Shown here piece after piece: positions 1 to 64,000 of a stretch of 64,000 nucleotides of DNA. Source of the stretch: Streptomyces phaeolivaceus (GTDB lineage: Bacteria; Actinomycetota; Actinomycetes; Streptomycetales; Streptomycetaceae); contig NZ_CP045096.1 of NCBI RefSeq assembly GCF_009184865.1, positions 7,130,001-7,194,000 of the forward strand, written 5' to 3'. The notes under the pieces are model-generated. The model was given only the letters and a program-made list of their open reading frames with translations. It did not search any database and was not told where the DNA came from. Position 1 is the stretch's first letter; every line of letters begins with the position of its first letter. A program made the position numbers and the translations under genes.

Positions 1-691
1 CCAGGGAGAAGCCGGGCTCCTCACGGAGACGGTTCTGCGTGACCTCCTCGGTCGGGTCCGCCGGCTGCCGGGAGCCGCGGCGGCGCCGGGGCGGGCGGCC
101 GGGTGCCGCGTCCCGGGCGGCTCGGCGGGCCGCCATGTCCCTGCGCTCGCCGACCGACTCGGCCGGCAGTCCGCCCGGCGTCACGTCCCACGGCTCGACC
201 CGGCCGACGTCGCGTACGTCGATCTCGCCCACCCCGGCCGCAGACAGCAGCGAGGCGAGCACCGCCCCGACCCGACCGGCGCCCCGTACCTGCACTCTCA
301 GTGACCGGCGGGTCGCCAGACGCCTCATGGCGTCGCCCGGCTCGGGTGAGATCAGCGACAGCGTGGCGGCGTCCGGGCGCAGTCGGTCGAGCACCTCGGG
401 TTTGGCACGCAGGTCGTCCGCGGCGGGGCCGCCGCCCGTCGCGTCGTCCAGCAGGCCCGACCGGGACAGGCGGTCCACCAGACCGTCCACATGGGCGTCC
501 GGCAGGCCCATGCGACGCCCCTCCTCGCGCAGCAGCGGCAGCCCGCGGGTGCCGTCGAGCAGGGCGAGGAAACTGCCCGTCGCCATGTCCATCGGGCCCA
601 GCACCATGGCGTGCGCCGGCGCCAGACCGAACTGCACGGTGTTGAGATCCCGCCAGCCGCGCCGGAGCGCGGGCTTCACCATCGGATGCAT
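1..691 (-). CDS. ThiF/MoeB-like adenylyltransferase family protein, partial
   Basis: The protein starts MHPMVKPALRRGW and runs 230 codons open to the left edge, so its C-terminus lies outside. Around residues 132-165 it reads VRGAGRVGAVLASLL followed by IDVRDVGRVEP, a Rossmann-type nucleotide-binding loop (GxGxxG) with a downstream acidic strand. This resembles the start of ThiF/MoeB/HesA (E1-like) domains. The first 130 residues show no catalytic motif I recognise. It is divergent from the metallopeptidase at 910, with about 220 bp of shared promoter space. An in-frame ATG at 682 is an alternative start. The ThiF assignment is family-level only, because the ATP- and cysteine-containing C-terminal half is missing here. 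Confidence 0.7.
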   Translation of the reverse strand, partial: MHPMVKPALRRGWRDLNTVQFGLAPAHAMVLGPMDMATGSFLALLDGTRGLPLLREEGRRMGLPDAHVDGLVDRLSRSGLLDDATGGGPAADDLRAKPEVLDRLRPDAATLSLISPEPGDAMRRLATRRSLRVQVRGAGRVGAVLASLLSAAGVGEIDVRDVGRVEPWDVTPGGLPAESVGERRDMAARRAARDAAPGRPPRRRRGSRQPADPTEEVTQNRLREEPGFSL

Positions 692-909
692 GATCGGCCC
701 CCGTAGCCAGAGATAGGTCCCCGTGTGTCGACGGTGCCAGTGCCTGGTCCGCCGACGAGTGCCAGCATGCACGGACCGCGACGAAGCGTGTCGAGAGTTG
801 TCCACAGGCGACGGCATTCGTCGTACAAATCAGGCGCTCGGAGTGCGGATCGATATCGAACCGTCCCGGAGGCGGGACTTCTCCCGTGTGCAGCGGGTAA
901 CGTCGGGGC

Positions 910-1506
910 GTGCCCGCCGACCCACTGCACCGCGCCGGAAAACCACAGCGCAGCACGACGAGCCAGCCGCCGAGCGGCTCGCGGGCGAGCGCGATCGAGG
1001 TCCGCAGGAGCGCGCGACGGCGCAGAACGGTCTCCGCGTACCGCGAGGGCGATCGCACCGTCGTGCTCATCCCCGCTCGGATGTCCGAGGCGGAGGAACA
1101 GCGCTGGGTGACGGTCATGCTCGACAAGCTGGCCGCGCAGGAAAGCAAACGACGTCTCGGCGACACCGAACTCGCGGAGCGCGCCGCCCGGCTCTCGGAC
1201 CAGTACTTCGGCGGTCGCGCCCGGCCCACGTCGGTCCGCTGGGTCACCAACCAGAACACCCGCTGGGGCTCGTGCACCCCCGCCGAGGGCAGCATCCGTC
1301 TGTCGCACCGGCTGCAGGGCATGCCCGAGTACGTCGTCGACTACGTCCTCCTCCACGAACTCGCCCACCTGCTCGTACCCGGCCACGGGCCCCGTTTCTG
1401 GCAGCTGCTGGAGGCGTATCCGCGTACCGAGCGTGCTCGCGGCTACCTCGAAGGGGTGGTCGCCGCCGACCGGCTGCCGCATCTGCCGGCCGAGCGGGAC
1501 GAGTGA
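910..1506 (+). CDS. YgjP/SprT-like (DUF45, M48-type) metallopeptidase
   Basis: This 198-residue protein starts at GTG. Near residue 150 it carries LLHELAHLLVPGHG, the HExxH zinc site followed by the third histidine, as in YgjP-type (DUF45) predicted metallopeptidases. The upstream stretch WVTNQNTRWGSC is the family's typical WGSC signature, so the catalytic domain is complete. The arginine-rich first 45 residues are less conserved in appearance, and the true start could lie further in. No signal peptide is visible, so it is probably cytosolic. The substrate is unknown. It is a single gene, divergent from the ThiF-like gene and followed by a 160-bp gap before the TerD fusion. Confidence 0.85.
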   Translation: MPADPLHRAGKPQRSTTSQPPSGSRASAIEVRRSARRRRTVSAYREGDRTVVLIPARMSEAEEQRWVTVMLDKLAAQESKRRLGDTELAERAARLSDQYFGGRARPTSVRWVTNQNTRWGSCTPAEGSIRLSHRLQGMPEYVVDYVLLHELAHLLVPGHGPRFWQLLEAYPRTERARGYLEGVVAADRLPHLPAERDE

Positions 1507-1666
1507 CGCCACCGCGTCACGCGTGTGCGTTTGTGGGACCGGTGACCGAAGTCGCGCTTTTGTACCGGCTCTGTACCAGCCTCGTACGTCCCAGGACTTT
1601 GCGGTTAGCCTGACGCGACGCACTCGCAGGCGCACGCACTTTCGGGATGGGGGACGGTCGTTACGC

Positions 1667-3271
1667 ATGGCCAGGGAATTCCAACGCGGCCACAAGGCCA
1701 AGATCAGTGACCTCACCGCGGGTACGGATCTGTACGTGGGTGTACAGATCTCCGCCCCCGGGCTGAGCTTCGACATCAGCTGCTTCGGTCTGGACGCCGA
1801 CGAACGGCTCTCGGACGACCGCTACTTCGTCTTCTTCAACCAGCCGAAGACCCCCGAGGAGTCGATCCAGCTCCTGGGTGCCCAGTCGGGCGACACGGAG
1901 TCCTTCCGCGTCACTCTCGACAAGATCCCGCCGCAGATCCAGAAGCTGTCCTTCACGGCGACGATCGACGGCAACGGGCAGATGTCGCAGATCGCCCCCG
2001 GCTACGTCCGTATCGTCGCGGGCGGCGAGGAAGTCGCCCGGTACCCCTTCGACGGCTCGGAGTTCTCCACCGAGCGCGCCGTGATGCTGGGCGACTTCTA
2101 TCTGAAGGACGTGTGGCGGTTCGCGGCCGTCGGACAGGGCTTCGACGGCGGCCTCGACGCGCTGCTGAAGAACTTCGGCGGCGAGGTCGCCGAGGAGGAG
2201 CCCGCCCCCGCACCGCAGCAGCCGCAGGCCGACGCCGCGCCCGGCTTCGCCCCGCCCGCGTTCGGCGCTCCGCCCGCTCCCGCCGCCCCGGTGCCCGCAC
2301 CGGCCCCGGAGCCCGCGCAACCGTTCGCGCCCCCGGCGCCCTCACCCTCCGTGCACGCCGCGCCGACCATCGCCGCGCCCCTGCACACCCCGCCCGGAGC
2401 GCCGCCGCAGGGCGGGCCTTTCACCCCTCCCGGCGTTCCGCCCCAGGGCGGGCCTTTCACCCCTCCCGGCGTTCCGCCCCAGGGCGGGCCCTTCACCCCG
2501 CCCGGCGCGGCTCCGCAAGGCGGTCCGTTCACGCCCCCCGGTGCTCCCGGGGCGTTCCCCGGACAGGGGCAGCCCTTCGGCGGCGGGACGCAGCTCGCGC
2601 CCGTGCCCCCGGAGGCGGGACTGCGGGTCGTCCTGACGAAGTACTCCGAGGCACCCGTCGGCGACCGCTGGACCGAGCAGAACCCGCAGCTGGTTCGGAC
2701 GACGCTGACCAAGGGCGCCAACATCCTCGCCAAGCAGGGCAGCATGGTCGCCTACCAGGGCGACATCGACTTCGCCCACAAGGGGTCGGGCCTGCTCGGC
2801 AAGTTGACGGGCCAGCTCACCGGCCAGGGCATGGCCCTGATGCGCTGTTCCGGAGACGGCGAGGTCTTCCTCGCGGACGAGGGCAGCCACCTCTTCGTGA
2901 TCCGCCTGGAGAACGAGCAGCTCTACACCAGCGCGCGCGGGGTCCTCGCCTTCGACGAGGCACTGGACACCGAGATCCGCCGTATCGAGGGCGCGGGCCT
3001 GCCGGGAGGCGGCCTGTTCAGCATGCTCTTCTCCGGCACGGGAGCGGTCGTCGTAAAGACCCGCGGCATCCCCGTCGTCCTCCCCGTCGGCCCGGCCACC
3101 TACGTCGACGGCAACGCCGTCATCGCCTGGTCCGCCGGTGCGCAGGCCGTCACCACGACCTCGCTCAGGCTGCGCCGTTCCGGGTACGCCCGGCAGACCC
3201 AGGAGGCCGTCAACCTCCAGTTCCGCGGTGCTCCCGGCAACTTCGTCGTCGTCCAGCCCTTCGAGGTGTGA
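1667..3271 (+). CDS. TerD-family / AIM24-domain fusion protein
   Basis: The protein has 534 residues in three parts. Residues 1-190 form a TerD-like domain, with ADERLSDDRYFVFFNQPKTP and the acidic loop typical of calcium-binding tellurium-resistance proteins. Residues 190-330 are a proline/alanine linker containing four near-identical GGPFTPPG repeats. Residues 330-534 form an AIM24 (TIGR00266-type) beta-rich domain ending NFVVVQPFEV. The ATG at 1667 is chosen because the TerD fold begins there (MAREFQRGHKAK). The gene is followed 8 bp later by a second AIM24 gene, so the three genes 1667-4737 look like one operon. TerD proteins are linked to stress and calcium signalling in Streptomyces; the role of this fusion is unknown. 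Confidence 0.85.
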   Translation: MAREFQRGHKAKISDLTAGTDLYVGVQISAPGLSFDISCFGLDADERLSDDRYFVFFNQPKTPEESIQLLGAQSGDTESFRVTLDKIPPQIQKLSFTATIDGNGQMSQIAPGYVRIVAGGEEVARYPFDGSEFSTERAVMLGDFYLKDVWRFAAVGQGFDGGLDALLKNFGGEVAEEEPAPAPQQPQADAAPGFAPPAFGAPPAPAAPVPAPAPEPAQPFAPPAPSPSVHAAPTIAAPLHTPPGAPPQGGPFTPPGVPPQGGPFTPPGVPPQGGPFTPPGAAPQGGPFTPPGAPGAFPGQGQPFGGGTQLAPVPPEAGLRVVLTKYSEAPVGDRWTEQNPQLVRTTLTKGANILAKQGSMVAYQGDIDFAHKGSGLLGKLTGQLTGQGMALMRCSGDGEVFLADEGSHLFVIRLENEQLYTSARGVLAFDEALDTEIRRIEGAGLPGGGLFSMLFSGTGAVVVKTRGIPVVLPVGPATYVDGNAVIAWSAGAQAVTTTSLRLRRSGYARQTQEAVNLQFRGAPGNFVVVQPFEV

Positions 3272-3279
3272 GGCAGAGC

Positions 3280-3957
3280 ATGGACCTCCAGACACTCAAC
3301 GCGCACCGCTCCGCCTCCACCGGCGTCCGTATGAGCGTGCACAGCTCCAAGACGCTCAAGGTCAGCATGGTCACCGGTCAGGACCTCCTGGCCAAGGCCG
3401 GCTCGATGATCGCGTACGACGGCTATGTGCAGTTCGACGGCCCGCCCGCCACGCTGCGCCGCAGCGCCGAGGAGATGGTCACCGGCGAGGGCGGCAAGCT
3501 GATGCTCTGCCGGGGCGACGGTGAGCTGTACCTCGCCGACTACGGCGGTGACGTCCTCATCCTCCACCTGAACAACGAGGCGCTGTCCGTCAACGGCCCC
3601 ACCCTGCTGGCCTGCGACGCCTCCCTCCAGCTCACCATCGAGCCGGTCAAGGGCCTCGCCAAGCTCTCCGGCTCGGGCCTCACCAACCTCGTGATCCGGG
3701 GCACCGGATGGGTCGCCCTGGTCAGCCGGGGTGTGCCGATCTCCCTCGACTGTGCGGAGCGGGAGACGTACGTCGACCCGGACGCGCTGATCGCCTGGAC
3801 CGACGGTCTCGACATGAAGGCCCGCCGCTCCATGAAGGCGAGTGCGCTCATCGGCCGGGGCAGTGGGGAAGCCTTCCAGATCGGGTTCAAGGGGCAGGGC
3901 TTCGTGGTCGTCCAGCCCAGCGAGGACACTGGCGACCGTTTCAAGATCCGTGGCTGA
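3280..3957 (+). CDS. AIM24 family protein
   Basis: This 225-residue protein is one AIM24/TIGR00266-like domain. It shows the recurring elements also present in its neighbours: DLLAKAGSMIAYDGYVQFDG near residue 40, LMLCRGDGELYLADYG near 75, and a C-terminal GFVVVQPSED. It lies 8 bp after the TerD-AIM24 fusion and 27 bp before a third AIM24 gene, so co-transcription is likely. No signal peptide or membrane segment is visible. The bacterial AIM24 fold is structurally known, but its biochemical role is not established. The homology among the three neighbours points to an ancestral tandem duplication. Confidence 0.85.
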   Translation: MDLQTLNAHRSASTGVRMSVHSSKTLKVSMVTGQDLLAKAGSMIAYDGYVQFDGPPATLRRSAEEMVTGEGGKLMLCRGDGELYLADYGGDVLILHLNNEALSVNGPTLLACDASLQLTIEPVKGLAKLSGSGLTNLVIRGTGWVALVSRGVPISLDCAERETYVDPDALIAWTDGLDMKARRSMKASALIGRGSGEAFQIGFKGQGFVVVQPSEDTGDRFKIRG

Positions 3958-3984
3958 CCGGGGCCGAGAGGAGAACACCACACC

Positions 3985-4737
3985 ATGCACAGCACGCTCT
4001 TCGCGCACATCCCGGTGAACCACACCGAGCGCTACACATTGCAGAATCCGCAGCTGCTCAAGACGGACGTCACCGTCGGCAGCAGCCCCGTCCTGGCCCG
4101 CCAGGGCGCCATGGTCGCCTTCGAGGGGCAGGTCGACTTCGACAGCCAGTACCGCAACCGCAGCTGGCGCAACGCTGAGCGGATGACCGGTGAGCGGCTC
4201 GAACTCATGCGCTGCAAGGGCAACGGGATCGTGTATCTCGCCAACTTCGCGCAGTACCTGCACATCATGGAGGTCGGCCGCGGCATCACCGTCGACTCCT
4301 CCGCCGTCCTCGCCTTCGACGGGTCCCTGAACGTCGGCATCGTCGCCGTGGACAGCGCCGTCGAGGTCGCCTCGGCCGGGGCGTACAACCTGGAGCTGTC
4401 CGGTGGCGGCAAGGTCGTCCTGATGACCTCGGGTCCGCCGCTCGCGCTCGAAGTGACGCCCGAGAAGAACGTCTGCGTCGACTCGGACGCCGTCATCGCC
4501 TGGTCCACCTCGCTGCGGACGCAGCTCCAGGCGCCGACCTCCACCTCCGCCGTGTGGCGCCGCAGGGGCTCCACCGGTGAGGGCTGGGAGATGCACTTCG
4601 GGGGTCAGGGGCATGTCCTGGTGCAGCCCAGCGAACTGCTTCCGCCGCAGCACCTGCGGACGTCCGGGGTGCTCGGACAGTTCGGCATGGGTGGCGGCGG
4701 ACTGAGCGGAAACTCCCTCGGGGGCAGTCGCAGCTGA
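3985..4737 (+). CDS. AIM24 family protein
   Basis: This 250-residue protein is the third AIM24-type domain in the operon. VLARQGAMVAFEGQVDFDSQ near residue 35, LMRCKGNGIVYLANF near 75 and GHVLVQPSELLPP near 215 line up with the same elements in the two upstream proteins. A glycine-rich tail (GMGGGGLSGNSLGGS) ends the protein. An AGAGGAGA ribosome-binding stretch precedes the ATG. The gene ends 24 bp before a strong hairpin at 4762-4795. Its function is unknown; the operon context suggests that it works with the TerD fusion, perhaps as a multi-subunit assembly (inference). Confidence 0.85.
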   Translation: MHSTLFAHIPVNHTERYTLQNPQLLKTDVTVGSSPVLARQGAMVAFEGQVDFDSQYRNRSWRNAERMTGERLELMRCKGNGIVYLANFAQYLHIMEVGRGITVDSSAVLAFDGSLNVGIVAVDSAVEVASAGAYNLELSGGGKVVLMTSGPPLALEVTPEKNVCVDSDAVIAWSTSLRTQLQAPTSTSAVWRRRGSTGEGWEMHFGGQGHVLVQPSELLPPQHLRTSGVLGQFGMGGGGLSGNSLGGSRS

Positions 4738-4761
4738 TCAGCCGTACCCATTGGCACATGG

Positions 4762-4795
4762 GTAAGGGGCGTCCGCCATTGCGGGCGCCCCTTAC
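4762..4795. terminator. Intrinsic terminator after the TerD-AIM24 operon
   Basis: A near-perfect 15-bp inverted repeat (GTAAGGGGCG arm, 4-nt loop CATT) lies 24 bp after the AIM24 stop codon. It has no U-tract, as is usual in Streptomyces. It could also serve the converging NUDIX gene. Confidence 0.75.
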
Positions 4796-4867
4796 CGCGT
4801 TCGTCCCCCCCGGCGGGGGACTGCCCACAGCGCGTCGGCAGCACACCGTCGGCCCGTCCACACCACG

Positions 4868-4922
4868 CGAAAGAGCGACGTCGACCGGAAGAGCGGTGTC
4901 GGCCGCAAGAGCGACTTCGGCG
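4868..4922. repeat. Three imperfect 18-bp tandem repeats
   Basis: Three consecutive copies begin AAGAGCGACGTCG, AAGAGCGGTGTCG and AAGAGCGACTTCG. They sit between the terminator and the 3' end of the NUDIX gene. The 18-bp period keeps one reading frame, but no convincing gene encloses them. Confidence 0.6.
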
Positions 4923-4929
4923 GCGAGGG

Positions 4930-5445
4930 TCAGAGCCGTGCCCGGGTGGCCTTCAGCAGGCGTACGACCGAGTCGTCGGCGACCGTCGCCACCTCGTCGT
5001 ACGGGAACCAGCGCAGGTCGAGGGACTCGTCGCTGATCGCCTCCTCGGCGTCGGCCGGGGCGAGGGCCGCGTACTGGACGTCCAGGTGCCAGGCGCACGG
5101 GGTGGGATGGCGGTCGAGGCGGACCGGGCCGCCCGGCAGGAGCGTCAGGCCCGTGATGCCGGACTCCTCCGTCGCCTCGCGGAGGGCGGAGCTCGCGAGG
5201 GTGCTGTCCTCGGGCTCGCAGTGGCCGCCCATCTGGAGCCACATCCGCAGCTTCCTGTGCAGCGTGAGCAGCACCCGGCCGCGCTCGGGGTCGATCACCA
5301 GGCCGCTCGCCGTGATGTGCCCGGCACCGCACGCCTTCCACATGCCGTCCGGGTGGGCCGAGAGGTGGTCGAGATACGCCTGACGCAGCTCGACCTGGTC
5401 CTCGTAGCTCTTCAGTACGAGGACCGCGTTGTCGTGCAGGCTCAC
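4930..5445 (-). CDS. NUDIX hydrolase
   Basis: This 171-residue protein has a Nudix-type box at about residues 72-97: GGHCEPEDSTLASSALRE followed by ATEESGI. The REXXEEXG core is intact. The loop before it is one residue longer than the textbook spacing and has D where the canonical motif has G/E, as seen in a subgroup of actinobacterial NUDIX proteins. The GTG at 5445 overlaps the stop of the upstream DUF2342 gene (GTGA), which fixes this start and implies translational coupling. The substrate is probably a nucleoside diphosphate derivative, but cannot be told from sequence. The gene ends just after the 18-bp repeats. Confidence 0.85.
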   Translation of the reverse strand: MSLHDNAVLVLKSYEDQVELRQAYLDHLSAHPDGMWKACGAGHITASGLVIDPERGRVLLTLHRKLRMWLQMGGHCEPEDSTLASSALREATEESGITGLTLLPGGPVRLDRHPTPCAWHLDVQYAALAPADAEEAISDESLDLRWFPYDEVATVADDSVVRLLKATRARL

Positions 5446-6872
5446 TCGGTGTCGTCGTCCTTCTTCTTCAGGTCGGGCTTCTTCAGGTCCGGCTTCTCGG
5501 AGGAGCCGCCAGCGGCCTCGCCGAGCATCTTGTCCAGCTCGGAGAAGTCCAGCTGCTCGCGGTGGACGAAGCCGTCGGGGTCGTCCAGGTCGGAGGCGGT
5601 CGGCAGCATGTCGGGGTGGGCCCACAGGGCGTCCCGGCCGTCGACACCGCGCGCGTCCGTGAGGGACGCCCACAGACGGGAGGCGTCGCGCAGCCGGCGA
5701 GGGCGCAGCTCCAGGCCGATCAGCGTCGCGAAGGTCTGCTCCGCCGGGCCACCCGTGGCGCGGCGGCGGCGCAGGGTCTCGCGCAGCGCGTCAGCGGACG
5801 ACAGACGCGGTTTCGCGGCGGCGTGCACCACCGCGTCCACCCAGCCCTCCACCAGCGCCAGAGCGGTCTCCAGACGGGCCAGGGCGGCCTTCTGCGCCGG
5901 AGTGTCCTCCGGCTGGAACATGCCCTGCTGAAGCGCCTGCTGCAGCTCCTCGGGGTTCTGCGGGTCGAACTGGCCGACCACGTCCTCCAGCTTGGCCGTG
6001 TCGACCTTGATCCCGCGCGCGTAGCCCTCGACCGCGCCGAACAGATGCGAGCGCAGCCACGGCACATGGGCGAAGAGCCGCTGGTGGGCGGCCTCGCGCA
6101 GCGCCAGGTAGAGCCGCACCTCGTCCTTGGCGACGCCCAGGTCCTTGCCGAACGCCTCCATGTTGATCGGCAGCAGCGCGGCCTTGCCGGCCGGGCCGAG
6201 CGGCAGGCCGACGTCGCTGGAACCGACGACCTCGCCCGCGAGCACGCCCACGGCCTGCCCGATCTGCTGGCCGAACATGGCGCCGCCCATCGACTTCATC
6301 ATGCCGATCAGCGGGCCTGCCATGGCCTGCATCTCCTCCGGCAGGATGTCGCCCATGGCGCCGCCGACGCGCTCGGCGACCGGATCGACGAGCTCCTTCC
6401 AGGCGGGCAGGGTGGCCTCCACCCATTCCGCGCGGCTCCACGCCACGGCGGAGCCCGCGCCGGACGGCAGGGACGTCACGTCGTCGAGCCACAGGTCGGC
6501 CAGGCGGACGGCCTCCTCGACGGCGGTGCGCTCGGCGGGGCCGACGCTGGCGTCCTTCGTGCCGTCGGCGGTCCCCTGGGCGACCGTCTGGCGGGCGATC
6601 TGCTTGGCCATGTCCCAGTTCACCGGGCCGCCCTCGTACGAGAGCATCTGGCCCAGCTGCTGGAAGGCGGCGCCCAGGTCGGTGGGGTTCATGGAACCGA
6701 ACATCGCGGCGAACGGATTGTCGGCGCCGGGGCCGCCGGCTCCGGGAAACCCGAAGCCGAACGGGTTGGCCGGTCCCTGACCACCACCGCTCTCCTGGTC
6801 CTTCTTCTTGCCCTCGTCGCCGTCGTCCGGCTCCTCCGGCGGAAGGCCGAATCCGAATGGGGTGTCACTCAC
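5442..6872 (-). CDS. Zinc-dependent metalloprotease, DUF2342 (zincin_2) family
   Basis: This 476-residue protein starts at GTG (VSDTPFGFGLPPEE). A low-complexity glycine/proline/phenylalanine stretch fills the first 65 residues. The conserved domain follows with LREAAHQRLFAHVPWLRSH, the H-x-x-x-F-A-H-V-P-W signature of DUF2342/TIGR03624 predicted zinc peptidases. The tail (SSEKPDLKKPDLKKKDDD) is charged and carries a short repeat. It is the first gene of a two-gene unit with the NUDIX gene. It is divergent from the SDR gene at 7063, with about 190 bp between them. The substrate is unknown, and no signal peptide is visible. Confidence 0.85.
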   Translation of the reverse strand: MSDTPFGFGLPPEEPDDGDEGKKKDQESGGGQGPANPFGFGFPGAGGPGADNPFAAMFGSMNPTDLGAAFQQLGQMLSYEGGPVNWDMAKQIARQTVAQGTADGTKDASVGPAERTAVEEAVRLADLWLDDVTSLPSGAGSAVAWSRAEWVEATLPAWKELVDPVAERVGGAMGDILPEEMQAMAGPLIGMMKSMGGAMFGQQIGQAVGVLAGEVVGSSDVGLPLGPAGKAALLPINMEAFGKDLGVAKDEVRLYLALREAAHQRLFAHVPWLRSHLFGAVEGYARGIKVDTAKLEDVVGQFDPQNPEELQQALQQGMFQPEDTPAQKAALARLETALALVEGWVDAVVHAAAKPRLSSADALRETLRRRRATGGPAEQTFATLIGLELRPRRLRDASRLWASLTDARGVDGRDALWAHPDMLPTASDLDDPDGFVHREQLDFSELDKMLGEAAGGSSEKPDLKKPDLKKKDDDTE

Positions 6873-7062
6873 GGGATTCCTCGGCTGATAGGGCCATCGG
6901 TTTTCTCCGACGGCACGGCTGCCCGAACACCACCCAGCGTAGACACCACGGCGGGTTAAGGCCTCGGTGCTCCGCCGACCGAAGGCCTGCGGCAGGATGG
7001 ATGCCACCTGGTACGTACGCGTCACCCGCGTTCGTACTGAAGACAACCGCTGGAGACGCCCG

Positions 7063-8175
7063 GTGAGTTCCCCAGATCCACAGGTTCGCGCAGCGCGAAA
7101 CCACTCAACCAGTCCCGCCGTGCGCGGGCCCGTCGTCGCGGTCACCGGCGCCGCGTCCGGCGTAGGAGCGCTGCTCACCGAGCGGCTCGCCGAGTCCGAC
7201 GAGATCCGGCAGGTCGTGGCCATCGACGAGCGGCGCGGGGAGTGCGCCGCCGCGCAGTGGCACATCCTGGACGTGCGGGACCCGGCGATCGCCGAGAAGC
7301 TGCGCGGGGCGGACGTCGTGGTGCACCTCGCCGTCGACCTCGACCTGGGCACGGACTCGGCGGCGCGCAGCGCGTACAACGTGCGCGGTACGCAGACGGT
7401 GCTCACGGCCGCCGCCGCGGCCGGAGTGCACCGGGTCGTGCTGTGCACCTCGGCGATGGTCTACGGGGCGCTGCCCGAGAACGAGCTGCCGCTGTCGGAG
7501 GACGCCGAGCTGCGGGCGACCGCCGAGGCCACCGGGGTCGGCGACCTGCTGGAGATCGAGCGGCTCGCGCGCCGGGCGCCGCGCGCCCATCCGGGCCTCA
7601 ATGTCACCGTCGTACGCCCCGCGACCCTTGTCGGAGGCACGGACACCGCGCTGACCAGGTACTTCGAGTCGCCTCGGCTGCTGGTGGTGGCCGGGTCGCG
7701 GCCCGCCTGGCAGTTCTGTCATGTCGAGGATCTGTGCGCGGCGCTGGAGTACGCCGTGCTGGAGAAGGTGGACGGGGAGCTGGCCGTCGGGTGCGAGGGG
7801 TGGCTGGAGCAGGAGGAGGTCGAGGAGCTCAGCGGGATCCGGCGCATGGAGCTGCCGTCCGCCGTCGCTCTCGGGGCCGCCGCTCGGCTGCACCGGATCG
7901 GGTTGACGCCGTCGCCTGCCGGGGATCTGGCGTACACGATGTATCCGTGGGTCGTCAGTGGGAGCCGGTTGCACGACGCCGGGTGGCGGCCGTTGTGGAC
8001 CAATGAGGAAGTGCTCGCGGAGCTGCTGGAGGAGGTCGCCGGGCGGCACACCGTGGCCGGGCGGCGGCTGGGGCGCAAGGACGCGACAGCGGCGGGGGCG
8101 GCCGGTGCGACGGTCGCGCTGCTGGGTACGGCGGCGTTGGTGCGGCAGGTTCGGAAGGCTCGGGGGCGGCGCTGA
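7063..8175 (+). CDS. NAD-dependent epimerase/dehydratase (extended SDR)
   Basis: This 370-residue protein has the SDR cofactor loop VAVTGAASGVGALL near residue 25, HLAVDLDLGT near 90, and a serine/tyrosine pair (CTSAMVYG) near 128. YxxxK is not obvious, so the catalytic lysine is uncertain. The C-terminal 40 residues contain a short hydrophobic stretch (AGAAGATVALLGTAALV) that may anchor it to the membrane. The GTG at 7063 is preferred because GGAGA lies 9 bases upstream. Its 3' end is followed by a dispersed intergenic repeat and then moaE. The substrate is unknown; a nucleotide-sugar or sterol-like substrate would be a guess. Confidence 0.8.
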   Translation: MSSPDPQVRAARNHSTSPAVRGPVVAVTGAASGVGALLTERLAESDEIRQVVAIDERRGECAAAQWHILDVRDPAIAEKLRGADVVVHLAVDLDLGTDSAARSAYNVRGTQTVLTAAAAAGVHRVVLCTSAMVYGALPENELPLSEDAELRATAEATGVGDLLEIERLARRAPRAHPGLNVTVVRPATLVGGTDTALTRYFESPRLLVVAGSRPAWQFCHVEDLCAALEYAVLEKVDGELAVGCEGWLEQEEVEELSGIRRMELPSAVALGAAARLHRIGLTPSPAGDLAYTMYPWVVSGSRLHDAGWRPLWTNEEVLAELLEEVAGRHTVAGRRLGRKDATAAGAAGATVALLGTAALVRQVRKARGRR

Positions 8176-8204
8176 GGGGTGGGTCGGCGGCGTGCGTTGA
8201 TTTT

Positions 8205-8310
8205 TTCGCCCCCGCCGCCCTTACCCGTCCCATCCCTGGGGGCTGCGCCCCCAGACCCCCCGGGTCGGCCTGCTGCCTCGTCCTCAAGCGCCGGACGGGC
8301 TGAATCGAGG
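8205..8310. repeat. Dispersed Streptomyces-type intergenic element
   Basis: The stretch contains a hairpin (CTGGGGGC-TGC-GCCCCCAG, 8236-8254) followed by CTCAAGCGCCGGACGGGCTG. I recognise this string as a motif that recurs between genes in many Streptomyces genomes. It separates the SDR gene from moaE and may act as a terminator. Confidence 0.55.
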
Positions 8311-8320
8311 ATGAGGCACG

Positions 8321-8788
<468 letters not shown>

Positions 8789-8975
8789 CGCCGTCGGTGA
8801 GGGGTGGTGGTCGGGCGACGGGAGGGCGGGTGGGGGCCTGCTGAAGCCGTGACCGGAATGCGCCCCCGCGCGTTCCGGTTGCGTAACCCGCCCCCCGGCG
8901 CGAGCGTTGACGGAGCGGATGGATAATCTGCTGATCAGTCAGATGTGGTTGCTTGATAGGGGTTGGGAGGCCGGC

Positions 8976-9140
8976 ATGGCGGCGCTCGCCTGGTTGCTGA
9001 TTCCACTTGTGGCCGCGATCGGTGCCGGACTGTGGGGCGGCTGGGCCAGCCGCAACCGCAAGAGCATCGAGGACGGCACCGAACTCGCGGGTTACTCGCG
9101 CTTCCGTGAGGCCATGGAGCGATCCCACTCCGGCGGCTAG
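8976..9140 (+). CDS. Small single-pass membrane protein
   Basis: This 54-residue protein has one hydrophobic segment (MAALAWLLIPLVAAIGAGLW, residues 1-20) followed by a charged cytosolic tail (SRNRKSIEDGTELAGYSRFR). The ATG at 8976 is chosen because GGGAGG lies 6-11 bases upstream; the longer in-frame start at 8907 would add a hydrophilic head without a clear ribosome-binding site. The gene stands 75 bp before the PDZ/Lon-type protease and may be co-transcribed with it. Its function is unknown. Confidence 0.65.
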   Translation: MAALAWLLIPLVAAIGAGLWGGWASRNRKSIEDGTELAGYSRFREAMERSHSGG

Positions 9141-9214
9141 GACCTGTCTGTGGGGTCGCCCCGGACGGACGGCCCCGGCAGTGCGCCGACAGGCCTGTCC
9201 CGTACTGTCGTTCC

Positions 9215-10312
9215 ATGCCACGCCGCACCGCGACGATGCTCGCTTCCACCCTGATGCTGATCGCGCTCCTGTGCGCGGGTGTGATCATTCCCGTGCCCTA
9301 TGCGGAGATGTCACCGGGGCCGACGGTGAACACCCTCGGGAAGCACGACGGCGAGCCGGTGCTGCAGATCTCCGGGCGGAAGACGTACGCCACGACCGGT
9401 CACCTCAACATGACCACGGTCCGCGTCACCAGCGCCGACTACCGGATGAACCTCGTCGAGGCCGTGTACGGCTGGCTGGCACACGACAACAAGGTAGTGC
9501 CGCACGACACGCTCTACCCGGACGGCAAGACCGAGGAGCAGTCGACCCAGGAGAACGCCGAGGAGTTCAGCCAGTCCCAGGAGAGCGCCAAGGTCGCGGC
9601 CCTGAAGGAACTGGACATTCCGGTGAAGTCCTGGGTGATCGTCTCCACCGTCCTCAAGGACTCCCCGGCCGAGGGCAAGCTGCACGCCGGTGACGTGATC
9701 AAGTCCGTCGACGGTACGGCGGTCAAGGCGCCCGAGGACGTGGCGAAGCTGGTCACCAAGCACAAGCCGGGCGAGGACGTCGACTTCGTCATCGTGCCTG
9801 CCAAGGCCCAGGCCGCCGCCGAGAAGGCGAACAGGACGGCGACCGAGACCGAGAAGGTCACGATCACCACGGCCAAGTCCGACGACACCGGCGAGGAGCG
9901 GGCGATCGTCGGCATCTCCGCCGGGACCGACCACACCTTCCCGTTCACCATCGACATCAAGCTCGCCGACGTCGGCGGCCCCAGCGCCGGGCTGATGTTC
10001 GCCCTCGGGATCTACGACAAGCTCACACCGGGCAATCTGACGGGCGGCAAGTTCGTGGCCGGCACCGGCACGATCGACGACGAGGGCAAGGTCGGTCCCA
10101 TCGGCGGCATCGAGATGAAGACGGTCGGCGCGCGCGACAAGGGCGCCGAGTACTTCCTGACGCCCAAGGACAACTGCGCCGCCGCCGCCAAGGACACCCC
10201 GGGCGGACTCACCCTCGTCAAGGTCGACACCATCGAGGACGCGCTGGGCGCCCTGGAGGACATCCGCTCCGGCGACACCGCCGACCTGCCGAAGTGCACC
10301 ACCAAGGGCTGA
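9215..10312 (+). CDS. PDZ-domain / Lon-type (S16) secreted protease, YlbL-like
   Basis: This 365-residue protein begins with a signal-anchor (ATMLASTLMLIALLCAGVI). A PDZ domain follows (about residues 140-200: SPAEGKLHAGDVIKSVDG). It ends with an S16 Lon-like catalytic domain. GGPSAGLMFALGIYDKL near residue 250 holds the catalytic serine, and VGARDKGAEYFLTP near 305 holds the partner lysine, so the Ser-Lys dyad is intact. It should act outside the membrane. B. subtilis YlbL is the best-known relative and has been linked to membrane-protein quality control and division. The gene is followed by a strong bidirectional hairpin. Confidence 0.88.
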   Translation: MPRRTATMLASTLMLIALLCAGVIIPVPYAEMSPGPTVNTLGKHDGEPVLQISGRKTYATTGHLNMTTVRVTSADYRMNLVEAVYGWLAHDNKVVPHDTLYPDGKTEEQSTQENAEEFSQSQESAKVAALKELDIPVKSWVIVSTVLKDSPAEGKLHAGDVIKSVDGTAVKAPEDVAKLVTKHKPGEDVDFVIVPAKAQAAAEKANRTATETEKVTITTAKSDDTGEERAIVGISAGTDHTFPFTIDIKLADVGGPSAGLMFALGIYDKLTPGNLTGGKFVAGTGTIDDEGKVGPIGGIEMKTVGARDKGAEYFLTPKDNCAAAAKDTPGGLTLVKVDTIEDALGALEDIRSGDTADLPKCTTKG

Positions 10313-10341
10313 CAGGCGCACGGCACGGCGTACACGCGCGT

Positions 10342-10372
10342 GGGGGCGCCCTCCGAAGCGGAGGGCGCCCCC
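10342..10372. terminator. Bidirectional intrinsic terminator
   Basis: A perfect 14-bp stem (GGGGGCGCCCTCCG arm) with a 3-nt loop lies 30 bp after the YlbL-like stop. It sits between two converging genes. Confidence 0.8.
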
Positions 10373-10391
10373 ATCGTCGTAGATACGGAAA

Positions 10392-10456
10392 TCAGTCCAT
10401 GAAGGTCACCGGTCCACGAAGGTCGTCAGTCCACGAAGGTCATCAGTCCACGAAGG
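10392..10456. repeat. Four ~17-bp tandem copies of a gene's 3' end
   Basis: The unit AGTCCACGAAGGTC recurs four times at about 17-18 bp spacing; the outermost copy is AGTCCATGAAGGTC. On the minus strand it is the last codons and stop of the PPA1309-type gene (F-V-D-stop) followed by repeated copies of the same end. Confidence 0.8.
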
Positions 10457-10991
10457 TCGCGGACAGGGCCTCCGCCAGGCCCGGGACGAGTTCGGGGCCG
10501 GTGAGGACCTCGGTCGGGGTGTCCTTGTCGCGCAGGCGCAGGGCCGAGTCGCGGGAGCCGTCGCGCAGGACCGCGACCGTCATCCGGACCTCCTGGCGGT
10601 CCGGGTGGGAGGCGACCCACTTGGTGAGACGGGCCCCGTCGAGGCCCTCCGGGACGGACGCCTCGGCGGACGGCGGCAGCATCAGCCGCTCCACGGTCAG
10701 CGCGCAGCCGACCACCGCGTCGGGCCAGGCGATGGTGCCGAGGAAGTCGTCCAGCGCCTTGCCGGCGGGGATCTCGTCCTGCTCGATCGGGGTGAGACCG
10801 GTGGTCTCGGACTCGTCCTGGAGACCGAGCTGGGCGGCGAGGGCGGGTTCCTGGGTCCGCAGACGCGCGGTATCCACGAGGGCGAAGAGGCGAGCGGGCT
10901 GGTCCCAGCCGAGGCCCGAGGCGTACTCGTCGATCTCGAGCACCGCCCGGGTGAGGGGGTTCGCTGCCATGGGAGTGTTGGACATGGTCAC
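10443..10991 (-). CDS. PPA1309 family conserved actinobacterial protein
   Basis: This 182-residue soluble protein opens with NPLTRAVLEIDEYASGLGWD and RLFALVDTARL. It contains PDAVVGCALTVERLMLPP near residue 95 and WVASHPDRQEVRMTVAVLRDG near 130. I recognise this as the actinobacterial PPA1309-type family, which has no assigned function. Both the GTG at 10991 and the ATG at 10985 are possible starts; a GAGG lies 7 bases before the GTG. It is divergent from the UPF0182 gene, a pairing that is common in actinomycetes (from memory). Its last codons are duplicated downstream as tandem repeats. Confidence 0.8.
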   Translation of the reverse strand: MTMSNTPMAANPLTRAVLEIDEYASGLGWDQPARLFALVDTARLRTQEPALAAQLGLQDESETTGLTPIEQDEIPAGKALDDFLGTIAWPDAVVGCALTVERLMLPPSAEASVPEGLDGARLTKWVASHPDRQEVRMTVAVLRDGSRDSALRLRDKDTPTEVLTGPELVPGLAEALSATFVD

Positions 10992-11136
10992 AATCCTGCC
11001 TCGTTCGTTCCCGGAAGCGGGAACCGAGTAAAGCGTGAGTAAGTTGCATAGGTGAGGCCCCTGCGATCACGGGGCCCGCTGGCGGGTCCGTAGACGCGGG
11101 CCTGACGTATCGACAGCGAACTTCGAGGTGCGCACC

Positions 11137-14085
11137 TTGGCTTTCCAGATGCCGGACCGCGGCGGAGGCCCGACGGGGCCGCGGATCAGAGTGGGCCGAC
11201 CGTCCCGACGGGTCCGGACCCTGCTCATGACGCTGGGCGTCCTTGCCGTCCTCGGCATGGCGTTCGTCATGTTCGCGGGGTTCTGGACGGACTGGCTCTG
11301 GTACCGGTCGGTGAAGTATTCGTCCGTCTTCACCACCACGCTCTGGACGAAGATCGGGCTCTTCTTCGTCTTCGGTCTGCTGATGTCGGCCTCGGTCGGC
11401 TTCAACATCTGGCTGGCCCACCGGCTGCGACCGCCGCTGAGCGCCATGTCGATGGAGCAGCAGAGCCTCGACCGGTACCGCATGGGCATCGCGCCCTACA
11501 AGAAGTGGCTGCTCCTCGGGATCACCTCCCTGGTGGGCCTCATCGCCGGCGCCTCCGCCTCCGGGCAGTGGCGCACCTGGCTGATGTGGGTCAACGGAGT
11601 GTCGTTCGGTCAGAAGGACCCCCAGTTCGGTCTGGACGTCTCCTTCTACGCCTTCGACCTGCCCTGGTACCGCTTCCTGCTCGGCTTCGGCTTCGCCGCC
11701 GCCGTGCTCTCGGTGATCGCCGCCGCGCTCACGCACTACCTGTACGGCGGCCTCCGGGTCACCTCCCCGGGCGCGCGTGCCACCGCCGCGGCCACCGGAC
11801 ATCTGTCGGTGCTCCTCGGGATCTTCGTCACCCTGAAGGCGGTCGCGTACTGGCTCGACCGGTACGGGCTCGCGGTGAAGTCCAGCGACTTCAAGGCGAC
11901 GGGGAACTGGACGGGCCTGAGGTACGTCGACGCGAACGCGTATCTGCCGGCCAAGACCATCCTGTTCTGCATCGCCGCCATCTGCGCGCTGCTGTTCTTC
12001 GCCACCATCTGGCGGCGGACCTGGCAGCTGCCGGTCATCGGCTTCGGTCTGATGGTGCTCTCCGCGATCCTGATCGGCGGGCTGTACCCGGCGATCGTGC
12101 AGAAGTTCCAGGTCCAGCCGAACGAGCAGGCCAAGGAGGCGCCGTACGTCGAGAAGAACCTCTCGGCGACCCGGCAGGCCTACGGCATCGACGGGACCGA
12201 GGTCGAGGAGTACTCGGGTGTGAGCGACACCACGGACAAGACCAAGCTCCGTGCCGACGCCGACACCACGGCCAGCATCCGCATGCTCGACCCGAACATC
12301 GTCTCGCCGACGTTCCAGCAGCTCCAGCAGATGAGGAACTACTACGCGTTCCCCACGAACCTGGACGTCGACCGGTACAGCAATGAGGACGGCGCCGAGC
12401 AGGACACGGTCATCGGTCTGCGCGAGCTGAACCTCGCCGGTATCCCGAAGAACAACTGGATCAACGACCACTTCCGCTACACCCACGGGTACGGCGTGGT
12501 CGCCGCCAAGGGCACCGAGGCCACCTCAGGCGGCCGACCGGTGTTCACCGAGTCCGACCTGCCGTCCAAGGGCGACCTGGGCAAGTACCAGCAGCGGGTC
12601 TACTACGGCGAGAAGACCACCCAGTACTCGATCGTCGGCGGTCCCCAGGACGAGATCGACTACTCCGACGACAGCGGTGAGAAGACCACCAGCTACAAGG
12701 GCAAGAGCGGGGTCAACCTCTCCAACCCGGTCAACCGGGCCGCGTACGCGGTGGCGTTCAACGAGCCGCAGATCCTCTACTCCGGTGCCATCGGCGAGGG
12801 TTCGCGGATCCTGTACAACCGCACGCCCAAGGAGCGCGTCGAGGCGGTCGCCCCCTGGCTGACCATCGACGGCGACGCCTACCCGGCCGTCGTCGACGGG
12901 AAGATCCAGTGGATCGTCGACGCGTACACCACCACCAACGGCTATCCGTACGCCTCCCGCACCACCCTGGGCGACACGACGGCCGACTCGCTGACCGCGG
13001 ACAACAGCCAGCGCGCGGTGGTGGCCCAGCAGAACCAGGTCAACTACATCCGCAACTCGGTGAAGGCGACCGTCGACGCGTACACGGGTCAGGTCGAGCT
13101 CTACCAGTGGGACACCCAGGACCCGGTCCTGAAGACCTGGATGAAGGCGTTCCCGGGCACGGTGGAGCCGAAGGACGACATCTCCGACTCGCTGCTGGCC
13201 CATCTGCGGTACCCGCAGGACCTCTTCAAGGTCCAGCGTGAGCTGCTGACGCGCTACCACGTGAAGGACGCCGAGACGTTCCTCAGCGGCAGCGAGGTCT
13301 GGCAGGTCCCGGACGACCCGACCAACACCTCGGGCAACGCGGTGCCGCCGTACTACCTGAGCATGAAGCTGCCGGGCCAGACGGCACAGGCGTTCTCGCT
13401 GACGACGACGCTCACCCCGAACGGCCGGGACAACCTCAGTGCCTTCGTGGCGGTCAACGCCGAGGCGGGCACCAAGGACTACGGCAAGATCAGGATTCTG
13501 AAACTGCCGACCAGCGAACCGATCGACGGACCGAAACAGGTCCAGAGCCAGTTCAACTCCGAACAGGACATCGCCGAGACGATCAGCCTCCTCAAGAGAG
13601 GTGACTCGCAGGTCGAGTACGGCAACCTCCTGACGGTCCCGCTCGACGGCGGACTGCTCTACGTGGAGCCGGTCTATGTGCGAGGCGGCGGACTCAAGTA
13701 CCCGCTGCTGCGCAAGGTGCTGGTCACCTACGGCGGGAACACGGCTTTCGAGGACACCCTCGACGAGGCACTCAACAAGGTGTTCGAGACCGAGGGTTCG
13801 CCCACCGAGCCACCGGTGGAGGATCCCGACGAGGGCACCGACGAGCCGCCGACGTCCGGCGATCCGACGGTCCAACAGGCCCTGGAGGAGGCCCAGAAGG
13901 CGTTCGACGAGGGCCAGCAGGCGCTCAAGGACGGCGACTGGGAGGCGTACGGCCGGGCCCAACAGGACCTGGAGGACGCGCTGAAGCGGGCCGAGGACGC
14001 ACAGGCCAAGGCCGGCGACGGAGGCAGCGGCGGCAGCGAGGAGGAAGGCGGCCAGAGCGCCGACGAGGGCTCCGGAAGCGGCTGA
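11137..14085 (+). CDS. UPF0182 (COG1615) large membrane protein
   Basis: This 982-residue protein has about seven hydrophobic segments in the first 330 residues (for example [20 protein letters not shown] and [15 protein letters not shown]). A large extracytoplasmic domain follows, with GYGVVAAKG and [17 protein letters not shown] stretches. An acidic, proline- and lysine-rich tail of about 90 residues ([20 protein letters not shown]) ends it. This is the architecture of UPF0182/COG1615 proteins. The start is taken as TTG at 11137, giving a protein beginning [12 protein letters not shown], with GAGG 8 bases upstream; ATG 11149 is the alternative. Its function is unknown. Confidence 0.85.
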
Positions 14086-14129
14086 TGCAAGGCTCCACCC
14101 CGCACCGTGGTACGGTTGCAACGCAACGG

Positions 14130-14203
14130 CGCGGGGTGGAGCAGCTCGGTAGCTCGCTGGGCTCATAACCCAGAGGTCGCAGGTTCAAATCCTGTCCCCG
14201 CTA
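14130..14203 (+). tRNA. Initiator tRNA-fMet (CAT), copy 1
   Basis: This 74-nt gene begins CGCGGGGTGGAGCAG, with anticodon loop CTCATAA and T-arm GGTTCAAATCC. Three consecutive G:C pairs (GGG/CCC) close the anticodon stem, and position 1 is an unpaired C (opposite U72). Both features identify an initiator tRNA. No CCA is encoded. A terminator hairpin follows directly. Confidence 0.95.
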
Positions 14204-14211
14204 CTGAAGTT

Positions 14212-14245
14212 GAAGGCCCGGATCTTCTAAAGGATCCGGGCCTTC
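14212..14245 (+). terminator. Terminator of initiator tRNA copy 1
   Basis: A perfect 13-bp stem (GAAGGCCCGGATC arm) with an 8-nt loop starts 9 bp after the tRNA. Confidence 0.8.
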
Positions 14246-14374
14246 GACGTGTTGCCTGGGGTGCTCGGGAAATCTGTGTTTGACTTGTCGCTCTGTGGGC
14301 ATGTCGACAAAACGCTGTAGTGACCTCAATGGCTGCGGTATACCAGGTGTACCCAGGTTGCAGGTGGTGCGACG

Positions 14375-16375
14375 ATGGACGTTATGGGGGACAAGGCAAC
14401 TCTGTTGGAGACAGGGCGGTTTGCGCAGCCCGCCGACTTTGTGGTGCCTGCCGACCTTGTGGTGCCCGCGTCCGCTTCGTCGGTCGAGTCCGTGCGGGCC
14501 GCGGAGGAGGACGAGACGGGGGACGCCGTGGAGGAGGCGCGTCAGCGGCTCGCCGCCGAGTCCGGCGACGCCGAGGCGATGAGTGTCCTCGGGGCCATGC
14601 TGCTGCGCCGCGGTGACCTCGACGGAGCCGAGCCCTATCTGCGGGGTGCCACCGCCGCCGGGGACCGCGCCGCCGCCAACAACCTGGGTGTCCTGCTGCA
14701 TCAGCGCGGATACGCCGACGAGGCCGCCAGCTGGTGGCGGATCGCCGCCGTCGCGGGGTCCGCCGCAGCCGCGCACGCGCTCGGTCGGCACCACCGTGAG
14801 CGCGGCGACGAACCCGCCGCCGAGTACTGGCTGCGCCAGTCCGCCGAGCAGGGGCACGCGCTCGGCGCGTACGCCCTCGCCGACCTGCTGGAGCACCGCA
14901 GCGACGCCGCCGCCGAGCGCTGGATGCGGGTCGCCGCCGAGCGCGGCCACCGCGAGGCCGCGTACCGGCTCGCGCGGGCGCTCGACCGGATCGCCGAGCA
15001 GGAGGAGCGCGCCTCCGTGCGCGAGGGGCGCAGGATCGCACGCGCGGCGTTCGAGATCGGTAGCGCGAGCCGTGAGGCCGCCCGCGAGGGCCGTCCCGTC
15101 GTACGGGAAGGCCGCGGCGCCGCCGTGCGAGCGGGGGAGCCCGGCGCCGACAGCGTTGTCGGCGCCGCCGCCGAGGAGGCCGAGCAGTGGTACCGCCAGG
15201 CCGCCGCGCGCGGTCACCGGCGGGCCGCGCTGCACCTCGGGGCGATCCTGGAGCGGCGCGGGGAGCTGAAGGAGGCCGGGCGCTGGTATCTGACCTCGGC
15301 CAAGGACGGCGAGCCGCGGGCCGCGTGCGCGCTCGGGTTCCTGCTGCGGGACGCGGGCGACACCGAGAGCGCGGCCGTGTGGTGGCTGCGGGCCGCCCAG
15401 GACGGCGACGGCAACGCGGCGAACGCGCTGGGCGCGCTGCACGCCGAGCGCGGTGAGACACAGACCGCCGAGCGGTGGTACCGGGCCGCGATGGACGCCG
15501 GTGACATCAACGGCGCCTACAACCTCGGGCTGCTCTGCGCCGAGCAGGGCCGGACCGCGCAGGCCGAGCAGTGGTACCGGCGTGCCGCGTACGCCGGGCA
15601 CCGGGAGGCGGCGAACGCACTGGCCATCCTGCTGCTGCAGGTCGGGGACGCGTCCGGGGCCGAGCCGTGGTTCTCCAAGGCCGCCGAGGCCGGCAGCGTG
15701 GACGCCGCGTTCAACCTGGGCATCCTGTTCGCCGGGCGGGGCGACGACGCGACGGCGCTCGTCTGGTACGAGCGGGCGGCTGCCGCCGGGCACACCGAGG
15801 CGGCGCTCCAGGTCGCCATCGCGCGGCTGCGGGACGGGGACGAGCGGGCCGCCGAGCGGCATCTGCGCTGTGCCGCCGGAGGGGGCAGCGCCGAGGCCGC
15901 GTACCGGCTGGCCGCGGTGCTCGACGCGCGCCGGCCGCCCGCGCCCGCGCATGAGCTGGGGGAGCCGGTGCGGGAGAAGAACGAGTGCGAGGAGTGGTAC
16001 GAGCGGGCCGCCTCGCAGGGGCATCGGCGGGCGCAGGTGCGGGTCGGCATGCTCGCGGCCGGGCGGGGGGACGTGGTCGAGGCGGCACGGTGGTACCGGG
16101 TCGCCGCCGAGTCCGGGTCCCGGAACGGGGCGTTCAACCTGGGTCTGCTGCTCGCCCGTGAGGGGAGTGAGCCGGAGGCCGCCGTGTGGTGGGCCCGCGC
16201 CGCCGACGCGGGGCATGGGCGGGCGGCGTTGCGGCTCGCCCTCGTCTACGCGCGTCGGGGAGAGCTGGTGGAGGGGAAGCGGTGGGCCGATCGGGCCGTC
16301 GCGCTCGGGCCGGTGGAGGTCGCGGAGCGGGCGGCGCGGTTGCGGGACGCGTTGCGGGACGAGTTGTCGGCGTAG
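14375..16375 (+). CDS. Sel1/TPR-repeat protein
   Basis: This 666-residue protein is built of about 15 degenerate 36-residue helical hairpins of the Sel1 type. Recurring strings such as AEQWYRRAAYAGHREAANAL and AVWWLRAAQDGDGNAANALG run through residues 55-640. The first 50 residues are unrelated and acidic. There is no signal peptide or membrane segment. Such repeats form protein-binding superhelices, and the partner is unknown. The gene sits alone between two identical initiator tRNA genes. ATG 14384 (four codons in) is an alternative start. Confidence 0.85.
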   Translation: MDVMGDKATLLETGRFAQPADFVVPADLVVPASASSVESVRAAEEDETGDAVEEARQRLAAESGDAEAMSVLGAMLLRRGDLDGAEPYLRGATAAGDRAAANNLGVLLHQRGYADEAASWWRIAAVAGSAAAAHALGRHHRERGDEPAAEYWLRQSAEQGHALGAYALADLLEHRSDAAAERWMRVAAERGHREAAYRLARALDRIAEQEERASVREGRRIARAAFEIGSASREAAREGRPVVREGRGAAVRAGEPGADSVVGAAAEEAEQWYRQAAARGHRRAALHLGAILERRGELKEAGRWYLTSAKDGEPRAACALGFLLRDAGDTESAAVWWLRAAQDGDGNAANALGALHAERGETQTAERWYRAAMDAGDINGAYNLGLLCAEQGRTAQAEQWYRRAAYAGHREAANALAILLLQVGDASGAEPWFSKAAEAGSVDAAFNLGILFAGRGDDATALVWYERAAAAGHTEAALQVAIARLRDGDERAAERHLRCAAGGGSAEAAYRLAAVLDARRPPAPAHELGEPVREKNECEEWYERAASQGHRRAQVRVGMLAAGRGDVVEAARWYRVAAESGSRNGAFNLGLLLAREGSEPEAAVWWARAADAGHGRAALRLALVYARRGELVEGKRWADRAVALGPVEVAERAARLRDALRDELSA

Positions 16376-16431
16376 AGGGCGCTCCGGCTGGGTGTGGCCG
16401 GGGGCGGTGAGGGTGCCCGGGGGTGGGTGCT

Positions 16432-16515
16432 GGGCCGGGCGGGGTCTCGCTCGCCCGCGCTCGCGGGGTGCCGCTGCGCCCACCCGTGCCGCCCCCAGCG
16501 GCACGATTGCCCGCA
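16432..16515. repeat. Dispersed intergenic repeat, family B copy 1
   Basis: About 84 bp share long identical blocks (GGGCCGGGCGGGG, GCGCTCGCGGGGTGCCGC, CCCACCCGTGCCGCC) with 20302-20386. It lies between the Sel1 gene and the second initiator tRNA. No gene is seen in this gap. Confidence 0.7.
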
Positions 16516-16592
16516 GGCGGGACGGCCGTGGGAAGCGGCTCCTAATGGATTTGCGCTGGTCGATGGCGGTGACGTAGTGTTCAGCTTGTCGA

Positions 16593-16666
16593 CGCGGGGT
16601 GGAGCAGCTCGGTAGCTCGCTGGGCTCATAACCCAGAGGTCGCAGGTTCAAATCCTGTCCCCGCTA
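16593..16666 (+). tRNA. Initiator tRNA-fMet (CAT), copy 2
   Basis: This copy is identical base for base to the 74-nt gene at 14130-14203, with the same C1, the same anticodon stem of three G:C pairs and no encoded CCA. The identity also extends a few bases downstream (CTGAAG). A different terminator follows. Confidence 0.95.
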
Positions 16667-16673
16667 CTGAAGA

Positions 16674-16710
16674 CTTAGGGCCCGGAACCGATCAGGTTCC
16701 GGGCCCTAAG
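16674..16710 (+). terminator. Terminator of initiator tRNA copy 2
   Basis: A perfect 16-bp stem (CTTAGGGCCCGGAACC arm) with loop GATCA begins 8 bp after the tRNA gene. Confidence 0.85.
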
Positions 16711-16740
16711 TGTGTCCGCGGTGGACGGACGATGACGAAA

Positions 16741-16770
16741 GAGCCCCCGGCGGTCGGTCGCCGGGGGCTC
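16741..16770 (-). terminator. Terminator probably belonging to the fur gene, now cut off by the IS
   Basis: A perfect 12-bp stem (GAGCCCCCGGCG arm, 6-nt loop) is flanked by AAA and a short T-run on the minus strand. If the IS and one CTAG copy are removed, it lies about 20 bp after the fur stop codon. It is therefore probably fur's own terminator (inference). Confidence 0.6.
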
Positions 16771-16789
16771 TGTCCTGGGTCGGTGTCGG

Positions 16790-18078
16790 CTAGTACTGCA
16801 ACCGCATCTGCGGGTTGTGGCCTCGGCGTTTGTAGTGGGAGCGGCGGGCACGGGCCTGGCTGCGTCGTCGGAAGCGTGACCAGTGCAGATGATGGTCGTT
16901 GCTGTGGTGGCGGGGCGTGACGATGATGTGGCCGATCAGTCGGCGGATCTCCGGGACGCTGAGGGGTATGAGGTCTTGCTCGTCGTTCGCTCCGCCCCTT
17001 TTGCGGCTTCTGCGGCGCGGACGGCGGTCAGGTAGGCGAGGGCGGCCATGGCCAGGGTGATGTGGCGGTACCAGGCCCGGTAGAGCCTCACCTGGTAGTG
17101 GTCCAGGCCGCACTCGCCCTTGGCGGTCTGGAAGCACTCCTCCACCGCCCACCTCGCGGCGGCTACCTTGACCAGGTCTTTCAGCCGGGAGGCCACCGAT
17201 CCGTAGCAGACGTAGTAGGCGATCTCGGTGGGGTCGCTGATGCTGCGGCGGGCCAGAACCCAGTGCCCGAAGCCGTTCTCCCAGTACGGGCGGATGGCGA
17301 CGCGGGCCCAGTCGTAGATCCGTTCGCCGTGCGCGCCCTGGCCCCCGGAAACCCGCTTCCACGCTTGCCTGGGCAGGGCGGCGACCAACTGGTCCACCCT
17401 GGCGTCGCCGCCGTCCGCCGTGGTCACGGTGTCGTTGACCTTGGTGGCCAGTACGTGCGCGATCCTGCGTTCCTCCAGCCATACCCGCAGGTGCTTGACC
17501 TGCCCGTATGCCTCGTCAGCGGTGACCCACGCGAACGGGATGCCTGCGTCGACGGCACGTTGCAGCATCCACTTGCAGTGCTCATTCTTGGTCGCGAAGG
17601 GGATCTCGTCGTCGATCCCGGCTGCGCGGCAGCGCTCACGGTCATCCGTCCAGGAAACGGGGATGTAGAGCTCACGGTCGATCAATGCCCGCCCCCTGGC
17701 GGAGGCGTAGGCCAGGAAGGTCCCGATCTGGCAGTTCTCCGTGCGGCCGGCGGTACCTGTGTACTGCCGCTGGACTCCGGCGGACTTGGTGCCCTTCTTC
17801 AGGAAACCGGTGTCGTCGCAGATCAGGACCGCGTTCTTGGCTCCGATGGTCTCCACGACGAAGTCGCGCACATCGTCGCGGACCGCGTTCTCGTCCCAGT
17901 CGGAGTGGTTGAGCAGGCGCTGGACGCCGTCCGGGCGGAGCTGCCCGACCTGCTCGGACAGCGTCCACCCGTTCTTCTTCTCCAGCGGCGCGACGAGTCC
18001 GTTCAGGTAGTCCAGCGCCCGCTCGCGGGGCTCCGACCTGCCGAAACGGTGGGCGAACCGGGCATGGAGCCCGGCCAC
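16790..18078 (-). pseudogene. IS701-family transposase, frameshifted
   Basis: From a GTG at 18078 the protein reads VAGLHARFAHRFGRSEP and carries the DDE-type core, including VLICDDTGFLKKGTKSAG and FAWVTADEAYGQ, then AAARWAVEECFQTAKGECG. Near 16995-17002 the frame breaks at a run of A4G4 (minus strand). The in-frame product ends after 380 residues with an unrelated tail. The shifted frame encodes a family-like C-terminus (NDEQDLIPLSVPEIRR through GHNPQMRLQY) whose TAG stop is supplied by the flanking CTAG. One added G would restore a single frame. The upstream stretch (LTVEQVESWSEG) is also in frame but has no normal start codon. It is either inactive or uses frameshifting. Confidence 0.75.
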
Positions 18079-18180
18079 CCCCTCGGACCACGACTCGACC
18101 TGCTCAACCGTCAGCGCATCAGCACACAGTCATACCAACGAGACCGCCGACCATCCGTCACGCCAGATGCGGTTGCAGTA
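16794..18180 (-). mobile_element. IS701-family insertion sequence
   Basis: The 1387-bp element is bounded by perfect terminal inverted repeats (outer ends TACTGCAACCGCATCTG at the left and its reverse complement at the right, 17 bp). Each end is flanked by CTAG (16790-16793 and 18181-18184), consistent with the 4-bp YTAR target duplication of IS701 elements. The transposase lies on the minus strand. The right-hand CTAG contains the TAG stop codon of the fur gene, so the element inserted exactly at the end of that gene. The clean ends and perfect repeats suggest recent arrival. Confidence 0.9.
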
Positions 18181-18597
18181 CTAGGCCGTCGTGCAGGTCG
18201 GGCAGACGCCTCGGTAGGTGACCTCCACGTCCGAGACGGTGAAACCGAACCGCTCGGAGGAGGGGAGGTCGGTCAGGGGGTTGCCCGTGGGGTGGACGTC
18301 ACGGATCGTCCCGCACCGGGCGCAGACCAGATGCTGGTGCGGGCGGTGCGCGTTGGGGTCGTACCGCTTGGCGCGCCTGTCCGTGGCGACCTCGAGCACC
18401 TCGCCGAGGGAGACCAGCTCACCCAGCGTGTTGTAGACGGTCGCCCGGGAGATCTCGGGCAGCTTGGCGACAGCTCGCGCGTGCACCTCGTCGGCCGTCA
18501 GATGGACGTGTTCGCCGTCGAGGACCTCGGCCACGACGCGCCGTTGCGCGGTCATACGCCATCCCCGTCCGCGCAGCCGCTCCAGAAGGTCACTCAT
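18181..18597 (-). CDS. Fur family regulator (PerR/CatR-like)
   Basis: This 138-residue protein has a winged helix at residues 10-70 (RMTAQRRVVAEVL, ISRATVYNTLGELVSLGE). The metal-binding dimerisation domain reads HRPHQHLVCARCG and ends CPTC. The two CxxC pairs form the structural zinc site of Fur-family repressors. The HxHxxC region fits a peroxide-sensing PerR/CatR or Fur type, and I cannot separate these by sequence alone. Its TAG stop lies in the CTAG target duplicated by the IS element, so the protein is complete. A dyad at 18664-18678 upstream may be its operator. No catalase gene lies beside it. Confidence 0.88.
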   Translation of the reverse strand: MSDLLERLRGRGWRMTAQRRVVAEVLDGEHVHLTADEVHARAVAKLPEISRATVYNTLGELVSLGEVLEVATDRRAKRYDPNAHRPHQHLVCARCGTIRDVHPTGNPLTDLPSSERFGFTVSDVEVTYRGVCPTCTTA

Positions 18598-18663
18598 AAC
18601 GGTCAGCGTAACAGCAGGTGGAACCAGATTCCGAACAGGTGTGACTTTGGAGCATGCCTTGAC

Positions 18664-18678
18664 TTGGATTTAGTCCAA
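18664..18678. promoter_or_regulatory. Putative Fur/PerR-type operator
   Basis: TTGGATTTAGTCCAA is an AT-rich dyad in a GC-rich setting, about 70-80 bp upstream of the fur start. The form resembles boxes bound by Streptomyces Fur-family proteins and would fit autoregulation. Confidence 0.5.
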
Positions 18679-18797
18679 TGTAGGATCGGATTCGATCAGG
18701 CGAGGCGTCTTCGGATGGCCGAGGCTTCGGCAAGCACCTGGAGGCCGCCGTCCAGGCTCTGTGCGGCCGGCCGGGGTTGGACCGCTTGCCGTCGAGG

Positions 18798-18832
18798 ACG
18801 GGCCGGGATCTCGTGCGAGGTTCCCGGCCCGT
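18798..18832 (-). terminator. Intrinsic terminator after the CBS gene
   Basis: An 11-bp stem (ACGGGCCGGGA arm) with a 13-nt loop lies about 20 bp after the CBS-domain gene's stop on the minus strand. The remainder of 18598-18850 holds the fur promoter region and no gene that I can support. Confidence 0.65.
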
Positions 18833-18850
18833 TCGCATGCCCGGGGCCCG

Positions 18851-19243
18851 TTATGCCGTCGCGTGCTGCCGGGCCGGGACCCAGCAGCGGATGATGTCGC
18901 GGACCGAGACGATGCCTATCGGGGCGCCCTGGTCGAGGACGATCAGATGACGGAAGCCGCCGTGGGCCATGGCGCCGGCCGCCTCCTCCAGGGTCCAGGA
19001 CGGCGCGGCGAACACGACGTCGTTGGTGGTGTGGGCGTGGGTCCGCTCGGTGTCCGGGTTCTGGCCCAGGCCTACGGAGTTGAGGACGTCGCGTTCGGTC
19101 AGGATGCCGAGTCCGCCGGCGTCCGGGTCGAGGACCACGGCCGCGCCTATCCGGCGAGCCGACATCAGGGCGGCGGCCTGGCGGAGGGTGTGATCGGGGC
19201 CGATGGTGAGGACCACTGTGCTCATGGCGTCGCGGACGAGCAT
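18851..19243 (-). CDS. CBS-domain pair protein
   Basis: This 130-residue protein consists of two CBS motifs. The first (residues 5-58) contains TLRQAAALMSARRIGAAVV and ILTERDV. The second (residues 72-125) contains TLEEAAGAMAHGGFRHLIV and IGIVSVRDI. A standalone CBS pair of this length usually binds adenosine nucleotides and acts as an energy or redox sensor; in other Streptomyces such proteins are linked to stress responses. No partner enzyme is fused. A strong AGGAGGTG ribosome-binding site overlaps the upstream leader at 19252-19260. Confidence 0.88.
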   Translation of the reverse strand: MLVRDAMSTVVLTIGPDHTLRQAAALMSARRIGAAVVLDPDAGGLGILTERDVLNSVGLGQNPDTERTHAHTTNDVVFAAPSWTLEEAAGAMAHGGFRHLIVLDQGAPIGIVSVRDIIRCWVPARQHATA

Positions 19244-19424
19244 GGAGTTCAGCCACCTCCTAGGGAATCCGGTGAACTGCTAGTTCAAGGATTCACAAGT
19301 TCACAAGTGGGGGGACTCTCAATGTGGCAGGTAAAGCGGAGGTCAACAAGGGGGCGTGCGGGGCCAGTTCGGGGCGCCCCGGGATCACTCGGGGGCCCCG
19401 TCCGCATCGGCAGGCGCTGTGCGT

Positions 19425-20225
19425 TCAGTAACGCTGGGTCAGATATCCCAGCATCTCGTCGTGGAGCAGGCCGTTGGAGGCCGCCGCGTTGCCGCTGTGC
19501 GGGCCGGGGCGGCCGTCGAGACCGGTGAAGCTGCCGCCCGCCTCGGTGACGATGATCGCGTTGGCGGCCATGTCCCAGAGGGACAGCTCGGGTTCGGCGC
19601 AGATGTCCACCGCGCCCTCGGCGACCAGCATGTACGGCCAGAAGTCGCCGTACGCGCGCGTGCGCCACACGTCGCGGGTCAGGTCCAGGAAGCCGTTGAG
19701 GTGGCCGCGCTCCTCCCAGCCGCTGAGGGAGGAGTACGCGAAGGAGGCGTCCGAGAGCTTGGCGACGCCGGAGACGCGCAGCCGGGAGGCGGAGCTGAGG
19801 CTGCGGCCGGTGAAGGCGCCGTGGCCCTTCGCGGCCCACCAGCGGCGGCCCAGGGCGGGGGCGGAGACTACGCCGACCACGGGCTGGTAGCCGCCCTCGG
19901 CCGCCTCCATCAGGGAGATCAGGGTGGCCCAGACGGGGACGCCGCGGACGTAGTTCTTGGTGCCGTCGATCGGGTCGACGACCCAGCGGCGGGGGCCGGT
20001 GCCGTCGAGGCCGAACTCCTCGCCGAGGATGGCGTCGCGGGGGCGGGCGCGCTGGAGTTGGCCTCGGATGAGTTCCTCGGCCGCCTTGTCGGCCTCGCTC
20101 ACCGGGGTCATGTCCGGCTTCGTCTCGACCTTCAGGTCGAGGGCCTTGAAGCGGGCCATGGTGGTCGCGTCGGCGGCGTCCGCGAGGACGTGGGCGAAGC
20201 GGAGGTCGTCGAGGTAGTCGGCCAT
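19425..20225 (-). CDS. hisN: Histidinol-phosphatase HisN (inositol monophosphatase family)
   Basis: This 266-residue protein has the IMPase metal-binding set in order: ILGEEFG near residue 65, [15 protein letters not shown] near 80, and [18 protein letters not shown] near 215. The actinobacterial HisN clade of this superfamily dephosphorylates L-histidinol phosphate, the penultimate step of histidine synthesis; that assignment rests on family resemblance and genome position. Other IMPase activities (inositol or fructose phosphates) are possible. It stands alone, with no other his genes nearby. ATG 20225 is chosen because [16 protein letters not shown] is the typical N-terminus. Confidence 0.85.
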
Positions 20226-20301
20226 GTGGCGAACGGTATCTGTCGAGGTCGGTACGGGGCTACAGGGGGCCGGGGTCGGTTGGGCGCCCTCCGCCGGGGC
20301 C

Positions 20302-20386
20302 GGGCCGGGCGGGGGTTCGCTCACCGGCGCTCGCGGGGTGCCGCCCGCGCCCACCCGTGCCGCCCCAGCGGCCCGACTGCCCGCAG
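20302..20386. repeat. Dispersed intergenic repeat, family B copy 2
   Basis: This copy matches 16432-16515 over nearly its full length with a few substitutions and one indel. It contains the internal dyad GTGCCGCC/GGCGGCAC-like. Confidence 0.7.
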
Positions 20387-20580
20387 TCATGACAGGCCGC
20401 GGCGCCGCCCCAGTGGCATGAAATGCCCGTAGCCATGACAGCCCGCGGCGCCGCCCCGGCGGTATGGCTGTTCGTGGTTGCGTACGGGAGGGGGCGGTGG
20501 GCACACATGAGGGTGTTGCTGTTGCGTGTTGTTGCCGCGCACGTTGGCTGGAGTGCGCCCCTGGGGGCCGCCGCGAACCC

Positions 20581-20609
20581 TTGACAGTGACTTGATGCGC
20601 GTCAAATCT
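20581..20609 (+). promoter_or_regulatory. Promoter with overlapping dyad upstream of the TetR gene
   Basis: TTGACA (20581-20586) and AAATCT (20604-20609) are spaced by 17 bp. The spacer carries the near-palindrome TTGATGCGCGTCAA (20592-20605). This is where an autoregulating TetR repressor would bind. Confidence 0.5.
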
Positions 20610-20646
20610 GAGGGCCAGAGCCGCCCGCTCGCTTGTTAGGGAGGCG

Positions 20647-21273
20647 ATGATGCCTGCAGCGCGGGAATCCTTGTTGGACGCCGCTTACACGGCGCTGGTG
20701 CGCCGGCCGTGGTCCGCCGTGCGCATGGTGGACGTGGCGGCGGTGGCCGGAGTGTCACGTCAGACGCTGTACAACGAGTTCGGCAGCAAGGAGGGGCTCG
20801 CGCGGGCCCTGGTCAGGAGGGAAGCGGACGGCTATCTGGCGGGCGTCGACCGGGCGCTGGCCGCTCACGCCGACACCCGGGACCGGCTGGCCGCGACCGC
20901 CGAGTGGACCGTGGCGGCCTCCCGGAACAACGCGCTGGTCCGGGCCATGCTCACCGGCTGCTGGGGCGAGCGTCTGCCGGCGCCGACGCTGTCGGCGGTG
21001 CCCTCGTCCTCGGCGGTGCCCGCGCAGCGCCGCGCGGACGGCCCGTTGCCCGCGCCCACCGACTTCGTGGCCCTGGTGCGCGAGCGGGCCGTCGCCGTGC
21101 TGTCCGCGCCCGGCACCCCCAAGTCGGACACCGTGGAGCTGGCCCGGTCCTGCGAACTCGCCGTGCGGATCGCCCTGTCGTGCGTGGCCGCGCCCCCGGG
21201 GGAGGGCGGGGTCACGGACCTCGTGCGGACCGCGCTGCCCCGCCAGTTCGGCCGGCCCCTCAACCACCTGTAG
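20647..21273 (+). CDS. TetR/AcrR family transcriptional regulator
   Basis: This 208-residue protein has a TetR-type HTH at residues 24-55 ([31 protein letters not shown] in pieces: [19 protein letters not shown], then SKEGLARAL). A helical ligand domain follows, with a poorly conserved proline/serine insert near residue 115. GGGAGGCG precedes the ATG-ATG start. It converges on the Gdx-type exporter gene and could control it, although the regulator's own promoter carries the only clear dyad. The ligand is unknown. Confidence 0.88.
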
Positions 21274-21305
21274 CCGGAAGGGGGAACACGGACCGCGGGC
21301 GCGAA

Positions 21306-21629
21306 CTAGTGCGCCGAGCCCGACAGTTGCAGGCCCACGACCCCCACGATCACCAGACTGATCGAGACGATCTTCAGGGTGGACACGATGTCACCGAGGA
21401 AGATCATCCCGTAGATCGCGGTGCCGGCCGCGCCGATGCCCGTCCAGACGGCATAGGCGGGGCCGACGTCGAGCTTCTTGAGCGCCAGGGTCAGCAGGCC
21501 GAAGCTGCCGAGCGCGAAGACGCAGAAGGCGATCGTGGGCCAGAGTCTGGTGAATCCGTGCGAGAGCTTCAGACAGACGGCGAATCCGGTCTCCAGAAGC
21601 CCCGCCACGACCACCAGCAGCCACGCCAT
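21306..21629 (-). CDS. Small multidrug resistance (SMR) exporter, Gdx/SugE type
   Basis: This 107-residue protein has four membrane helices. It carries the essential glutamate in AGLLETGFAVCLK (E13), the KLSHGF loop, and GPAYAVWTGIGAAG in helix 3. The HGF and TGIGA(V/A)G signatures are those of the Gdx (SugE) branch, which exports guanidinium in exchange for protons, rather than the EmrE/Qac drug-pump branch. It works as an antiparallel dimer; no second SMR gene is adjacent, so a homodimer is likely. I saw no guanidine riboswitch in the 130-bp leader. The ATG at 21629 gives the standard length. Confidence 0.88.
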   Translation of the reverse strand: MAWLLVVVAGLLETGFAVCLKLSHGFTRLWPTIAFCVFALGSFGLLTLALKKLDVGPAYAVWTGIGAAGTAIYGMIFLGDIVSTLKIVSISLVIVGVVGLQLSGSAH

Positions 21630-21758
21630 GTCTCGTCCTCCCGTGTCCCCACGTTCCGTGACCGCTTCGTCTGTTCTCGGCTGATCTCGTCTGGTCTGGG
21701 TCCGACTTGGTGCGATTATGCACTTACCGGGTGGACGGGGGCGCAAACAACGCGGAGG

Positions 21759-22772
21759 TCAGTCGCCTTCCCGTCGTTCGCGTGTCGCGAGGAGCCTGCG
21801 CAGAGAGTAAAGGCGGGCCGGGTCCGCGTGTCCGTCCGCCACCCACTGGTCCAGCGCGCAGTCCTGCTCGTCGTGACTGCACGCGCGCGGACAGCCCTCC
21901 GTGCCCGGCACCAGGTCCGGGAACGCGTTGATGACCCGGGACGGGTCGATGTGGGCGAGCCCGAAGGAGCGTACGCCGGGGGTGTCCACCACCCAGCCGC
22001 CGTCCGAGTCCGCGAGGGGGAGGGCCAGTGCCGAGGTCGTGGTGTGCCGGCCCCGGCCCGTCACCGCGTTGACATGGCCCGTCGACCGGCGCAGGTCCTC
22101 CGGGACCAGTGCGTTGACCAGGGTCGTCTTGCCGACGCCCGAGTGGCCCACGAACGCCGTGACCTTGCCGTCGAGGTGTTCGCGTACCCGGCCGGCGGCG
22201 TCGCCCGCCTCCAGCTCCTGGCGGCTCGTCACCACATGGGGGATGTCCAGGTGACCGTAGAGCTCCAGGAGTTTGTCGGGGGAGGCCAGATCCGACTTGG
22301 TCATGACCAGCAGGGGGGTGAGGCCGCCGTCGTAGGCCGCCACCAGGCAGCGGTCGATCAGCCGGGGGCGGGGCTCGGGGTCGGCGAGGGCCGTGACGAT
22401 GGCGAGCTGGTCGGCGTTGGCGACGACGACGCGCTCGTACGGGTCGTCGTCGTCGGCCGTGCGGCGCAGCACCGACGCACGGTCGGCGATGCGGACGATC
22501 CGCGCGAGGGTGTCCTTCTTGCCGGAGAGGTCGCCGACCAGGGCGACGGTGTCGCCGACGACGGCCGCCTTCCGGCCCAGTTCACGGGCCTTCATCGCCA
22601 TCACCACACGGTCCTCGACCAGACAGGTCAGCCGGCCGCGGTCGACGGTGAGGACCATGCCCTCGGCGGCGTCCTCGTGCTTCGGGCGGATGTGCGTACG
22701 GGGACGGTTGCCCTTGCGGTTCGGGCGGCTGCGGATGTCGTCCTCGTCGGTGTGCTTGCCGTAACGGCGCAT
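21759..22772 (-). CDS. rsgA: Ribosome small subunit-dependent GTPase RsgA
   Basis: This 337-residue protein has an N-terminal OB-like region (residues 40-100). The circularly permuted GTPase order follows: LLVMTKSDLAS (G4), then FVGHSGVGKTTLVNAL (G1), then WVVDTPGVRSFG (G3). The C-terminal zinc site reads CPRACSHDEQDC. RsgA checks and releases factors during late 30S ribosome assembly. It lies 16 bp downstream of aroA on the same strand, so the two are probably co-transcribed. The basic head (RSRPNRKGNRPRTHIRPK) is typical of actinobacterial members. Confidence 0.93.
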   Translation of the reverse strand: MRRYGKHTDEDDIRSRPNRKGNRPRTHIRPKHEDAAEGMVLTVDRGRLTCLVEDRVVMAMKARELGRKAAVVGDTVALVGDLSGKKDTLARIVRIADRASVLRRTADDDDPYERVVVANADQLAIVTALADPEPRPRLIDRCLVAAYDGGLTPLLVMTKSDLASPDKLLELYGHLDIPHVVTSRQELEAGDAAGRVREHLDGKVTAFVGHSGVGKTTLVNALVPEDLRRSTGHVNAVTGRGRHTTTSALALPLADSDGGWVVDTPGVRSFGLAHIDPSRVINAFPDLVPGTEGCPRACSHDEQDCALDQWVADGHADPARLYSLRRLLATRERREGD

Positions 22773-22788
22773 GATCCCGGTCCGCCCG

Positions 22789-24120
22789 TCAGTTCTTCCC
22801 GAGCATCCCGGCCCACAGTTCGGTGAAGTCGGGCAGGGTCTTGGCCGTCGTCGCCACGTTCTCGATCCGTACGCCCTCCACGGCCAGGCCGATGATCGCA
22901 CCGGCGGTGGCCATGCGGTGGTCGTCGTAGGTGTGGAAGTCACCGCCGTGCAGCGGGCGCGGGCGGATGTGGAGGCCGTCGGCGGTCTCGGTGACATCGC
23001 CGCCGAGTTCGTTGATCTCCTTGGTGAGCGCGGCCAGGCGGTCCGTCTCGTGGAGACGGAGGTGGGCGACGCCGCGCAGGGTCGAGGGGGAGTCGGCCAG
23101 GGCGGCGACCGCCGCGATGCCGGGGGTCAGTTCGCCGACCTCGCCGAGGTCCACGTCGATGCCGTGGATCGCGCCCGAACCGGTGAACACCAGTCCGTAC
23201 TCCGTCAGTTCGCAGATGCCGCCCATCTCCGTGAAGATCTCGCGGAGCTGGTCACCGGGCTGGGTGGTGCGCGCGGGCCAGTCGGGGACGACGATCTTGC
23301 CGCCGGTCACCAGGGCCGCCGCGAGGAACGGCTGGGCGTTGGAGAGATCCGGCTCGATCGTCAGGTCGCGGCCCAGCAGGGCGCCCGGTGTGACCCGCCA
23401 GACGTTCGGCTCGCCGCCCGACTCCGGGGTGTCCACCTGCGCGCCGACCGAGCGCAGCATGTCGACCGTCATCCGGATGTGCGGGAGGGAGGGGAGCGTC
23501 GCGCCGATGTGGCGGACCTCGACGCCCTGGTTGAAGCGGGGGGCCGAGAGCAGGAGGGCGCTCACGAACTGCGAGGACGAGGACGCGTCGATCGCCACCG
23601 GGCCGCCGTCGAGGGCGCCGCCGCCGTGCACCGTCAGCGGGAGGGCGCCCCGGCCGTCGTCGTCGATCCGGGCGCCGAGGACGCGCAGGGCGTCGATCAC
23701 GCCGTTCAGCGGGCGCTCGTAGGAGCGGGGGTCGCCGTCGAAGCGGATGGGGCCGTCGGCGAGGGCGGCGACCGGGGGGAGGAAGCGCATGACCGTGCCG
23801 GCGTTGCCGACGTCCACCGTGGCCGGGCCGTGCAGACCGGTGGGCAGCACGCGCCAGGCCTCGCCGGAGCCGCCCGCGCCGGACGAACTGGAGGAGACGG
23901 TCTCCTCGATGCCGACGCCCATCGCGCGCAGCGCCGCCGCCATCAGGAGGGTGTCGCGGGAGCGGAGGGGGCGGCGCAGCCAGCCTGGCTCGCTCGCGAG
24001 GGCGGCGAGGACGAGGGCGCGGTTGGTGACCGACTTGGACCCCGGGACGTGGACCGTCGCGTCGACGGCTCCGCTCGCGGTGGGGGCGGGCCAGAGGGCG
24101 GGCTGTGCGTTCAGGGCCAT
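22789..24120 (-). CDS. aroA: 3-phosphoshikimate 1-carboxyvinyltransferase (EPSP synthase)
   Basis: This 443-residue protein makes 5-enolpyruvylshikimate-3-phosphate from shikimate-3-phosphate and PEP (shikimate pathway). Visible active-site motifs are [13 protein letters not shown] near residue 25, [17 protein letters not shown] near 100, [14 protein letters not shown] near 130, [12 protein letters not shown] near 360 and [10 protein letters not shown] near 400. The loop equivalent to E. coli GNAGTAMRPL has F in place of P, as I recall for actinobacterial enzymes. A serine/glycine run ([11 protein letters not shown], about residue 78) is a small insertion. It is upstream of rsgA. Confidence 0.95.
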
Positions 24121-24180
24121 GCGGCCACTTTAGTAGGGGTTCGCCCAAGGGGGTGCCTCGTGATCGCCGTGGGCGGGCGC

Positions 24181-24253
24181 GGGTCCGGTGGGGCTTCTCG
24201 CGCCCACGCGGCGGAGCCGCAAATCGATACGCCCGCGCCCCTTCAGGGGCGCG
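24181..24253. repeat. Dispersed intergenic repeat, family A copy 1
   Basis: This copy contains GGTCCGGTGGGGCTTCTCGC, identical to 42342-42361, followed by a GCGGCGGAGCCGC hairpin and GCGCCCCTTCAGGGGCGC. It fills the gap between the M50-like gene and aroA, which holds nothing else. Confidence 0.75.
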
Positions 24254-24280
24254 CACCTCGACCCCGGACTTTGAACGTTC

Positions 24281-25003
24281 TCAGAGGTTCAGGAGCCATC
24301 GGCCGCCGCCCATCAGGGCGCACAGCGACACCACGTGGAACATCACGAGCCAGACCGTCGCCGGGAGGTGGGTCAGGCGGGAGAGCTGGTCGGCGTCGGA
24401 GTCGCCGGCGCCGCCGCGCCTGCGCTTGGCCTGGAGTTCGAAGGCCGGGCGTACGCCGCCGAGAAGGAGGAACCAGACGACCGCGTAGGCGAAAGCGGCC
24501 TGTACCTGGGGGCCCGCCAGCCAGGAGACGACGACGAAGGTGCCGCCGGTGAGGAGCACGGTCAGGGCGCCGTAGGCGTTGCGGATCATCACCAGCATCG
24601 CGACCAGCAGGATCGTGGAGAGCCAGAGGAGGAGGGTGATGCGGCCGGAGCCGAGGAGGGCGGCGCCGCCGAGGCCGAGGAGCGGGGGCGCGGTGTAGCC
24701 GGCGGCGGCGGTGAGGATCATGCCGAGGCCGGTGGGCTTGCCGCGGCTGACCGTGAGCCCGCTGGTGTCGGAGTGCAGCCGGATGCCGGTGAGGGTGCGG
24801 CCGGTGAGCAGCGCGATCAGTCCGTGGCCGCCCTCGTGCGCGATGGTGATGGCGTTGCGCGAGAGCCGCCAGACGCCGTGCGGGACGATCGCCGCGAGGG
24901 CGGCGACGGCGGTGGCTATGACCACCCAGAGGTCGGGGTCGGGCTGGGTGCCGAAGACCTCGTCCCACAGGGAGGCCAGCGAGGTGGCTGCGGTGCTTTC
25001 CAT
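24281..25003 (-). CDS. M50-like membrane metallopeptidase family protein
   Basis: This 240-residue protein has about six hydrophobic segments. It carries HEGGHGLIALLTGRTLTGI near residue 56, the HExxH zinc site inside a membrane segment as in site-2-protease-like (M50/peptidase_M50B) proteins. A second conserved stretch (MIRNAYGALTVLLTGG, about residue 140) holds an N where M50 enzymes carry the third ligand region, so activity is not certain. The ATG at 25003 gives a sensible cytosolic head. It is divergent from the SRAP gene with 105 bp between. Confidence 0.8.
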   Translation of the reverse strand: MESTAATSLASLWDEVFGTQPDPDLWVVIATAVAALAAIVPHGVWRLSRNAITIAHEGGHGLIALLTGRTLTGIRLHSDTSGLTVSRGKPTGLGMILTAAAGYTAPPLLGLGGAALLGSGRITLLLWLSTILLVAMLVMIRNAYGALTVLLTGGTFVVVSWLAGPQVQAAFAYAVVWFLLLGGVRPAFELQAKRRRGGAGDSDADQLSRLTHLPATVWLVMFHVVSLCALMGGGRWLLNL

Positions 25004-25108
25004 GTTCTGCGGTGGCTCCTCGGGGTCGCGGTCCACAGGGGCTGGCGCGGAGCGCCATCGTCGGGTGGTGGTGGTCGGGTGACGGGTGGGCCTGGCAGTG
25101 TGGCACTT

Positions 25109-25924
25109 ATGTGCGGACGGTATGCGTCGAGTCGTAGGCCCGAGGATCTCGCAGGAATCTTTGAGATCGAGAAGTGGGAGCCGGAGGAGACCCTGGAGCC
25201 GGATTACAACGTCGCTCCGACCAAAGAGGTCCACGCGGTGCTCGACCGCCCTCTGAAGGACGCCGACGACAAGAAGCCGGTTCGCCAGTTGCGGAAGCTG
25301 AAGTGGGGTCTGGTCCCTTCCTGGTCCAAGAGCCCCGAGGGCGCCGCCCGGATGATCAACGCCCGTGCGGAGACCGTGCACGAGAAGCCGTCGTTCCGCC
25401 GGGCCTTCGCCACCCGGCGGTGCATCCTGCCCGCCGACGGCTATTTCGAGTGGGTCACCGGCAAGGGGGAGCGCGATCTGGAGGTCGAGGGGAAGAAGAA
25501 GCGCCCGCGCAAGCAGCCGTACTTCGTGCTCCCGGCGGACGGGTCGGTCTTCGCGATGGCCGGGCTGTACGAGTTCTGGCGGGACCGGACCCTCCCGGAC
25601 GACCACCCGGGGGCCTGGTGGGTCACCTGCTCGGTGATCACGACGGAGGCCGAGACGACCCCGCTGGCGGTGGCCCCCGCCGACGGCCCGCACGCGTTGG
25701 CCGAGATCCATCCCCGGATGCCCCTGATGCTCACGCCCGACCGCTGGGACGGTTGGCTCGATCCGGCCCGTACGGACCTCGACGACCTGCGCGGGCTGCT
25801 CGCACCGCCGCCCACCGGGCTGATGCGCGCCTACCCGGTCTCCACGGCCGTCAGCAACGTCCGCAACAACAGCCCGGAGCTGCTGACGGAGCTGGAGGGG
25901 CCCGAGGAGGGCACACTCTTCTGA
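25109..25924 (+). CDS. SRAP domain protein (YedK/HMCES family)
   Basis: This 271-residue protein begins MCGRYASS. The cysteine exposed after Met removal (Cys2) is the catalytic residue that crosslinks to abasic sites in single-stranded DNA. Further family motifs are DYNVAPTKE near residue 33, LKWGLVPSW near 66, MINARAETV near 85, CILPADGYFEW near 108 and AEIHPRMPLML near 205. SRAP proteins shield abasic sites at replication forks. A lysine/arginine-rich insert (GKKKRPRKQ, about 127) may help DNA contact. It is nearly contiguous with the hydrolase gene. Confidence 0.92.
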   Translation: MCGRYASSRRPEDLAGIFEIEKWEPEETLEPDYNVAPTKEVHAVLDRPLKDADDKKPVRQLRKLKWGLVPSWSKSPEGAARMINARAETVHEKPSFRRAFATRRCILPADGYFEWVTGKGERDLEVEGKKKRPRKQPYFVLPADGSVFAMAGLYEFWRDRTLPDDHPGAWWVTCSVITTEAETTPLAVAPADGPHALAEIHPRMPLMLTPDRWDGWLDPARTDLDDLRGLLAPPPTGLMRAYPVSTAVSNVRNNSPELLTELEGPEEGTLF

Positions 25925-25925
25925 C

Positions 25926-26573
25926 GTGACCGGGATCGAGGCAGCAGTGAGGGAAGAGATCGACACCGAGGCCGGGACGGCCCGTGTCGGCTGGTACGAG
26001 GCCGCGCGGCCGAATTTCGTCCTAGCCGTCTCCCATGGCGCCGGTGGCGGGATCGAGGCGCGTGATCTTCAGGCCCTCGCCGCGGTGCTCCCGGCGCACG
26101 GGGTGACCGTCGCGCTGGTGGAGCAGCCGTGGCGGGTGGCCGGGAAGAAGCTGGCGCCCGCGCCGAGGACGCTGGACGTGGGCTGGCGGGGGCTGTGGCC
26201 CGCGGTGGCGAAGCCGGGGCTGCCGGTGATCGCGGGCGGGCGCAGCGCCGGTGCCCGGGTGGCCTGCCGTACGGCGACGGAGCTGGGCGCGGCGGCCGTA
26301 CTGGCGCTGAGCTTTCCGCTGCATCCGCCGGGGAAGCCGGAGAAGTCGCGGGCGGACGAGCTGCTCGGGGCCGGGGTGCCCACGCTCGTCGTCCAGGGCG
26401 GGAACGATCCGTTCGGGCGGCCCGAGGAGTTCCCGGAGGGCTCGTACGGGCTCGTGGAGGTGCCGTACGGCGATCACGGGTTCGTGGTGCCGAAGCGGGC
26501 GCCCCTCGGGCAGGAGGAGGCTCTCTCGGTGATCACCGACGGTGTCGTGGAGTGGATCGCGTCACTCGGATGA
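25926..26573 (+). CDS. Alpha/beta-hydrolase family protein (dienelactone-hydrolase-like)
   Basis: This 215-residue protein has an oxyanion stretch [15 protein letters not shown] near residue 35, a nucleophile elbow [10 protein letters not shown] near 105, an acid at [14 protein letters not shown] near 160 and a catalytic-type histidine in YGDHGFVVP near 182. The Ser-Asp-His triad therefore appears complete. It starts at GTG only 1 bp after the SRAP stop, so the two are probably co-transcribed. The substrate is unknown. GTG 25950 is an alternative start. Confidence 0.8.
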
Positions 26574-26591
26574 CGGGCCGGGCGGCGGCCG

Positions 26592-26617
26592 GGAATGCGG
26601 AGCGGCGGGCCTCTGTT
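26592..26617 (+). promoter_or_regulatory. SigR-dependent promoter (sigRp2 type)
   Basis: GGAAT, 18 bp, then GTT: the exact -35/-10 form recognised by SigR. It lies about 60 bp upstream of the extended (sigR-prime) start, consistent with the known positive autoregulation of sigR. Confidence 0.85.
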
Positions 26618-26676
26618 GTGCGGATCAGACAGCGCGAAAGAGCGTGCTGACCGCCGTAGGAGAGGAAGTCCGCCGC

Positions 26677-26841
26677 ATGGGTTCGACCTATTGCCCGAGC
26701 CGTAGCAGCCGCGCTGACCTGGACTGGACGGTGCTGCACGCGGCCAAGAGCGGCCCTGTACGGGCGGCGGCGGGCATGGATCGTCGTCTATCCTCCGATT
26801 CTGGTGGTACCGGTTTCGGTATCGCACAGACGCTGGAGGAG
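26677..26841 (+). other. N-terminal extension giving the sigR-prime isoform
   Basis: An ATG at 26677 ([17 protein letters not shown]) opens a frame continuous with sigR. It adds exactly 55 residues before the GTG at 26842. In S. coelicolor the stress-induced, Clp-degraded isoform of SigR is likewise 55 residues longer. The extension is followed by no stop before the sigma domain. Confidence 0.75.
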
Positions 26842-27513
26842 GTGGGTCCGGTCACTGGGACCGACGCAGGGACCGAACGGGGCCAGGCGGAGCAGCCCGA
26901 GGGCACCGAGACCGCCGCGGAGCGCAGTGCCCGTTTCGAGCGGGACGCTCTGGAATTCCTCGACCAGATGTACTCGGCCGCGCTGCGGATGACGCGCAAC
27001 CCGGCCGACGCCGAGGACCTGGTGCAGGAGACGTACGCGAAGGCGTACGCGTCCTTCCACCAGTTCCGCGAGGGCACCAATCTCAAGGCCTGGCTGTACC
27101 GCATCCTCACGAACACCTTCATCAACTCGTACCGCAAGAAGCAGCGCGAACCCCAGCGCTCGGCGGCCGAGGAGATCGAGGACTGGCAGCTGGCGCGCGC
27201 CGAGTCGCACATGTCGACCGGGCTGCGCTCCGCCGAGTCGCAGGCGCTCGATCACCTGCCCGACTCGGATGTGAAGGAAGCGCTGCAGGCGATCCCCGAG
27301 GAGTTCCGCATCGCCGTCTATCTCGCCGATGTCGAGGGCTTTGCGTACAAGGAGATCGCCGACATCATGGGGACACCCATCGGTACGGTGATGTCCCGGC
27401 TGCACCGGGGCCGCCGTCAACTGCGCGGCATGCTCGAGGACTACGCCCGTGACCGAGGGCTCGTCCCGGCGGGCGCGGGAGAGTCGAACGAAGCGAAAGG
27501 CTCGGGCTCATGA
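26842..27513 (+). CDS. sigR: ECF sigma factor SigR (thiol-oxidative stress)
   Basis: This 223-residue sigma factor has region 2 at about residues 35-105 ([38 protein letters not shown]) and region 4 near 150-205 ([38 protein letters not shown]). It directs transcription of thioredoxin, mycothiol and proteolysis genes under disulfide stress and is held by RsrA. Its stop overlaps the rsrA start (ATGA), so the pair is translationally coupled. The GTG at 26842 is chosen because the upstream ATG would give the known 55-residue longer isoform. Autoregulation is shown by the promoter at 26592. Confidence 0.95.
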
Positions 27514-27821
27514 GCTGCGGAGAGCCGCATGAGACGGATTGCAGCGAAATCCTCGATCATCTCTACGAGTTTCTCGACCGGGAGATGCCCGACTCCGACT
27601 GCACCAAGTTCGAGCACCACTTCGAGGAGTGCTCGCCCTGCCTGGAGAAGTACGGGCTCGAACAGGCCGTCAAGAAGCTGGTGAAGCGGTGCTGTGGGCA
27701 GGACGACGTGCCCACCGATCTGCGGGCCAAGGTGATGGGCAGGATCGATCTGATCCGGTCGGGACAGACCGTTCCCGAGCATGATGTGACAGCTTCGCCG
27801 GTCGCACCGCAGGAGAGCTGA
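27510..27821 (+). CDS. rsrA: Redox-sensing anti-sigma factor RsrA
   Basis: This 103-residue ZAS-family anti-sigma factor has cysteines at 3, 11, 31, 41, 44, 61 and 62 and a histidine at 37. The HxxxCxxC core (H37, C41, C44) is intact and, with C11, fits the zinc site known in S. coelicolor RsrA. Disulfide formation between C11 and C44 ejects zinc and releases SigR. The numbering appears identical to the S. coelicolor protein (from memory). It overlaps sigR by 4 bp. A very strong hairpin follows the stop. Confidence 0.95.
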
Positions 27822-27832
27822 AGCTGACGCAC

Positions 27833-27886
27833 GACTGAGCCCGTTCCGGGGACGGCCGCCCAGCCGTCCCCGGAACGGGCTCAGTC
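27833..27886. terminator. Strong bidirectional terminator after rsrA
   Basis: A perfect 24-bp inverted repeat (GACTGAGCCCGTTCCGGGGA... arm) with a 6-nt loop lies between the converging rsrA and roadblock genes. Confidence 0.85.
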
Positions 27887-27912
27887 GCGCGCGGAGCGGT
27901 GCCGGAACGGGC

Positions 27913-28278
27913 TCAGACCTCCAGGCCGTTCTCGATGCGCTTCAGGCCGTGCCGGGCCAGTGCCAGGTTGCTGCGGGAGCGGTCCAGCGCGAGGTAGAGG
28001 AAGAGCGAGCCCTTGCTGCTGGTCAGCGGGCGGATCAGGTGGTACTGCCGGCCCAGGGTGATCAGGATGTCCTCGATCACGTCGTTCATGTCCAGCGAGG
28101 CCAGCGTGCGCATCTTGGAGCGCACGACCTCGGTGTTCCCGGCCGCCGCGAGTTCCAGGTCGAGGCCCTGTCCGCCGCCGAGGGTACCGAGCGACATACC
28201 GCTCTCGTAGTCGACCAGCGCGACACCGATCGCACCGTCGAGGGTCATGGCTTCCTTGAGCGCGGTCTCGATGTTCAT
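27913..28278 (-). CDS. Roadblock/LC7 domain protein
   Basis: This 121-residue protein is a single roadblock/LC7 (MglB-like) domain. A helix (MNIETALKEAMTLDG) is followed by a strand pair (AIGVALVDYESGMSLGTL), a central helix, and a second beta hairpin (HLIRPLTSSKGSLFLYLAL). It closes with a helix (NLALARHGLKRIENGL). Such domains form platforms that bind small Ras-like GTPases, but none is encoded nearby. It is divergent from the roadblock operon starting at 28433 over a 154-bp region with two dyads. The ATG at 28278 is the first plausible start. Confidence 0.85.
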   Translation of the reverse strand: MNIETALKEAMTLDGAIGVALVDYESGMSLGTLGGGQGLDLELAAAGNTEVVRSKMRTLASLDMNDVIEDILITLGRQYHLIRPLTSSKGSLFLYLALDRSRSNLALARHGLKRIENGLEV

Positions 28279-28305
28279 ATTGCTGCCCCAATTCCTCAGT
28301 GCTGC

Positions 28306-28359
28306 TGACCGGTCACTGTCCGGCCAACTACGATCGAACGCGAGTGACCCACCGGTCAC
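28306..28359. promoter_or_regulatory. Two related dyads in the divergent roadblock promoter
   Basis: TGACCGGTCA (28306-28315) and GTGACCCACCGGTCAC (28344-28359) share the GTGACC/GGTCAC half-site. Their centres are about 41 bp apart, and they stand between two divergent roadblock genes. The binding protein is not known. Confidence 0.5.
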
Positions 28360-28432
28360 AAACATCAACTTTTCTGTGTGTTTCGGAAGTTGGCGTTCAA
28401 GGTACTGTGCGGCGCGTGAACGTGGAGGGCGA

Positions 28433-28816
28433 ATGGGGGGACTTGAGGAAAGGAAGCCCGCGCTCCAGGCCTCCCTGGACCGGCTTCTCGACTCTCCCGG
28501 CGTCACCGGCGTGGCCCTCGTCGACGCGGTCACGGGCCTGACCTACGCCGTGGCCGGCGACGCCGCCCAGGCGGGGACGGGGGCGGAGAGCTCCGATCTC
28601 GCCACCCTCATCTCCGAGCGGCTCGGCGCGGCCGGGGCCCAGGGGGAGTTGGAGAGCGTGGTCATGACCAGCAGAAGGCGCCATCAGGTGCTGCTCCGCG
28701 TGGACCGGTCGGCCGGCGACCCGCTGCTGCTGGCGGCCGGTCTCGACCGCGACCGGGCGAACGTGGCCCTGGCGCTGCGCAGCCTCGGCGACCGGGCCCG
28801 AGAGGTGCTGGCGTGA
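28433..28816 (+). CDS. Roadblock/LC7-like protein
   Basis: This 127-residue protein has a roadblock-type layout: a helix (ALQASLDRLLDSPGVTG), a strand pair (VALVDAVTGLTYAVAGD), a helix (SDLATLISERLGAAG), then ELESVVMTSRRRHQVLLRV and a closing helix (ANVALALRSLGDRAREVL). It is related in layout to the protein encoded at 27913 but clearly diverged. Its GTGA stop/start overlap with the next gene implies translational coupling. Its function is unknown; a scaffold or GTPase-regulator role would be inference from the fold. Confidence 0.75.
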   Translation: MGGLEERKPALQASLDRLLDSPGVTGVALVDAVTGLTYAVAGDAAQAGTGAESSDLATLISERLGAAGAQGELESVVMTSRRRHQVLLRVDRSAGDPLLLAAGLDRDRANVALALRSLGDRAREVLA

Positions 28817-29649
28817 AGACACCCTCGGCACGCAATGTGCCCGCGCTGCTGCAGGCACTGCACCAGGAGGGCTACACCGGTACCGTGCGGGTCTCCGGTT
28901 CCCCTGGTGGCACGATTCACCTGCGGGACGGTCTCATCGGCGCGATCGAGACACCGGGCGCGCCGACCGCGACGACCGCGTTGCTCGCCTCGGGCCGCAT
29001 CGACGACGACGCCTGGCTCGCGGCCTGCGCGGCCGAACCCGACGCCGACCGGCTCGGTCCGCGCCTGGCGACCGACGGCCTGATCGGCGCCGCCGAACTG
29101 GAGGTCGTCTGTACGGCGGCGGTGTTCGACGGGGCCTTCGCGATGGCGCTCAGCCCGCCCGGCGGCTGGGAACTGGCCGAACGCCAACCCACTTTGCTCG
29201 CCCGGCCCGGTGTCGAGCCGAGGCCGCTGGCCGAGGAGATCACCCGCCGCATGGCGCTGCTGACCCGGCTGTGGGGCCCCGCGGGCGAACTCGCCCGCGC
29301 CCGGCCCCGATCGGCCACCGGCCGCGGCACCCCGGAATCCGACGGCCGGCTGACCCGACGCCACCGCGACCTGGTCGAGAGCGCCAACGGCCGCCGTACC
29401 CCGCGTGACATCGCCTTCGCCCGGGGGCGCGGCCTCTACGCGGTGATGCTCGACCTCATTCGGCTGGCATCGCTCCAGGCCGTCCATTGGGAGACCGGGA
29501 CCGCGCCCGACGGTCGGCCCGGCACCGCGCCCCGGATCCCCCAGGGACAGCCGGCATCCGACGAAACGTCACCGAGAGCCGGTCCCCTGCCCAGACGCAG
29601 GCCCGGTGGAGGCTCTCCCATCGGAGACCTCGGAGCGAAGGACGGGTAG
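28813..29649 (+). CDS. PATAN/DUF4388-like protein of the roadblock operon
   Basis: This 278-residue protein opens with VPALLQALHQEGYTGTVRV and GTIHLRDGLIGAIETPG (residues 8-55). This is the pattern of DUF4388/PATAN domains that often accompany roadblock proteins in GTPase and chemotaxis-like switches. A winged-helix-like end follows (RRHRDLVESANGRRTPRDIA, about residues 175-195). The last 55 residues are proline/glycine-rich. GTG 28813 overlaps the upstream stop. A DNA-binding role is possible but unproven. Confidence 0.65.
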   Translation: MKTPSARNVPALLQALHQEGYTGTVRVSGSPGGTIHLRDGLIGAIETPGAPTATTALLASGRIDDDAWLAACAAEPDADRLGPRLATDGLIGAAELEVVCTAAVFDGAFAMALSPPGGWELAERQPTLLARPGVEPRPLAEEITRRMALLTRLWGPAGELARARPRSATGRGTPESDGRLTRRHRDLVESANGRRTPRDIAFARGRGLYAVMLDLIRLASLQAVHWETGTAPDGRPGTAPRIPQGQPASDETSPRAGPLPRRRPGGGSPIGDLGAKDG

Positions 29650-30167
29650 TGAGCCCCGACAAAGACCCGGCCCGCAAGCGCCGCATACGCAGCAAGGCCG
29701 CCCGCCTCCGACGGCGTTCGGTCCCCAGAGCCGCCGCGGACGAGCGCCCGGTCCCGCCCGCCGAACCCCCGACGCCCGCCGAGAACCCACCGCCTGCCGA
29801 TCACCCGCCACCCGCCCAAACCCCACCGCTCGTCGCGCCTGTCCCCACGATCGCGGCCCGGCCGCCGTCCACCGAGCCCGGTGGCGCGACTGCCGCACAG
29901 CCACCGTCCACCCCGTCCCGCGCCGATGACGGTGGCGCCGCCGCGGGACCGCCGCCGTTACCCGTACGGGGTGCCGCACCCGCACCCGCTCCCGGGAACG
30001 CCGGGGACGACACGTCGGACAACCCGGCCGTGCCGCCCCCCTTCCCACCCCTGTCCCTGCTGTCGGCCGAGGAACTCCTCGCCGACCAACCCTCCGTCGA
30101 CATGCTGCGGCGGGTCCGCCGCGGGCTGCGGGCCCTCCCCGAGTCCGATGGGCACCTGTCCGATTGA
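29649..30167 (+). CDS. Proline-rich protein of the roadblock operon
   Basis: This 172-residue protein has a basic head (KDPARKRRIRSKAARLRRRS). A proline/alanine-rich disordered middle of about 100 residues follows. It ends in a short conserved-looking helix (LSLLSAEELLADQPSVDML followed by RRVRRGLRALPE). The GTG start overlaps the upstream TAG by one base. The basic head could bind nucleic acid or membrane, but this is a guess. I do not recognise the family. Confidence 0.65.
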   Translation: MSPDKDPARKRRIRSKAARLRRRSVPRAAADERPVPPAEPPTPAENPPPADHPPPAQTPPLVAPVPTIAARPPSTEPGGATAAQPPSTPSRADDGGAAAGPPPLPVRGAAPAPAPGNAGDDTSDNPAVPPPFPPLSLLSAEELLADQPSVDMLRRVRRGLRALPESDGHLSD

Positions 30168-30220
30168 ACCGCTCGGACCGCACCACCACCGCAGAAGTCT
30201 GGACCAAGGAGCACGTCCCC

Positions 30221-30610
30221 ATGACCGCACACGCATCGACCGAATCGCTGACGGACATCCTGGCCTCGCTGCGTGACCGGGTGATGGGCGTCTCCGAGAG
30301 TGTCCTGTCCACCGTGGACGGGCTCCTCGTCGTCGCCGACGTCGACAAGGTCCACCCCGAGTCCGTCGCCGCGCTCGCCGCCGCCACCCTCGGCGTCGGC
30401 CGCCGCATGGCCGACCAGTCCGGCGCCGGCGCGCTCCGTGAGGTCGTCGTCCGGTGCGGCGCCGGCCATGTCATCGTCGTCGCCGTCGGCGAACGCACCC
30501 TGCTGACCGTCATGGGCGACGACGGCCTCGACATCGCCGCCTTCCAGCGCGAGTCCCCGGCGACCGTGGAACAGCTCGGCAAGGTGCTCGCCGCGGACGT
30601 GGCGAACTGA
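30221..30610 (+). CDS. Roadblock/LC7 domain protein
   Basis: This 129-residue protein is a roadblock domain: SLRDRVMGVSESVLSTVDGL, then a strand pair (LLVVADVDKVHPES), a helix (SVAALAAATLGVGRRMADQ), a hairpin (REVVVRCGAGHVIVVAVGE) and a closing helix. AAGGAGC lies 9 bases before the ATG at 30221, which decides this start over a TTG at 30164. It closes the operon 28433-30610. Together with the protein at 27913 and that at 28433 it makes three roadblock-type domains in 2.7 kb. Confidence 0.85.
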   Translation: MTAHASTESLTDILASLRDRVMGVSESVLSTVDGLLVVADVDKVHPESVAALAAATLGVGRRMADQSGAGALREVVVRCGAGHVIVVAVGERTLLTVMGDDGLDIAAFQRESPATVEQLGKVLAADVAN

Positions 30611-30848
30611 GCGGCGCGAGGGGGCGCGGGCTCCGACCGTCGGATCCTGTCGCCCGCCGTCGGATCCCGTCGCCGGTGTCCCTCCTCGGGCGGCGGTGCC
30701 GTCCTGGGCGTCCGCACGGGTGCCTTCCCCGGTGGTCTTCACTCGAAGGGGTTAATCCGGCCGTCGTGGCCCCATGGATTCATCCGTAGCCGTCCCCGCC
30801 CGCTCCGGCCCGTCCTAGGCTCCGGAGCCTGGACTCGGGAGGGGTGCC

Positions 30849-32444
30849 ATGGGGTCGGTGCCGGCAGGGGCACGTGTGTACGTCGCCTGTGCCGCCCTCG
30901 GCGCCCTCGCCTGTCTTTCCCCGCTGCCGGACGTCCGCGTCCCGTGGGGCGCGGTGGCCCTGCTCGCCGCGCTGTACGCCGGGTGCGAGCAGATCACCCG
31001 GTGCCCGTTCATGGGCCACCGGGCCCCCAGGGGCATGGGCACCTTCTTCCCGGTGCTGCTCGCCGGGGCCTTCCTGCTGCCGGTGCCCGCCGCCGCGCTC
31101 GTGGCCGTGCCGGGAGCGCTGCTCTCCCGGGTCGAGCAGCGCCCGCGAGCGCTGCGCCGGATCTGGCGCGCGGCCCGACTCGTGCTCGCGGTATGGGCCG
31201 CCGCACGGGTCCACGAGGCGCTCGGCGGCCGGGACGTGCTCGGTGCCGGGGAGACGGTCGGGACGGTCGCCGGCCCCGACTTCCCGTACGCGCTGCTGCC
31301 CGCCGGGGCCGCCGCACTGGTGTTCTGCGCGGTGCTCACCCTCCTCGACGGCGGCATTCTGGCGCTCGCCGAGCGGGTCCCCGCGCGCGGCGCCTGGAAG
31401 GGGCTCTTCCTGCGGTCGTCGGCGCCCGTCACCGTGCACGGGCTCGCCGGGCTGATGATGGCCGTGCTGTGGCGCAGCCCGTACGGGTCGCTCGCCGCGC
31501 TGCTCGTGCTGCTGCCGATGTACGTGTCCTGCTGGGTGTTCGCGCAGTACCACCGGGAGCGGGTCGCGCACCGGGCGACCATCCGCGCGCTCGTGCAGGC
31601 CGTCGACATCAAGGACGGCTACACGCGCGGACACAGCGAGCGGGTCGGGCAGGCGTCCCTGCTGATCGCGCGCGAGCTGGGCATGGACGACGAGCGGGCC
31701 GAGGTCCTCCGGTTCGCCGGGATCCTGCACGACGTGGGGAAGCTGGGGGTGCCCACGCGGCTGCTGCGCAAGGACGGGCCGTTGACTCCCGAGGAACGGC
31801 GGGTCATCGAACTGCACCCCGAGTACGGCCACGAGATCGTGCGCGGGATCTCCTTCCTCGGGGAGGCCCGTGCGGCGGTCCTGCACCACCATGAGCGACT
31901 GGACGGCAGCGGGTACCCCTACGGGCTGGCCGGCGGCCAGATCCCCGAGTTCGCCCGGGTCGTGGCCGTCGCGGACGCCTTCGACGCCATGACCTCCACC
32001 CGCTCCTACCGGCGGGCCCGCCCCGTCGCCGCCGCGCTGGCCGAACTGGACCGGTGCGCGGGGGCGCAGTTCGACCCCGTCATGGTGGCCGCGCTGGCGC
32101 GGGCCCTCGGCCGACACGGCTGGCGTCCGACGGTGACCGCGGACACCTGCGGAAACGTACCGCCGCATGGGCCGCCTGGGCCGCTCGGGGCCGGCCGGGG
32201 AGCGGGGGAGACGGGAACCGGGCGGGCGGACGAGGCTTCGGCGGACGAGGTGCGGGTCGACAAGGGGCTCCTGGACAAGTGGCGCCCCGACAAGGCGCGG
32301 GCGGAGGCCGATGTGCCGTACGGGGCCGGTGCGGAGGCCAGGGCGGAGGCCGGTGCAGGGAGTGGCGCCGGTGCGGGGCGGGCCGCTCGGGCTGACGGGG
32401 AGCGTGCGCGAGGGGTGCGACCGGCCGGGAAGCGGGCACCGTGA
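30849..32444 (+). CDS. Membrane HD-GYP domain protein
   Basis: This 531-residue protein has several hydrophobic segments in residues 1-230. A full HD-GYP domain follows at about 245-430: GYTRGHSERVGQASLLIA, ILHDVGKLGVPTRLLRKDG, HHHERLDGSGYPYGLAGG and VADAFDAMTSTRSYR. The metal-binding HD and the GYP motif are both intact, as in c-di-GMP phosphodiesterases. Whether this branch cleaves c-di-GMP is not shown. The last 100 residues are low-complexity, rich in A/G/E/D. Its stop overlaps the start of a second HD protein (GTGA). Confidence 0.9.
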   Translation: MGSVPAGARVYVACAALGALACLSPLPDVRVPWGAVALLAALYAGCEQITRCPFMGHRAPRGMGTFFPVLLAGAFLLPVPAAALVAVPGALLSRVEQRPRALRRIWRAARLVLAVWAAARVHEALGGRDVLGAGETVGTVAGPDFPYALLPAGAAALVFCAVLTLLDGGILALAERVPARGAWKGLFLRSSAPVTVHGLAGLMMAVLWRSPYGSLAALLVLLPMYVSCWVFAQYHRERVAHRATIRALVQAVDIKDGYTRGHSERVGQASLLIARELGMDDERAEVLRFAGILHDVGKLGVPTRLLRKDGPLTPEERRVIELHPEYGHEIVRGISFLGEARAAVLHHHERLDGSGYPYGLAGGQIPEFARVVAVADAFDAMTSTRSYRRARPVAAALAELDRCAGAQFDPVMVAALARALGRHGWRPTVTADTCGNVPPHGPPGPLGAGRGAGETGTGRADEASADEVRVDKGLLDKWRPDKARAEADVPYGAGAEARAEAGAGSGAGAGRAARADGERARGVRPAGKRAP

Positions 32445-33670
32445 GGCTGCTTCCCGGGCTTCGTCGGGCCGCGCTCCTCCTCTCCCTCCTCGGCCTCGCC
32501 CACACGCTCTGGCATGGGCTCGACGAACCCGGTGTCGCACTCGCGTTCGGGCTGCTCATGGTGGTGGGGGAGCTGTCGCGAGGGCGTGGGGTCCAGGGGC
32601 GGGAGGCCGCGCCGCTCGGGGCCGCCGGCGCGCTCGCGTACGCGCTGCTGGGGGAGAACGACGGCCGGCCGACGGGACACGGGGTGCTCCAGGTCGTCGC
32701 CGTCGTCGTCGCGGCGGCGCTGCTGGGCTGTGTGCCGCACGTGGCGAGGGGATGCGGGTCCACCGTCGATCACCTCACCCGGCGGGTGCTCACCGCCGCC
32801 TTCGCCGCCCTCTGTTTCCAGCCGCTGTACAACCGGGGCAGGCTGCTGGAGTGGAGCGGCCCCTCCTATGTACTGCTGCTCGTCGCGCTGCTCGTCGTGA
32901 CCGCGCTGTGCGACGCCGTGCTGGCGGCGGCCATGGCCCACTCCCGGACCCGGTGGCCGTTCGGCCCGCTGCTGAGGGACGAACTGCGGGCGCTGCCGGG
33001 CATCGGGGCGGCGGTGTGCGCGACCGGGGTCGTCATGGCGCTCGCGGTCGGTGTCGTCGGACTGTGGGCACTGCCGGTCTTCTCCCTGCCCCTCCTTCTC
33101 GCCCAACTGTCGTTCCGGCGGTACGCGGCCGTGCGGACCACCTACCGGCAGACCATCGCCTCGCTCGCGCGGGCCACCGAGATCGCCGGGTACACCCCGG
33201 CCGGGCACGCCCGGCGGGTGGCCGTGCTCAGCCGAGAGGTGGGCCGCGAGCTGGGCCTCGGCGAATCGGACCTGACCGTGCTGGAGTACGCGGCGCTGAT
33301 GCACGACATAGGCCAACTGAGCCTCGTCGACCCCGTACCGGGCGGTGCGACGGCCGGGCTCCCGGCGGCCGAGCAGCGCCGGATCGCGCTGCTGGGCGGC
33401 GCGGTCGTACGGCAGACCGGGGTGGACGCCGAGGTCGCCGTGGTGGTGGAGCGCCAGGCGGATCCGTACCGTGAACAGCCGGTGGGCGCGAGGATCGTGC
33501 GGGCCGTGAACGCATACGAGGAGAAGGTCCGGGAAGCAGGGCCCGGAGGACCGCTCAGGGCGCTGGCGGAACTGCGGCTGGGAACGGCCCGGGACTATCA
33601 CCCGGAGGTGGTCGAATCGCTCGCGAGGGTACTGTCGAGAGACTGTCTGACCTTGCCCGAGGTGGGGTAA
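32441..33670 (+). CDS. Membrane HD-domain protein with degenerate GYP motif
   Basis: This 409-residue protein parallels its upstream neighbour: about six hydrophobic segments (residues 1-215), then an HD region with TPAGHARRVAVLSREVGRE and LMHDIGQLSLVDP. The HHExxDGxGYP stretch is absent; the equivalent place reads VVERQADPYREQPVGARIV. So the HD metal ligands remain, but the GYP signature is lost. A pseudo-enzyme or a regulatory partner of the first protein is plausible (inference). It starts at GTG 32441, overlapping the upstream stop by 4 bp. Confidence 0.85.
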   Translation: MRLLPGLRRAALLLSLLGLAHTLWHGLDEPGVALAFGLLMVVGELSRGRGVQGREAAPLGAAGALAYALLGENDGRPTGHGVLQVVAVVVAAALLGCVPHVARGCGSTVDHLTRRVLTAAFAALCFQPLYNRGRLLEWSGPSYVLLLVALLVVTALCDAVLAAAMAHSRTRWPFGPLLRDELRALPGIGAAVCATGVVMALAVGVVGLWALPVFSLPLLLAQLSFRRYAAVRTTYRQTIASLARATEIAGYTPAGHARRVAVLSREVGRELGLGESDLTVLEYAALMHDIGQLSLVDPVPGGATAGLPAAEQRRIALLGGAVVRQTGVDAEVAVVVERQADPYREQPVGARIVRAVNAYEEKVREAGPGGPLRALAELRLGTARDYHPEVVESLARVLSRDCLTLPEVG

Positions 33671-33797
33671 CCCATGGGTAATGAGCGGCCCTCCATCCGG
33701 TCGTGGTTGGATGCGAGGGAGAGGGTGTACCGGGGGCGACGGCCAGCCCACTCCGACGGAACTGGCAGGCGGGAACCGTAACTGGCAGGCGGGAATC

Positions 33798-34802
33798 GTG
33801 AGGATCTTCGGCAAGGGACGGCATCGGCCCTCCGCCTCTTGGCGGCAGGCCACCGATCGTGCGTTCACGCTGATCGGTGACGGTCGGTACGAGGACGCGG
33901 GCGCGCTGTTGACACGTGCCGCGGACCTGGAGCCGTGGCTGTCCGAGTCCTGGTTCAACCTCGCGCTGCTGCACAAGTTCCGGCACGACTGGGAGCAGGC
34001 GCGGGCGGCCGGGCTGCGGGCCGTCGCGCTGCTCGACCGGGAGACCGGGGCGCCCGACTGGTGGAACGTGGGCATCGCCGCGACCGCGTTGCAGGACTGG
34101 CCGCTGGCCCGCCGGGCCTGGCAGGCGTACGGGCTGCGGGTGCCCGGAGGCGCGTCCCGGCCGAAGCCCGGGGGGGCCGGGGACACCGGGGAGCCGGTGG
34201 GCATGGACCTCGGCAGCGCGGCCGTACGGCTCTCGCCGGAGGGTGAGGCCGAGGTCGTGTGGGGGCGGCGGCTCGACCCCGCCCGGATCGAGGTCCTCTC
34301 CATTCCGCTGCCGTCGTCCGGGCGCCGCTGGGGCGAGGTCGTCCTGCACGACGGGGTGCCGCACGGGGAGCGGACCACGGCCATGGGGCACGCGTATCCG
34401 GTGTTCGACGAGATCGAGTTGTGGGCGCCGTCTCCCGTGCCGACGTGGGTGGTGCTCCTTGAGGCCGCGACCGAGGCGGACCGGGACGCGCTGGAGCGGC
34501 TCGCGGCGGACGCGGGGTTCGCGGCGGAGGACTGGTCGTCGTCGGTGCGATTGCTGTGCCGGCTGTGCTCGGAGTCGCGGATGCCGTCGGACGAGGGCGA
34601 CGGGGAGCATCTGGATCCGCACGATCACAGTGAGCCGGGGCATCCCGGGCCGCTGGGGCATGTGACGGACGGGCAGTTGTGGGCGCCGGAGCGGGAGTGC
34701 GGGGTGGCTGCGCCGGCCTCGCTGGTTCGGGGGTTGCTGGACGGGTGGGTGGCGGACAGTCCCGATTCTCGTGATTGGCGGGATCTGGAAGAGGTTTGTT
34801 AG
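33798..34802 (+). CDS. TPR-like conserved protein
   Basis: This 334-residue protein has two to three tetratricopeptide-like helix pairs in the first 115 residues (FTLIGDGRYEDAGALLTRA, WFNLALLHKFRHDWEQARA, WWNVGIAATALQDWPLARR). A conserved domain I do not recognise follows, with IEVLSIPLPSSGRRWGEVVL and AYPVFDEIELWAPSPVPTW. Two cysteines and several histidines (LLCRLCSESR, HLDPHDHSEPGHPG; about residues 250-285) could bind metal. The GTG at 33798 is chosen because the upstream frame is non-coding in character. It is a single gene; its role is unknown. Confidence 0.75.
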   Translation: MRIFGKGRHRPSASWRQATDRAFTLIGDGRYEDAGALLTRAADLEPWLSESWFNLALLHKFRHDWEQARAAGLRAVALLDRETGAPDWWNVGIAATALQDWPLARRAWQAYGLRVPGGASRPKPGGAGDTGEPVGMDLGSAAVRLSPEGEAEVVWGRRLDPARIEVLSIPLPSSGRRWGEVVLHDGVPHGERTTAMGHAYPVFDEIELWAPSPVPTWVVLLEAATEADRDALERLAADAGFAAEDWSSSVRLLCRLCSESRMPSDEGDGEHLDPHDHSEPGHPGPLGHVTDGQLWAPERECGVAAPASLVRGLLDGWVADSPDSRDWRDLEEVC

Positions 34803-34830
34803 CGGGCTCGCGGTTCGTTTTTCGGCCGCG

Positions 34831-34883
34831 GGCTCGGTGGGGCTTCTCGCGCAGTTCCCCGCGCCCCCGAAAGACGGGGCGCG
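34831..34883. repeat. Dispersed intergenic repeat, family A copy 2
   Basis: GGTGGGGCTTCTCGCGCAG followed by TTCCCCGCGCCCCCGAAAG and a hairpin. It is shared with copies near 24181, 42343 and 49645 and lies between the TPR-like gene and def. Confidence 0.75.
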
Positions 34884-34945
34884 CTCCCCGTACCCTGTAT
34901 CAGCAACTTCACCGCTTGTTGTTTTGAGGAAGGCGTACGTCTGTC

Positions 34946-35596
34946 ATGGCCCAGCAGGACACCGATCAGCAGCACGTGGGCGTGCTCCCCGTCGATGACG
35001 AGGGGTTCGTCGTCGACACGGAGGACTGCGAGGAGCGCGAGCAGGCGTACCGGGAGCGTGGCACGTCCCTGCCGATCACCGTGGTCGGGAACCCGGTGCT
35101 GCACAAGGAGTGCAAGGACGTCACCGAGTTCGGCGACGAACTGGCGAAGCTGGTGGACGACATGTTCGCCAGCCAGCACACGGCGGAGGGCGTGGGTCTC
35201 GCCGCGAACCAGGTCGGCGTCGACCTCAAGGTGTTCGTGTACGACTGCCCGGACGACGAGGGCAAGCGGCACACCGGTGTGATCTGCAACCCCAAGCTGG
35301 TCGAACTGCCCGCCGGGACACGCCGGTTGGACGACAGCAACGAGGGCTGTCTGTCGGTTCCGACCGCGTACATGCCGCTCGCCCGCCCCGACTACGCCGA
35401 GGTCACCGGGCAGGACGAGAAGGGCAACCCGATCAAGGTGCGCGGCACCGGCTACTTCGCGCGCTGCCTCCAGCACGAGACCGATCACCTGTACGGCTAC
35501 CTGTACATCGACCGGCTCTCCAAGCGCGATCGCAAGGACGCGCTGCGGCAGATGGCCGAGAACGAGCCCCGCTACCCCGTGGTCGCCAACGACTGA
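34946..35596 (+). CDS. def: Peptide deformylase
   Basis: This 216-residue protein has all three deformylase motifs: [11 protein letters not shown] near residue 90, NEGCLSVP near 133, and [16 protein letters not shown] near 176. The cysteine and the two histidines bind the catalytic metal. It removes formyl groups from nascent proteins. An acidic 40-residue head before the catalytic domain ([19 protein letters not shown]) is an actinobacterial addition. It converges on nrdS with 33 bp between. The ATG at 34946 follows GAGGAAGG. Confidence 0.95.
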
Positions 35597-35629
35597 GCCG
35601 CCCCGCCGGGCGCGCCGACCGGGCCGCCC

Positions 35630-36592
35630 TCAGGCGGCCTCCGGGCCCCGGAAGGTCCGGCGGTAGGTCTGCGGGGTCGTGCCGAGCGACCGTACGAACT
35701 GATGGCGCAGGGCGGCGGCGGTGCCGAAGCCGGTGCGCCAGGCGATCGCGTCCACCGTCTCGTCCGTCGCCTCCAGCAACCGCTGGGCCAGCAGCACCCG
35801 TTGACGCAGGATCCAGCGGTACGGCGTGGTCCCGGTCTCCTGCTGGAAGCGGCGGGCGAACGTGCGCGGGGACATGTGCGCGCGGGCGGCGAGCTGCTCG
35901 ACGGTGACCTCCTCGTCGAGGTGCTGCTCCATCCACACGAGCACCTCGCCGACCGTGTCGCACTGCGAGCGGGGCAGCGGTCGCTCGATGTACTGGGCCT
36001 GGCCGCCGTCGCGGTGCGGCGGCACCACCATCCGCCGGGCGATCTTGTTGGCGACCTCCGGGCCCTGCTCCTTGCGGACGATGTGCAGACAGGCGTCGAT
36101 ACCGGCCGCCGTACCCGCCGAGGTGATCACCGGGTCCGCGTCCACGTACAGCACGTCCGGTTCGACGACCGCCCGTGGATACTGCCGGGCCAGCTCCTCG
36201 GCGTGCCGCCAGTGCACCGCGCACGGCCGCCCGTCCAGCAGACCGGCGGCGCCGAGCACGAACACCCCCGAGCACACGCTCAGCACCCGGGCGCCCCGGT
36301 CGGCGGCCCGGCGCAGCGCGTCCAGCAGGTCGGCCGGGTAAATCCGGTGCACATAGCTGTCACCCGCCGGTACGACCACCAGATCGGCCTCTTCGAGCCG
36401 GTCCAGGCCGTACGAGGTGGAGACGGTGAACCCGGCGTGCGTCCGCAGGGTCGGGCCCTCCGCCGACGCGACCGCGAAGTCGTACACCGGCAGGCCCTCG
36501 TCGCTGCGGTCGAGCCCGAAGACCTCGCTGACGACACCCAGCTCGAAGGGATGGACTCCGTCCAGGACGATGGCCGCGACGTTTTTCAGCAT
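35630..36592 (-). CDS. nrdS: AraC-family regulator with DJ-1/PfpI domain (NrdS)
   Basis: This 320-residue protein has an N-terminal class I glutamine-amidotransferase-like (DJ-1/PfpI) domain: DLVVVPAGDSY near residue 70 and VLSVCSGVFVLGAAGLLDG near 105, with the nucleophile-elbow cysteine. An AraC double HTH follows in the last 100 residues (VEQLAARAHMSPRTFARRF, AIAWRTGFGTAAALRHQF). In S. coelicolor the third gene of the nrdABS operon encodes an AraC-like protein, and this gene has that place and direction. A 326-bp gap containing a divergent small ORF separates it from nrdB. ATG 36592 gives the standard family N-terminus. Confidence 0.85.
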   Translation of the reverse strand: MLKNVAAIVLDGVHPFELGVVSEVFGLDRSDEGLPVYDFAVASAEGPTLRTHAGFTVSTSYGLDRLEEADLVVVPAGDSYVHRIYPADLLDALRRAADRGARVLSVCSGVFVLGAAGLLDGRPCAVHWRHAEELARQYPRAVVEPDVLYVDADPVITSAGTAAGIDACLHIVRKEQGPEVANKIARRMVVPPHRDGGQAQYIERPLPRSQCDTVGEVLVWMEQHLDEEVTVEQLAARAHMSPRTFARRFQQETGTTPYRWILRQRVLLAQRLLEATDETVDAIAWRTGFGTAAALRHQFVRSLGTTPQTYRRTFRGPEAA

Positions 36593-36685
36593 GCTGCCAG
36601 TGTGCCTCGGATGTGGCAGGAATTCGAGGGGGTGCGGCAGTCCTGCCACTGTTTGTCAGGGGCGTTCGGCGCGACAGTGGTGTCC

Positions 36686-36907
36686 ATGGATACGACACAG
36701 CTGCAAGGACTCATCGGAATGCTGGCCGTTCTCGGACTGCTCGCCCTGGTCGCGCTGCCGGCGATCATCGGCGTCGTGCACGACCGACGGATCGACCGGC
36801 AGCTCAGGGAGGCGCCGGCACGTACCGCCGCCCGGGACGGCGCCGCCCCGGAGCGGCACGTCCGCACCACCTCCGGGCACGGACACCGTGCCGCCCGAGC
36901 CGCCTGA
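36686..36907 (+). CDS. Small membrane protein inside the nrdB-nrdS gap
   Basis: This 73-residue ORF is antisense to the nrd operon. It has one strong hydrophobic helix (LIGMLAVLGLLALVALPAII, residues 9-28) followed by a basic tail rich in R/H/A. It opens with ATG-GAT-ACG, and the tail has high GC third positions. It lies divergent to nrdS, with 93 bp between the two starts, and converges on nrdB. I do not recognise a family, and the reading frame could be chance. Confidence 0.45.
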   Translation: MDTTQLQGLIGMLAVLGLLALVALPAIIGVVHDRRIDRQLREAPARTAARDGAAPERHVRTTSGHGHRAARAA

Positions 36908-36918
36908 TCCAGGGTGGC

Positions 36919-37929
36919 TCAGAAGTCCTCGTCCAGGTCGACGGTGCCCTCCACCGCCACCTGGTACGCGGACGGACGCCGCTCGAAGAAGTTGGTCAGC
37001 TCCTGGACACCCTGCAGCTCCATGAAGGAGAACGGGTTCTCCGAGCCGTAGATCGGGGCGAAGCCGAGGCGGGTGAGGCGCTGGTCGGCCACACACTCCA
37101 GGTACTGCCGCATCGACTCGGTGTTCATGCCCGGCAGACCTTCACCGCACAGGTCGCGCCCGAACTGCAGCTCGGCCTCGACGGCCTCCTTGAGCATGTC
37201 CGTGACCTGCTGCTGGAGCAGGTCGTCGAAGAGCTCCGGCTCCTCCTTGCGGACGGTGTCCACCACCTCGAAGGCGAAGGACATGTGCATCGTCTCGTCG
37301 CGGAACACCCAGTTGGTGCCCGTGGCCAGGCCGTGCAGCAGACCCCGGCTGCGGAACCAGTAGACGTACGCGAAGGCGCCGTAGAAGAACAGGCCCTCGA
37401 TGCACGCGGCGAAGCAGATCAGGTTGAGCAGGAAGCGACGGCGGTCGGCCTGGGTCCGCAGGCTCTCCAGCTTCTCGACCTCGTTGATCCACTTGAAGCA
37501 GAACTCGGCCTTCTCCCGGATGGACGGGATGCTCTCCACCGCGTCGAAGGCGGCGGCCCTGTCCTCCGGGTCGGGCAGATAGGTGTCGAGCAGCGTCAGA
37601 TAGAACTGGACGTGCACGGCCTCCTCGAAGAGCTGACGGCTCAGATACAGCCGCGCCTCGGGGGAGTTGATGTGCTTGTAGAGGGTCAGCACGAGGTTGT
37701 TCGCCACGATCGAGTCGCCCGTCGCGAAGAACGCGACCAGCCGGCCGATCATGTGCTGCTCTCCCTCGGAGAGCTTCGCCAGGTCGGCGATGTCCGAGTG
37801 GAGGTCGACCTCCTCGACGGTCCAGGTGTTCTTGATCGCGTCCCGGTAGCGCTCGTAGAAGTCCGGGTAGCGCATCGGGCGGAGAGTCAGCTCGAAGCCG
37901 GGGTCGAGCAGGTTCTGGTTGCTGGGCAT
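36919..37929 (-). CDS. nrdB: Class Ia ribonucleotide reductase, beta subunit
   Basis: This 336-residue protein holds the di-iron tyrosyl-radical cofactor. Ligand sets are D72 (ATGDSIV), E103 and H106 in FEEAVHVQFY, and the second set in CIEGLFFYGAF and FRDETMHMSF. Y110, seven residues after E103, matches the radical tyrosine spacing of E. coli NrdB (E115-H118-Y122), so this is a canonical Tyr enzyme. It starts one base inside the nrdA stop (TAATG), so the two subunits are translationally coupled. The C-terminus (VEGTVDLDEDF) is the acidic tail that docks in NrdA. Confidence 0.95.
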   Translation of the reverse strand: MPSNQNLLDPGFELTLRPMRYPDFYERYRDAIKNTWTVEEVDLHSDIADLAKLSEGEQHMIGRLVAFFATGDSIVANNLVLTLYKHINSPEARLYLSRQLFEEAVHVQFYLTLLDTYLPDPEDRAAAFDAVESIPSIREKAEFCFKWINEVEKLESLRTQADRRRFLLNLICFAACIEGLFFYGAFAYVYWFRSRGLLHGLATGTNWVFRDETMHMSFAFEVVDTVRKEEPELFDDLLQQQVTDMLKEAVEAELQFGRDLCGEGLPGMNTESMRQYLECVADQRLTRLGFAPIYGSENPFSFMELQGVQELTNFFERRPSAYQVAVEGTVDLDEDF

Positions 37930-40340
37930 TACTGGCAGGCCTCGCAGGACTCGGGGTTCTCAAGGGAGCAGGCGACCGCATCCGGGTCGGCCGACTGCTG
38001 GACGGGGATGGTCTTCTCGGGCTGGGCCGAGGTCTGCTCCCGGGCCCGGCCCTGGGCCGCGCGGGCGATCCGGGTCGCCGGGCGGGAACGCAGGTAGTAG
38101 GTGGTCTTCAGACCCGACTTCCAGGCGTACGAGTACATCGAGGAGAGCTTGCCGATGGTCGGCGTCTCCAGGAACAGGTTCAGCGACTGGGCCTGGTCCA
38201 GATACGGGGTGCGCGCGGCGGCCATGTCGATCAGGCCGCGCTGCGGGATCTCCCAGGCCGTGCGGTACAGGTCGCGGACGTCCTGCGGCACCCAGGTGAA
38301 GCCCTGCACCGAGCCGTTGGACTCGCGCAGCGCCTCCCGGGTCTGCGCGTCCCACACCCCGAGCTGCTTCAACTCGGCCACCAGGTACGAGTTGACCTGG
38401 AGGAACTCGCCGGACAGCGTCTCGCGCTTGAACAGGTTGGACACCTGCGGCTCGATGCACTCGTACACACCGGCGATCGAGGCGATGGTGGCCGTCGGCG
38501 CGATGGCGAGGAGCAGGGAGTTGCGCATGCCCGTGGTCGCGACACGCTCGCGCAGGGCCGCCCAGCGCTCCGGCCAGGTGAACTCGACGCCGTAGTGGTC
38601 GGGGTGCAGCACCCCGCGGGCCGTACGGGTCTTCTCCCAGGCCGGCAGCGGGCCGTTGCGCTCGGCGAGGTCGGCGGAGGCCTCGTACGCGGCGAGCATG
38701 ATCCGCTCGGCGATCCGCGTGGACAGCGCCTTCGCCTCGGGGGAGTCGAAGGGCAGACGCAGCTGGAAGAAGACGTCCTGGAGGCCCATCGCGCCGAGGC
38801 CGACCGGCCGCCACTTGGCGTTGGAGCGGCCCGCCTGCTCGGTCGGGTAGAAGTTGATGTCGACGACGCGGTCGAGGAAGGTGACGGCGGTACGGACGGT
38901 CTCGTCCAGCCGCTCCCAGTCCAGGTCGCCCGTCGTCAGGTCGACGAAGGCACCCAGGTTCACCGAGCCCAGGTTGCAGACCGCGGTCTCCCCGTCGTCC
39001 GTGACCTCCAGGATCTCCGTGCAGAGGTTGGAGGAGTGGACGACATGGCCCGGCTCGGCCGTCTGGTTGGCCGTGCGGTTGGCCGCGTCCTTGAAGGTCA
39101 TCCAGCCGTTGCCGGTCTGTGCGAGGGTGCGCATCATGCGGCCGTACAGCTCGCGGGCCGGGATGGTCTTCTTCGCCAGGCCGTCGCCCTCCGCCTTGCG
39201 GTACGCGGCGTCGAACTCCGCGCCCCACAGGTCGACCAGCTCGGGCACGTCGGACGGGGAGAACAGCGACCACGGCTCGTCGGCGTTCACCCGGCGCATG
39301 AACTCGTCCGGGATCCAGTGCGCCAGGTTCAGATTGTGCGTACGCCGGGCGTCCTCACCGGTGTTGTCGCGCAGCTCCAGGAACTCCTCGATGTCGGAGT
39401 GCCAGGTCTCCAGGTAGACCGCGGCTGCGCCCTTGCGCCGCCCGCCCTGGTTCACCGCGGCGACCGAGGCGTCCAGTGTCTTCAGGAACGGCACGATGCC
39501 GTTGGAGTGCCCGTTGGTGCCCCGGATCAGCGAACCGCGCGAGCGGATACGGGAGTACGACAGACCGATGCCGCCGGCGTGCTTCGAGAGGCGGGCCACC
39601 TGGTGGTAGCGGTCGTAGATGGAGTCCAGCTCGTCCAGCGGGGAGTCGAGGAGGTAGCAGGACGACATCTGGGGGTGTCGCGTACCGGAGTTGAAGAGGG
39701 TGGGGGAGGAGGGGAGGTAGTCGAGGCGGCTCATGAGCCGGTAGAGCGCGGCGACCTCGTCCATGGCGCGCGGGGTCTCGTCCTCGGCGAGGCCGGCGGC
39801 GACGCGCAGCATGAAGTGCTGGGGCGTCTCGATGACCTTGCGGGTGATCGGGTGCCGGAGCAGATAGCGGCTGTGCAGGGTGCGCAGACCGAAGTAGCCG
39901 AAGCGGTCGTCGCCCGCCGGGTCGATCAGGGTGTCGAGACGCCCGGCGTGCGCCTGGGCGAACTCCGCGGTGCGGTCGGCGACCAGACCCTCCCGCCGGC
40001 CCACCGTGATGGACTCGGTGAACGTCGTGACGCCCTGCGAGGCGGCCTCGGCGCGGATGCCGATGGCCAGCAGTCGGGCGGCCAGCTTCGAGTAGGCGGG
40101 GTCCTCGGAGATGAGGCCCGCGGCGGCCTCGGTGGCCAGCTCGCGCAGCTCCGCCTCGTCGGCCCGCGCCGACCGGCCGCGCAGGGCGGCGGCGGCGACC
40201 CGGCCGGGGTCGGCGTCGGGGAGGTCGACGGTCAGCTCGGTCAGGGTCCGCAGCAACGCGGTACCGGGACCGTCGGTCTCCGTCGCCGGGGTGGCTGAAG
40301 CCGGTTCGGCTGAAACCGGGTCGGCTGGCGCGATGGTCAC
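37929..40340 (-). CDS. nrdA: Class Ia ribonucleotide reductase, alpha subunit
   Basis: This 803-residue protein reduces ribonucleoside diphosphates. Active-site motifs are MSSCYLLDSP (redox Cys), the radical-site loop SSNLCTEILEV (N-x-C-x-E), AVCNLGSVNLG (second redox Cys), the radical-transfer tyrosines in TTYYLRSRP, and a C-terminal CEACQ pair for thioredoxin. The first 90 residues lack the VxKRDG-type ATP-cone start and keep only a cone-like end (EAAAGLISEDPAYSKLAARL), so allosteric dATP inhibition may be altered. The GTG at 40340 follows GAGGGAGAG. Expression should be controlled by NrdR and by a B12 riboswitch in its leader. Confidence 0.95.
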   Translation of the reverse strand: MTIAPADPVSAEPASATPATETDGPGTALLRTLTELTVDLPDADPGRVAAAALRGRSARADEAELRELATEAAAGLISEDPAYSKLAARLLAIGIRAEAASQGVTTFTESITVGRREGLVADRTAEFAQAHAGRLDTLIDPAGDDRFGYFGLRTLHSRYLLRHPITRKVIETPQHFMLRVAAGLAEDETPRAMDEVAALYRLMSRLDYLPSSPTLFNSGTRHPQMSSCYLLDSPLDELDSIYDRYHQVARLSKHAGGIGLSYSRIRSRGSLIRGTNGHSNGIVPFLKTLDASVAAVNQGGRRKGAAAVYLETWHSDIEEFLELRDNTGEDARRTHNLNLAHWIPDEFMRRVNADEPWSLFSPSDVPELVDLWGAEFDAAYRKAEGDGLAKKTIPARELYGRMMRTLAQTGNGWMTFKDAANRTANQTAEPGHVVHSSNLCTEILEVTDDGETAVCNLGSVNLGAFVDLTTGDLDWERLDETVRTAVTFLDRVVDINFYPTEQAGRSNAKWRPVGLGAMGLQDVFFQLRLPFDSPEAKALSTRIAERIMLAAYEASADLAERNGPLPAWEKTRTARGVLHPDHYGVEFTWPERWAALRERVATTGMRNSLLLAIAPTATIASIAGVYECIEPQVSNLFKRETLSGEFLQVNSYLVAELKQLGVWDAQTREALRESNGSVQGFTWVPQDVRDLYRTAWEIPQRGLIDMAAARTPYLDQAQSLNLFLETPTIGKLSSMYSYAWKSGLKTTYYLRSRPATRIARAAQGRAREQTSAQPEKTIPVQQSADPDAVACSLENPESCEACQ

Positions 40341-40474
40341 GTGGGGCTCTCCCTCGCTCGGCAAGGGGCCTTGCGGAGGGCAGGCGGCAGCACACGAGCG
40401 CACGGCGGCGTCGCGTCCACCGGCCCATTCCACGAGGCCCGGACGTCAGGCACCCGGACCGGTCGGCCGGGCGC

Positions 40475-40590
40475 GCTGTCGGCAGGTGTTCGGACTGAAC
40501 AGGCGTGCGCAAATGGAGAGGTACGCACGCGAGTACACCGTTGCGGGACAGTTCCGGATTCGCACCGGATTCCCCTGCGGCGACAGCGAG
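40475..40590 (-). promoter_or_regulatory. Cobalamin (B12) riboswitch of nrdABS
   Basis: On the minus strand the leader carries the conserved cobalamin core GGTGCGAATCC (40569-40559), then GTCCCGCAACGGTG. The B12 box AGTCCGAACACCTGCC lies at 40496-40481. All match the class. A published riboswitch controls nrdABS in S. coelicolor, turning off the oxygen-dependent enzyme when B12 feeds the class II enzyme. About 135 bp of expression platform follows before the GTG. Confidence 0.92.
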
Positions 40591-40597
40591 CATGAGC

Positions 40598-40642
40598 ATA
40601 CATCTAGTGCCGGGGCGCGGTGTCACCCCCACATGTTGTGTC
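40598..40642 (-). promoter_or_regulatory. nrdR box: Pair of NrdR boxes upstream of nrdA
   Basis: Two AT-richer elements, CCACATGTTGTGTC (40629-40642) and ATACATCTAGTGCC (40598-40611), have their centres 31 bp (three turns) apart. This is the arrangement NrdR binds at class Ia promoters. The transcription start probably lies just downstream near 40590. Confidence 0.7.
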
Positions 40643-40662
40643 GCAATCGACTTCGCAGGGTG

Positions 40663-41169
40663 TCAGAGCGTCAACTCATAGGTGATCAGCGTGAGGTCGA
40701 GGAGGTCGGGGAAGGGGTTCCAGTCGCGCTCCGGTGTGCGGGTGAAGCCCAGGCGTTCGTAGACGCGGTGGGCCGCGTGCATGCTCCGTTGGGTCGACAG
40801 CACGACGCGCGCACAGCCCTCCACGGTCCGGGCCCGCTCCAGACAGGCCCGCACGAGGGCCTCGCCGACACCCCGGCCGCGCGCCGACGGGGCGACCGCG
40901 AGCATCCGTATCTCGGCCTCTCCTGTACGGGCGATGTCGGCCATGGGGCCGCCCGCCGGGACGAAGGTCACACCGCCGAGCACCCGGTCGTCCGCCACGG
41001 CCACGAGCACATCGGCCGCCGCCGCCCGCTTCGCGACGTCCCGCAGCTCACCGAGGTACGCGTCGCTCTCCCCGAAGTCCAGCAGTCCGTCGCCGAGGTA
41101 GGCCTGCGCGGTGATCTCGCCGAGGGCGGCGTACTCGTCGGGAGCCGCTCGCCTGATCGTGATGTCCAT
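40663..41169 (-). CDS. GNAT-family N-acetyltransferase
   Basis: This 168-residue protein has the GNAT acetyl-CoA loop: IRMLAVAPSARGRGVGEALV (residues 87-106), with the R/QxxGxG/A signature, followed by YERLGFTRTPERDWNP, typical of the last helix-strand. It would acetylate a small amine or protein N-terminus; the acceptor is unknown. It lies directly upstream of nrdA on the same strand, ending 21 bp before the NrdR box. It is therefore probably a separate transcript. Confidence 0.85.
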   Translation of the reverse strand: MDITIRRAAPDEYAALGEITAQAYLGDGLLDFGESDAYLGELRDVAKRAAAADVLVAVADDRVLGGVTFVPAGGPMADIARTGEAEIRMLAVAPSARGRGVGEALVRACLERARTVEGCARVVLSTQRSMHAAHRVYERLGFTRTPERDWNPFPDLLDLTLITYELTL

Positions 41170-41251
41170 GCGTCGCAGTCTGCATCAGGGGCGACTTCAC
41201 GTGACCGGGGTTTTCCACAGGCGCCGTCGTTCATCGGATGATCGGCCCGAG

Positions 41252-41314
41252 TGGGCCGGGACAGGGCAGGGGGCGGGACAGAGCAGGGTGGGGTGGGGCG
41301 GGGTGGGGCAGGGC
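41252..41314 (+). repeat. G-run tract (possible G-quadruplex)
   Basis: About ten runs of three or more G within 63 bp, separated by 1-5 other bases (GGGTGGGGTGGGGCGGGG core), lie just past the nucleoside hydrolase stop. The rest of 41170-41316 shows no gene. Confidence 0.65.
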
Positions 41315-41316
41315 GT

Positions 41317-42306
41317 TCAGGTCGTCGTCGGCCATCGCGGCAGCGTCGCCACGAAGTCCTGGCTGAAGTCGCGGGTGCCCGGACCCAGGGCGACACGGCC
41401 GGTGGTGCGGAGGCGGGCCGTCAGGGCGGGGGACTCGGGGTAGTGGACGCGCCCGGCGGCGGCCGGTACGAACACGGTCTGGCCGCGCGTGAGTTCGCTC
41501 GCGCACTCCACGACGACGGCCCCGTCGGCGGCCTTGACGAACGCCTCGTCGCCGCAGACGCCCACGGCCAGCGGATCGTGCAGCGGGCAGGTGCCGTCGC
41601 CGCCGTGCCGGGTGTAGGCGTCCATGTACGTGCGCATCAGCCGGGCGGCCAGCGCCGTGCCCGGACCCGCGGCCTCCAGCGCGGCGAGGTCGGCGGGGCG
41701 GAAGAGCCAGCGGTGCGAGGCGTCCAGGTCGACCATGGTGAACGGGATGCCGGAGGAGAGCACGATCTCGGCGGCGTCCGGGTCGGCCCAGATGTTGAAC
41801 TCGGCGACGGGGGTGATGTTGCCGGGGACCTGGGCGGCGCCGCCCATGAACACGAACCTGTGGACGCGGCGGGCGAATTGGGGGTCCTCCAGCAGGGCGA
41901 TGGCCACGTTCGTGAGCGGGCCGGTGGCGCACACCGTCAGCTCGCCCTCGTACTCCCGGGAGAGGCGCAGCAGGGTCTGCGCGGACGACGCCGTGGGGTG
42001 CGGGGCCGTCGAGTCGGGGAGGGCCTCGTCGCCCAGGCCTGCCGGGCCGTGGAAGGCGGATGCCTCGCGGTAGGGGAGGCGGGAGAGGGGGCGGCCGGCG
42101 CCTCTGTGCACGGGGATGTCGGTGTCTATGCGGAGGGCTCTCGCCAGGGCGCGGGCGTTGGTGTACGTCCCCTCGGCGGGGAGGTTGCCCCCGACCGAGG
42201 TGTACGCCTTGAGGTCCCACAGACCGGTGCCCAGGAGGTACTGGAGGGCTACGGCGTCGTCTATGCCGGGGTCGCTGTCGAGGACGATCGGTGCGCGAGC
42301 GGTCAC
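41317..42306 (-). CDS. Inosine/uridine-preferring nucleoside hydrolase
   Basis: This 329-residue protein begins APIVLDSDPGIDDAVALQYL, the DxDxxxDD calcium site of the nucleoside hydrolase family. NIWADPDAAEIVLSSGIPFT near residue 165 and CPLHDPLAVG near 240 complete the active site, including the catalytic-region histidine and a calcium-binding aspartate. It would cleave ribonucleosides to base and ribose in salvage. It starts at GTG 42306. A large composite palindrome lies immediately upstream. Base specificity cannot be read from sequence. Confidence 0.92.
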   Translation of the reverse strand: MTARAPIVLDSDPGIDDAVALQYLLGTGLWDLKAYTSVGGNLPAEGTYTNARALARALRIDTDIPVHRGAGRPLSRLPYREASAFHGPAGLGDEALPDSTAPHPTASSAQTLLRLSREYEGELTVCATGPLTNVAIALLEDPQFARRVHRFVFMGGAAQVPGNITPVAEFNIWADPDAAEIVLSSGIPFTMVDLDASHRWLFRPADLAALEAAGPGTALAARLMRTYMDAYTRHGGDGTCPLHDPLAVGVCGDEAFVKAADGAVVVECASELTRGQTVFVPAAAGRVHYPESPALTARLRTTGRVALGPGTRDFSQDFVATLPRWPTTT

Positions 42307-42321
42307 CGGTTCAGCGTAGTC

Positions 42322-42501
42322 GGGGTGCGTTGCCGGGTGCGGGTCCGGTGGGGCTTCTCGCGCGGTTCCCCGCGCCCCCGAAGAGCCGGGGCTGCGCCCC
42401 GTGCTCTTCGGGCCGAAAAAGCAGGGCGCAGCCCCGCTTTTTCAGGGGCGCGGGGAACCGCGCGACCAGCCCCCACTCACCCGCACCCGACAACGCACCC
42501 C
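42322..42501. repeat. 180-bp composite palindrome built from family A repeats
   Basis: The outer arms (42322-42380 and 42445-42501) are inverted copies with few mismatches. They contain GGGTGCGTTGCCGGGTGCGG and CGCGCGGTTCCCCGCGCCCC. The centre holds two further hairpins (CGAAGAGC...GCTCTTCG; GCAGGGCGCAGCCCCGC region). The block fills the whole gap between the symporter stop and the nucleoside hydrolase start. Confidence 0.8.
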
Positions 42502-42508
42502 CCGGCTC

Positions 42509-44137
42509 CTAGTGACTCGCCCCCGCCGTCGCCGGTGGCAGGTCCGTGCGGACGCCCGGGTCGCCCGCGTCGGCCGTGTAGTCCTCGGGGCGGGTCTCGT
42601 CGATACCGTCGGGGACCTTCGCGGCGCGGAGGACGAAGGTGAGGACGACGGTGACCACGGCGTTGAGGACGAACGCGGTCAGGCCGATGTAGCCGATCTC
42701 GCCGATGCCGGGGATCTCCGCCGAGGAGCCGCCGAAGTGCTTCTGCGTCGGTGAGGCCACCCCGTACGCGGCGATCGTCCCGTACAGCATGCCGACCGCC
42801 CAGCCCGCGAGGAGCGCCCAGCGGTGGCACCAGCGGGTGAACAGGCCGCCGACCAGGGCCGGGAAGGTCTGCAGGATCCAGATGCCGCCCAGGAGCTGGA
42901 AGTTGATGGCGACCGTCTTGTCCATGGTGAGGACGAAGGCCAGCGCGCCCACCTTCACCAGCAGGGACACCAGCTTGGAGACCTTGGTCTCCTGCGCGGG
43001 CGTGGCGTCCGGCTTGATGAAGTCCTTGTAGATGTTGCGGGTGAACAGGTTCGCCGCCGCGATGGACATGATCGCCGCCGGCACCAGCGCGCCGATGCCG
43101 ATGGCCGCGAAGGCGACGCCCGCGAACCAGTCCGGGAACATCGTCTCGAACAGCTGTGGGATCGCCAACTGGCCGTTCTGCACCTGGATCCCGGCCGCGA
43201 TCGCCATGAAGCCCAGCAGTGCCAGCAGGCCCAGCATGAGGGAGTACAGGGGGAGGATCGTGGTGTTGCGGCGGATCACCTCGCGGCTCCGGGACGACAG
43301 CGTCGCCGTGATGGAGTGCGGGTACATGAAGAGCGCCAGCGCCGAGCCGAGGGCCAGCGTCGCGTACGTCCACTGGTTGGCGTCACCGGGGACGAGGGAG
43401 CCGCGCGGCTTGTCCGTCGCCGGGTTGGTCTGGCCGTACGCCTCGCCCGCCTTGGCGAAGATGTCGTCGAAGCCGCCGAGCTTGATCGGGATGTAGATGA
43501 TCGCCACCGCGATGACGAGGTAGATCAGCGTGTCCTTCACGAACGCGATCAGCGCGGGCGCCCGCAGGCCGGAGGAGTAGGTGTAGGCCGCCAGCACGCC
43601 GAACGCGATCAGCAGCGGCAGGTCCTTGATGAACCAGTTGGTGTCCTCGCCGCCGCCCACGCCCATCACGTCCAGCACGGCCTGGATGCCGACGAGTTGG
43701 AGGGCGATGTAGGGCATCGTCGCGAGGATGCCGGTCAGGGCGACCGCCAGCGACAGGCCCTTCGAGCCGAAGCGGCCCCGCACGAAGTCCGAGGTCGTCA
43801 CATAGCCGTGCTTGTGCGAGACCGACCACAGGCGGGGCAGGAACGTGAAGATCAGCGGGTAGACGAGGATCGTGTACGGCACCGCGAAGAACCCGGCCGC
43901 GCCCGCCGCGTAGATCGCCGCGGGGACGGCGACGAAGGTGTACGCCGTGTAGAGGTCACCGCCGAGCAGGAACCAGGTGACCCAGGTGCCGAACGACCGG
44001 CCGCCGAGGCCCCATTCGTCGAGGCTGTTCTCGTTCTCGGCCTTGCGCCAGCGCGCGGCCAGGAAGCCCATGACCGTGACGGCCAGGAAGAAGAAGATGA
44101 AGACGGCGAGTGCCACGCCGTTCACGCCGTCCTTCAC
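42509..44137 (-). CDS. Sodium:solute symporter, monocarboxylate (MctC-like) type
   Basis: This 542-residue SSS-family transporter has about 13 membrane segments. FGTWVTWFLLGGDLYTAYTF near residue 48 and ATMPYIALQLVGIQAVLDV near 145 resemble the Corynebacterium MctC group that takes up acetate, propionate and pyruvate with sodium or protons. Other SSS substrates remain possible. It starts at GTG 44137, overlapping the stop of a small DUF3311 protein (GTGA), a standard pairing. The cluster next to CstA suggests an organic-acid uptake block. Confidence 0.88.
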   Translation of the reverse strand: MKDGVNGVALAVFIFFFLAVTVMGFLAARWRKAENENSLDEWGLGGRSFGTWVTWFLLGGDLYTAYTFVAVPAAIYAAGAAGFFAVPYTILVYPLIFTFLPRLWSVSHKHGYVTTSDFVRGRFGSKGLSLAVALTGILATMPYIALQLVGIQAVLDVMGVGGGEDTNWFIKDLPLLIAFGVLAAYTYSSGLRAPALIAFVKDTLIYLVIAVAIIYIPIKLGGFDDIFAKAGEAYGQTNPATDKPRGSLVPGDANQWTYATLALGSALALFMYPHSITATLSSRSREVIRRNTTILPLYSLMLGLLALLGFMAIAAGIQVQNGQLAIPQLFETMFPDWFAGVAFAAIGIGALVPAAIMSIAAANLFTRNIYKDFIKPDATPAQETKVSKLVSLLVKVGALAFVLTMDKTVAINFQLLGGIWILQTFPALVGGLFTRWCHRWALLAGWAVGMLYGTIAAYGVASPTQKHFGGSSAEIPGIGEIGYIGLTAFVLNAVVTVVLTFVLRAAKVPDGIDETRPEDYTADAGDPGVRTDLPPATAGASH

Positions 44138-44421
44138 TGTGCGGCACCCCCACCCTTGCTCTCGGACTGGCGGGTGCGCTGGTCACGCTGCCACAGGACG
44201 TACGCGGTGGCGGTGAGCGCCGTGGAGATGAGCACCCAGGCCATCTGGTACCAGTAGAAGAAGGGGATGCCGATGAACGCCGGGTCCGTCCTGGCGTAGG
44301 AGCCGACCCAGAGCATCGCCACGAACGGGGCGAGCAGACACAGGGCGATGACCACCCTGACAGGTGTCACCACCGGTGCCGCCGGTGCCCCCGGCGGTCT
44401 CACTTCAGGCGTTTCTGGCAT
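44134..44421 (-). CDS. DUF3311 small membrane protein, symporter partner
   Basis: This 95-residue protein has two membrane helices (VVIALCLLAPFVAMLWVGSY and FYWYQMAWVLISTALTATAY) and a charged end. DUF3311 proteins sit just before SSS-type monocarboxylate transporters in actinobacteria and are probably small accessory subunits, as are DUF485-type partners in proteobacteria. The 4-bp overlap with the symporter gene supports coupled synthesis. Confidence 0.85.
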   Translation of the reverse strand: MPETPEVRPPGAPAAPVVTPVRVVIALCLLAPFVAMLWVGSYARTDPAFIGIPFFYWYQMAWVLISTALTATAYVLWQRDQRTRQSESKGGGAAQ

Positions 44422-44528
44422 GTCCCGACTCCGTCCCCTCGCTGATCACCTGCTTAACGCGCAGGAAATCTAAGGGACGCGTTCCGTCGTACGGAACCCC
44501 CTGTCCGGATATCGGATGCGGAGGTTGT

Positions 44529-44588
44529 GTGTTCAGCGGCGGTGTGTTCAGCGGCGGTGTGTTCAGTGGTGGTGTGTTCGGTGGGTCA
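44529..44588. repeat. Four 15-bp tandem repeats at the ybdD 3' end
   Basis: Units GTGTTCAGCGGCGGT, the same again, GTGTTCAGTGGTGGT and a diverged fourth run into the ybdD stop codon (44586-44588). The rest of 44422-44585 holds no gene. Confidence 0.8.
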
Positions 44589-44798
44589 GCAGCAGCGGAA
44601 TCCCTGTCGGGGGTCCCCTTCCTGGCGGTCCGTCCGCCTGCGTTCGAACTCCCGTCGGGTCGGCGCCGGCGCGTCGGGGGCGTGCGTGCGCAGATGTTCC
44701 ACATAGCGGTCGTACGCGGACTCGTCTGTCAGCTCCCGTACATACCAGCGCACGCCCCTCGCCGCCCTAGCCGCCCTGTCCAGCACCGACCGCATCAC
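44586..44798 (-). CDS. YbdD/YjiX family (DUF466) small protein
   Basis: This 70-residue protein is VMRSVLDRAARAARGVRWYV, then ESAYDRYVEHLRTHAP, ending CC. It matches the YbdD/YjiX family, which in enterobacteria follows CstA or BtsT and is thought to work with those transporters. The GTG at 44798 overlaps the cstA 3' end by 32 bp; GGAGG is placed 9 bases before GTG and 12 before the next ATG. Translational coupling to cstA is expected. A tandem repeat begins exactly at its stop. Confidence 0.85.
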   Translation of the reverse strand: MMRSVLDRAARAARGVRWYVRELTDESAYDRYVEHLRTHAPDAPAPTRREFERRRTDRQEGDPRQGFRCC

Positions 44799-46935
44799 GC
44801 GCCGTCGCCTCCTCTTCCTTCTCCTGCTGGGTCGGGATCAGCCCGGCCGGGGCGACGATCTTCGACTCCACGTACGGGGCCTCGCTCAGCGTGGACAGCG
44901 TGGGGCGGCGTACATGCCGTACGCAGACCCGTGCCGCGTCCGCGATCACCACGATGATCAGCAGGGCGAGGACCGCCGACAGCACGCCGTCGACCGTGGA
45001 GTTGGTGACGATGGTGTGCATGTCGTCCATGCTCTTGGCGGGGGCGATGACCTCGCCCCGGTCGATGCCGGCCTGGTAGACGCTCCGTTGCTCGAAGAAG
45101 CCGACGCGCGGATCGCTGGAGAACACCTTCTGGTAGCTGGCGGTCAGGGTGACCGTCGCGTCCCAGGCCAGTGGAACGCCCGTGATCCAGGCCCACTTCA
45201 GCCGCCCCGACTTCACCAGCAGCGTCGTACAGACCGTCAGCGCGACCGCCGCGAGCAGCTGGTTCGAGATCCCGAAGATCGGGAAGAGCTGGTTGATCCC
45301 GCCGAGCGGTTCGTGGACGCCCACCCACAGGAAGTAGCCCCACAGTCCGCACACGATCGCGCTGGTGATGACCAGGCCGGGCTTCCAGCTGATGTTCTTG
45401 AAGGGCCGGTAGACGTTGCCGAGGGTGTCCTGGAGCATGAACCGGCCCACGCGGGTGCCGGCGTCGAGGGCGGTGAGGATGAACAGCGCCTCGAACATGA
45501 TCGCGAAGTGGTACCAGAAGGCGCGCAGTCCGTCCCCGGTGACCTGCGAGAAGATCTCCGAGACACCGACGGCGAGCGTGGGCGCGCCGCCGGTCCTGGA
45601 CAGCAGCGAGGCCTCCTCGACGTTCTTCGCGGCGGCGGCCAGCTCCTCCGGCGAGATCGAGTAGCCCCAACCGCTCACCACCTGCGAGGCGTTCTGCACG
45701 GTGTCGCCGATGACCCCGGCGGGCGCGTTCATCGCGAAGTACAGGCCCGGGTCGATGATCGAGGCGGCGATCAGCGCCATCACGGCCACGGACGACTCCA
45801 TCAGCATGGAGCCGTAGCCGATCATCCTGACCTGCGTCTCCTTCTGGATCATCTTCGGCGTCGTACCGCTGGATATCAGGGCGTGGAAGCCGGAGAGGGC
45901 GCCGCAGGCGATGGTGATGAAGACGAACGGGAAGAGCGAGCCCGCGAAGACCGGGCCGTCGCCGCGCGAGGCGAAGTCGGTCACCGCGGGCATCCTCAGC
46001 GTCGGCAGGGTGAGGACGACGCCCAGCGCGAGCAGCACGATCGTGCCGATCTTCATGAAGGTGGAGAGGTAGTCGCGGGGTGCGAGCAGCATCCAGACCG
46101 GCAGGATCGAGGCGATGAACCCGTACGCCACCAGCCAGATCACCAGCGTGGAGGGGGCGAGCGTGAAGGTCTCCGCCCAGGAGGACTCCGCGACCCAGCG
46201 GCCGGCCACCAGTGCGAGCAGCAGCAGGCCGACGCCTATGAGGGAGACCTCGGCGACGCGTCCCGGCCGCAGAACCCGCAGATAGAAGCCCATCAGCAGG
46301 GCGATCGGGACGGTCATCGCGATGGAGAAGGTGCCCCACGGCGACTGCGCCAGGGCGTTGACGACGACCAGCGCCAGCACACCCAGCAGGATGATCATGA
46401 TGGCGAAGGCCGCGAGCAGCGCGGCGGCCCCGCCGAACGGGCCGATCTCCTCGCGCGCCATCTGCCCGAGCGACCGGCCGTCCCTGCGCGTCGAGAAGAA
46501 CAGCACCACCATGTCCTGGACCGCGCCCGCGAAGACGACGCCCGCGATGATCCAGATCGTGCCGGGCAGATAGCCCATCTGCGCCGCGAGCACCGGCCCG
46601 ACGAGCGGTCCCGCGCCCGCGATCGCCGCGAAGTGGTGGCCCAGCAGCACCCGGCGGTCGGTGGGGTGGAAGTCGATGCCGTTGTCGAGCCGTTCGGCCG
46701 GCGTGGCCCGGGTCCTGTCGACCTTCAGGACCTTGTACGCGATGAACCTGGCGTAGAAGCGATAGGCGATCGCGTACGAGCCCAGCGCGGCGGCGACCAT
46801 CCAGGCCGCCGACACGTTCTCGCCCCTGGCCAGCGCGAGTACGGCCCAACCGGTCGCGGCGACCAGGGCGACCAGGGTCCAGACGACGATGGTGCGGACG
46901 TTCGCGGTACGCACAGCGGGGCCTCCCGTGTCCAT
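44767..46935 (-). CDS. cstA: Carbon starvation protein CstA family transporter
   Basis: This 722-residue protein has at least 16 hydrophobic segments. It carries the family's opening motif (VLLGHHFAAIAGAGPLVGPV, about residues 95-115), KPGLVITSAIVCGLWGYFLW and GGINQLFPIFGISNQLLAAV near 560. CstA and BtsT import pyruvate or peptides under nutrient limitation. The ATG at 46935 is preferred over a TTG four codons upstream. With ybdD it forms a two-gene unit, next to the dasR locus but transcribed separately from it. Confidence 0.9.
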   Translation of the reverse strand: MDTGGPAVRTANVRTIVVWTLVALVAATGWAVLALARGENVSAAWMVAAALGSYAIAYRFYARFIAYKVLKVDRTRATPAERLDNGIDFHPTDRRVLLGHHFAAIAGAGPLVGPVLAAQMGYLPGTIWIIAGVVFAGAVQDMVVLFFSTRRDGRSLGQMAREEIGPFGGAAALLAAFAIMIILLGVLALVVVNALAQSPWGTFSIAMTVPIALLMGFYLRVLRPGRVAEVSLIGVGLLLLALVAGRWVAESSWAETFTLAPSTLVIWLVAYGFIASILPVWMLLAPRDYLSTFMKIGTIVLLALGVVLTLPTLRMPAVTDFASRGDGPVFAGSLFPFVFITIACGALSGFHALISSGTTPKMIQKETQVRMIGYGSMLMESSVAVMALIAASIIDPGLYFAMNAPAGVIGDTVQNASQVVSGWGYSISPEELAAAAKNVEEASLLSRTGGAPTLAVGVSEIFSQVTGDGLRAFWYHFAIMFEALFILTALDAGTRVGRFMLQDTLGNVYRPFKNISWKPGLVITSAIVCGLWGYFLWVGVHEPLGGINQLFPIFGISNQLLAAVALTVCTTLLVKSGRLKWAWITGVPLAWDATVTLTASYQKVFSSDPRVGFFEQRSVYQAGIDRGEVIAPAKSMDDMHTIVTNSTVDGVLSAVLALLIIVVIADAARVCVRHVRRPTLSTLSEAPYVESKIVAPAGLIPTQQEKEEEATARDAVGAGQGG

Positions 46936-47058
46936 GCGGCGACGCAAGGACCGTAGAACAGGAGCTGCGGTTGCGCTACACCGCGTGCATCACCTGTTAC
47001 TCGCCTCGGGGGCCTTCGGGGAGGTCGTGGGATCGGCCGTCGGGCGGCCCCAACCGGC

Positions 47059-47976
<918 letters not shown>

Positions 47977-48077
47977 TTATTACATAAAGGTTCTTGCATA
48001 TGTAGGTCACATAACGGCTGGTGGGAGCCGGTTCGCACCCTCTTGACACGTCGAATGGTCTGAGCCAAGCTCCGCCT

Positions 48078-48093
48078 ACTGGTCTACACCATT
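48078..48093 (+). promoter_or_regulatory. dre: DasR operator (dre) upstream of dasA
   Basis: ACTGGTCTACACCATT matches the dre consensus at 14 of 16 positions and lies 98 bp before the dasA GTG. It would directly control dasA. Confidence 0.88.
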
Positions 48094-48190
48094 GGTCCAG
48101 GTCCTGGCCCCATGGGCGGTACATCTGTCACCGCGGGGAGCAGGGGGGTTTGTGGCATCCCTGAGCAATGGCATCCCTGAGGAGGGTGGC

Positions 48191-49480
48191 GTGAAGAGGA
48201 AGCTGACGATCGCGGTCTGTATCGCGGGCATGATGGTCTCCGTCGCGGCGTGTGGGGGCGGTGGTGGGAGCGGACGTGAAAGCTCCGACACGGGGGCGGA
48301 CACCAAGGAGCTGACGGTCTGGCTCACGGTCGACGCGCAGAACAACTGGCCGGAGCTGGTCAAGGCCGCCGACGAGGCGATCGAGAAGAAGCACCCCGGC
48401 ATCACCATCACGCACGAGTACTACGGCTGGCCCGACAAGAACGCCAAGCTCGACGCCGTCCTCGCCACCGACAAGGCCCCCGACGTGGTCGAGATGGGCA
48501 ACACGGAGATGCTCGCCTACATGGTGAAGGGCGCCTTCGCCCCCCTCGACGCGGCGAAGTTCGACAACTCCGATGCCTGGCTGGACGGCCTCAAGGCCTC
48601 CGTCACCTACGAGGGCAAGGCCTACGGCGTCCCGTACTACGCCGGTGGCCGCGTCGCCAACTGGCGCAAGGACGTCTTCGCCGACGCGGGCGTCAAGTCC
48701 ACGCCGAAGACCTACGACGAGCTGACCGCCGCCCTCGACAAGGTCCAGAAGAAGCAGGGCGACAAGTTCAGCGCCTGGTACCAGCCCACCCGTGACTGGT
48801 ACGCGGCCATGTCCTTCGTCTACGACGCCGGCGGCTCCATAGCCGTCGAGTCCGGCGGCAAGTGGAAGGCCAACCTCTCCTCGCCCGAGTCCATCGAGGG
48901 GCTGAACGAGTTCAAGAACGTCGTCGACAAGTACATGCACGGCGACAAGACCAAGGACGAGTCCGACCGCTACATCGTCTACGGCCAGGGCAAGTCCGGC
49001 ATGATCTTCGCCCCCGCCTGGGAGGGCGCGACCGCCGCGGCCAAGGAGAACGACAAGACCGGCAAGCTCGCCGGCAACGTCGAGAACTTCGTGCTCCCCG
49101 GCCCGTCCGGCAAGAACATGCCCGTCTTCCTCGGCGGCTCCGACCTCGCCGTCCCGGTGAAGTCCGACGCGCAGACCGTCGCCGCCGAGTGGATCAACGC
49201 CTTCACCGGGCCCTCGGGCCAGAAGGGTCTGATCGCGAAGGGCAACCTGCCCAACAACAAGACCGACCTCGCCACCCTGAAGGACGACCCGGCGACCGCG
49301 GTTCCGGCCACGGCGGCCGAGTCCAACTGGTTCGTGCCGATGGCACCGGGCTGGGGCCGGGTCGAGAAGGCGCAGATCCTCCAGACGATGCTGCAGTCCA
49401 TCGGCACCGGCAAGCAGTCGGTCGAGGAGGCCGCGAAGACGGCGGACGCCGAGATCGACAAGGTCATCAACAACGAGTGA
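48191..49480 (+). CDS. dasA: Chitobiose-binding lipoprotein DasA
   Basis: This 429-residue solute-binding protein has a lipoprotein signal (VKRKLTIAVCIAGMMVSVAA then C21, lipobox VAAC). The mature protein follows the family-1 sugar-binding fold (WPDKNAKLDAVLATDKAPDV, MIFAPAWEGATAAA, WFVPMAPGWGRVEKAQILQT). It delivers chitobiose/GlcNAc oligomers to DasBC. The GTG at 48191 is the start giving a proper signal, with GGAGGGTGG just ahead. A 13-bp hairpin (49494-49524) follows the stop and may set dasA above dasBC expression. No ATPase gene is present, so the shared MsiK is presumably used. Confidence 0.95.
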   Translation: MKRKLTIAVCIAGMMVSVAACGGGGGSGRESSDTGADTKELTVWLTVDAQNNWPELVKAADEAIEKKHPGITITHEYYGWPDKNAKLDAVLATDKAPDVVEMGNTEMLAYMVKGAFAPLDAAKFDNSDAWLDGLKASVTYEGKAYGVPYYAGGRVANWRKDVFADAGVKSTPKTYDELTAALDKVQKKQGDKFSAWYQPTRDWYAAMSFVYDAGGSIAVESGGKWKANLSSPESIEGLNEFKNVVDKYMHGDKTKDESDRYIVYGQGKSGMIFAPAWEGATAAAKENDKTGKLAGNVENFVLPGPSGKNMPVFLGGSDLAVPVKSDAQTVAAEWINAFTGPSGQKGLIAKGNLPNNKTDLATLKDDPATAVPATAAESNWFVPMAPGWGRVEKAQILQTMLQSIGTGKQSVEEAAKTADAEIDKVINNE

Positions 49481-49493
49481 CGGTGACCCGCGG

Positions 49494-49524
49494 GTCGGGC
49501 CCGGCCGTGGTGGCCGGGCCCGAC
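49494..49524 (+). terminator. Hairpin after dasA (partial terminator or stabiliser)
   Basis: The 13-bp stem GTCGGGCCCGGCC / GGCCGGGCCCGAC with a 5-nt loop begins 14 bp after the dasA stop. It would favour dasA mRNA over dasBC. Confidence 0.75.
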
Positions 49525-49644
49525 CGGGGTCCCGTCGTGGTCGGCCGGTGGGGGACACCGGTGCGGCCGGTCGATGACATCGGTTCGGCCGGTGGGTGAT
49601 CTACGAAAGTGCCGCGATGGGTGTCGGGTTCGGTGCCGGTGCGT

Positions 49645-49684
49645 CGTGGCTGGTCGCGCAGTTCCCCGCGCCCCTTCGGGGCGC
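49645..49684. repeat. Dispersed intergenic repeat, family A copy 4
   Basis: GTGGCTGGTCGCGCAG then TTCCCCGCGCCCC and a CTTCGGGG hairpin. It belongs with copies near 24181, 34831 and 42343. It lies between dasA and dasB. Confidence 0.7.
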
Positions 49685-49724
49685 GCTGCTGCCGGCCCCT
49701 CCTTCAGTTGCTTAGGAGCGCGCG

Positions 49725-50717
49725 ATGAGTGCCGCAGAGACGACAGCCCCGGTGAAGGTGCCGCCCGCGCGGTCGGCGCCGCCGCCGACTCCGCCGGTGG
49801 TTACCGGGGGTTCGACCAAACGTTTGGCAGGTGCGACAGCCGTCCCCTGGGCGCTCCTGGCCCCTTGCCTCCTCATCCTCGCCGTCGTCCTCGGCTATCC
49901 GCTGGTCCGTCTCGTCACGCTCTCCTTCCAGGAGTTCGGGCAGTCCCAGCTGTGGGGGTTCAAGCCCGCCGGGTCGGTCGGCTTCGCCAACTTCGCCGCG
50001 GTGCTGGGGGACAGCGAGTTCTGGACGGTCGTCGTCCGGACCATCGTCTTCGCCGCCTCCTGCGTCGTCTTCACCATGGTCATCGGCATGGCGATCGCCC
50101 TGCTGCTCCAGAAGGTCTCCGGCTGGGTGAAGACGCTCGTCAACATCGCGCTCGTGGCGAGCTGGGGCATGCCGATCATCGTGGCCACCACCGTCTTCAA
50201 GTGGCTCTTCGACTCCGACTACGGCATCTTCAACGCGCTTCTCAGCAAGCTCCCCGGCGTCGACATGATCGGCCACAACTGGTTCGCCAGCGGCCCCGAG
50301 GGCCTGGCCGTCATCACACTCCTCGTGGTGTGGGGCGCGGTGCCGTTCGTCGTCATCACCCTCAGCGCCGGACTCACCCAGGTCCCCAAGGAGTTGGAGG
50401 AGGCCGCCCGCCTCGACGGCGCGGGCGCGTGGGGGGTGTTCCGTTACGTCACCCTCCCCATCCTCAAGCCGATCATCGTGATGCTCACGACCCTCTCCGT
50501 CATCTGGGACATGGGCGTCTTCCCGCAGGTCTTCGTGATGCGCAACGGACACCCGGAGGCCGAGTTCCAGCTGCTCACCACCTACTCGTACGACAAGGCG
50601 TTCGTGGTCAACGACTACGCGCAGGGCTCGGCGATCGCCCTGCTCACCGTGCTGTTGCTGCTCGGCGTGATCGGCGTCTACATGCGCCAGATGCTGAAGA
50701 TCGGAGAGGTCGAATGA
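49725..50717 (+). CDS. dasB: Chitobiose ABC transporter permease DasB
   Basis: This 330-residue protein has six membrane segments after a proline-rich cytosolic head. It carries the MalF-type EAA loop EEAARLDGAGAWGVFRYVTL (about residues 225-245), where an ATPase docks. AGGAGCG precedes the ATG. It ends in a 4-bp ATGA overlap with dasC. Confidence 0.93.
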   Translation: MSAAETTAPVKVPPARSAPPPTPPVVTGGSTKRLAGATAVPWALLAPCLLILAVVLGYPLVRLVTLSFQEFGQSQLWGFKPAGSVGFANFAAVLGDSEFWTVVVRTIVFAASCVVFTMVIGMAIALLLQKVSGWVKTLVNIALVASWGMPIIVATTVFKWLFDSDYGIFNALLSKLPGVDMIGHNWFASGPEGLAVITLLVVWGAVPFVVITLSAGLTQVPKELEEAARLDGAGAWGVFRYVTLPILKPIIVMLTTLSVIWDMGVFPQVFVMRNGHPEAEFQLLTTYSYDKAFVVNDYAQGSAIALLTVLLLLGVIGVYMRQMLKIGEVE

Positions 50718-51583
50718 GTACCGCCACTGTCTCCGGCCCCCGGAACACGACCGGCCGCTCCGGTCCCCGGAAGTCCAAGCTCGGCTGGAACCTCCTCGGC
50801 CTGTTCGTCTTCGTCACCGCCGGCTTCCCCGTCTACTGGATGCTGAACACGGCGTTCAAACCGGCGAAGGACGCCATCGACCCGGACCCCAGCCTGCTGC
50901 CGACGTCGATCACCTTCTCCAACTTCAGCCGGGCGCTGAACATCGCCGACTTCTGGGGCCCGGTCGGCCGCAGCCTCATCGTGTCCCTGACCGTGGTCGT
51001 GATCGGCATCGTCGTCGGCATGCTGGCCGCGCTCGCCATCTCCCGCTTCGCCTTCCGCGGCCGCAAGGTGGTCATCGTCGGCATCCTGGCGGTGCAGATG
51101 GTCCCACTGGTCGCGATGATCATCCCGGTCTTCCTGCTGCTGAACGACCTCGGCCAGTACGACCGCCTCAGCGGCCTGGTCCTCACCTATCTGACGTTCA
51201 TCCTCCCGTTCACGGTGTGGACCCTGCGCGGCTTCATCGTCAACATCCCGCGCGAACTGGAGGAGGCGGCCATGGTCGACGGCTGCTCCCGCACCACCGC
51301 CTTCATCCGCGTGGTCTTCCCGCTGCTCGCGCCGGGCATGGTGGCGACCTCGGTCTACGGCTTCATCCAGGCGTGGAACGAGTACCTGTACGCCCTGATG
51401 CTGATGAGCCAGCAGAACCAGACCGCGACCGTCTGGCTCGGCAACTTCACCACCAAGCACGGCACCGAATACGCCCCGATGATGGCCGGCTCCACCCTGA
51501 TGGCCGTGCCGATCGTCGTTCTCTTCCTCCTCGTCCAGCGCAAGATGGCCGCGGGTCTCACCGCGGGCGCCGTGAAGGGATGA
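50714..51583 (+). CDS. dasC: Chitobiose ABC transporter permease DasC
   Basis: This 289-residue protein has six membrane helices and the MalG-type EAA loop EEAAMVDGCSRTTAFIRVVF near residue 185. It forms the heterodimeric channel with DasB. The GH3 gene starts 8 bp after its stop, so the four genes dasB to the GH3 gene are probably one transcript under DasR control. Confidence 0.93.
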   Translation: MSTATVSGPRNTTGRSGPRKSKLGWNLLGLFVFVTAGFPVYWMLNTAFKPAKDAIDPDPSLLPTSITFSNFSRALNIADFWGPVGRSLIVSLTVVVIGIVVGMLAALAISRFAFRGRKVVIVGILAVQMVPLVAMIIPVFLLLNDLGQYDRLSGLVLTYLTFILPFTVWTLRGFIVNIPRELEEAAMVDGCSRTTAFIRVVFPLLAPGMVATSVYGFIQAWNEYLYALMLMSQQNQTATVWLGNFTTKHGTEYAPMMAGSTLMAVPIVVLFLLVQRKMAAGLTAGAVKG

Positions 51584-51590
51584 CCCCCCG

Positions 51591-53195
51591 ATGACGACAT
51601 TCGCCACCGGCTCGCCCGGTTCCCCTTCCCCTTCCGGTTCCGGACAGGACGGCCTCGCGCGGGACGCGCTGACGGTCCTGCAGCCCGGCTTCACCGGCAC
51701 CACCGCCCCCGACTGGCTGCTGCGCCGCCTCGGCGAGGGCCTCGCCTCCGTCGGCCTCTTCGGCCGCAACATCACCTCGCCCGAACAACTGGCCGCCCTC
51801 ACCGCACAGTTGCGGGCCGAGCACGAGGACGTCCTGGTCGCGATCGACGAGGAGGGCGGCGACGTCACCCGCCTGGAGGTCCGCACCGGCTCCTCCTTCC
51901 CGGGCAACCACGCCCTGGGCGCGGTCGACGACGTGGACCTGACCAGGGAGGTCGCCTTCGCCCTGGGCCGCCGCCTCGCCGAGTGCGGCGTCAACTTCAA
52001 CTGGGCCCCGTCGGCGGACGTCAACGCCAACCCGTCCAACCCCGTCATCGGGGTCCGCTCCTTCGGCGCCGACCCCGGCCTGGTCGCCCGCCACACGGCC
52101 GCCTATGTCACCGGCCTCCAGGCCGCGGGCGTCGCCGCCTGCACCAAGCACTTCCCGGGCCACGGCGACACCGCCGTCGACTCCCATCTCTCCCTGCCCC
52201 GTATCGACGCGGACCGCGCGCTCGTGGACTCCCGGGACCTGGCCCCCTTCCGGGCCGCCATCGCCGCCGGTTCGCACGCGATGATGAGCGCCCACATCCT
52301 GGTCCCGGCCCTGGACCCCGACCTTCCGGCAACGTTGTCCCGGGGCATCCTCACCGACCTCCTCCGCGGCGAACTCGGCTACGACGGCCTCATCGTCACC
52401 GACGGCATGGAGATGCGGGCCATCGCGGGCACCTACGGCATCGAACACGGCAGCGTCCTCGCGCTCGCCGCCGGTGCCGACGCCATCTGTGTCGGCGGCG
52501 GTCTCGCCGACGAGGAGACCGTCCTCCGTCTCCGCGACGCCCTCGTCACGGCCGTCCGCACCGGCGACCTCCCGGAGGAACGCCTGACGGACGCGGCGAA
52601 CCGGGTCCGGGCACTGGCGAAGTGGACGCGATCGGCGGCCGGGGGAGCGGTCGACGGCGCCGGGACGCGCCACGAGGCCCCCGGGGAGACCGGAGGCACC
52701 GATGGCACCGATGGCACCGGCGGCGCCGATGGCGCCGATGGCACCGGCGGGGGCATAGGCCTGGTGGCCGCCCGCCGCGCCCTCACCACGACCTTCGCGG
52801 GACCCTACGACCCGCCCGCCCAGCCCCTCTACGTCGCGGCCTTCACCCCGGTGGCGAACATCGCCGTGGGCGACGAGACCCCCTGGGGCGTCGGCGCGGA
52901 ACTGGCCCGTCTCCTCCCGGGCACCGAGACGGGCACCTTCGCCGGCGACAGCGCCGGTGCCTCCGCCCTGGCGGTCGCCGGCAGCCGCCGTATCGTCGCC
53001 GTCGTCCGTGACGAACACCGCCACCCCTGGATGACCACGGCCCTCGACACCCTCCTCGCCACCCGCCCCGACACGATCGTCGTGGAGATGGGCATCCCCC
53101 AGTCCCCGCCCCGAGGCCCCCTGCACATCGCGACCCACGGCGCGGCGAGGGTCTGCGGCAGGGCGGCGGCGGAGGTCATCGCGGGGGTGCGGTAG
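51591..53195 (+). CDS. GH3 beta-N-acetylhexosaminidase (NagZ-like)
   Basis: This 534-residue protein has the GH3 N-acetylhexosaminidase motif CTKHFPGHGDTAVDSH near residue 183 (catalytic His-Asp) and the nucleophile aspartate in LIVTDGMEMRA near 268. Residues 355-390 form a flexible linker with tandem TDGTGGADG-type repeats. A C-terminal domain follows (residues 400-534). No signal peptide is visible, so it should act in the cytosol on imported chitobiose, giving GlcNAc (inference from context with dasABC and nagB). Confidence 0.92.
   Translation: MTTFATGSPGSPSPSGSGQDGLARDALTVLQPGFTGTTAPDWLLRRLGEGLASVGLFGRNITSPEQLAALTAQLRAEHEDVLVAIDEEGGDVTRLEVRTGSSFPGNHALGAVDDVDLTREVAFALGRRLAECGVNFNWAPSADVNANPSNPVIGVRSFGADPGLVARHTAAYVTGLQAAGVAACTKHFPGHGDTAVDSHLSLPRIDADRALVDSRDLAPFRAAIAAGSHAMMSAHILVPALDPDLPATLSRGILTDLLRGELGYDGLIVTDGMEMRAIAGTYGIEHGSVLALAAGADAICVGGGLADEETVLRLRDALVTAVRTGDLPEERLTDAANRVRALAKWTRSAAGGAVDGAGTRHEAPGETGGTDGTDGTGGADGADGTGGGIGLVAARRALTTTFAGPYDPPAQPLYVAAFTPVANIAVGDETPWGVGAELARLLPGTETGTFAGDSAGASALAVAGSRRIVAVVRDEHRHPWMTTALDTLLATRPDTIVVEMGIPQSPPRGPLHIATHGAARVCGRAAAEVIAGVR
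52685..52756 (+). repeat. Short GGCACCGATG tandem repeats in the GH3 linker
   Basis: About eight copies of a 9-bp GGCACCGAT/GGCGCCGAT unit encode (T/A-D-G)n and (T/A-G-G)n. The length probably varies between strains. Confidence 0.7.
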
Positions 53196-53222
53196 CACCA
53201 CAGCACCGGCGTCCTGCACGCG

Positions 53223-53260
53223 CAGGCGCCACGGCCCGTCTCACCGGGCCGTGGCGCCTG
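53223..53260. terminator. Terminator between the GH3 gene and nagB
   Basis: A perfect 16-bp stem (CAGGCGCCACGGCCCG arm) with a 6-nt loop sits between the converging genes. Confidence 0.85.
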
Positions 53261-53299
53261 TCTTCTGTCGTCTGTCGCCTGTGCGCGGCTCAGGCCGCC

Positions 53300-54085
53300 C
53301 TAGATCCCCTGCCAGTCGGGCTTGTTGCTGAACGTGTGCCGGAAATAGTCCGCCAGCTTCAGCTTCGACGCGGCGCCCTCGTCCACCACGACCGTCGCAT
53401 GGGGGTGGAGCTGCAGCGCCGACGCGGGGCACACCGCCGCCACCGGCCCCTCCACGGTCGCCGCGACGGCGTCCGCCTTGCCCTCGCCCGTGGCCAGCAG
53501 CACCAGGTGCCGGGCCTCCAGGATCGTGCCGATGCCCTGGGTGATGACGTGGTGTGGCACCTGCTCGATGTCACCGTCGAAGAACCGCGCGTTGTCGATC
53601 CGGGTCTGCTCGGTCAGCGTCTTGATCCGCGTCCGGGAGGCGAGCGACGAGCACGGCTCGTTGAATCCGATGTGCCCGTCGGTCCCTATGCCGAGCAGTT
53701 GCAGATCCACACCCCCCGCCTCGGTCAGCGCCCTGTCGTAAGCCTCGCAGGCCCCCGCCACGTCCTCGGCGGTCCCGTCGGGCCCCATGAACGCGTCCAG
53801 GCCGAGCCCCAACGGCTCCAGCACCTCGCGCCGCAGCACCGAGCGGTACGACTCGGGGTGCTCGGCGGGCAGGCCCACGTACTCGTCGAGCTGGGCGACC
53901 CGGGCCCGCGAGGCGTCCACGGCACCGGACCGCACCTGCCGCGCCAGGGCCGTGTAGATGGGCAGCGGGGTCGACCCCGTGGCCACCCCGAGCAGCGCCT
54001 CGGGCTTGCGCCGGAACAACTCGGCCATCGCCTCGGCTATGAGCGCGCCACCCGCCTCGGCATCCGGAACGATGACAACTTCCAC
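53300..54085 (-). CDS. nagB: Glucosamine-6-phosphate deaminase
   Basis: This 261-residue protein has VATGSTPLPIYTAL near residue 38, the catalytic Asp stretch AQLDEYVGLPAEHPESY near 70, and GIGTDGHIGFNEP near 133 with the ring-opening histidine. It converts glucosamine-6-phosphate (the DasR inducer) to fructose-6-phosphate and ammonia. A dre site lies 74-89 bp upstream. Confidence 0.95.
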   Translation of the reverse strand: MEVVIVPDAEAGGALIAEAMAELFRRKPEALLGVATGSTPLPIYTALARQVRSGAVDASRARVAQLDEYVGLPAEHPESYRSVLRREVLEPLGLGLDAFMGPDGTAEDVAGACEAYDRALTEAGGVDLQLLGIGTDGHIGFNEPCSSLASRTRIKTLTEQTRIDNARFFDGDIEQVPHHVITQGIGTILEARHLVLLATGEGKADAVAATVEGPVAAVCPASALQLHPHATVVVDEGAASKLKLADYFRHTFSNKPDWQGI

Positions 54086-54158
54086 GCTGTGCCTGCCGAT
54101 CTGGAAAGTAAGGACTCAAGAAGACTCGACCGGAACTCGCTGGGTCAAGCACTTCCCA

Positions 54159-54174
54159 TGTGGTGTAGACCAAT
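54159..54174 (-). promoter_or_regulatory. dre: DasR operator (dre) upstream of nagB
   Basis: Read on the minus strand it is ATTGGTCTACACCACA, a near match to dre, 74 bp upstream of the nagB start. Confidence 0.85.
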
Positions 54175-54872
54175 CTAACAGGGGTGACCCGTCCATCACA
54201 GGGCCGATTTCGGGACGGGGGCCGGGACAGCGGCCGGGCCCTCGCCGAGGAGCCCACCGCTCGCCGCGCCGTCGCACGCACGCTGCGGGAGGCCGCCGCG
54301 TGCCTGCGCGAGCGACGCAACGCCAAGCCCCTGACGCGCTACGCGCCGGCCGCTGGACCGGCTGCGCGACCGGCCCCGCGGCCGGCCGCGGCATTCCGGC
54401 GCGCCCCCGGGCCGAAGCGGGCTACCCTGCCTGTGAGCGGTCGGCGGATGCCGGACAAGGGAACAACAACAAACATCCGCCAACGCATGGACACGCGCAG
54501 TGGTCTAGTCAACAATGCGTGGTAGGGCATCTGATCGATCAGCGGTCCCGACCGCGGACGATCGCATATGCGCGACAACAGAGCCTCCGTCTTCCCCGCA
54601 CAGGAAGGCGGACCGAGGACCCGGCGCTCTCTGCCCTGACTGCTCCGGATCCTCATCCTTCGGCCGAATGGGACCGCACACCCCACGGCCGATGTTGCTC
54701 CGGGCTGCGGTGCCGGGAGGGCTGAGGGTCCCTCTCAGGCGCCGCGGCCCGCGGGTGTTTCCGGGCCGGGTGGACCGGTCCCGGGCCCCGCCCCAGCCGC
54801 TTCCGGCACCCTTACCGGCCATGCCGACCACTGTTTCCGGTCAACTTCGTACCGCCAGGTACGCTCGCACAT
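54175..54872. other. Long intergenic region without a supported gene
   Basis: This stretch lies between the divergent nagB and kinase genes. A plus-strand frame at about 54184-54400 (ALAEEPTARRAVARTLREAA and neighbours) has coding-like third positions but decays into AT-richer sequence with no normal end, so it may be a gene remnant. A dre-like site lies at 54499. I see no tRNA and no clear terminator. Confidence 0.5.
54499..54514 (+). promoter_or_regulatory. dre: Orphan dre-like site
   Basis: AGTGGTCTAGTCAACA matches dre well in its first ten bases (AGTGGTCTAG). It lies 359 bp upstream of the kinase gene and over 400 bp from nagB. Confidence 0.5.
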
Positions 54873-56348
54873 GTGCCCTCCATGAACGAACTCGTCCGCC
54901 AGCACACCGCTCTCAGCGACTCCGACCTGGAGTGGTTGCATCTGCTGGTGTCGGAGTGGCAGTTGCTGTCCGACCTCTCCTTCGCCGATCTGGTCCTGTG
55001 GGTCCCCACCCGGGACGGCACCCGCTATGTCTCCGTGGCCCAGATGCGCCCCAACACCGGCCCCACCTCGTACCAGGACGACATGGTCGGCCATCTGGTC
55101 CCGCGCGGCCGGCGCCCCCTGCTGGACGCCGCGCACGACGAGGGCCGCATCGTCCGCGAGGGCGACCCGGAGTGGCGCGAGGAGGTCCCCGTACGGGTCG
55201 AGTCCATCCCCGTGCGCAGGGAGGGGCGCGTCCTCGGGGTCATCGCGCGCAACACCAATCTGCTGACCGTGCGCACCCCGAGCCGGCTGGAGCTGACCTA
55301 TCTCCAGAGCGCGTCCGACCTGGCCCAGATGATCGCCGCGGGCGCCTTCCCGTTCCCCGACCAGCAGGTCGACATGGACGCCTCACCACGCGTCGGAGAC
55401 GGGCTGATCAGGCTCGACGCCGACGGCATCGTCCAGTACGCCTCCCCGAACGCCCTCTCCGCGTACCACCGCCTGGGTCTCGCCGCCGACCTCGTGGGCT
55501 GCCATCTCGGCCGTACTACCGCCGAACTCGCCCCCTCCCGGGGCCCGGTGGACGAGGCGCTGGCCAAGGTGGCGAGCGGGTGGGCGCCGCGCGAGTTCGA
55601 GATCGAGTCCGTCGACGGGGTGATCCAGTTCCGCGCGATCCCGCTCAAGCCCAAGGGCCCGCGCATCGGTTCGCTGGTCCTGCTGCGGGACGTGACGGAA
55701 CTGCGGCGCCGCGAACGCGAGTTGATCACCAAGGACGCCACCATCCGGGAGATCCACCACCGGGTGAAGAACAACCTCCAGACCGTCGCCGCGCTGTTGC
55801 GCCTCCAGGCCCGGCGCATCGAGTCCGAGCGCGGCCGTGAGGCCCTCGAAGAGGCCGTACGACGGGTCGGGTCGATCGCGATCGTGCATGAGACGCTGTC
55901 CCAGAACCTGGACGAGCGGGTGGAGTTCGACGAGATCGCCGACCGGGTGCTCGCGATGGTCGCCGAGATCTCACCGGGCAAGGTCGTCGGCCGGCGCACC
56001 GGACGGTTCGGCATCCTGGACGCGGAGGTCGCCACCCCGCTCTCCATGGTGCTCACCGAGATCCTGCAGAACGCCCTCGAACACGGGTTCCGTGAAGGCG
56101 ACACCGGCACCGTCGAGGTCTCGGCGGTGCGCGGCGGCACCACCAAGGAGACCCGTCTCCTCGTCACCGTCCAGGACGACGGCGTCGGTCTCCCCGAGAG
56201 CTTCGACCCGCATCGCTCGGGCAACCTCGGCCTGCAGATCGTACGGACGCTGGTGGAGGGGGAGTTGGGCGGAACCTTCGACATGGTCCCGGCTCCCGAG
56301 CGGGGCACCCGGGTCATCCTGGACCTCCCGGTGCGCGCCCAGAAGTAG
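54873..56348 (+). CDS. Sensor histidine kinase, PdtaS-like (GAF-PAS-HisKA_2)
   Basis: This 491-residue soluble kinase has a GAF-like N-terminal region (residues 1-150) and a PAS-like domain (165-280: LIRLDADGIVQYASPNALSA). A HisKA_2 box follows with IREIHHRVKNNLQTVAALLR (H295/H296), and then an ATPase domain with TEILQNALEHGF (N-box), VQDDGVGLPE (G1) and GNLGLQIVRTL. The layout matches mycobacterial PdtaS, whose partner PdtaR binds RNA. No response regulator is adjacent. GTG 54873 and ATG 54882 are both possible starts. Confidence 0.88.
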   Translation: MPSMNELVRQHTALSDSDLEWLHLLVSEWQLLSDLSFADLVLWVPTRDGTRYVSVAQMRPNTGPTSYQDDMVGHLVPRGRRPLLDAAHDEGRIVREGDPEWREEVPVRVESIPVRREGRVLGVIARNTNLLTVRTPSRLELTYLQSASDLAQMIAAGAFPFPDQQVDMDASPRVGDGLIRLDADGIVQYASPNALSAYHRLGLAADLVGCHLGRTTAELAPSRGPVDEALAKVASGWAPREFEIESVDGVIQFRAIPLKPKGPRIGSLVLLRDVTELRRRERELITKDATIREIHHRVKNNLQTVAALLRLQARRIESERGREALEEAVRRVGSIAIVHETLSQNLDERVEFDEIADRVLAMVAEISPGKVVGRRTGRFGILDAEVATPLSMVLTEILQNALEHGFREGDTGTVEVSAVRGGTTKETRLLVTVQDDGVGLPESFDPHRSGNLGLQIVRTLVEGELGGTFDMVPAPERGTRVILDLPVRAQK

Positions 56349-56406
56349 GCGCGCGTACGGCGGTCGTACCCCTCGCGGGCCCACGGTCGGCGTACCGGAA
56401 ACAGCA

Positions 56407-56441
56407 CCGAGCCCCGGACCAAGATCTGGTCCGGGGCTCGG
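56407..56441. terminator. Terminator between the kinase gene and wblE
   Basis: A perfect 15-bp stem (CCGAGCCCCGGACCA arm) with loop AGATC sits between the converging genes. Confidence 0.85.
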
Positions 56442-56551
56442 GCTCGTGGCTGATTAAGCGCACCGGGGGCACTGCGCGCTGCGGCTCGGGGGCGGGAGAA
56501 GCGCACTCGCTGTGCGCGCCGCCAAGCTCAGGCTGTTGCTGGGATGGGATG

Positions 56552-56809
56552 TCAGGCGGATGCCTGACGGGCCCTGTTGCGGGCGGCGCGGCGCTTCATG
56601 GCGCGGCGCTCGTCCTCGCTGAGACCACCCCAGACGCCGGAGTCCTGGCCGGACTCAAGCGCCCACTGCAGACACTGCTCGATAACCGGGCAGCGACGGC
56701 AGACAGCCTTGGCTTCCTCGATCTGCAGCAGCGCAGGACCGGTGTTGCCGATGGGGAAGAAGAGCTCGGGGTCTTCCTCGCGGCAAACGGCGTTGTGACG
56801 CCAGTCCAT
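56552..56809 (-). CDS. wblE: WhiB-family iron-sulfur regulator WblE (WhiB1-type)
   Basis: This 85-residue protein has the four iron-sulfur cysteines C9, C37, C40 and C46 (VCRRCPVIEQC), the GVWGG turn (residues 58-62) and a basic tail (KRRAARNRARQ). It opens MDWRHNAVCREEDPELFF, nearly the sequence of mycobacterial WhiB1, so it belongs to the WblE/WhiB1 group that contacts the principal sigma factor. A 318-bp upstream region without other genes probably holds several promoters. An extended A8 tract (57029-57036) lies in that region. Confidence 0.93.
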   Translation of the reverse strand: MDWRHNAVCREEDPELFFPIGNTGPALLQIEEAKAVCRRCPVIEQCLQWALESGQDSGVWGGLSEDERRAMKRRAARNRARQASA

Positions 56810-57127
56810 GGCTGCTACCTCTCCTTGGTATTACATGCACGTTGCTTGTGAATGTGAACGCTTTCACGAATCCCTCAACAAGTGAAGGGCCGATCACCAG
56901 ACGGACTGGTGTGGTCCTGTGGATTGAGGAGGGGTTCTGGCGCTCTCGTGAGCCGGTGTTGCGGGCTGTCCCGAGCGCCACGTAGAGACTCGCAAACCTC
57001 AGCGGCGGATACAACCCCTACCGGAAAGTTTTTTTTGATTCCTCGGTGTCGACTGTGTCACAGCCGTACTTCCATGGGGTGGATGCTGGCCTAAACGTTC
57101 GAGTGGAAGGACTTTTGCCCGTTCCGC
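56810..57127 (-). promoter_or_regulatory. wblE upstream region
   Basis: These 318 bp without a gene lie between wblE and the diacylglycerol-kinase gene's end. They are less GC-rich than their surroundings and contain an A8 tract (minus strand) and the dyad TGTGTCACAG-like at 57054-57063. I see no coding frame. Confidence 0.45.
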
Positions 57128-58099
57128 TCACACAATCACACGCAGTGCACGGCGTACGCCTGTGAACGTCACGCTCGTTCGCAGCCCGAGGTGGTCGCCG
57201 TCCATCTGGAGGGGCAGGGGGACCTTCGAATGCAAGGTGAAGTCGGTCAGATCGTGCAGGGTGGTGGCGTGCTTGCCCTGGGGTCCGCGCTCGGGGGACG
57301 AAGTGAGCAACTGTGTGCCATATCGGGCGAGTGCGGGCGTCGACATGCGGCTGAGGCCGAGTACGTCGAGGCCTTTATCGAACGAGGCCTTAGGCGACGC
57401 GTACACCGGGCGATTGCCCAGAAACGTCCACGGGGACGTGTTGCAGACTATGGACAGCACAAGATCGGAAATCGGATCCTGGCCTGCCTGTTCCAAAGTG
57501 ATCGTGCCGAGTCTGCGATGGGGCTCTTCCAGGAACTGCCGAAATGCCTGACGCAGGTAAAGAGCGTGTGTGGATTTCCGTCCGCGTTCCCGCTGTTGCT
57601 CGACCCGGCCGATCACACCCGCGTCGAATCCGAGGCCGGCGCAGAACGTGAACCAGCGGGACGGCACCGCCTCGTCCTCCGTGCCCGGGGTGCCCGAGGC
57701 CATCCCCAGGCCGACCGTGCGCTCCCGGCTCTCGCGCAGGGCGTCGAGCAGGGCGCCGGTCGCCTCCACGGCGTCGTTGGGCAGCCCCAGGGCGCGGGCG
57801 AAGACATTGGTGGAGCCGCCGGGGACCACGGCGAGACGGGGGAGGCGGTCGGGGTCCGGGCCGTGGTGTAGCAGGCCGTTGACGACCTCGTTGACCGTGC
57901 CGTCGCCGCCGAGCGCGACGACCAGTTCTATGTCGCCCTTGCCGTCCGCGGCCTGCCGGGCGAGGTCCCGCGCGTGGCCTCTGTACTCGGTGGTGACGGC
58001 CTCCAGCTTCATCTCGCTGGCGAGGGCGTGGATCAGCACATCGCGCGTCCGTGCGCTTGTGGTGGTTGCCGCCGGATTGACCACGAGAAGTGCACGCAT
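57128..58099 (-). CDS. Diacylglycerol/lipid kinase family protein
   Basis: This 323-residue protein begins MRALLVVNPAATTTSA and has the kinase glycine motif VVALGGDGTVNEVVNGLL near residue 60, followed by PGGSTNVFARALGLP near 95. This is the pattern of DgkB/YegS/sphingosine-kinase-like enzymes. The acceptor lipid is unknown. It is on the same strand as wblE and sits 318 bp upstream of it. ATG 58099 is the natural family start. Confidence 0.9.
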   Translation of the reverse strand: MRALLVVNPAATTTSARTRDVLIHALASEMKLEAVTTEYRGHARDLARQAADGKGDIELVVALGGDGTVNEVVNGLLHHGPDPDRLPRLAVVPGGSTNVFARALGLPNDAVEATGALLDALRESRERTVGLGMASGTPGTEDEAVPSRWFTFCAGLGFDAGVIGRVEQQRERGRKSTHALYLRQAFRQFLEEPHRRLGTITLEQAGQDPISDLVLSIVCNTSPWTFLGNRPVYASPKASFDKGLDVLGLSRMSTPALARYGTQLLTSSPERGPQGKHATTLHDLTDFTLHSKVPLPLQMDGDHLGLRTSVTFTGVRRALRVIV

Positions 58100-58260
58100 G
58101 GGTTGCAGGGTACCTACTGGGTGGTACCCGGCCCATACCGAGGTGCGGATCAAGGGGGAGATCGGGTAGTGACGATGAGCACGTGGGGGCGCGCGAGCGC
58201 GGCGTACGGGCCGGGCACCGGGGCCGGGGCGCGCGCCGGGGCGACGGCTACCCTTCTGGG

Positions 58261-58713
58261 GTGAGCCCAGAGCAGACCCCGACCCCGGACACCTCCGACG
58301 CCGAAGCCCGCCCCGGGCGGCTGACCGCCGCGGCGGCGCTGGCCGCGCTGGAGGGGGTGGCCCTGCTGGTGGGCGGCGGGGCCATGCTGCTCCTCGGCCT
58401 CAACGGCGACTCGGACGACCTGACCACCGGTGTCACGGGAGGCCTCACCCTCGTCGCACTGGCCCTGCTGCCGCTGATCGCCGCGCGCGGGCTGCTGCTG
58501 CGGCGGAGCTGGAGCCGGGGGCCCGCCGTCATCACCCAGATCATGGCGCTGCCGGTGGCCTACAACCTGCTGCGCGCCGACAGCGTGGCGATCCCGGCGG
58601 GCATCGTGCTGGCGCTGGTCGCCGTGGTGGCGCTGGTCCTGCTGATCAATCCCGCGACGACCCGGGCCCTCGGGATCCAGGGGCCGGGCCGGGCGGAGGG
58701 GACGAAGGGGTAA
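58261..58713 (+). CDS. Small four-helix integral membrane protein
   Basis: This 150-residue protein has four hydrophobic segments after a proline/threonine-rich head: ALAALEGVALLVGGGAMLLL, GGLTLVALALLPLIAARGLL, a third near residue 95 and GIVLALVAVVALVLLINPAT. The GTG at 58261 is the first suitable start. It converges on sigH. Its function is unknown; homologues occur in the same place in other Streptomyces (from memory). Confidence 0.8.
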   Translation: MSPEQTPTPDTSDAEARPGRLTAAAALAALEGVALLVGGGAMLLLGLNGDSDDLTTGVTGGLTLVALALLPLIAARGLLLRRSWSRGPAVITQIMALPVAYNLLRADSVAIPAGIVLALVAVVALVLLINPATTRALGIQGPGRAEGTKG

Positions 58714-58776
58714 GGGGTGGAGGAAGGGGCGGCCGGGGCGGTCGCGCGGGAGCGCGAACCCCTCACCACCCCTCGG

Positions 58777-59934
58777 CTACTCCTCCACGAGCAGCTTCTC
58801 CCGAAGCTGCGCCAACGTCCTCGCCAGCAGCCGGGAGACGTGCATCTGGGAGATGCCGACCTCCTGGGCGATCTGCGACTGGGTCATGTTGCCGAAGAAG
58901 CGCAGCAGCAGGATCCGCTTCTCGCGGGGCGGCAGATCCTCCAGCAGCGGCTTGAGGGACTCCCGGTACTCGACGCCCTCCAGCGCCTCGTCCTCGGCGC
59001 CGAGGGTGTCCGCGACCGCCGGGGACTCGTCGTCGGTGTCGGGGACGTCCAGGGACAGCGTGGAGTAGGCGTTGGCCGACTCCAGGCCCTCCAGGACCTC
59101 CTCCTCCGAGATGGCCAGCTTCTCGGCCAGCTCGTGCACCGTCGGGGAGCGGCCGTGCTGCTGGGACAGCTCGGCCGTGGCCGTGGTCAGCGCGAGGCGC
59201 AGCTCCTGCAGCCTGCGCGGCACCCGCACCGCCCAGCCCTTGTCGCGGAAGTGCCGCTTGATCTCGCCGACGACCGTCGGGGTCGCGTACGTGGAGAACT
59301 CCACGCCGCGGTCCGGGTCGAAGCGGTCCACCGACTTGATCAGCCCGATGGTGGCGACCTGGGTGAGGTCGTCCAGCGGCTCACCGCGGTTGCGGAAGCG
59401 GCGTGCGAGGTGTTCCACGAGCGGCAGATGCATCCGGACCAGCCGGTTGCGCAGCTCCGCGTACTCCGCGCTTCCGTCCGGCAGGGCGCGCAGTTCCACG
59501 AACAGGGCTCGCGCCCCGCTGCGGTCCTGAGGGTTGTGCCGAGTGCTTCGCGCGCTCTGCGCGCTCTGCGCGCCCGCCTCGTCGTGTCGCTCGTGCTCGC
59601 TCATAGTCCCGCCCGCCGTCACCGTTCCCCCAGCTCTCGACTGTGCGGGGGAGGCCCCAGTCCGCTCTCGTGAGGACGTGGTGCTCCGGAGGACGTCCTC
59701 CGGGTCCCGTCGCCCGTCGGAGGGCGCCTCGGGCGCCTCGCCGTCGGCCGGCGCCGTCCACCGAGACATCCCGGCCGCCGAGGACTCGTCCTCCGGGTGC
59801 GGCCGGGCCTGCTCGGGGATGCCGTCGACGCCGTCCGCGAGATGCGCCGGCCCGCTCGGACCGTCGTCGTCCTCCGCGGGAAGTCCCCGTGTGCCGCGCT
59901 CTTCGTCCCGCACCGGCCCGTCCCCGTTCCTCAC
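58777..59934 (-). CDS. sigH: SigB/SigF-type sigma factor SigH
   Basis: The longest form has 385 residues. The sigma domains occupy the last 255: DLTQVATIGLIKSVDRFDPD (region 2), RDKGWAVRVPRRLQELRLAL (region 3 start), MTQSQIAQEVGISQMHVSRL (region 4). The 130-residue head is acidic and glycine-rich. GTG 59934 overlaps the prsH stop (GTGA). In-frame ATGs at 59772 and 59604 could give shorter isoforms, as are known for S. coelicolor SigH. It is a stress and sporulation-septation sigma factor held by PrsH (UshX). Confidence 0.9.
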   Translation of the reverse strand: MRNGDGPVRDEERGTRGLPAEDDDGPSGPAHLADGVDGIPEQARPHPEDESSAAGMSRWTAPADGEAPEAPSDGRRDPEDVLRSTTSSRERTGASPAQSRAGGTVTAGGTMSEHERHDEAGAQSAQSARSTRHNPQDRSGARALFVELRALPDGSAEYAELRNRLVRMHLPLVEHLARRFRNRGEPLDDLTQVATIGLIKSVDRFDPDRGVEFSTYATPTVVGEIKRHFRDKGWAVRVPRRLQELRLALTTATAELSQQHGRSPTVHELAEKLAISEEEVLEGLESANAYSTLSLDVPDTDDESPAVADTLGAEDEALEGVEYRESLKPLLEDLPPREKRILLLRFFGNMTQSQIAQEVGISQMHVSRLLARTLAQLREKLLVEE

Positions 59935-60344
59935 GCCGGCCCGGGTCCCGCGCCGCGCTGTTTGTAGAGGCTGATCGAAACGGTTTTGTCGTCGGCCACC
60001 GCGGAGGAGACCTTGCCCGCCAGGGCCGACAGCACGGTCCACGCGAAGGTGTCACGCGCGGGGGCGTGGCCGTCCGTGGTGGGGGCCGAGACGGTGACCT
60101 CCAGCGAATCGTCGACCAGACGGAAGACACAGCTGAGCACCGAGCCGGGCACGGCCTGCTGCAGCAGGATCGCGCAGGCCTCGTCGACCGCGATGCGCAG
60201 GTCCTCGATCTCGTCGAGGGTGAAGTCCAAACGGGCCGCGAGGCCGGCCGTCGCCGTACGCAGCACCGACAGGTAGGCACCCGCGGCCGGCAGCCGGACT
60301 TCCACGAAGTCCTGGGTCCCGGGCTCGCCTGCGATCTGGGACAC
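59931..60344 (-). CDS. prsH: Anti-sigma factor PrsH (UshX), RsbW-like kinase
   Basis: This 137-residue protein has the GHKL ATPase pattern of RsbW/SpoIIAB: DLRIAVDEACAILLQQAV near residue 50 holds the N-box-like region (EAC in place of EA-N), and PTTDGHAPARDTFAWTVLSA near 95 follows. GTG 60344 is chosen because GGAGG stands five bases upstream; GTG 60350 and TTG 60356 are alternatives. It overlaps sigH by 4 bp, so sigma and anti-sigma are coupled. Confidence 0.9.
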   Translation of the reverse strand: MSQIAGEPGTQDFVEVRLPAAGAYLSVLRTATAGLAARLDFTLDEIEDLRIAVDEACAILLQQAVPGSVLSCVFRLVDDSLEVTVSAPTTDGHAPARDTFAWTVLSALAGKVSSAVADDKTVSISLYKQRGAGPGPA

Positions 60345-60681
60345 CCTCACCTCCAAGGTGGTACAAGCTCTTTCGGGGGCCCAGGGGTCGCCCCCCGGGG
60401 TAACGCGCTACGTGGTTCAGCGGTGACGCTATCGCGCTACCGAGCGCCGTGTCCTCGGGGTCCTGAGGACCCCACCCCATGCTGTCACTCATAGTAAGCC
60501 TATGAATACGCTCGGTGGCTAGAGGTTTGCGGGCCTCAAATAGGAAGAGCGCGCGCCGGATTGACGTACCCAGACGCCGGACCGCCGAACCTTGTCACAC
60601 GAGTACCTCGACGTGTCACGGGGTGACATGGTTCCGTCGTACGACGTCTCGGCCTCGGGCGTCATACGCATACAAGGTCCG
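60345..60681 (-). promoter_or_regulatory. prsH-sigH upstream region
   Basis: These 337 bp have no gene I can support. They hold the dyad GGGTCCTCAGGACCC (minus strand, about 60457-60472), an AT-richer patch at 60490-60510 and a 13-bp direct repeat (GTCATACG... at 60660 and 60681). sigH in S. coelicolor has several promoters; I cannot place them here. Confidence 0.45.
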
Positions 60682-60942
60682 TCATACGAGTACATGGTCC
60701 ACGAAGCACCAGCGCCAGGTCTCGCCCGCTTCGAACGTGCGCATGATGGGATGGCCGCTCTCCTTGTGGTGCTCGGTCGCGTGCCGCATCGGCGAGGAGT
60801 CGCAGCAGCCCACGTGGCCGCACTCCAGGCACATCCGCAACTGCACCGGGTGGCTCCCCGCGGCCAGGCACTCCGGGCAGGTGTCGGTCAGCGGATCGGG
60901 CGCGGGGTGCGGCAGCGCGTCCGCGTGCGTGCACTGTTTCAT
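60682..60942 (-). CDS. UBP-type zinc finger protein
   Basis: This 86-residue protein has all zinc ligands of a ZnF-UBP domain: CTHADALPH, TCPECLAAG, LRMCLECGHVGCCDSS, then RHATEHHKESGHPIMRTFEA and WRWCFVDH. Eukaryotic relatives bind the ubiquitin C-terminus; the role in bacteria is unknown (Pup has a different end). It is divergent from the Na+/H+ antiporter with 59 bp between. ATG 60942 is the first start in frame. Confidence 0.9.
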   Translation of the reverse strand: MKQCTHADALPHPAPDPLTDTCPECLAAGSHPVQLRMCLECGHVGCCDSSPMRHATEHHKESGHPIMRTFEAGETWRWCFVDHVLV

Positions 60943-61001
60943 GATTGCCAGGTTACGACGGGTGCGCGGAACCTCGCGCGGAAACGAAGGCGGCGGAAGC
61001 G

Positions 61002-62597
61002 ATGCACTTTTTGCCCTTGCTGTTGCTGGTCGCCGGGAGCGCGACGGTCGCCGGGGCCGCCCGGCGTACGCCGGTGCCCGCCCCGCTGCTGCTGGTCGCG
61101 GTGGGGCTCGTCGTGTCCTATCTGCCCGGAGTGCCGCACTACGAGCTGGACCCCGAGATCGTCCTGCCGCTGATCCTGCCCCCGCTGCTGTACACGGCCG
61201 CCAGCGACAGCTCCTACCTCGATCTGCGGGCCCAACTGCGGCCCGTGGCGCTGCTGTCGGTCGGCTATGTGCTGTTCGCGACCCTGGTGGTCGGCTGGGC
61301 CGCCTATCTGATCGTGCCGGGGCTGTCGCTGACCGCCGCGCTGGTGCTGGGCGCGGTGGTGGCGCCGCCGGACGCGGTCGCGGCCACCGCGGTCGCCCGG
61401 CGGGTGGGGCTGCCGTCGCGGATCACCACGATCCTCCAGGGCGAGTCCCTGGTGAACGACGCGACCGCGATCACCGCCTACCGGGTGGCCCTCGCGGCCA
61501 CCGTCGGCGAGGGCGCCAGCTGGACCGGCGGGATCGTCGAGTTCCTGGTGGCGGCGGTCGGCGGTGTCGTGGTGGGTCTGCTGCTGATGGTGCCGATCCA
61601 CTGGCTGCGCACGCATCTGAAGGAGGCGCTGCTCCAGAACACCCTCTCCCTGCTGATCCCGTTCGTCGCCTACGGGCTCGCCGAGTGGGTGCACGCCTCC
61701 GGGGTGCTCGCCGTGGTCGTCGTCGGCCTGTATCTCGGCTACCGCAACTGGCAGGTCGACTTCGCCACCCGGCTCCAGGAGGAGGCCGTCTGGAAGATGG
61801 TCGCCTTCCTGCTGGAGTCGGCCGTCTTCGCCCTCATCGGCCTCCAGCTCCCGGTCGTCCTCGAAGGCCTGGACGAGTACGAGGGGGCCAGCGCCACCTG
61901 GTACGCCGTGGCCGTCTTCCTCGTGGTGGTCGCGACCCGGTTCGTGTGGGTGTATCCGGCGACCTTCCTGCCCCGGATCCTGTCGCGGCGCATCAGGGAA
62001 CGGGAGGACAACCCCACCTGGAAGGGGCCCTTCGTCATCTCCTGGGCCGGGATGCGGGGTGTCGTCTCGCTGGCCATCGCCTTCTCGATCCCGCTCACGG
62101 TGCACGGCGGGGACGACTTCCCCGGGCGGAACCTGATCCTCTTCCTGACCTTCACCACGGTCATCGGGACCCTGGTCATCCAGGGGCTGACCCTGCCGCC
62201 GCTGATCCGGGTCCTGAAGCTGCCGGGCCGCGACCAGCAGGCCGAGACCCTCGCCGAGGCCAACGCCCAGGCCCAGGCGTCCCGGGCCGCCGAGGCCCGC
62301 CTCGACGAACTGCTCGCCGACGAGCGCAACGAGCTGCCGCCGCCGCTCCAGGACCGCCTCCGCGCGGTCCTGGAGCGGCGCCGCAACGCCGTCTGGGAGC
62401 GGCTCGGCGCGATCAACCCGGTGACCGGGGAGAGCGTCGACGACACCTACAGCCGGCTCTCCCGGGAGATGATCGGCGCCGAACGCGCGGTCTTCGTGAG
62501 GCTGCGGGACGGCCGGTACATCGACGACGAGATGCTGCGCACGCTGTTGCGGCGGCTGGACCTGGAGGAGGCGGCGGTCTACCGGGAGGCGTCCTAG
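61002..62597 (+). CDS. CPA1 family Na+/H+ antiporter (NhaP-like)
   Basis: This 531-residue protein has 12 membrane segments. The ion-binding regions read GAVVAPPDAVAATAVARRVG near residue 115 and LQGESLVNDATAITAY near 147, the ND motif of electroneutral CPA1 exchangers. A third conserved part is SWAGMRGVVSLAIAFSIPL near 345. The C-terminal 130 residues form a charged cytosolic regulatory domain. ATG 61002 is preferred over a TTG at 60945. It ends 4 bp inside the converging PLP-enzyme gene. Confidence 0.92.
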   Translation: MHFLPLLLLVAGSATVAGAARRTPVPAPLLLVAVGLVVSYLPGVPHYELDPEIVLPLILPPLLYTAASDSSYLDLRAQLRPVALLSVGYVLFATLVVGWAAYLIVPGLSLTAALVLGAVVAPPDAVAATAVARRVGLPSRITTILQGESLVNDATAITAYRVALAATVGEGASWTGGIVEFLVAAVGGVVVGLLLMVPIHWLRTHLKEALLQNTLSLLIPFVAYGLAEWVHASGVLAVVVVGLYLGYRNWQVDFATRLQEEAVWKMVAFLLESAVFALIGLQLPVVLEGLDEYEGASATWYAVAVFLVVVATRFVWVYPATFLPRILSRRIREREDNPTWKGPFVISWAGMRGVVSLAIAFSIPLTVHGGDDFPGRNLILFLTFTTVIGTLVIQGLTLPPLIRVLKLPGRDQQAETLAEANAQAQASRAAEARLDELLADERNELPPPLQDRLRAVLERRRNAVWERLGAINPVTGESVDDTYSRLSREMIGAERAVFVRLRDGRYIDDEMLRTLLRRLDLEEAAVYREAS

Positions 62598-63556
62598 GAC
62601 GCGTGGTCCGCTTCCGCGAAGGGGCTTCCGGTGATCACCGCGGCGACCGTCGTCCCGCGCGCGAAGGCGCCCTCCGCCGCCAGGGCGACAAGTCCGTAGA
62701 GCAACTTGGCGACATAGAGACGCTCCACGGGCAGCGAGTGACGAATCTCGAAGTCGTCCGCGAAGGCGTCCAGTTCGGGGCCGGTGCGCGCGTAGCCGCC
62801 GAAGTGGAAGCGGTCGTCGAGACTCCAGTCGCCGCGCGGGCCGCCGTACGCCCGGTCCTGGAGCCGTCGTATCTCCTCTTCGAGGAAGCCCCCCTTGAGA
62901 ACCGGAATCCCGAGGGCGCGCTGTTCGGGGGCCAGGCCGGCGGTCAGACCGGCGGTCAGACCGGCGAGGGTGCCGCCGGTGCCGCAGGCGACGGCCACGA
63001 CATCGGCACGGCCGCGCAGTTCCGCGCCCAGCTCCTGACAGCCGCGCACGGCGAGGGCGTTGCTGCCGCCCTCGGGGACGACGTAGGCGTCCCCGGCGTC
63101 GGCGGCGCGGAGGATCGCCGCCAGCGTGGCCGGGTCGGATTTGTGGCGATACGTCGATCTGTCGACGAAGTGCAGCCGCATGCCGTCCGCCGCACAGGAG
63201 GCCAGGGACGGGTTGAGGGGGCGGTCGGCCAGTTCCTGGCCGCGGACCACGCCGATGGTGGGCAGGTCCAGGAGACGGCCGGCGGCGGCGGTGGCGCGCA
63301 GATGGTTCGAGTAGGCGCCGCCGAAGGTGAGCAGCGGGCGTCCGTCCGCCGCGCGCAGATTCGGGGCCAGCTTGCGCCACTTGTTGCCGACGAGCCCCGG
63401 GTGGATCAGGTCGTCCCGCTTGAGGAGCAGCCGGACGCCGTGGCCGGCGAAGCGCTCGTCCACGACCTCCTGGAGCGGCGACGGCAGCCGGGGGCGCAGG
63501 GCGGCGAGGGGGTCGGGGGCGGAGGACGGGCCGGTCACATGCCCATTGTCGGACAC
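62594..63556 (-). CDS. PLP-dependent D-cysteine desulfhydrase / ACC deaminase family protein
   Basis: This 320-residue fold-type II PLP enzyme has LVGNKWRKLAPNL near residue 57 (Schiff-base lysine), TFGGAYSNHLRATAAA near 77 and ACGTGGTLAGLTAGL near 192 (phosphate site). The sequence fits the DcyD/ACC-deaminase group; the substrate (D-cysteine or 1-aminocyclopropane carboxylate) is not decidable here. A 12-bp duplication gives the repeated TAGLTAGL. GTG 63556 is the start. It converges on the antiporter with a 4-bp overlap. Confidence 0.88.
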   Translation of the reverse strand: MSDNGHVTGPSSAPDPLAALRPRLPSPLQEVVDERFAGHGVRLLLKRDDLIHPGLVGNKWRKLAPNLRAADGRPLLTFGGAYSNHLRATAAAGRLLDLPTIGVVRGQELADRPLNPSLASCAADGMRLHFVDRSTYRHKSDPATLAAILRAADAGDAYVVPEGGSNALAVRGCQELGAELRGRADVVAVACGTGGTLAGLTAGLTAGLAPEQRALGIPVLKGGFLEEEIRRLQDRAYGGPRGDWSLDDRFHFGGYARTGPELDAFADDFEIRHSLPVERLYVAKLLYGLVALAAEGAFARGTTVAAVITGSPFAEADHAS

Positions 63557-63592
63557 ATGACCGGCCGATGCCGGAACCGTGTGACCGGGCGC

Positions 63593-64000
63593 CTATTTCA
63601 GGCGGTCCCGCACGCGGTTTCTCATGGAGGACATGGTGAAGCCCCGGGGGTCGACCTTGCCCGGCTGCCATTCGAGGTGACCGACGACGGACCGCTGGTT
63701 CCAGCCGTGGTGACGGCAGACGGCCGCGGACACCCGCTCGATCGCGTCGAGCTGGGCCTCCGGCCAGGGGTCCTCGCCGTCGCCGAGGTTCTCGCACTCG
63801 AAGCCGTAGAAGTGGCGATTGCCGTCGGTGTTGGACTCGTTGTCCGGCGGGAGCGCCTTCTCGGCGATCACGGCCCGCAGTACGTCGTCGTCGCCGAGTC
63901 CGGCGTGGTTGGCGCGGCCGTAGCCGACCAGGTGGACCCGGCCGTCCTTGGTGATGACGCCGTGGCACAGCGGGCCGGGCAGGCCCGAGTACCCGTCCCG
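63593..64000 (-). CDS. N-acetylmuramoyl-L-alanine amidase-like (Amidase_2/PGRP), partial
   Basis: The 135 C-terminal residues are in the window; the start lies beyond the right edge. HGVITKDGRVHLVGYGRANH, then FYGFECENLGDGE (with a conserved acidic residue) and VVGHLEWQPGKVDPRGF are typical of Amidase_2/PGRP zinc enzymes. The GHLEW histidine and the K-x-D-P motif are zinc/catalytic-site elements. It would cleave the peptide from muramic acid in peptidoglycan. Signal peptide not visible because of the edge; homologues often occur in phages as endolysins, but no phage genes are near. Confidence 0.88.
   Translation of the reverse strand, partial: RDGYSGLPGPLCHGVITKDGRVHLVGYGRANHAGLGDDDVLRAVIAEKALPPDNESNTDGNRHFYGFECENLGDGEDPWPEAQLDAIERVSAAVCRHHGWNQRSVVGHLEWQPGKVDPRGFTMSSMRNRVRDRLK

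Follow-up and report, generated by a model that had tools for sequence, protein, structure and literature searches.

A roadblock/PATAN gene module without a linked small GTPase in Streptomyces phaeolivaceus and other actinomycetes

We analysed a 64,000-nucleotide stretch of the Streptomyces phaeolivaceus genome (hereafter, the window) and found in it one copy of a widespread actinomycete module, in which three distinct roadblock-type proteins (A, B, and E) and a PATAN protein (C) are encoded without a linked small GTPase. Bacterial roadblock proteins are mainly known as partners of small GTPases. We propose, with a probability of roughly 55%, that the module is a GTPase-less roadblock/PATAN adaptor and that its site beside sigR-rsrA is incidental. 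The best reading of the data is a roadblock-on-roadblock adaptor that is either free of any GTPase or uses one borrowed from a conservon; the working of such a GTPase-less module appears to be unstudied. The set is widespread and multi-copy in actinomycetes, which are rich in antibiotic producers, and it makes a roadblock role without a GTPase directly testable, with the GTPase-linked members of the A family as natural controls.

The locus and its proteins

As the preliminary description had stated, one roadblock gene (A) faces a four-gene operon (B-C-D-E) on the opposite strand, and its count of three different roadblock-type proteins and a PATAN protein with no small GTPase was also borne out (Table 1). 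The frames of B and C overlap by 4 nt. In a Pfam scan of A–E and the two next genes, only roadblock, DUF4388, and HD families scored above cut-off, and NCBIfam gave for A–E a single sub-threshold match, that of E to Thermus-type MglB (14 bits; cut-off 200). When 26 A–B intergenic regions were aligned, the best-conserved block, as judged by eye, contained the promoter-like sequence AAGGTACTGTGC ahead of B (28399–28410 in the window). The exact 8-mer AAAGTACT was present in 10 of the 26 regions, the version in the window being AAGGTACT. Its TACTGT before B may represent a putative −10 element.

Table 1 Features of the cassette at positions 27913–30610 of the window
Feature	Position	Strand	Description
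A	27913..28278	-	121-aa roadblock-fold protein; family across several phyla
A-B intergenic, divergent	28279..28432		promoter-like stretch before B
B	28433..28816	+	127-aa roadblock-like protein, distant paralogue of A
C	28813..29649	+	PATAN/DUF4388 and winged helix, disordered end with GPLPRR motif
D	29649..30167	+	172-aa proline-rich protein, basic N-terminus
E	30221..30610	+	MglB-type roadblock/LC7 protein

A is the best conserved component of the module and belongs to a roadblock family whose conservation across phyla is striking. It gave no Robl_LC7 match in the Pfam sequence scan and passed the structural test for the roadblock fold. B reached 11.4 bits against Robl_LC7, below the curated cut-off of 23, and its match to LAMTOR5 was likewise sub-threshold. 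Judged from the sequences, B is homologous to A: hhalign scored the pair at 99.5%, and in an unrooted tree all 15 B rows lay outside the A clade. E passed the curated Robl_LC7 cut-off (50.5 bits; E-value 1.7e-13). Its closest solved structures included the roadblock protein 7f8m (E-value 9.8e-9), CvnB5 (3leq, 1.9e-7), and Rv3364c (9hef, 1.1e-5). The Asp-Gly pair D33-G34 of E was invariant in 15 sequences; such a pair is reported as almost the sole conservation in the MglB proteins of Groups 2–5 (PMC4316618).

C matched PF14332 (DUF4388) over residues 9–147 (25.6 bits; cut-off 25; E-value 1.4e-5) and carries a C-terminal winged helix at about residues 152–228. Its predicted structure had a mean pLDDT of 88.6, and only the winged helix aligned with solved structures. 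Residues 147–163 of D (nt 30087–30137, QPSVDMLRRVRRGLRAL) form a conserved helix-like motif that resembles the C-terminal tail of C from modules arranged as a one-strand operon. The location of this tail changes: by visual count, C ends in it in 22 of the 24 one-strand operons, with one loose match among them, whereas in divergent cassettes it was found on C in at most 1 of 40, and in the window it lies on the separate gene D. A D-type motif between C and E was present in 13 of 39 cassettes, including that of the window. Thus, the proline-rich protein with a basic head is a member of the cluster, as first described, but not a core part of it.

Related GTPase systems and a proposed adaptor

The module resembles MglA/PATAN systems in joining an MglB-type roadblock to a PATAN protein, and in other actinobacterial classes such genes form E-C-GTPase operons: of 19 such loci, 14 have a GTPase after C, and in 12 of these an E-type roadblock comes first. 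Relatives of C in those classes matched DUF4388 at E-values of 3.3e-32 (L243) and 2.9e-37 (L254). The actinomycete module differs by the absence of the GTPase, by the extra roadblocks A and B, and by the winged helix and tail on C. PATAN proteins are known to accompany some Group 1 and Group 5 MglA systems (PMC4316618, citing Makarova et al. 2006). The Group 3 MglA systems of beta- and gammaproteobacteria comprise a winged-helix protein, MglA, and one or two MglB proteins, with an orphan MglB in some of them (PMC4316618, PMC11112851). Members of the A family adjoin GTPases on two proteobacterial plasmids, in the orders GTPase-roadblock-A (Comamonas) and A-BLUF-GTPase-roadblock (Agarilytica). 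The Comamonas A is 55% identical to that of the window, and a 235-aa protein encoded with this GTPase, roadblock, and A matched the winged-helix family HTH_IclR just under the cut-off (21.8 bits against 22). The Comamonas locus may be a Group 3 system, and A may be one of the Group 3 MglB clades. The module in the window differs from Group 3 in having no GTPase and a PATAN-type C, with which the 235-aa protein showed no profile match.

The conservons of Streptomyces are actinobacterial G protein systems composed of CvnA–D (PMC13343842). E is similar to CvnB proteins; however, the operon contains no kinase (CvnA), CvnC, or CvnD, and A, B, and C have no counterpart among CvnA–D. In Myxococcus xanthus, MglC binds MglB with a 2:4 stoichiometry, and the C-terminus of MglB is required for MglA but dispensable for MglC (PMC7949163). 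That pair differs from the present module in that MglA belongs to the same polarity module, and the abstract names no PATAN partner (PMC7949163).

A small actinobacterial MglB clade without a linked GTPase was noted in 2014 as 'exclusively orphan' (PMC4316618), and E may belong to it. The system had been put forward as undescribed; on this reading, that would not hold for the orphan MglB itself but would hold for its PATAN, A, and B partners, which do not figure in that account of the clade. The module may therefore give a context to a clade that was left aside there. No description of the B-C-E-A module and no match for a roadblock and DUF4388 pairing were found in the literature searched, whose coverage excluded most subscription papers. 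A report on S. albulus describes three 'dynein regulation protein LC7' genes that change under acid stress, which does not imply their membership in the module, and a pangenome study lists a roadblock orthologue group of unspecified kind as retained in all 205 strains.

In the adaptor that we propose, E would be the MglB-type roadblock, and A and B would constitute a second, MglC-like class. Dimers of E would stack onto dimers of A (or B), as MglB dimers do on the MglC dimer in Myxococcus. C would hold this assembly and relay its state through the winged helix, and the helical tail, borne by C in one-strand operons and by D here, might be a docking peptide for one roadblock dimer. In 26 of the 39 cassettes, no D-type tail was found, so that docking through such a tail cannot be a general requirement. 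The eukaryotic Ragulator/LAMTOR complex, which works with Rag GTPases, offers an analogy in fold and layout only. Profile comparison counts against the adaptor, for it gave no link between A and E (0.1%) and a weak one between B and E (16%, E-value 0.0016).

Related parts occur with an MglA-type GTPase in other lineages; hence, the module appears to be an Mgl/PATAN system in derived form, without the GTPase. A diverged A was also seen together with a GTPase and a roadblock in three actinomycete genomes (G457, G214, and G252). Two of these three diverged GTPases, those of L276 and L277, were scanned: the former matched MMR_HSR1 weakly (E-value 1e-4), and the latter, which was called short, gave no family match at an E-value of 0.001. 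Tentatively, actinomycetes may have lost the GTPase of such a switch, with A and B taking over the regulation of E and the docking helix moving between C and D. If so, protein–protein exchange would be the sole means of signalling of a bacterial roadblock assembly whose docking helix is detachable.

The module could instead act on a GTPase encoded elsewhere, with E (and A and B) as a GAP-like or sequestering partner of one or more conservon CvnD proteins and, thereby, a link between conservons; we regard this as somewhat unlikely. A source is at hand, since the genome of S. phaeolivaceus encodes 14 MglA-type GTPases above the Pfam cut-off, but each already has a roadblock match less than 1 kb away. 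The nearest is 86 kb from E, and the nearest to the E paralogue is 842 kb away. The similarity of E to CvnB5 and Rv3364c and its retained Asp-Gly pair are consistent with a GTPase partner. So is locus L133, where a CvnD-like GTPase, with what looks like a conservon, adjoins the cassette; this was the only CvnD-like frame in the 101 sequences searched, with none in the window, and no other Ras-like small GTPase was seen among the 713 genes that lie up to four genes from the module at 100 loci. Among 393 genomes of the class, a CvnD/MglA-type GTPase was present in 107 of the 111 with A and in 121 of the 282 without it. This co-occurrence, though strong, is tied to ancestry, both features being common in large-genome actinomycetes, and is therefore not proof of partnership. 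In the four A-positive genomes without a GTPase by profile search, a search for PF03029 found nothing in three and a below-cut-off match in G375. Their existence argues against a borrowed GTPase; however, A has no adjoining B, C, or E in any of them, so that none of the genomes without a GTPase was seen to carry the complete module.

Distribution of the module

A profile search with A yielded at least 7,999 candidate proteins at an E-value of 0.001 or better; the 120 of them that were listed do not enter the counts below. In 80 named actinomycete loci, the best ones on a list of limited length, A occurred together with C and E in 46, well beyond close relatives, and C or E was missing near A in the other 34, some of which end at contig edges. 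The module adopts two layouts, a one-strand B-C-E-A operon or a divergent cassette as in the window, and the same genome holds a second copy in the one-strand form. Close matches to A, B, and C were present in the same 17 of 150 genomes of the family. The compact cluster of the preliminary description is therefore real but no local peculiarity, and neither of the refutations named there came about, given this wide co-occurrence and the structural result for A.

It is improbable that the genes are an accessory cassette that spreads without serving any one system, in which separate roadblock proteins merely travel together. The sites of the cassette vary between genomes, one cassette lies on a linear plasmid, relatives of A are found on plasmids, and among the best 80 loci A stood alone in 6, with E only in 14, and with B only in 8, all as such a cassette would predict. 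Nevertheless, the same partners keep one order across many genera, often with overlapping frames, and A is strongly conserved across phyla, which argues against this reading.

Chromosomal setting

In the window, the cassette is flanked by rsrA and an HD gene, a position that had been called either meaningful or accidental. Cassettes adjoined rsrA also at L084 and in 8 of the best 80 named loci. We compared rsrA loci drawn from 41 genomes of the genus, for 11 of which no locus was fetched. In 28 of 29 other loci, the HD gene (HD1) adjoined rsrA without A or B; at the 29th (L303), the contig stops 123 nt after rsrA. The placement is therefore most likely accidental. A part for the cassette in the thiol-oxidative-stress response of SigR-RsrA, as a sensor or relay of redox state, is very improbable and was rejected: of 15 cassettes fetched from outside the window, 14 lay elsewhere than beside rsrA, one cassette is plasmid-borne, and A contains no cysteine.

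A role in anti-phage defence was likewise rejected: A–E had no PADLOC match at an E-value of 0.01, and tblastn of A against 50,697 phage records gave no match. No recurring function was found across the ten neighbour proteins scanned. Two genes upstream of A, locus L185 (Micromonosporaceae) has a NUDIX gene; in Frankia, a deformylase gene follows.

Distribution and layouts of the module

In the window, the module combines a 121-aa roadblock-fold protein (A), encoded on the minus strand, with four plus-strand products: a 127-aa distant paralogue of A (B), a PATAN/DUF4388 and winged-helix protein (C), a proline-rich protein (D), and an MglB-type roadblock/LC7 protein (E). Among 150 genomes of the family, matches to A, B, and C were found in 138, 134, and 116, respectively, the A and B counts including cross-matches between the two. 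Close relatives (at least 175 bits for A, 82 for B, and 183 for C) occurred in an identical set of 17 genomes, that of the window included. Gene maps of the best 80 named loci of a size-limited list, and of 20 further loci mapped separately, show two principal arrangements: either B-C-E-A form an operon on one strand, or A faces B-C-(D)-E in a divergent cassette, as in the window.

With loci cut by contig ends counted as they stand, E was located near A in 63 of the best 80 named loci, with or without other partners, and both C and E were within 3.5 kb of A in 46; A was partnered by E alone in 14, by B alone in 8, and by nothing in 6. The loci with A, C, and E carried 17 different labels at genus or family level, among them Kitasatospora, Paractinoplanes, Nocardia, Frankia, and Nonomuraea. 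Co-occurrence beyond close relatives, a point raised in the preliminary description, was thus confirmed, and the module in the window is not a local oddity. The genome of the window also carries a one-strand copy and a third A; no B, C, or E was identified in the 13 kb surrounding the latter. This third A lies about 50 kb from the contig end, and the small gene after it resembles an ArsR-type regulator on sequence inspection.

Coordinates of features in the genome of the window (C2, a contig of that genome; L080 and L325, extracted loci)
Feature	Location	Strand	Family match
One-strand copy of the module	L080 8033-10605, about C2:4028032-4030604		
Third A	C2:10065289-10065654 (L325:6284-6658, about C2:10065283)		
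First HD-domain gene after the module (HD1), overlapping the second	window 30849-32444	+	HD_5, E 2.3e-41
Second HD-domain gene	window 32441-33670	+	HD, E 3.1e-6

Small GTPases near the module and its relatives

As the preliminary description had noted for the window, no small GTPase accompanies the module: when the window and 100 loci were searched with a profile built from five CvnD proteins of the window's own genome, just one of these 101 sequences, L133, contained such a GTPase, which adjoins the cassette there along with another roadblock gene. The 713 genes lying up to four genes away from the module in the 100 loci were also scanned for Walker-A motifs, and the L133 gene was the only Ras-like small GTPase among them; on inspection, the other Walker-A genes resembled those for ABC proteins, helicases, and further unrelated products. 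L133, from Streptomyces corynorhini, is the only one of the 101 sequences with a CvnD-type GTPase directly next to the cassette; it also holds a 555-aa gene there, and the set is apparently a conservon.

In the window's own genome, PF03029 gave 15 GTPase matches, 14 of them above its cut-off. Each of the 14 had a roadblock match within 1 kb. Of the 18 roadblock matches, the three with no such GTPase nearby were E, the paralogue of E, and a gene at C2:4490812. The last (L326:7771-8277) is followed by a small gene and by one that resembles a P450 gene on inspection, and this set may be a conservon from which the GTPase has been lost. In a class sample of 393 genomes, A was found in 111, the GTPase profile in 228, and both in 107. 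In the four genomes with A and no profile match (G331, G375, G411, and G484), the stretches examined around A, a 6-kb contig in G411, showed neither B nor C nor E next to it; PF03029 gave no match in three and one below cut-off in G375. A can thus exist without a recognizable MglA-type GTPase. The complete module was not seen in any genome of this sample that lacked such a GTPase.

Related parts do occur with GTPases. The C profile matched in 76 of 296 genomes of a phylum sample, and 20 match places were examined, 19 of them from classes other than that of the window. A GTPase followed C in 14 of these 19 (L243, 244, 247, 249-257, 260, and 262; weakly in L260 and L262, at 44 and 61 bits), an E-type roadblock preceding C in 12 of the 14; none adjoined C in L245, 246, 248, 258, and 259. 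Two of the other-class GTPases were scanned and matched Ras and ATP_bind_1, and two C relatives gave strong DUF4388 matches. In three genomes of the window's class (L276-L278), a diverged A was accompanied by a frame matching the GTPase profile (59-65 bits) and a roadblock; of the two frames scanned, that of L276 matched a GTPase family weakly and that of L277, called short, matched no family at E 0.001.

A tblastn search of 72,556 plasmid records gave A matches in 26, with relatives at 40-56% identity in Proteobacteria, Deinococcus, and Hymenobacter. A Comamonas plasmid had the order 235-aa protein (winged-helix match below threshold), GTPase, roadblock, A; that of Agarilytica rhodophyticola had A, BLUF protein, GTPase, roadblock, the blue-light sensor gene hinting at a light input to that version. 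In Acinetobacter wuhouensis the order was roadblock, 321-aa protein, A, and no GTPase was annotated there or in the 6 kb at the opposite end of the circular record; the gene annotation of this record may be incomplete. These genes lie near IS elements, and the plasmid is typed conjugative. Several more plasmid copies of A had no recognizable partner. In an unrooted 46-row tree, A proteins of actinomycetes, proteobacteria, Deinococcus, and Hymenobacter formed a clade of 31 rows with support 100/99, the Hymenobacter branch being long and uncertain, and all 15 B proteins fell outside it. Members of the A family thus stand beside a GTPase, beside C and E where no GTPase is present, or by themselves; on this unrooted comparison, the simpler interpretation is that the actinomycete module lost its GTPase.

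A candidate adaptor and the helical tail

We favour the reading that the module would act as a roadblock-on-roadblock adaptor held by C, because of three precedents. Wuichet and Sogaard-Andersen (PMC4316618) report 328 of 749 MglB homologues as uncoupled from MglA, including a small, exclusively uncoupled actinobacterial clade without flanking conservon genes, no orphan MglB having been characterized by the time of that account. In Myxococcus, an MglC dimer is described as held between two MglB dimers, the MglB C-terminus being required for MglA and dispensable for MglC (PMC7949163). In Snodgrassella, bacteria with a mutation in an orphan MglB of a Group 3 system are reported to have gained an advantage when in a non-native host (PMC11112851). 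Use of a borrowed GTPase encoded elsewhere is a less likely but viable alternative, since E is similar to CvnB proteins and, according to PMC13343842, MfpB has a GAP in the CvnB homologue MfpD and probably a GEF in MfpC.

C ended, by eye, in a motif like DPDVALLRRLRDALEAL in 22 of 24 one-strand operons (missing from L155 and L176, loose in L174), and in at most 1 of 40 cassettes, a loose case in L147; many cassette C proteins end in a PLPRR-type stretch instead. The window's D protein terminates in QPSVDMLRRVRRGLRALPESDGHLSD, and 13 of 39 cassettes, that of the window among them, carry a matching motif in the interval from C to E. D thus resembles a C tail that has become a separate gene, and this tail may dock on a roadblock dimer. 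The preliminary description had named the module the best candidate in the window for an undescribed system: the separate parts and the Mgl/PATAN pairing are already known, and no description of the whole four-part actinomycete module without a GTPase was found in the literature searched.

The site beside sigR-rsrA

The cassette of the window adjoins the stress-response pair sigR-rsrA, a position first described as either meaningful or accidental. rsrA was present in all 41 genus genomes, and 30 rsrA loci, that of the window among them, were examined. HD1 adjoined rsrA, with no A or B, in 28 of the 29 others; the L303 contig stops 123 nt past rsrA and is uninformative on the neighbour. HD1 therefore belongs to the older neighbourhood. 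Cassettes lay beside sigR-rsrA in 1 of 15 from other family genomes (L084) and in 8 of the best 80 named loci, and one was identified on a linear Streptomyces plasmid (L319). We read the site as an insertion common to some relatives and not as a functional link, which favours the accidental alternative.

A deformylase-like gene (window 34946-35596, by inspection) lies a few genes downstream, and in Frankia sp. QA3 (L187) a peptide deformylase gene (7189-7863) follows A and E; the parallel may be chance. A promoter-like stretch precedes B at window 28399-28410, within the best-conserved A-B intergenic block, and the exact 8-mer AAAGTACT was found in 10 of 26 aligned A-B regions.
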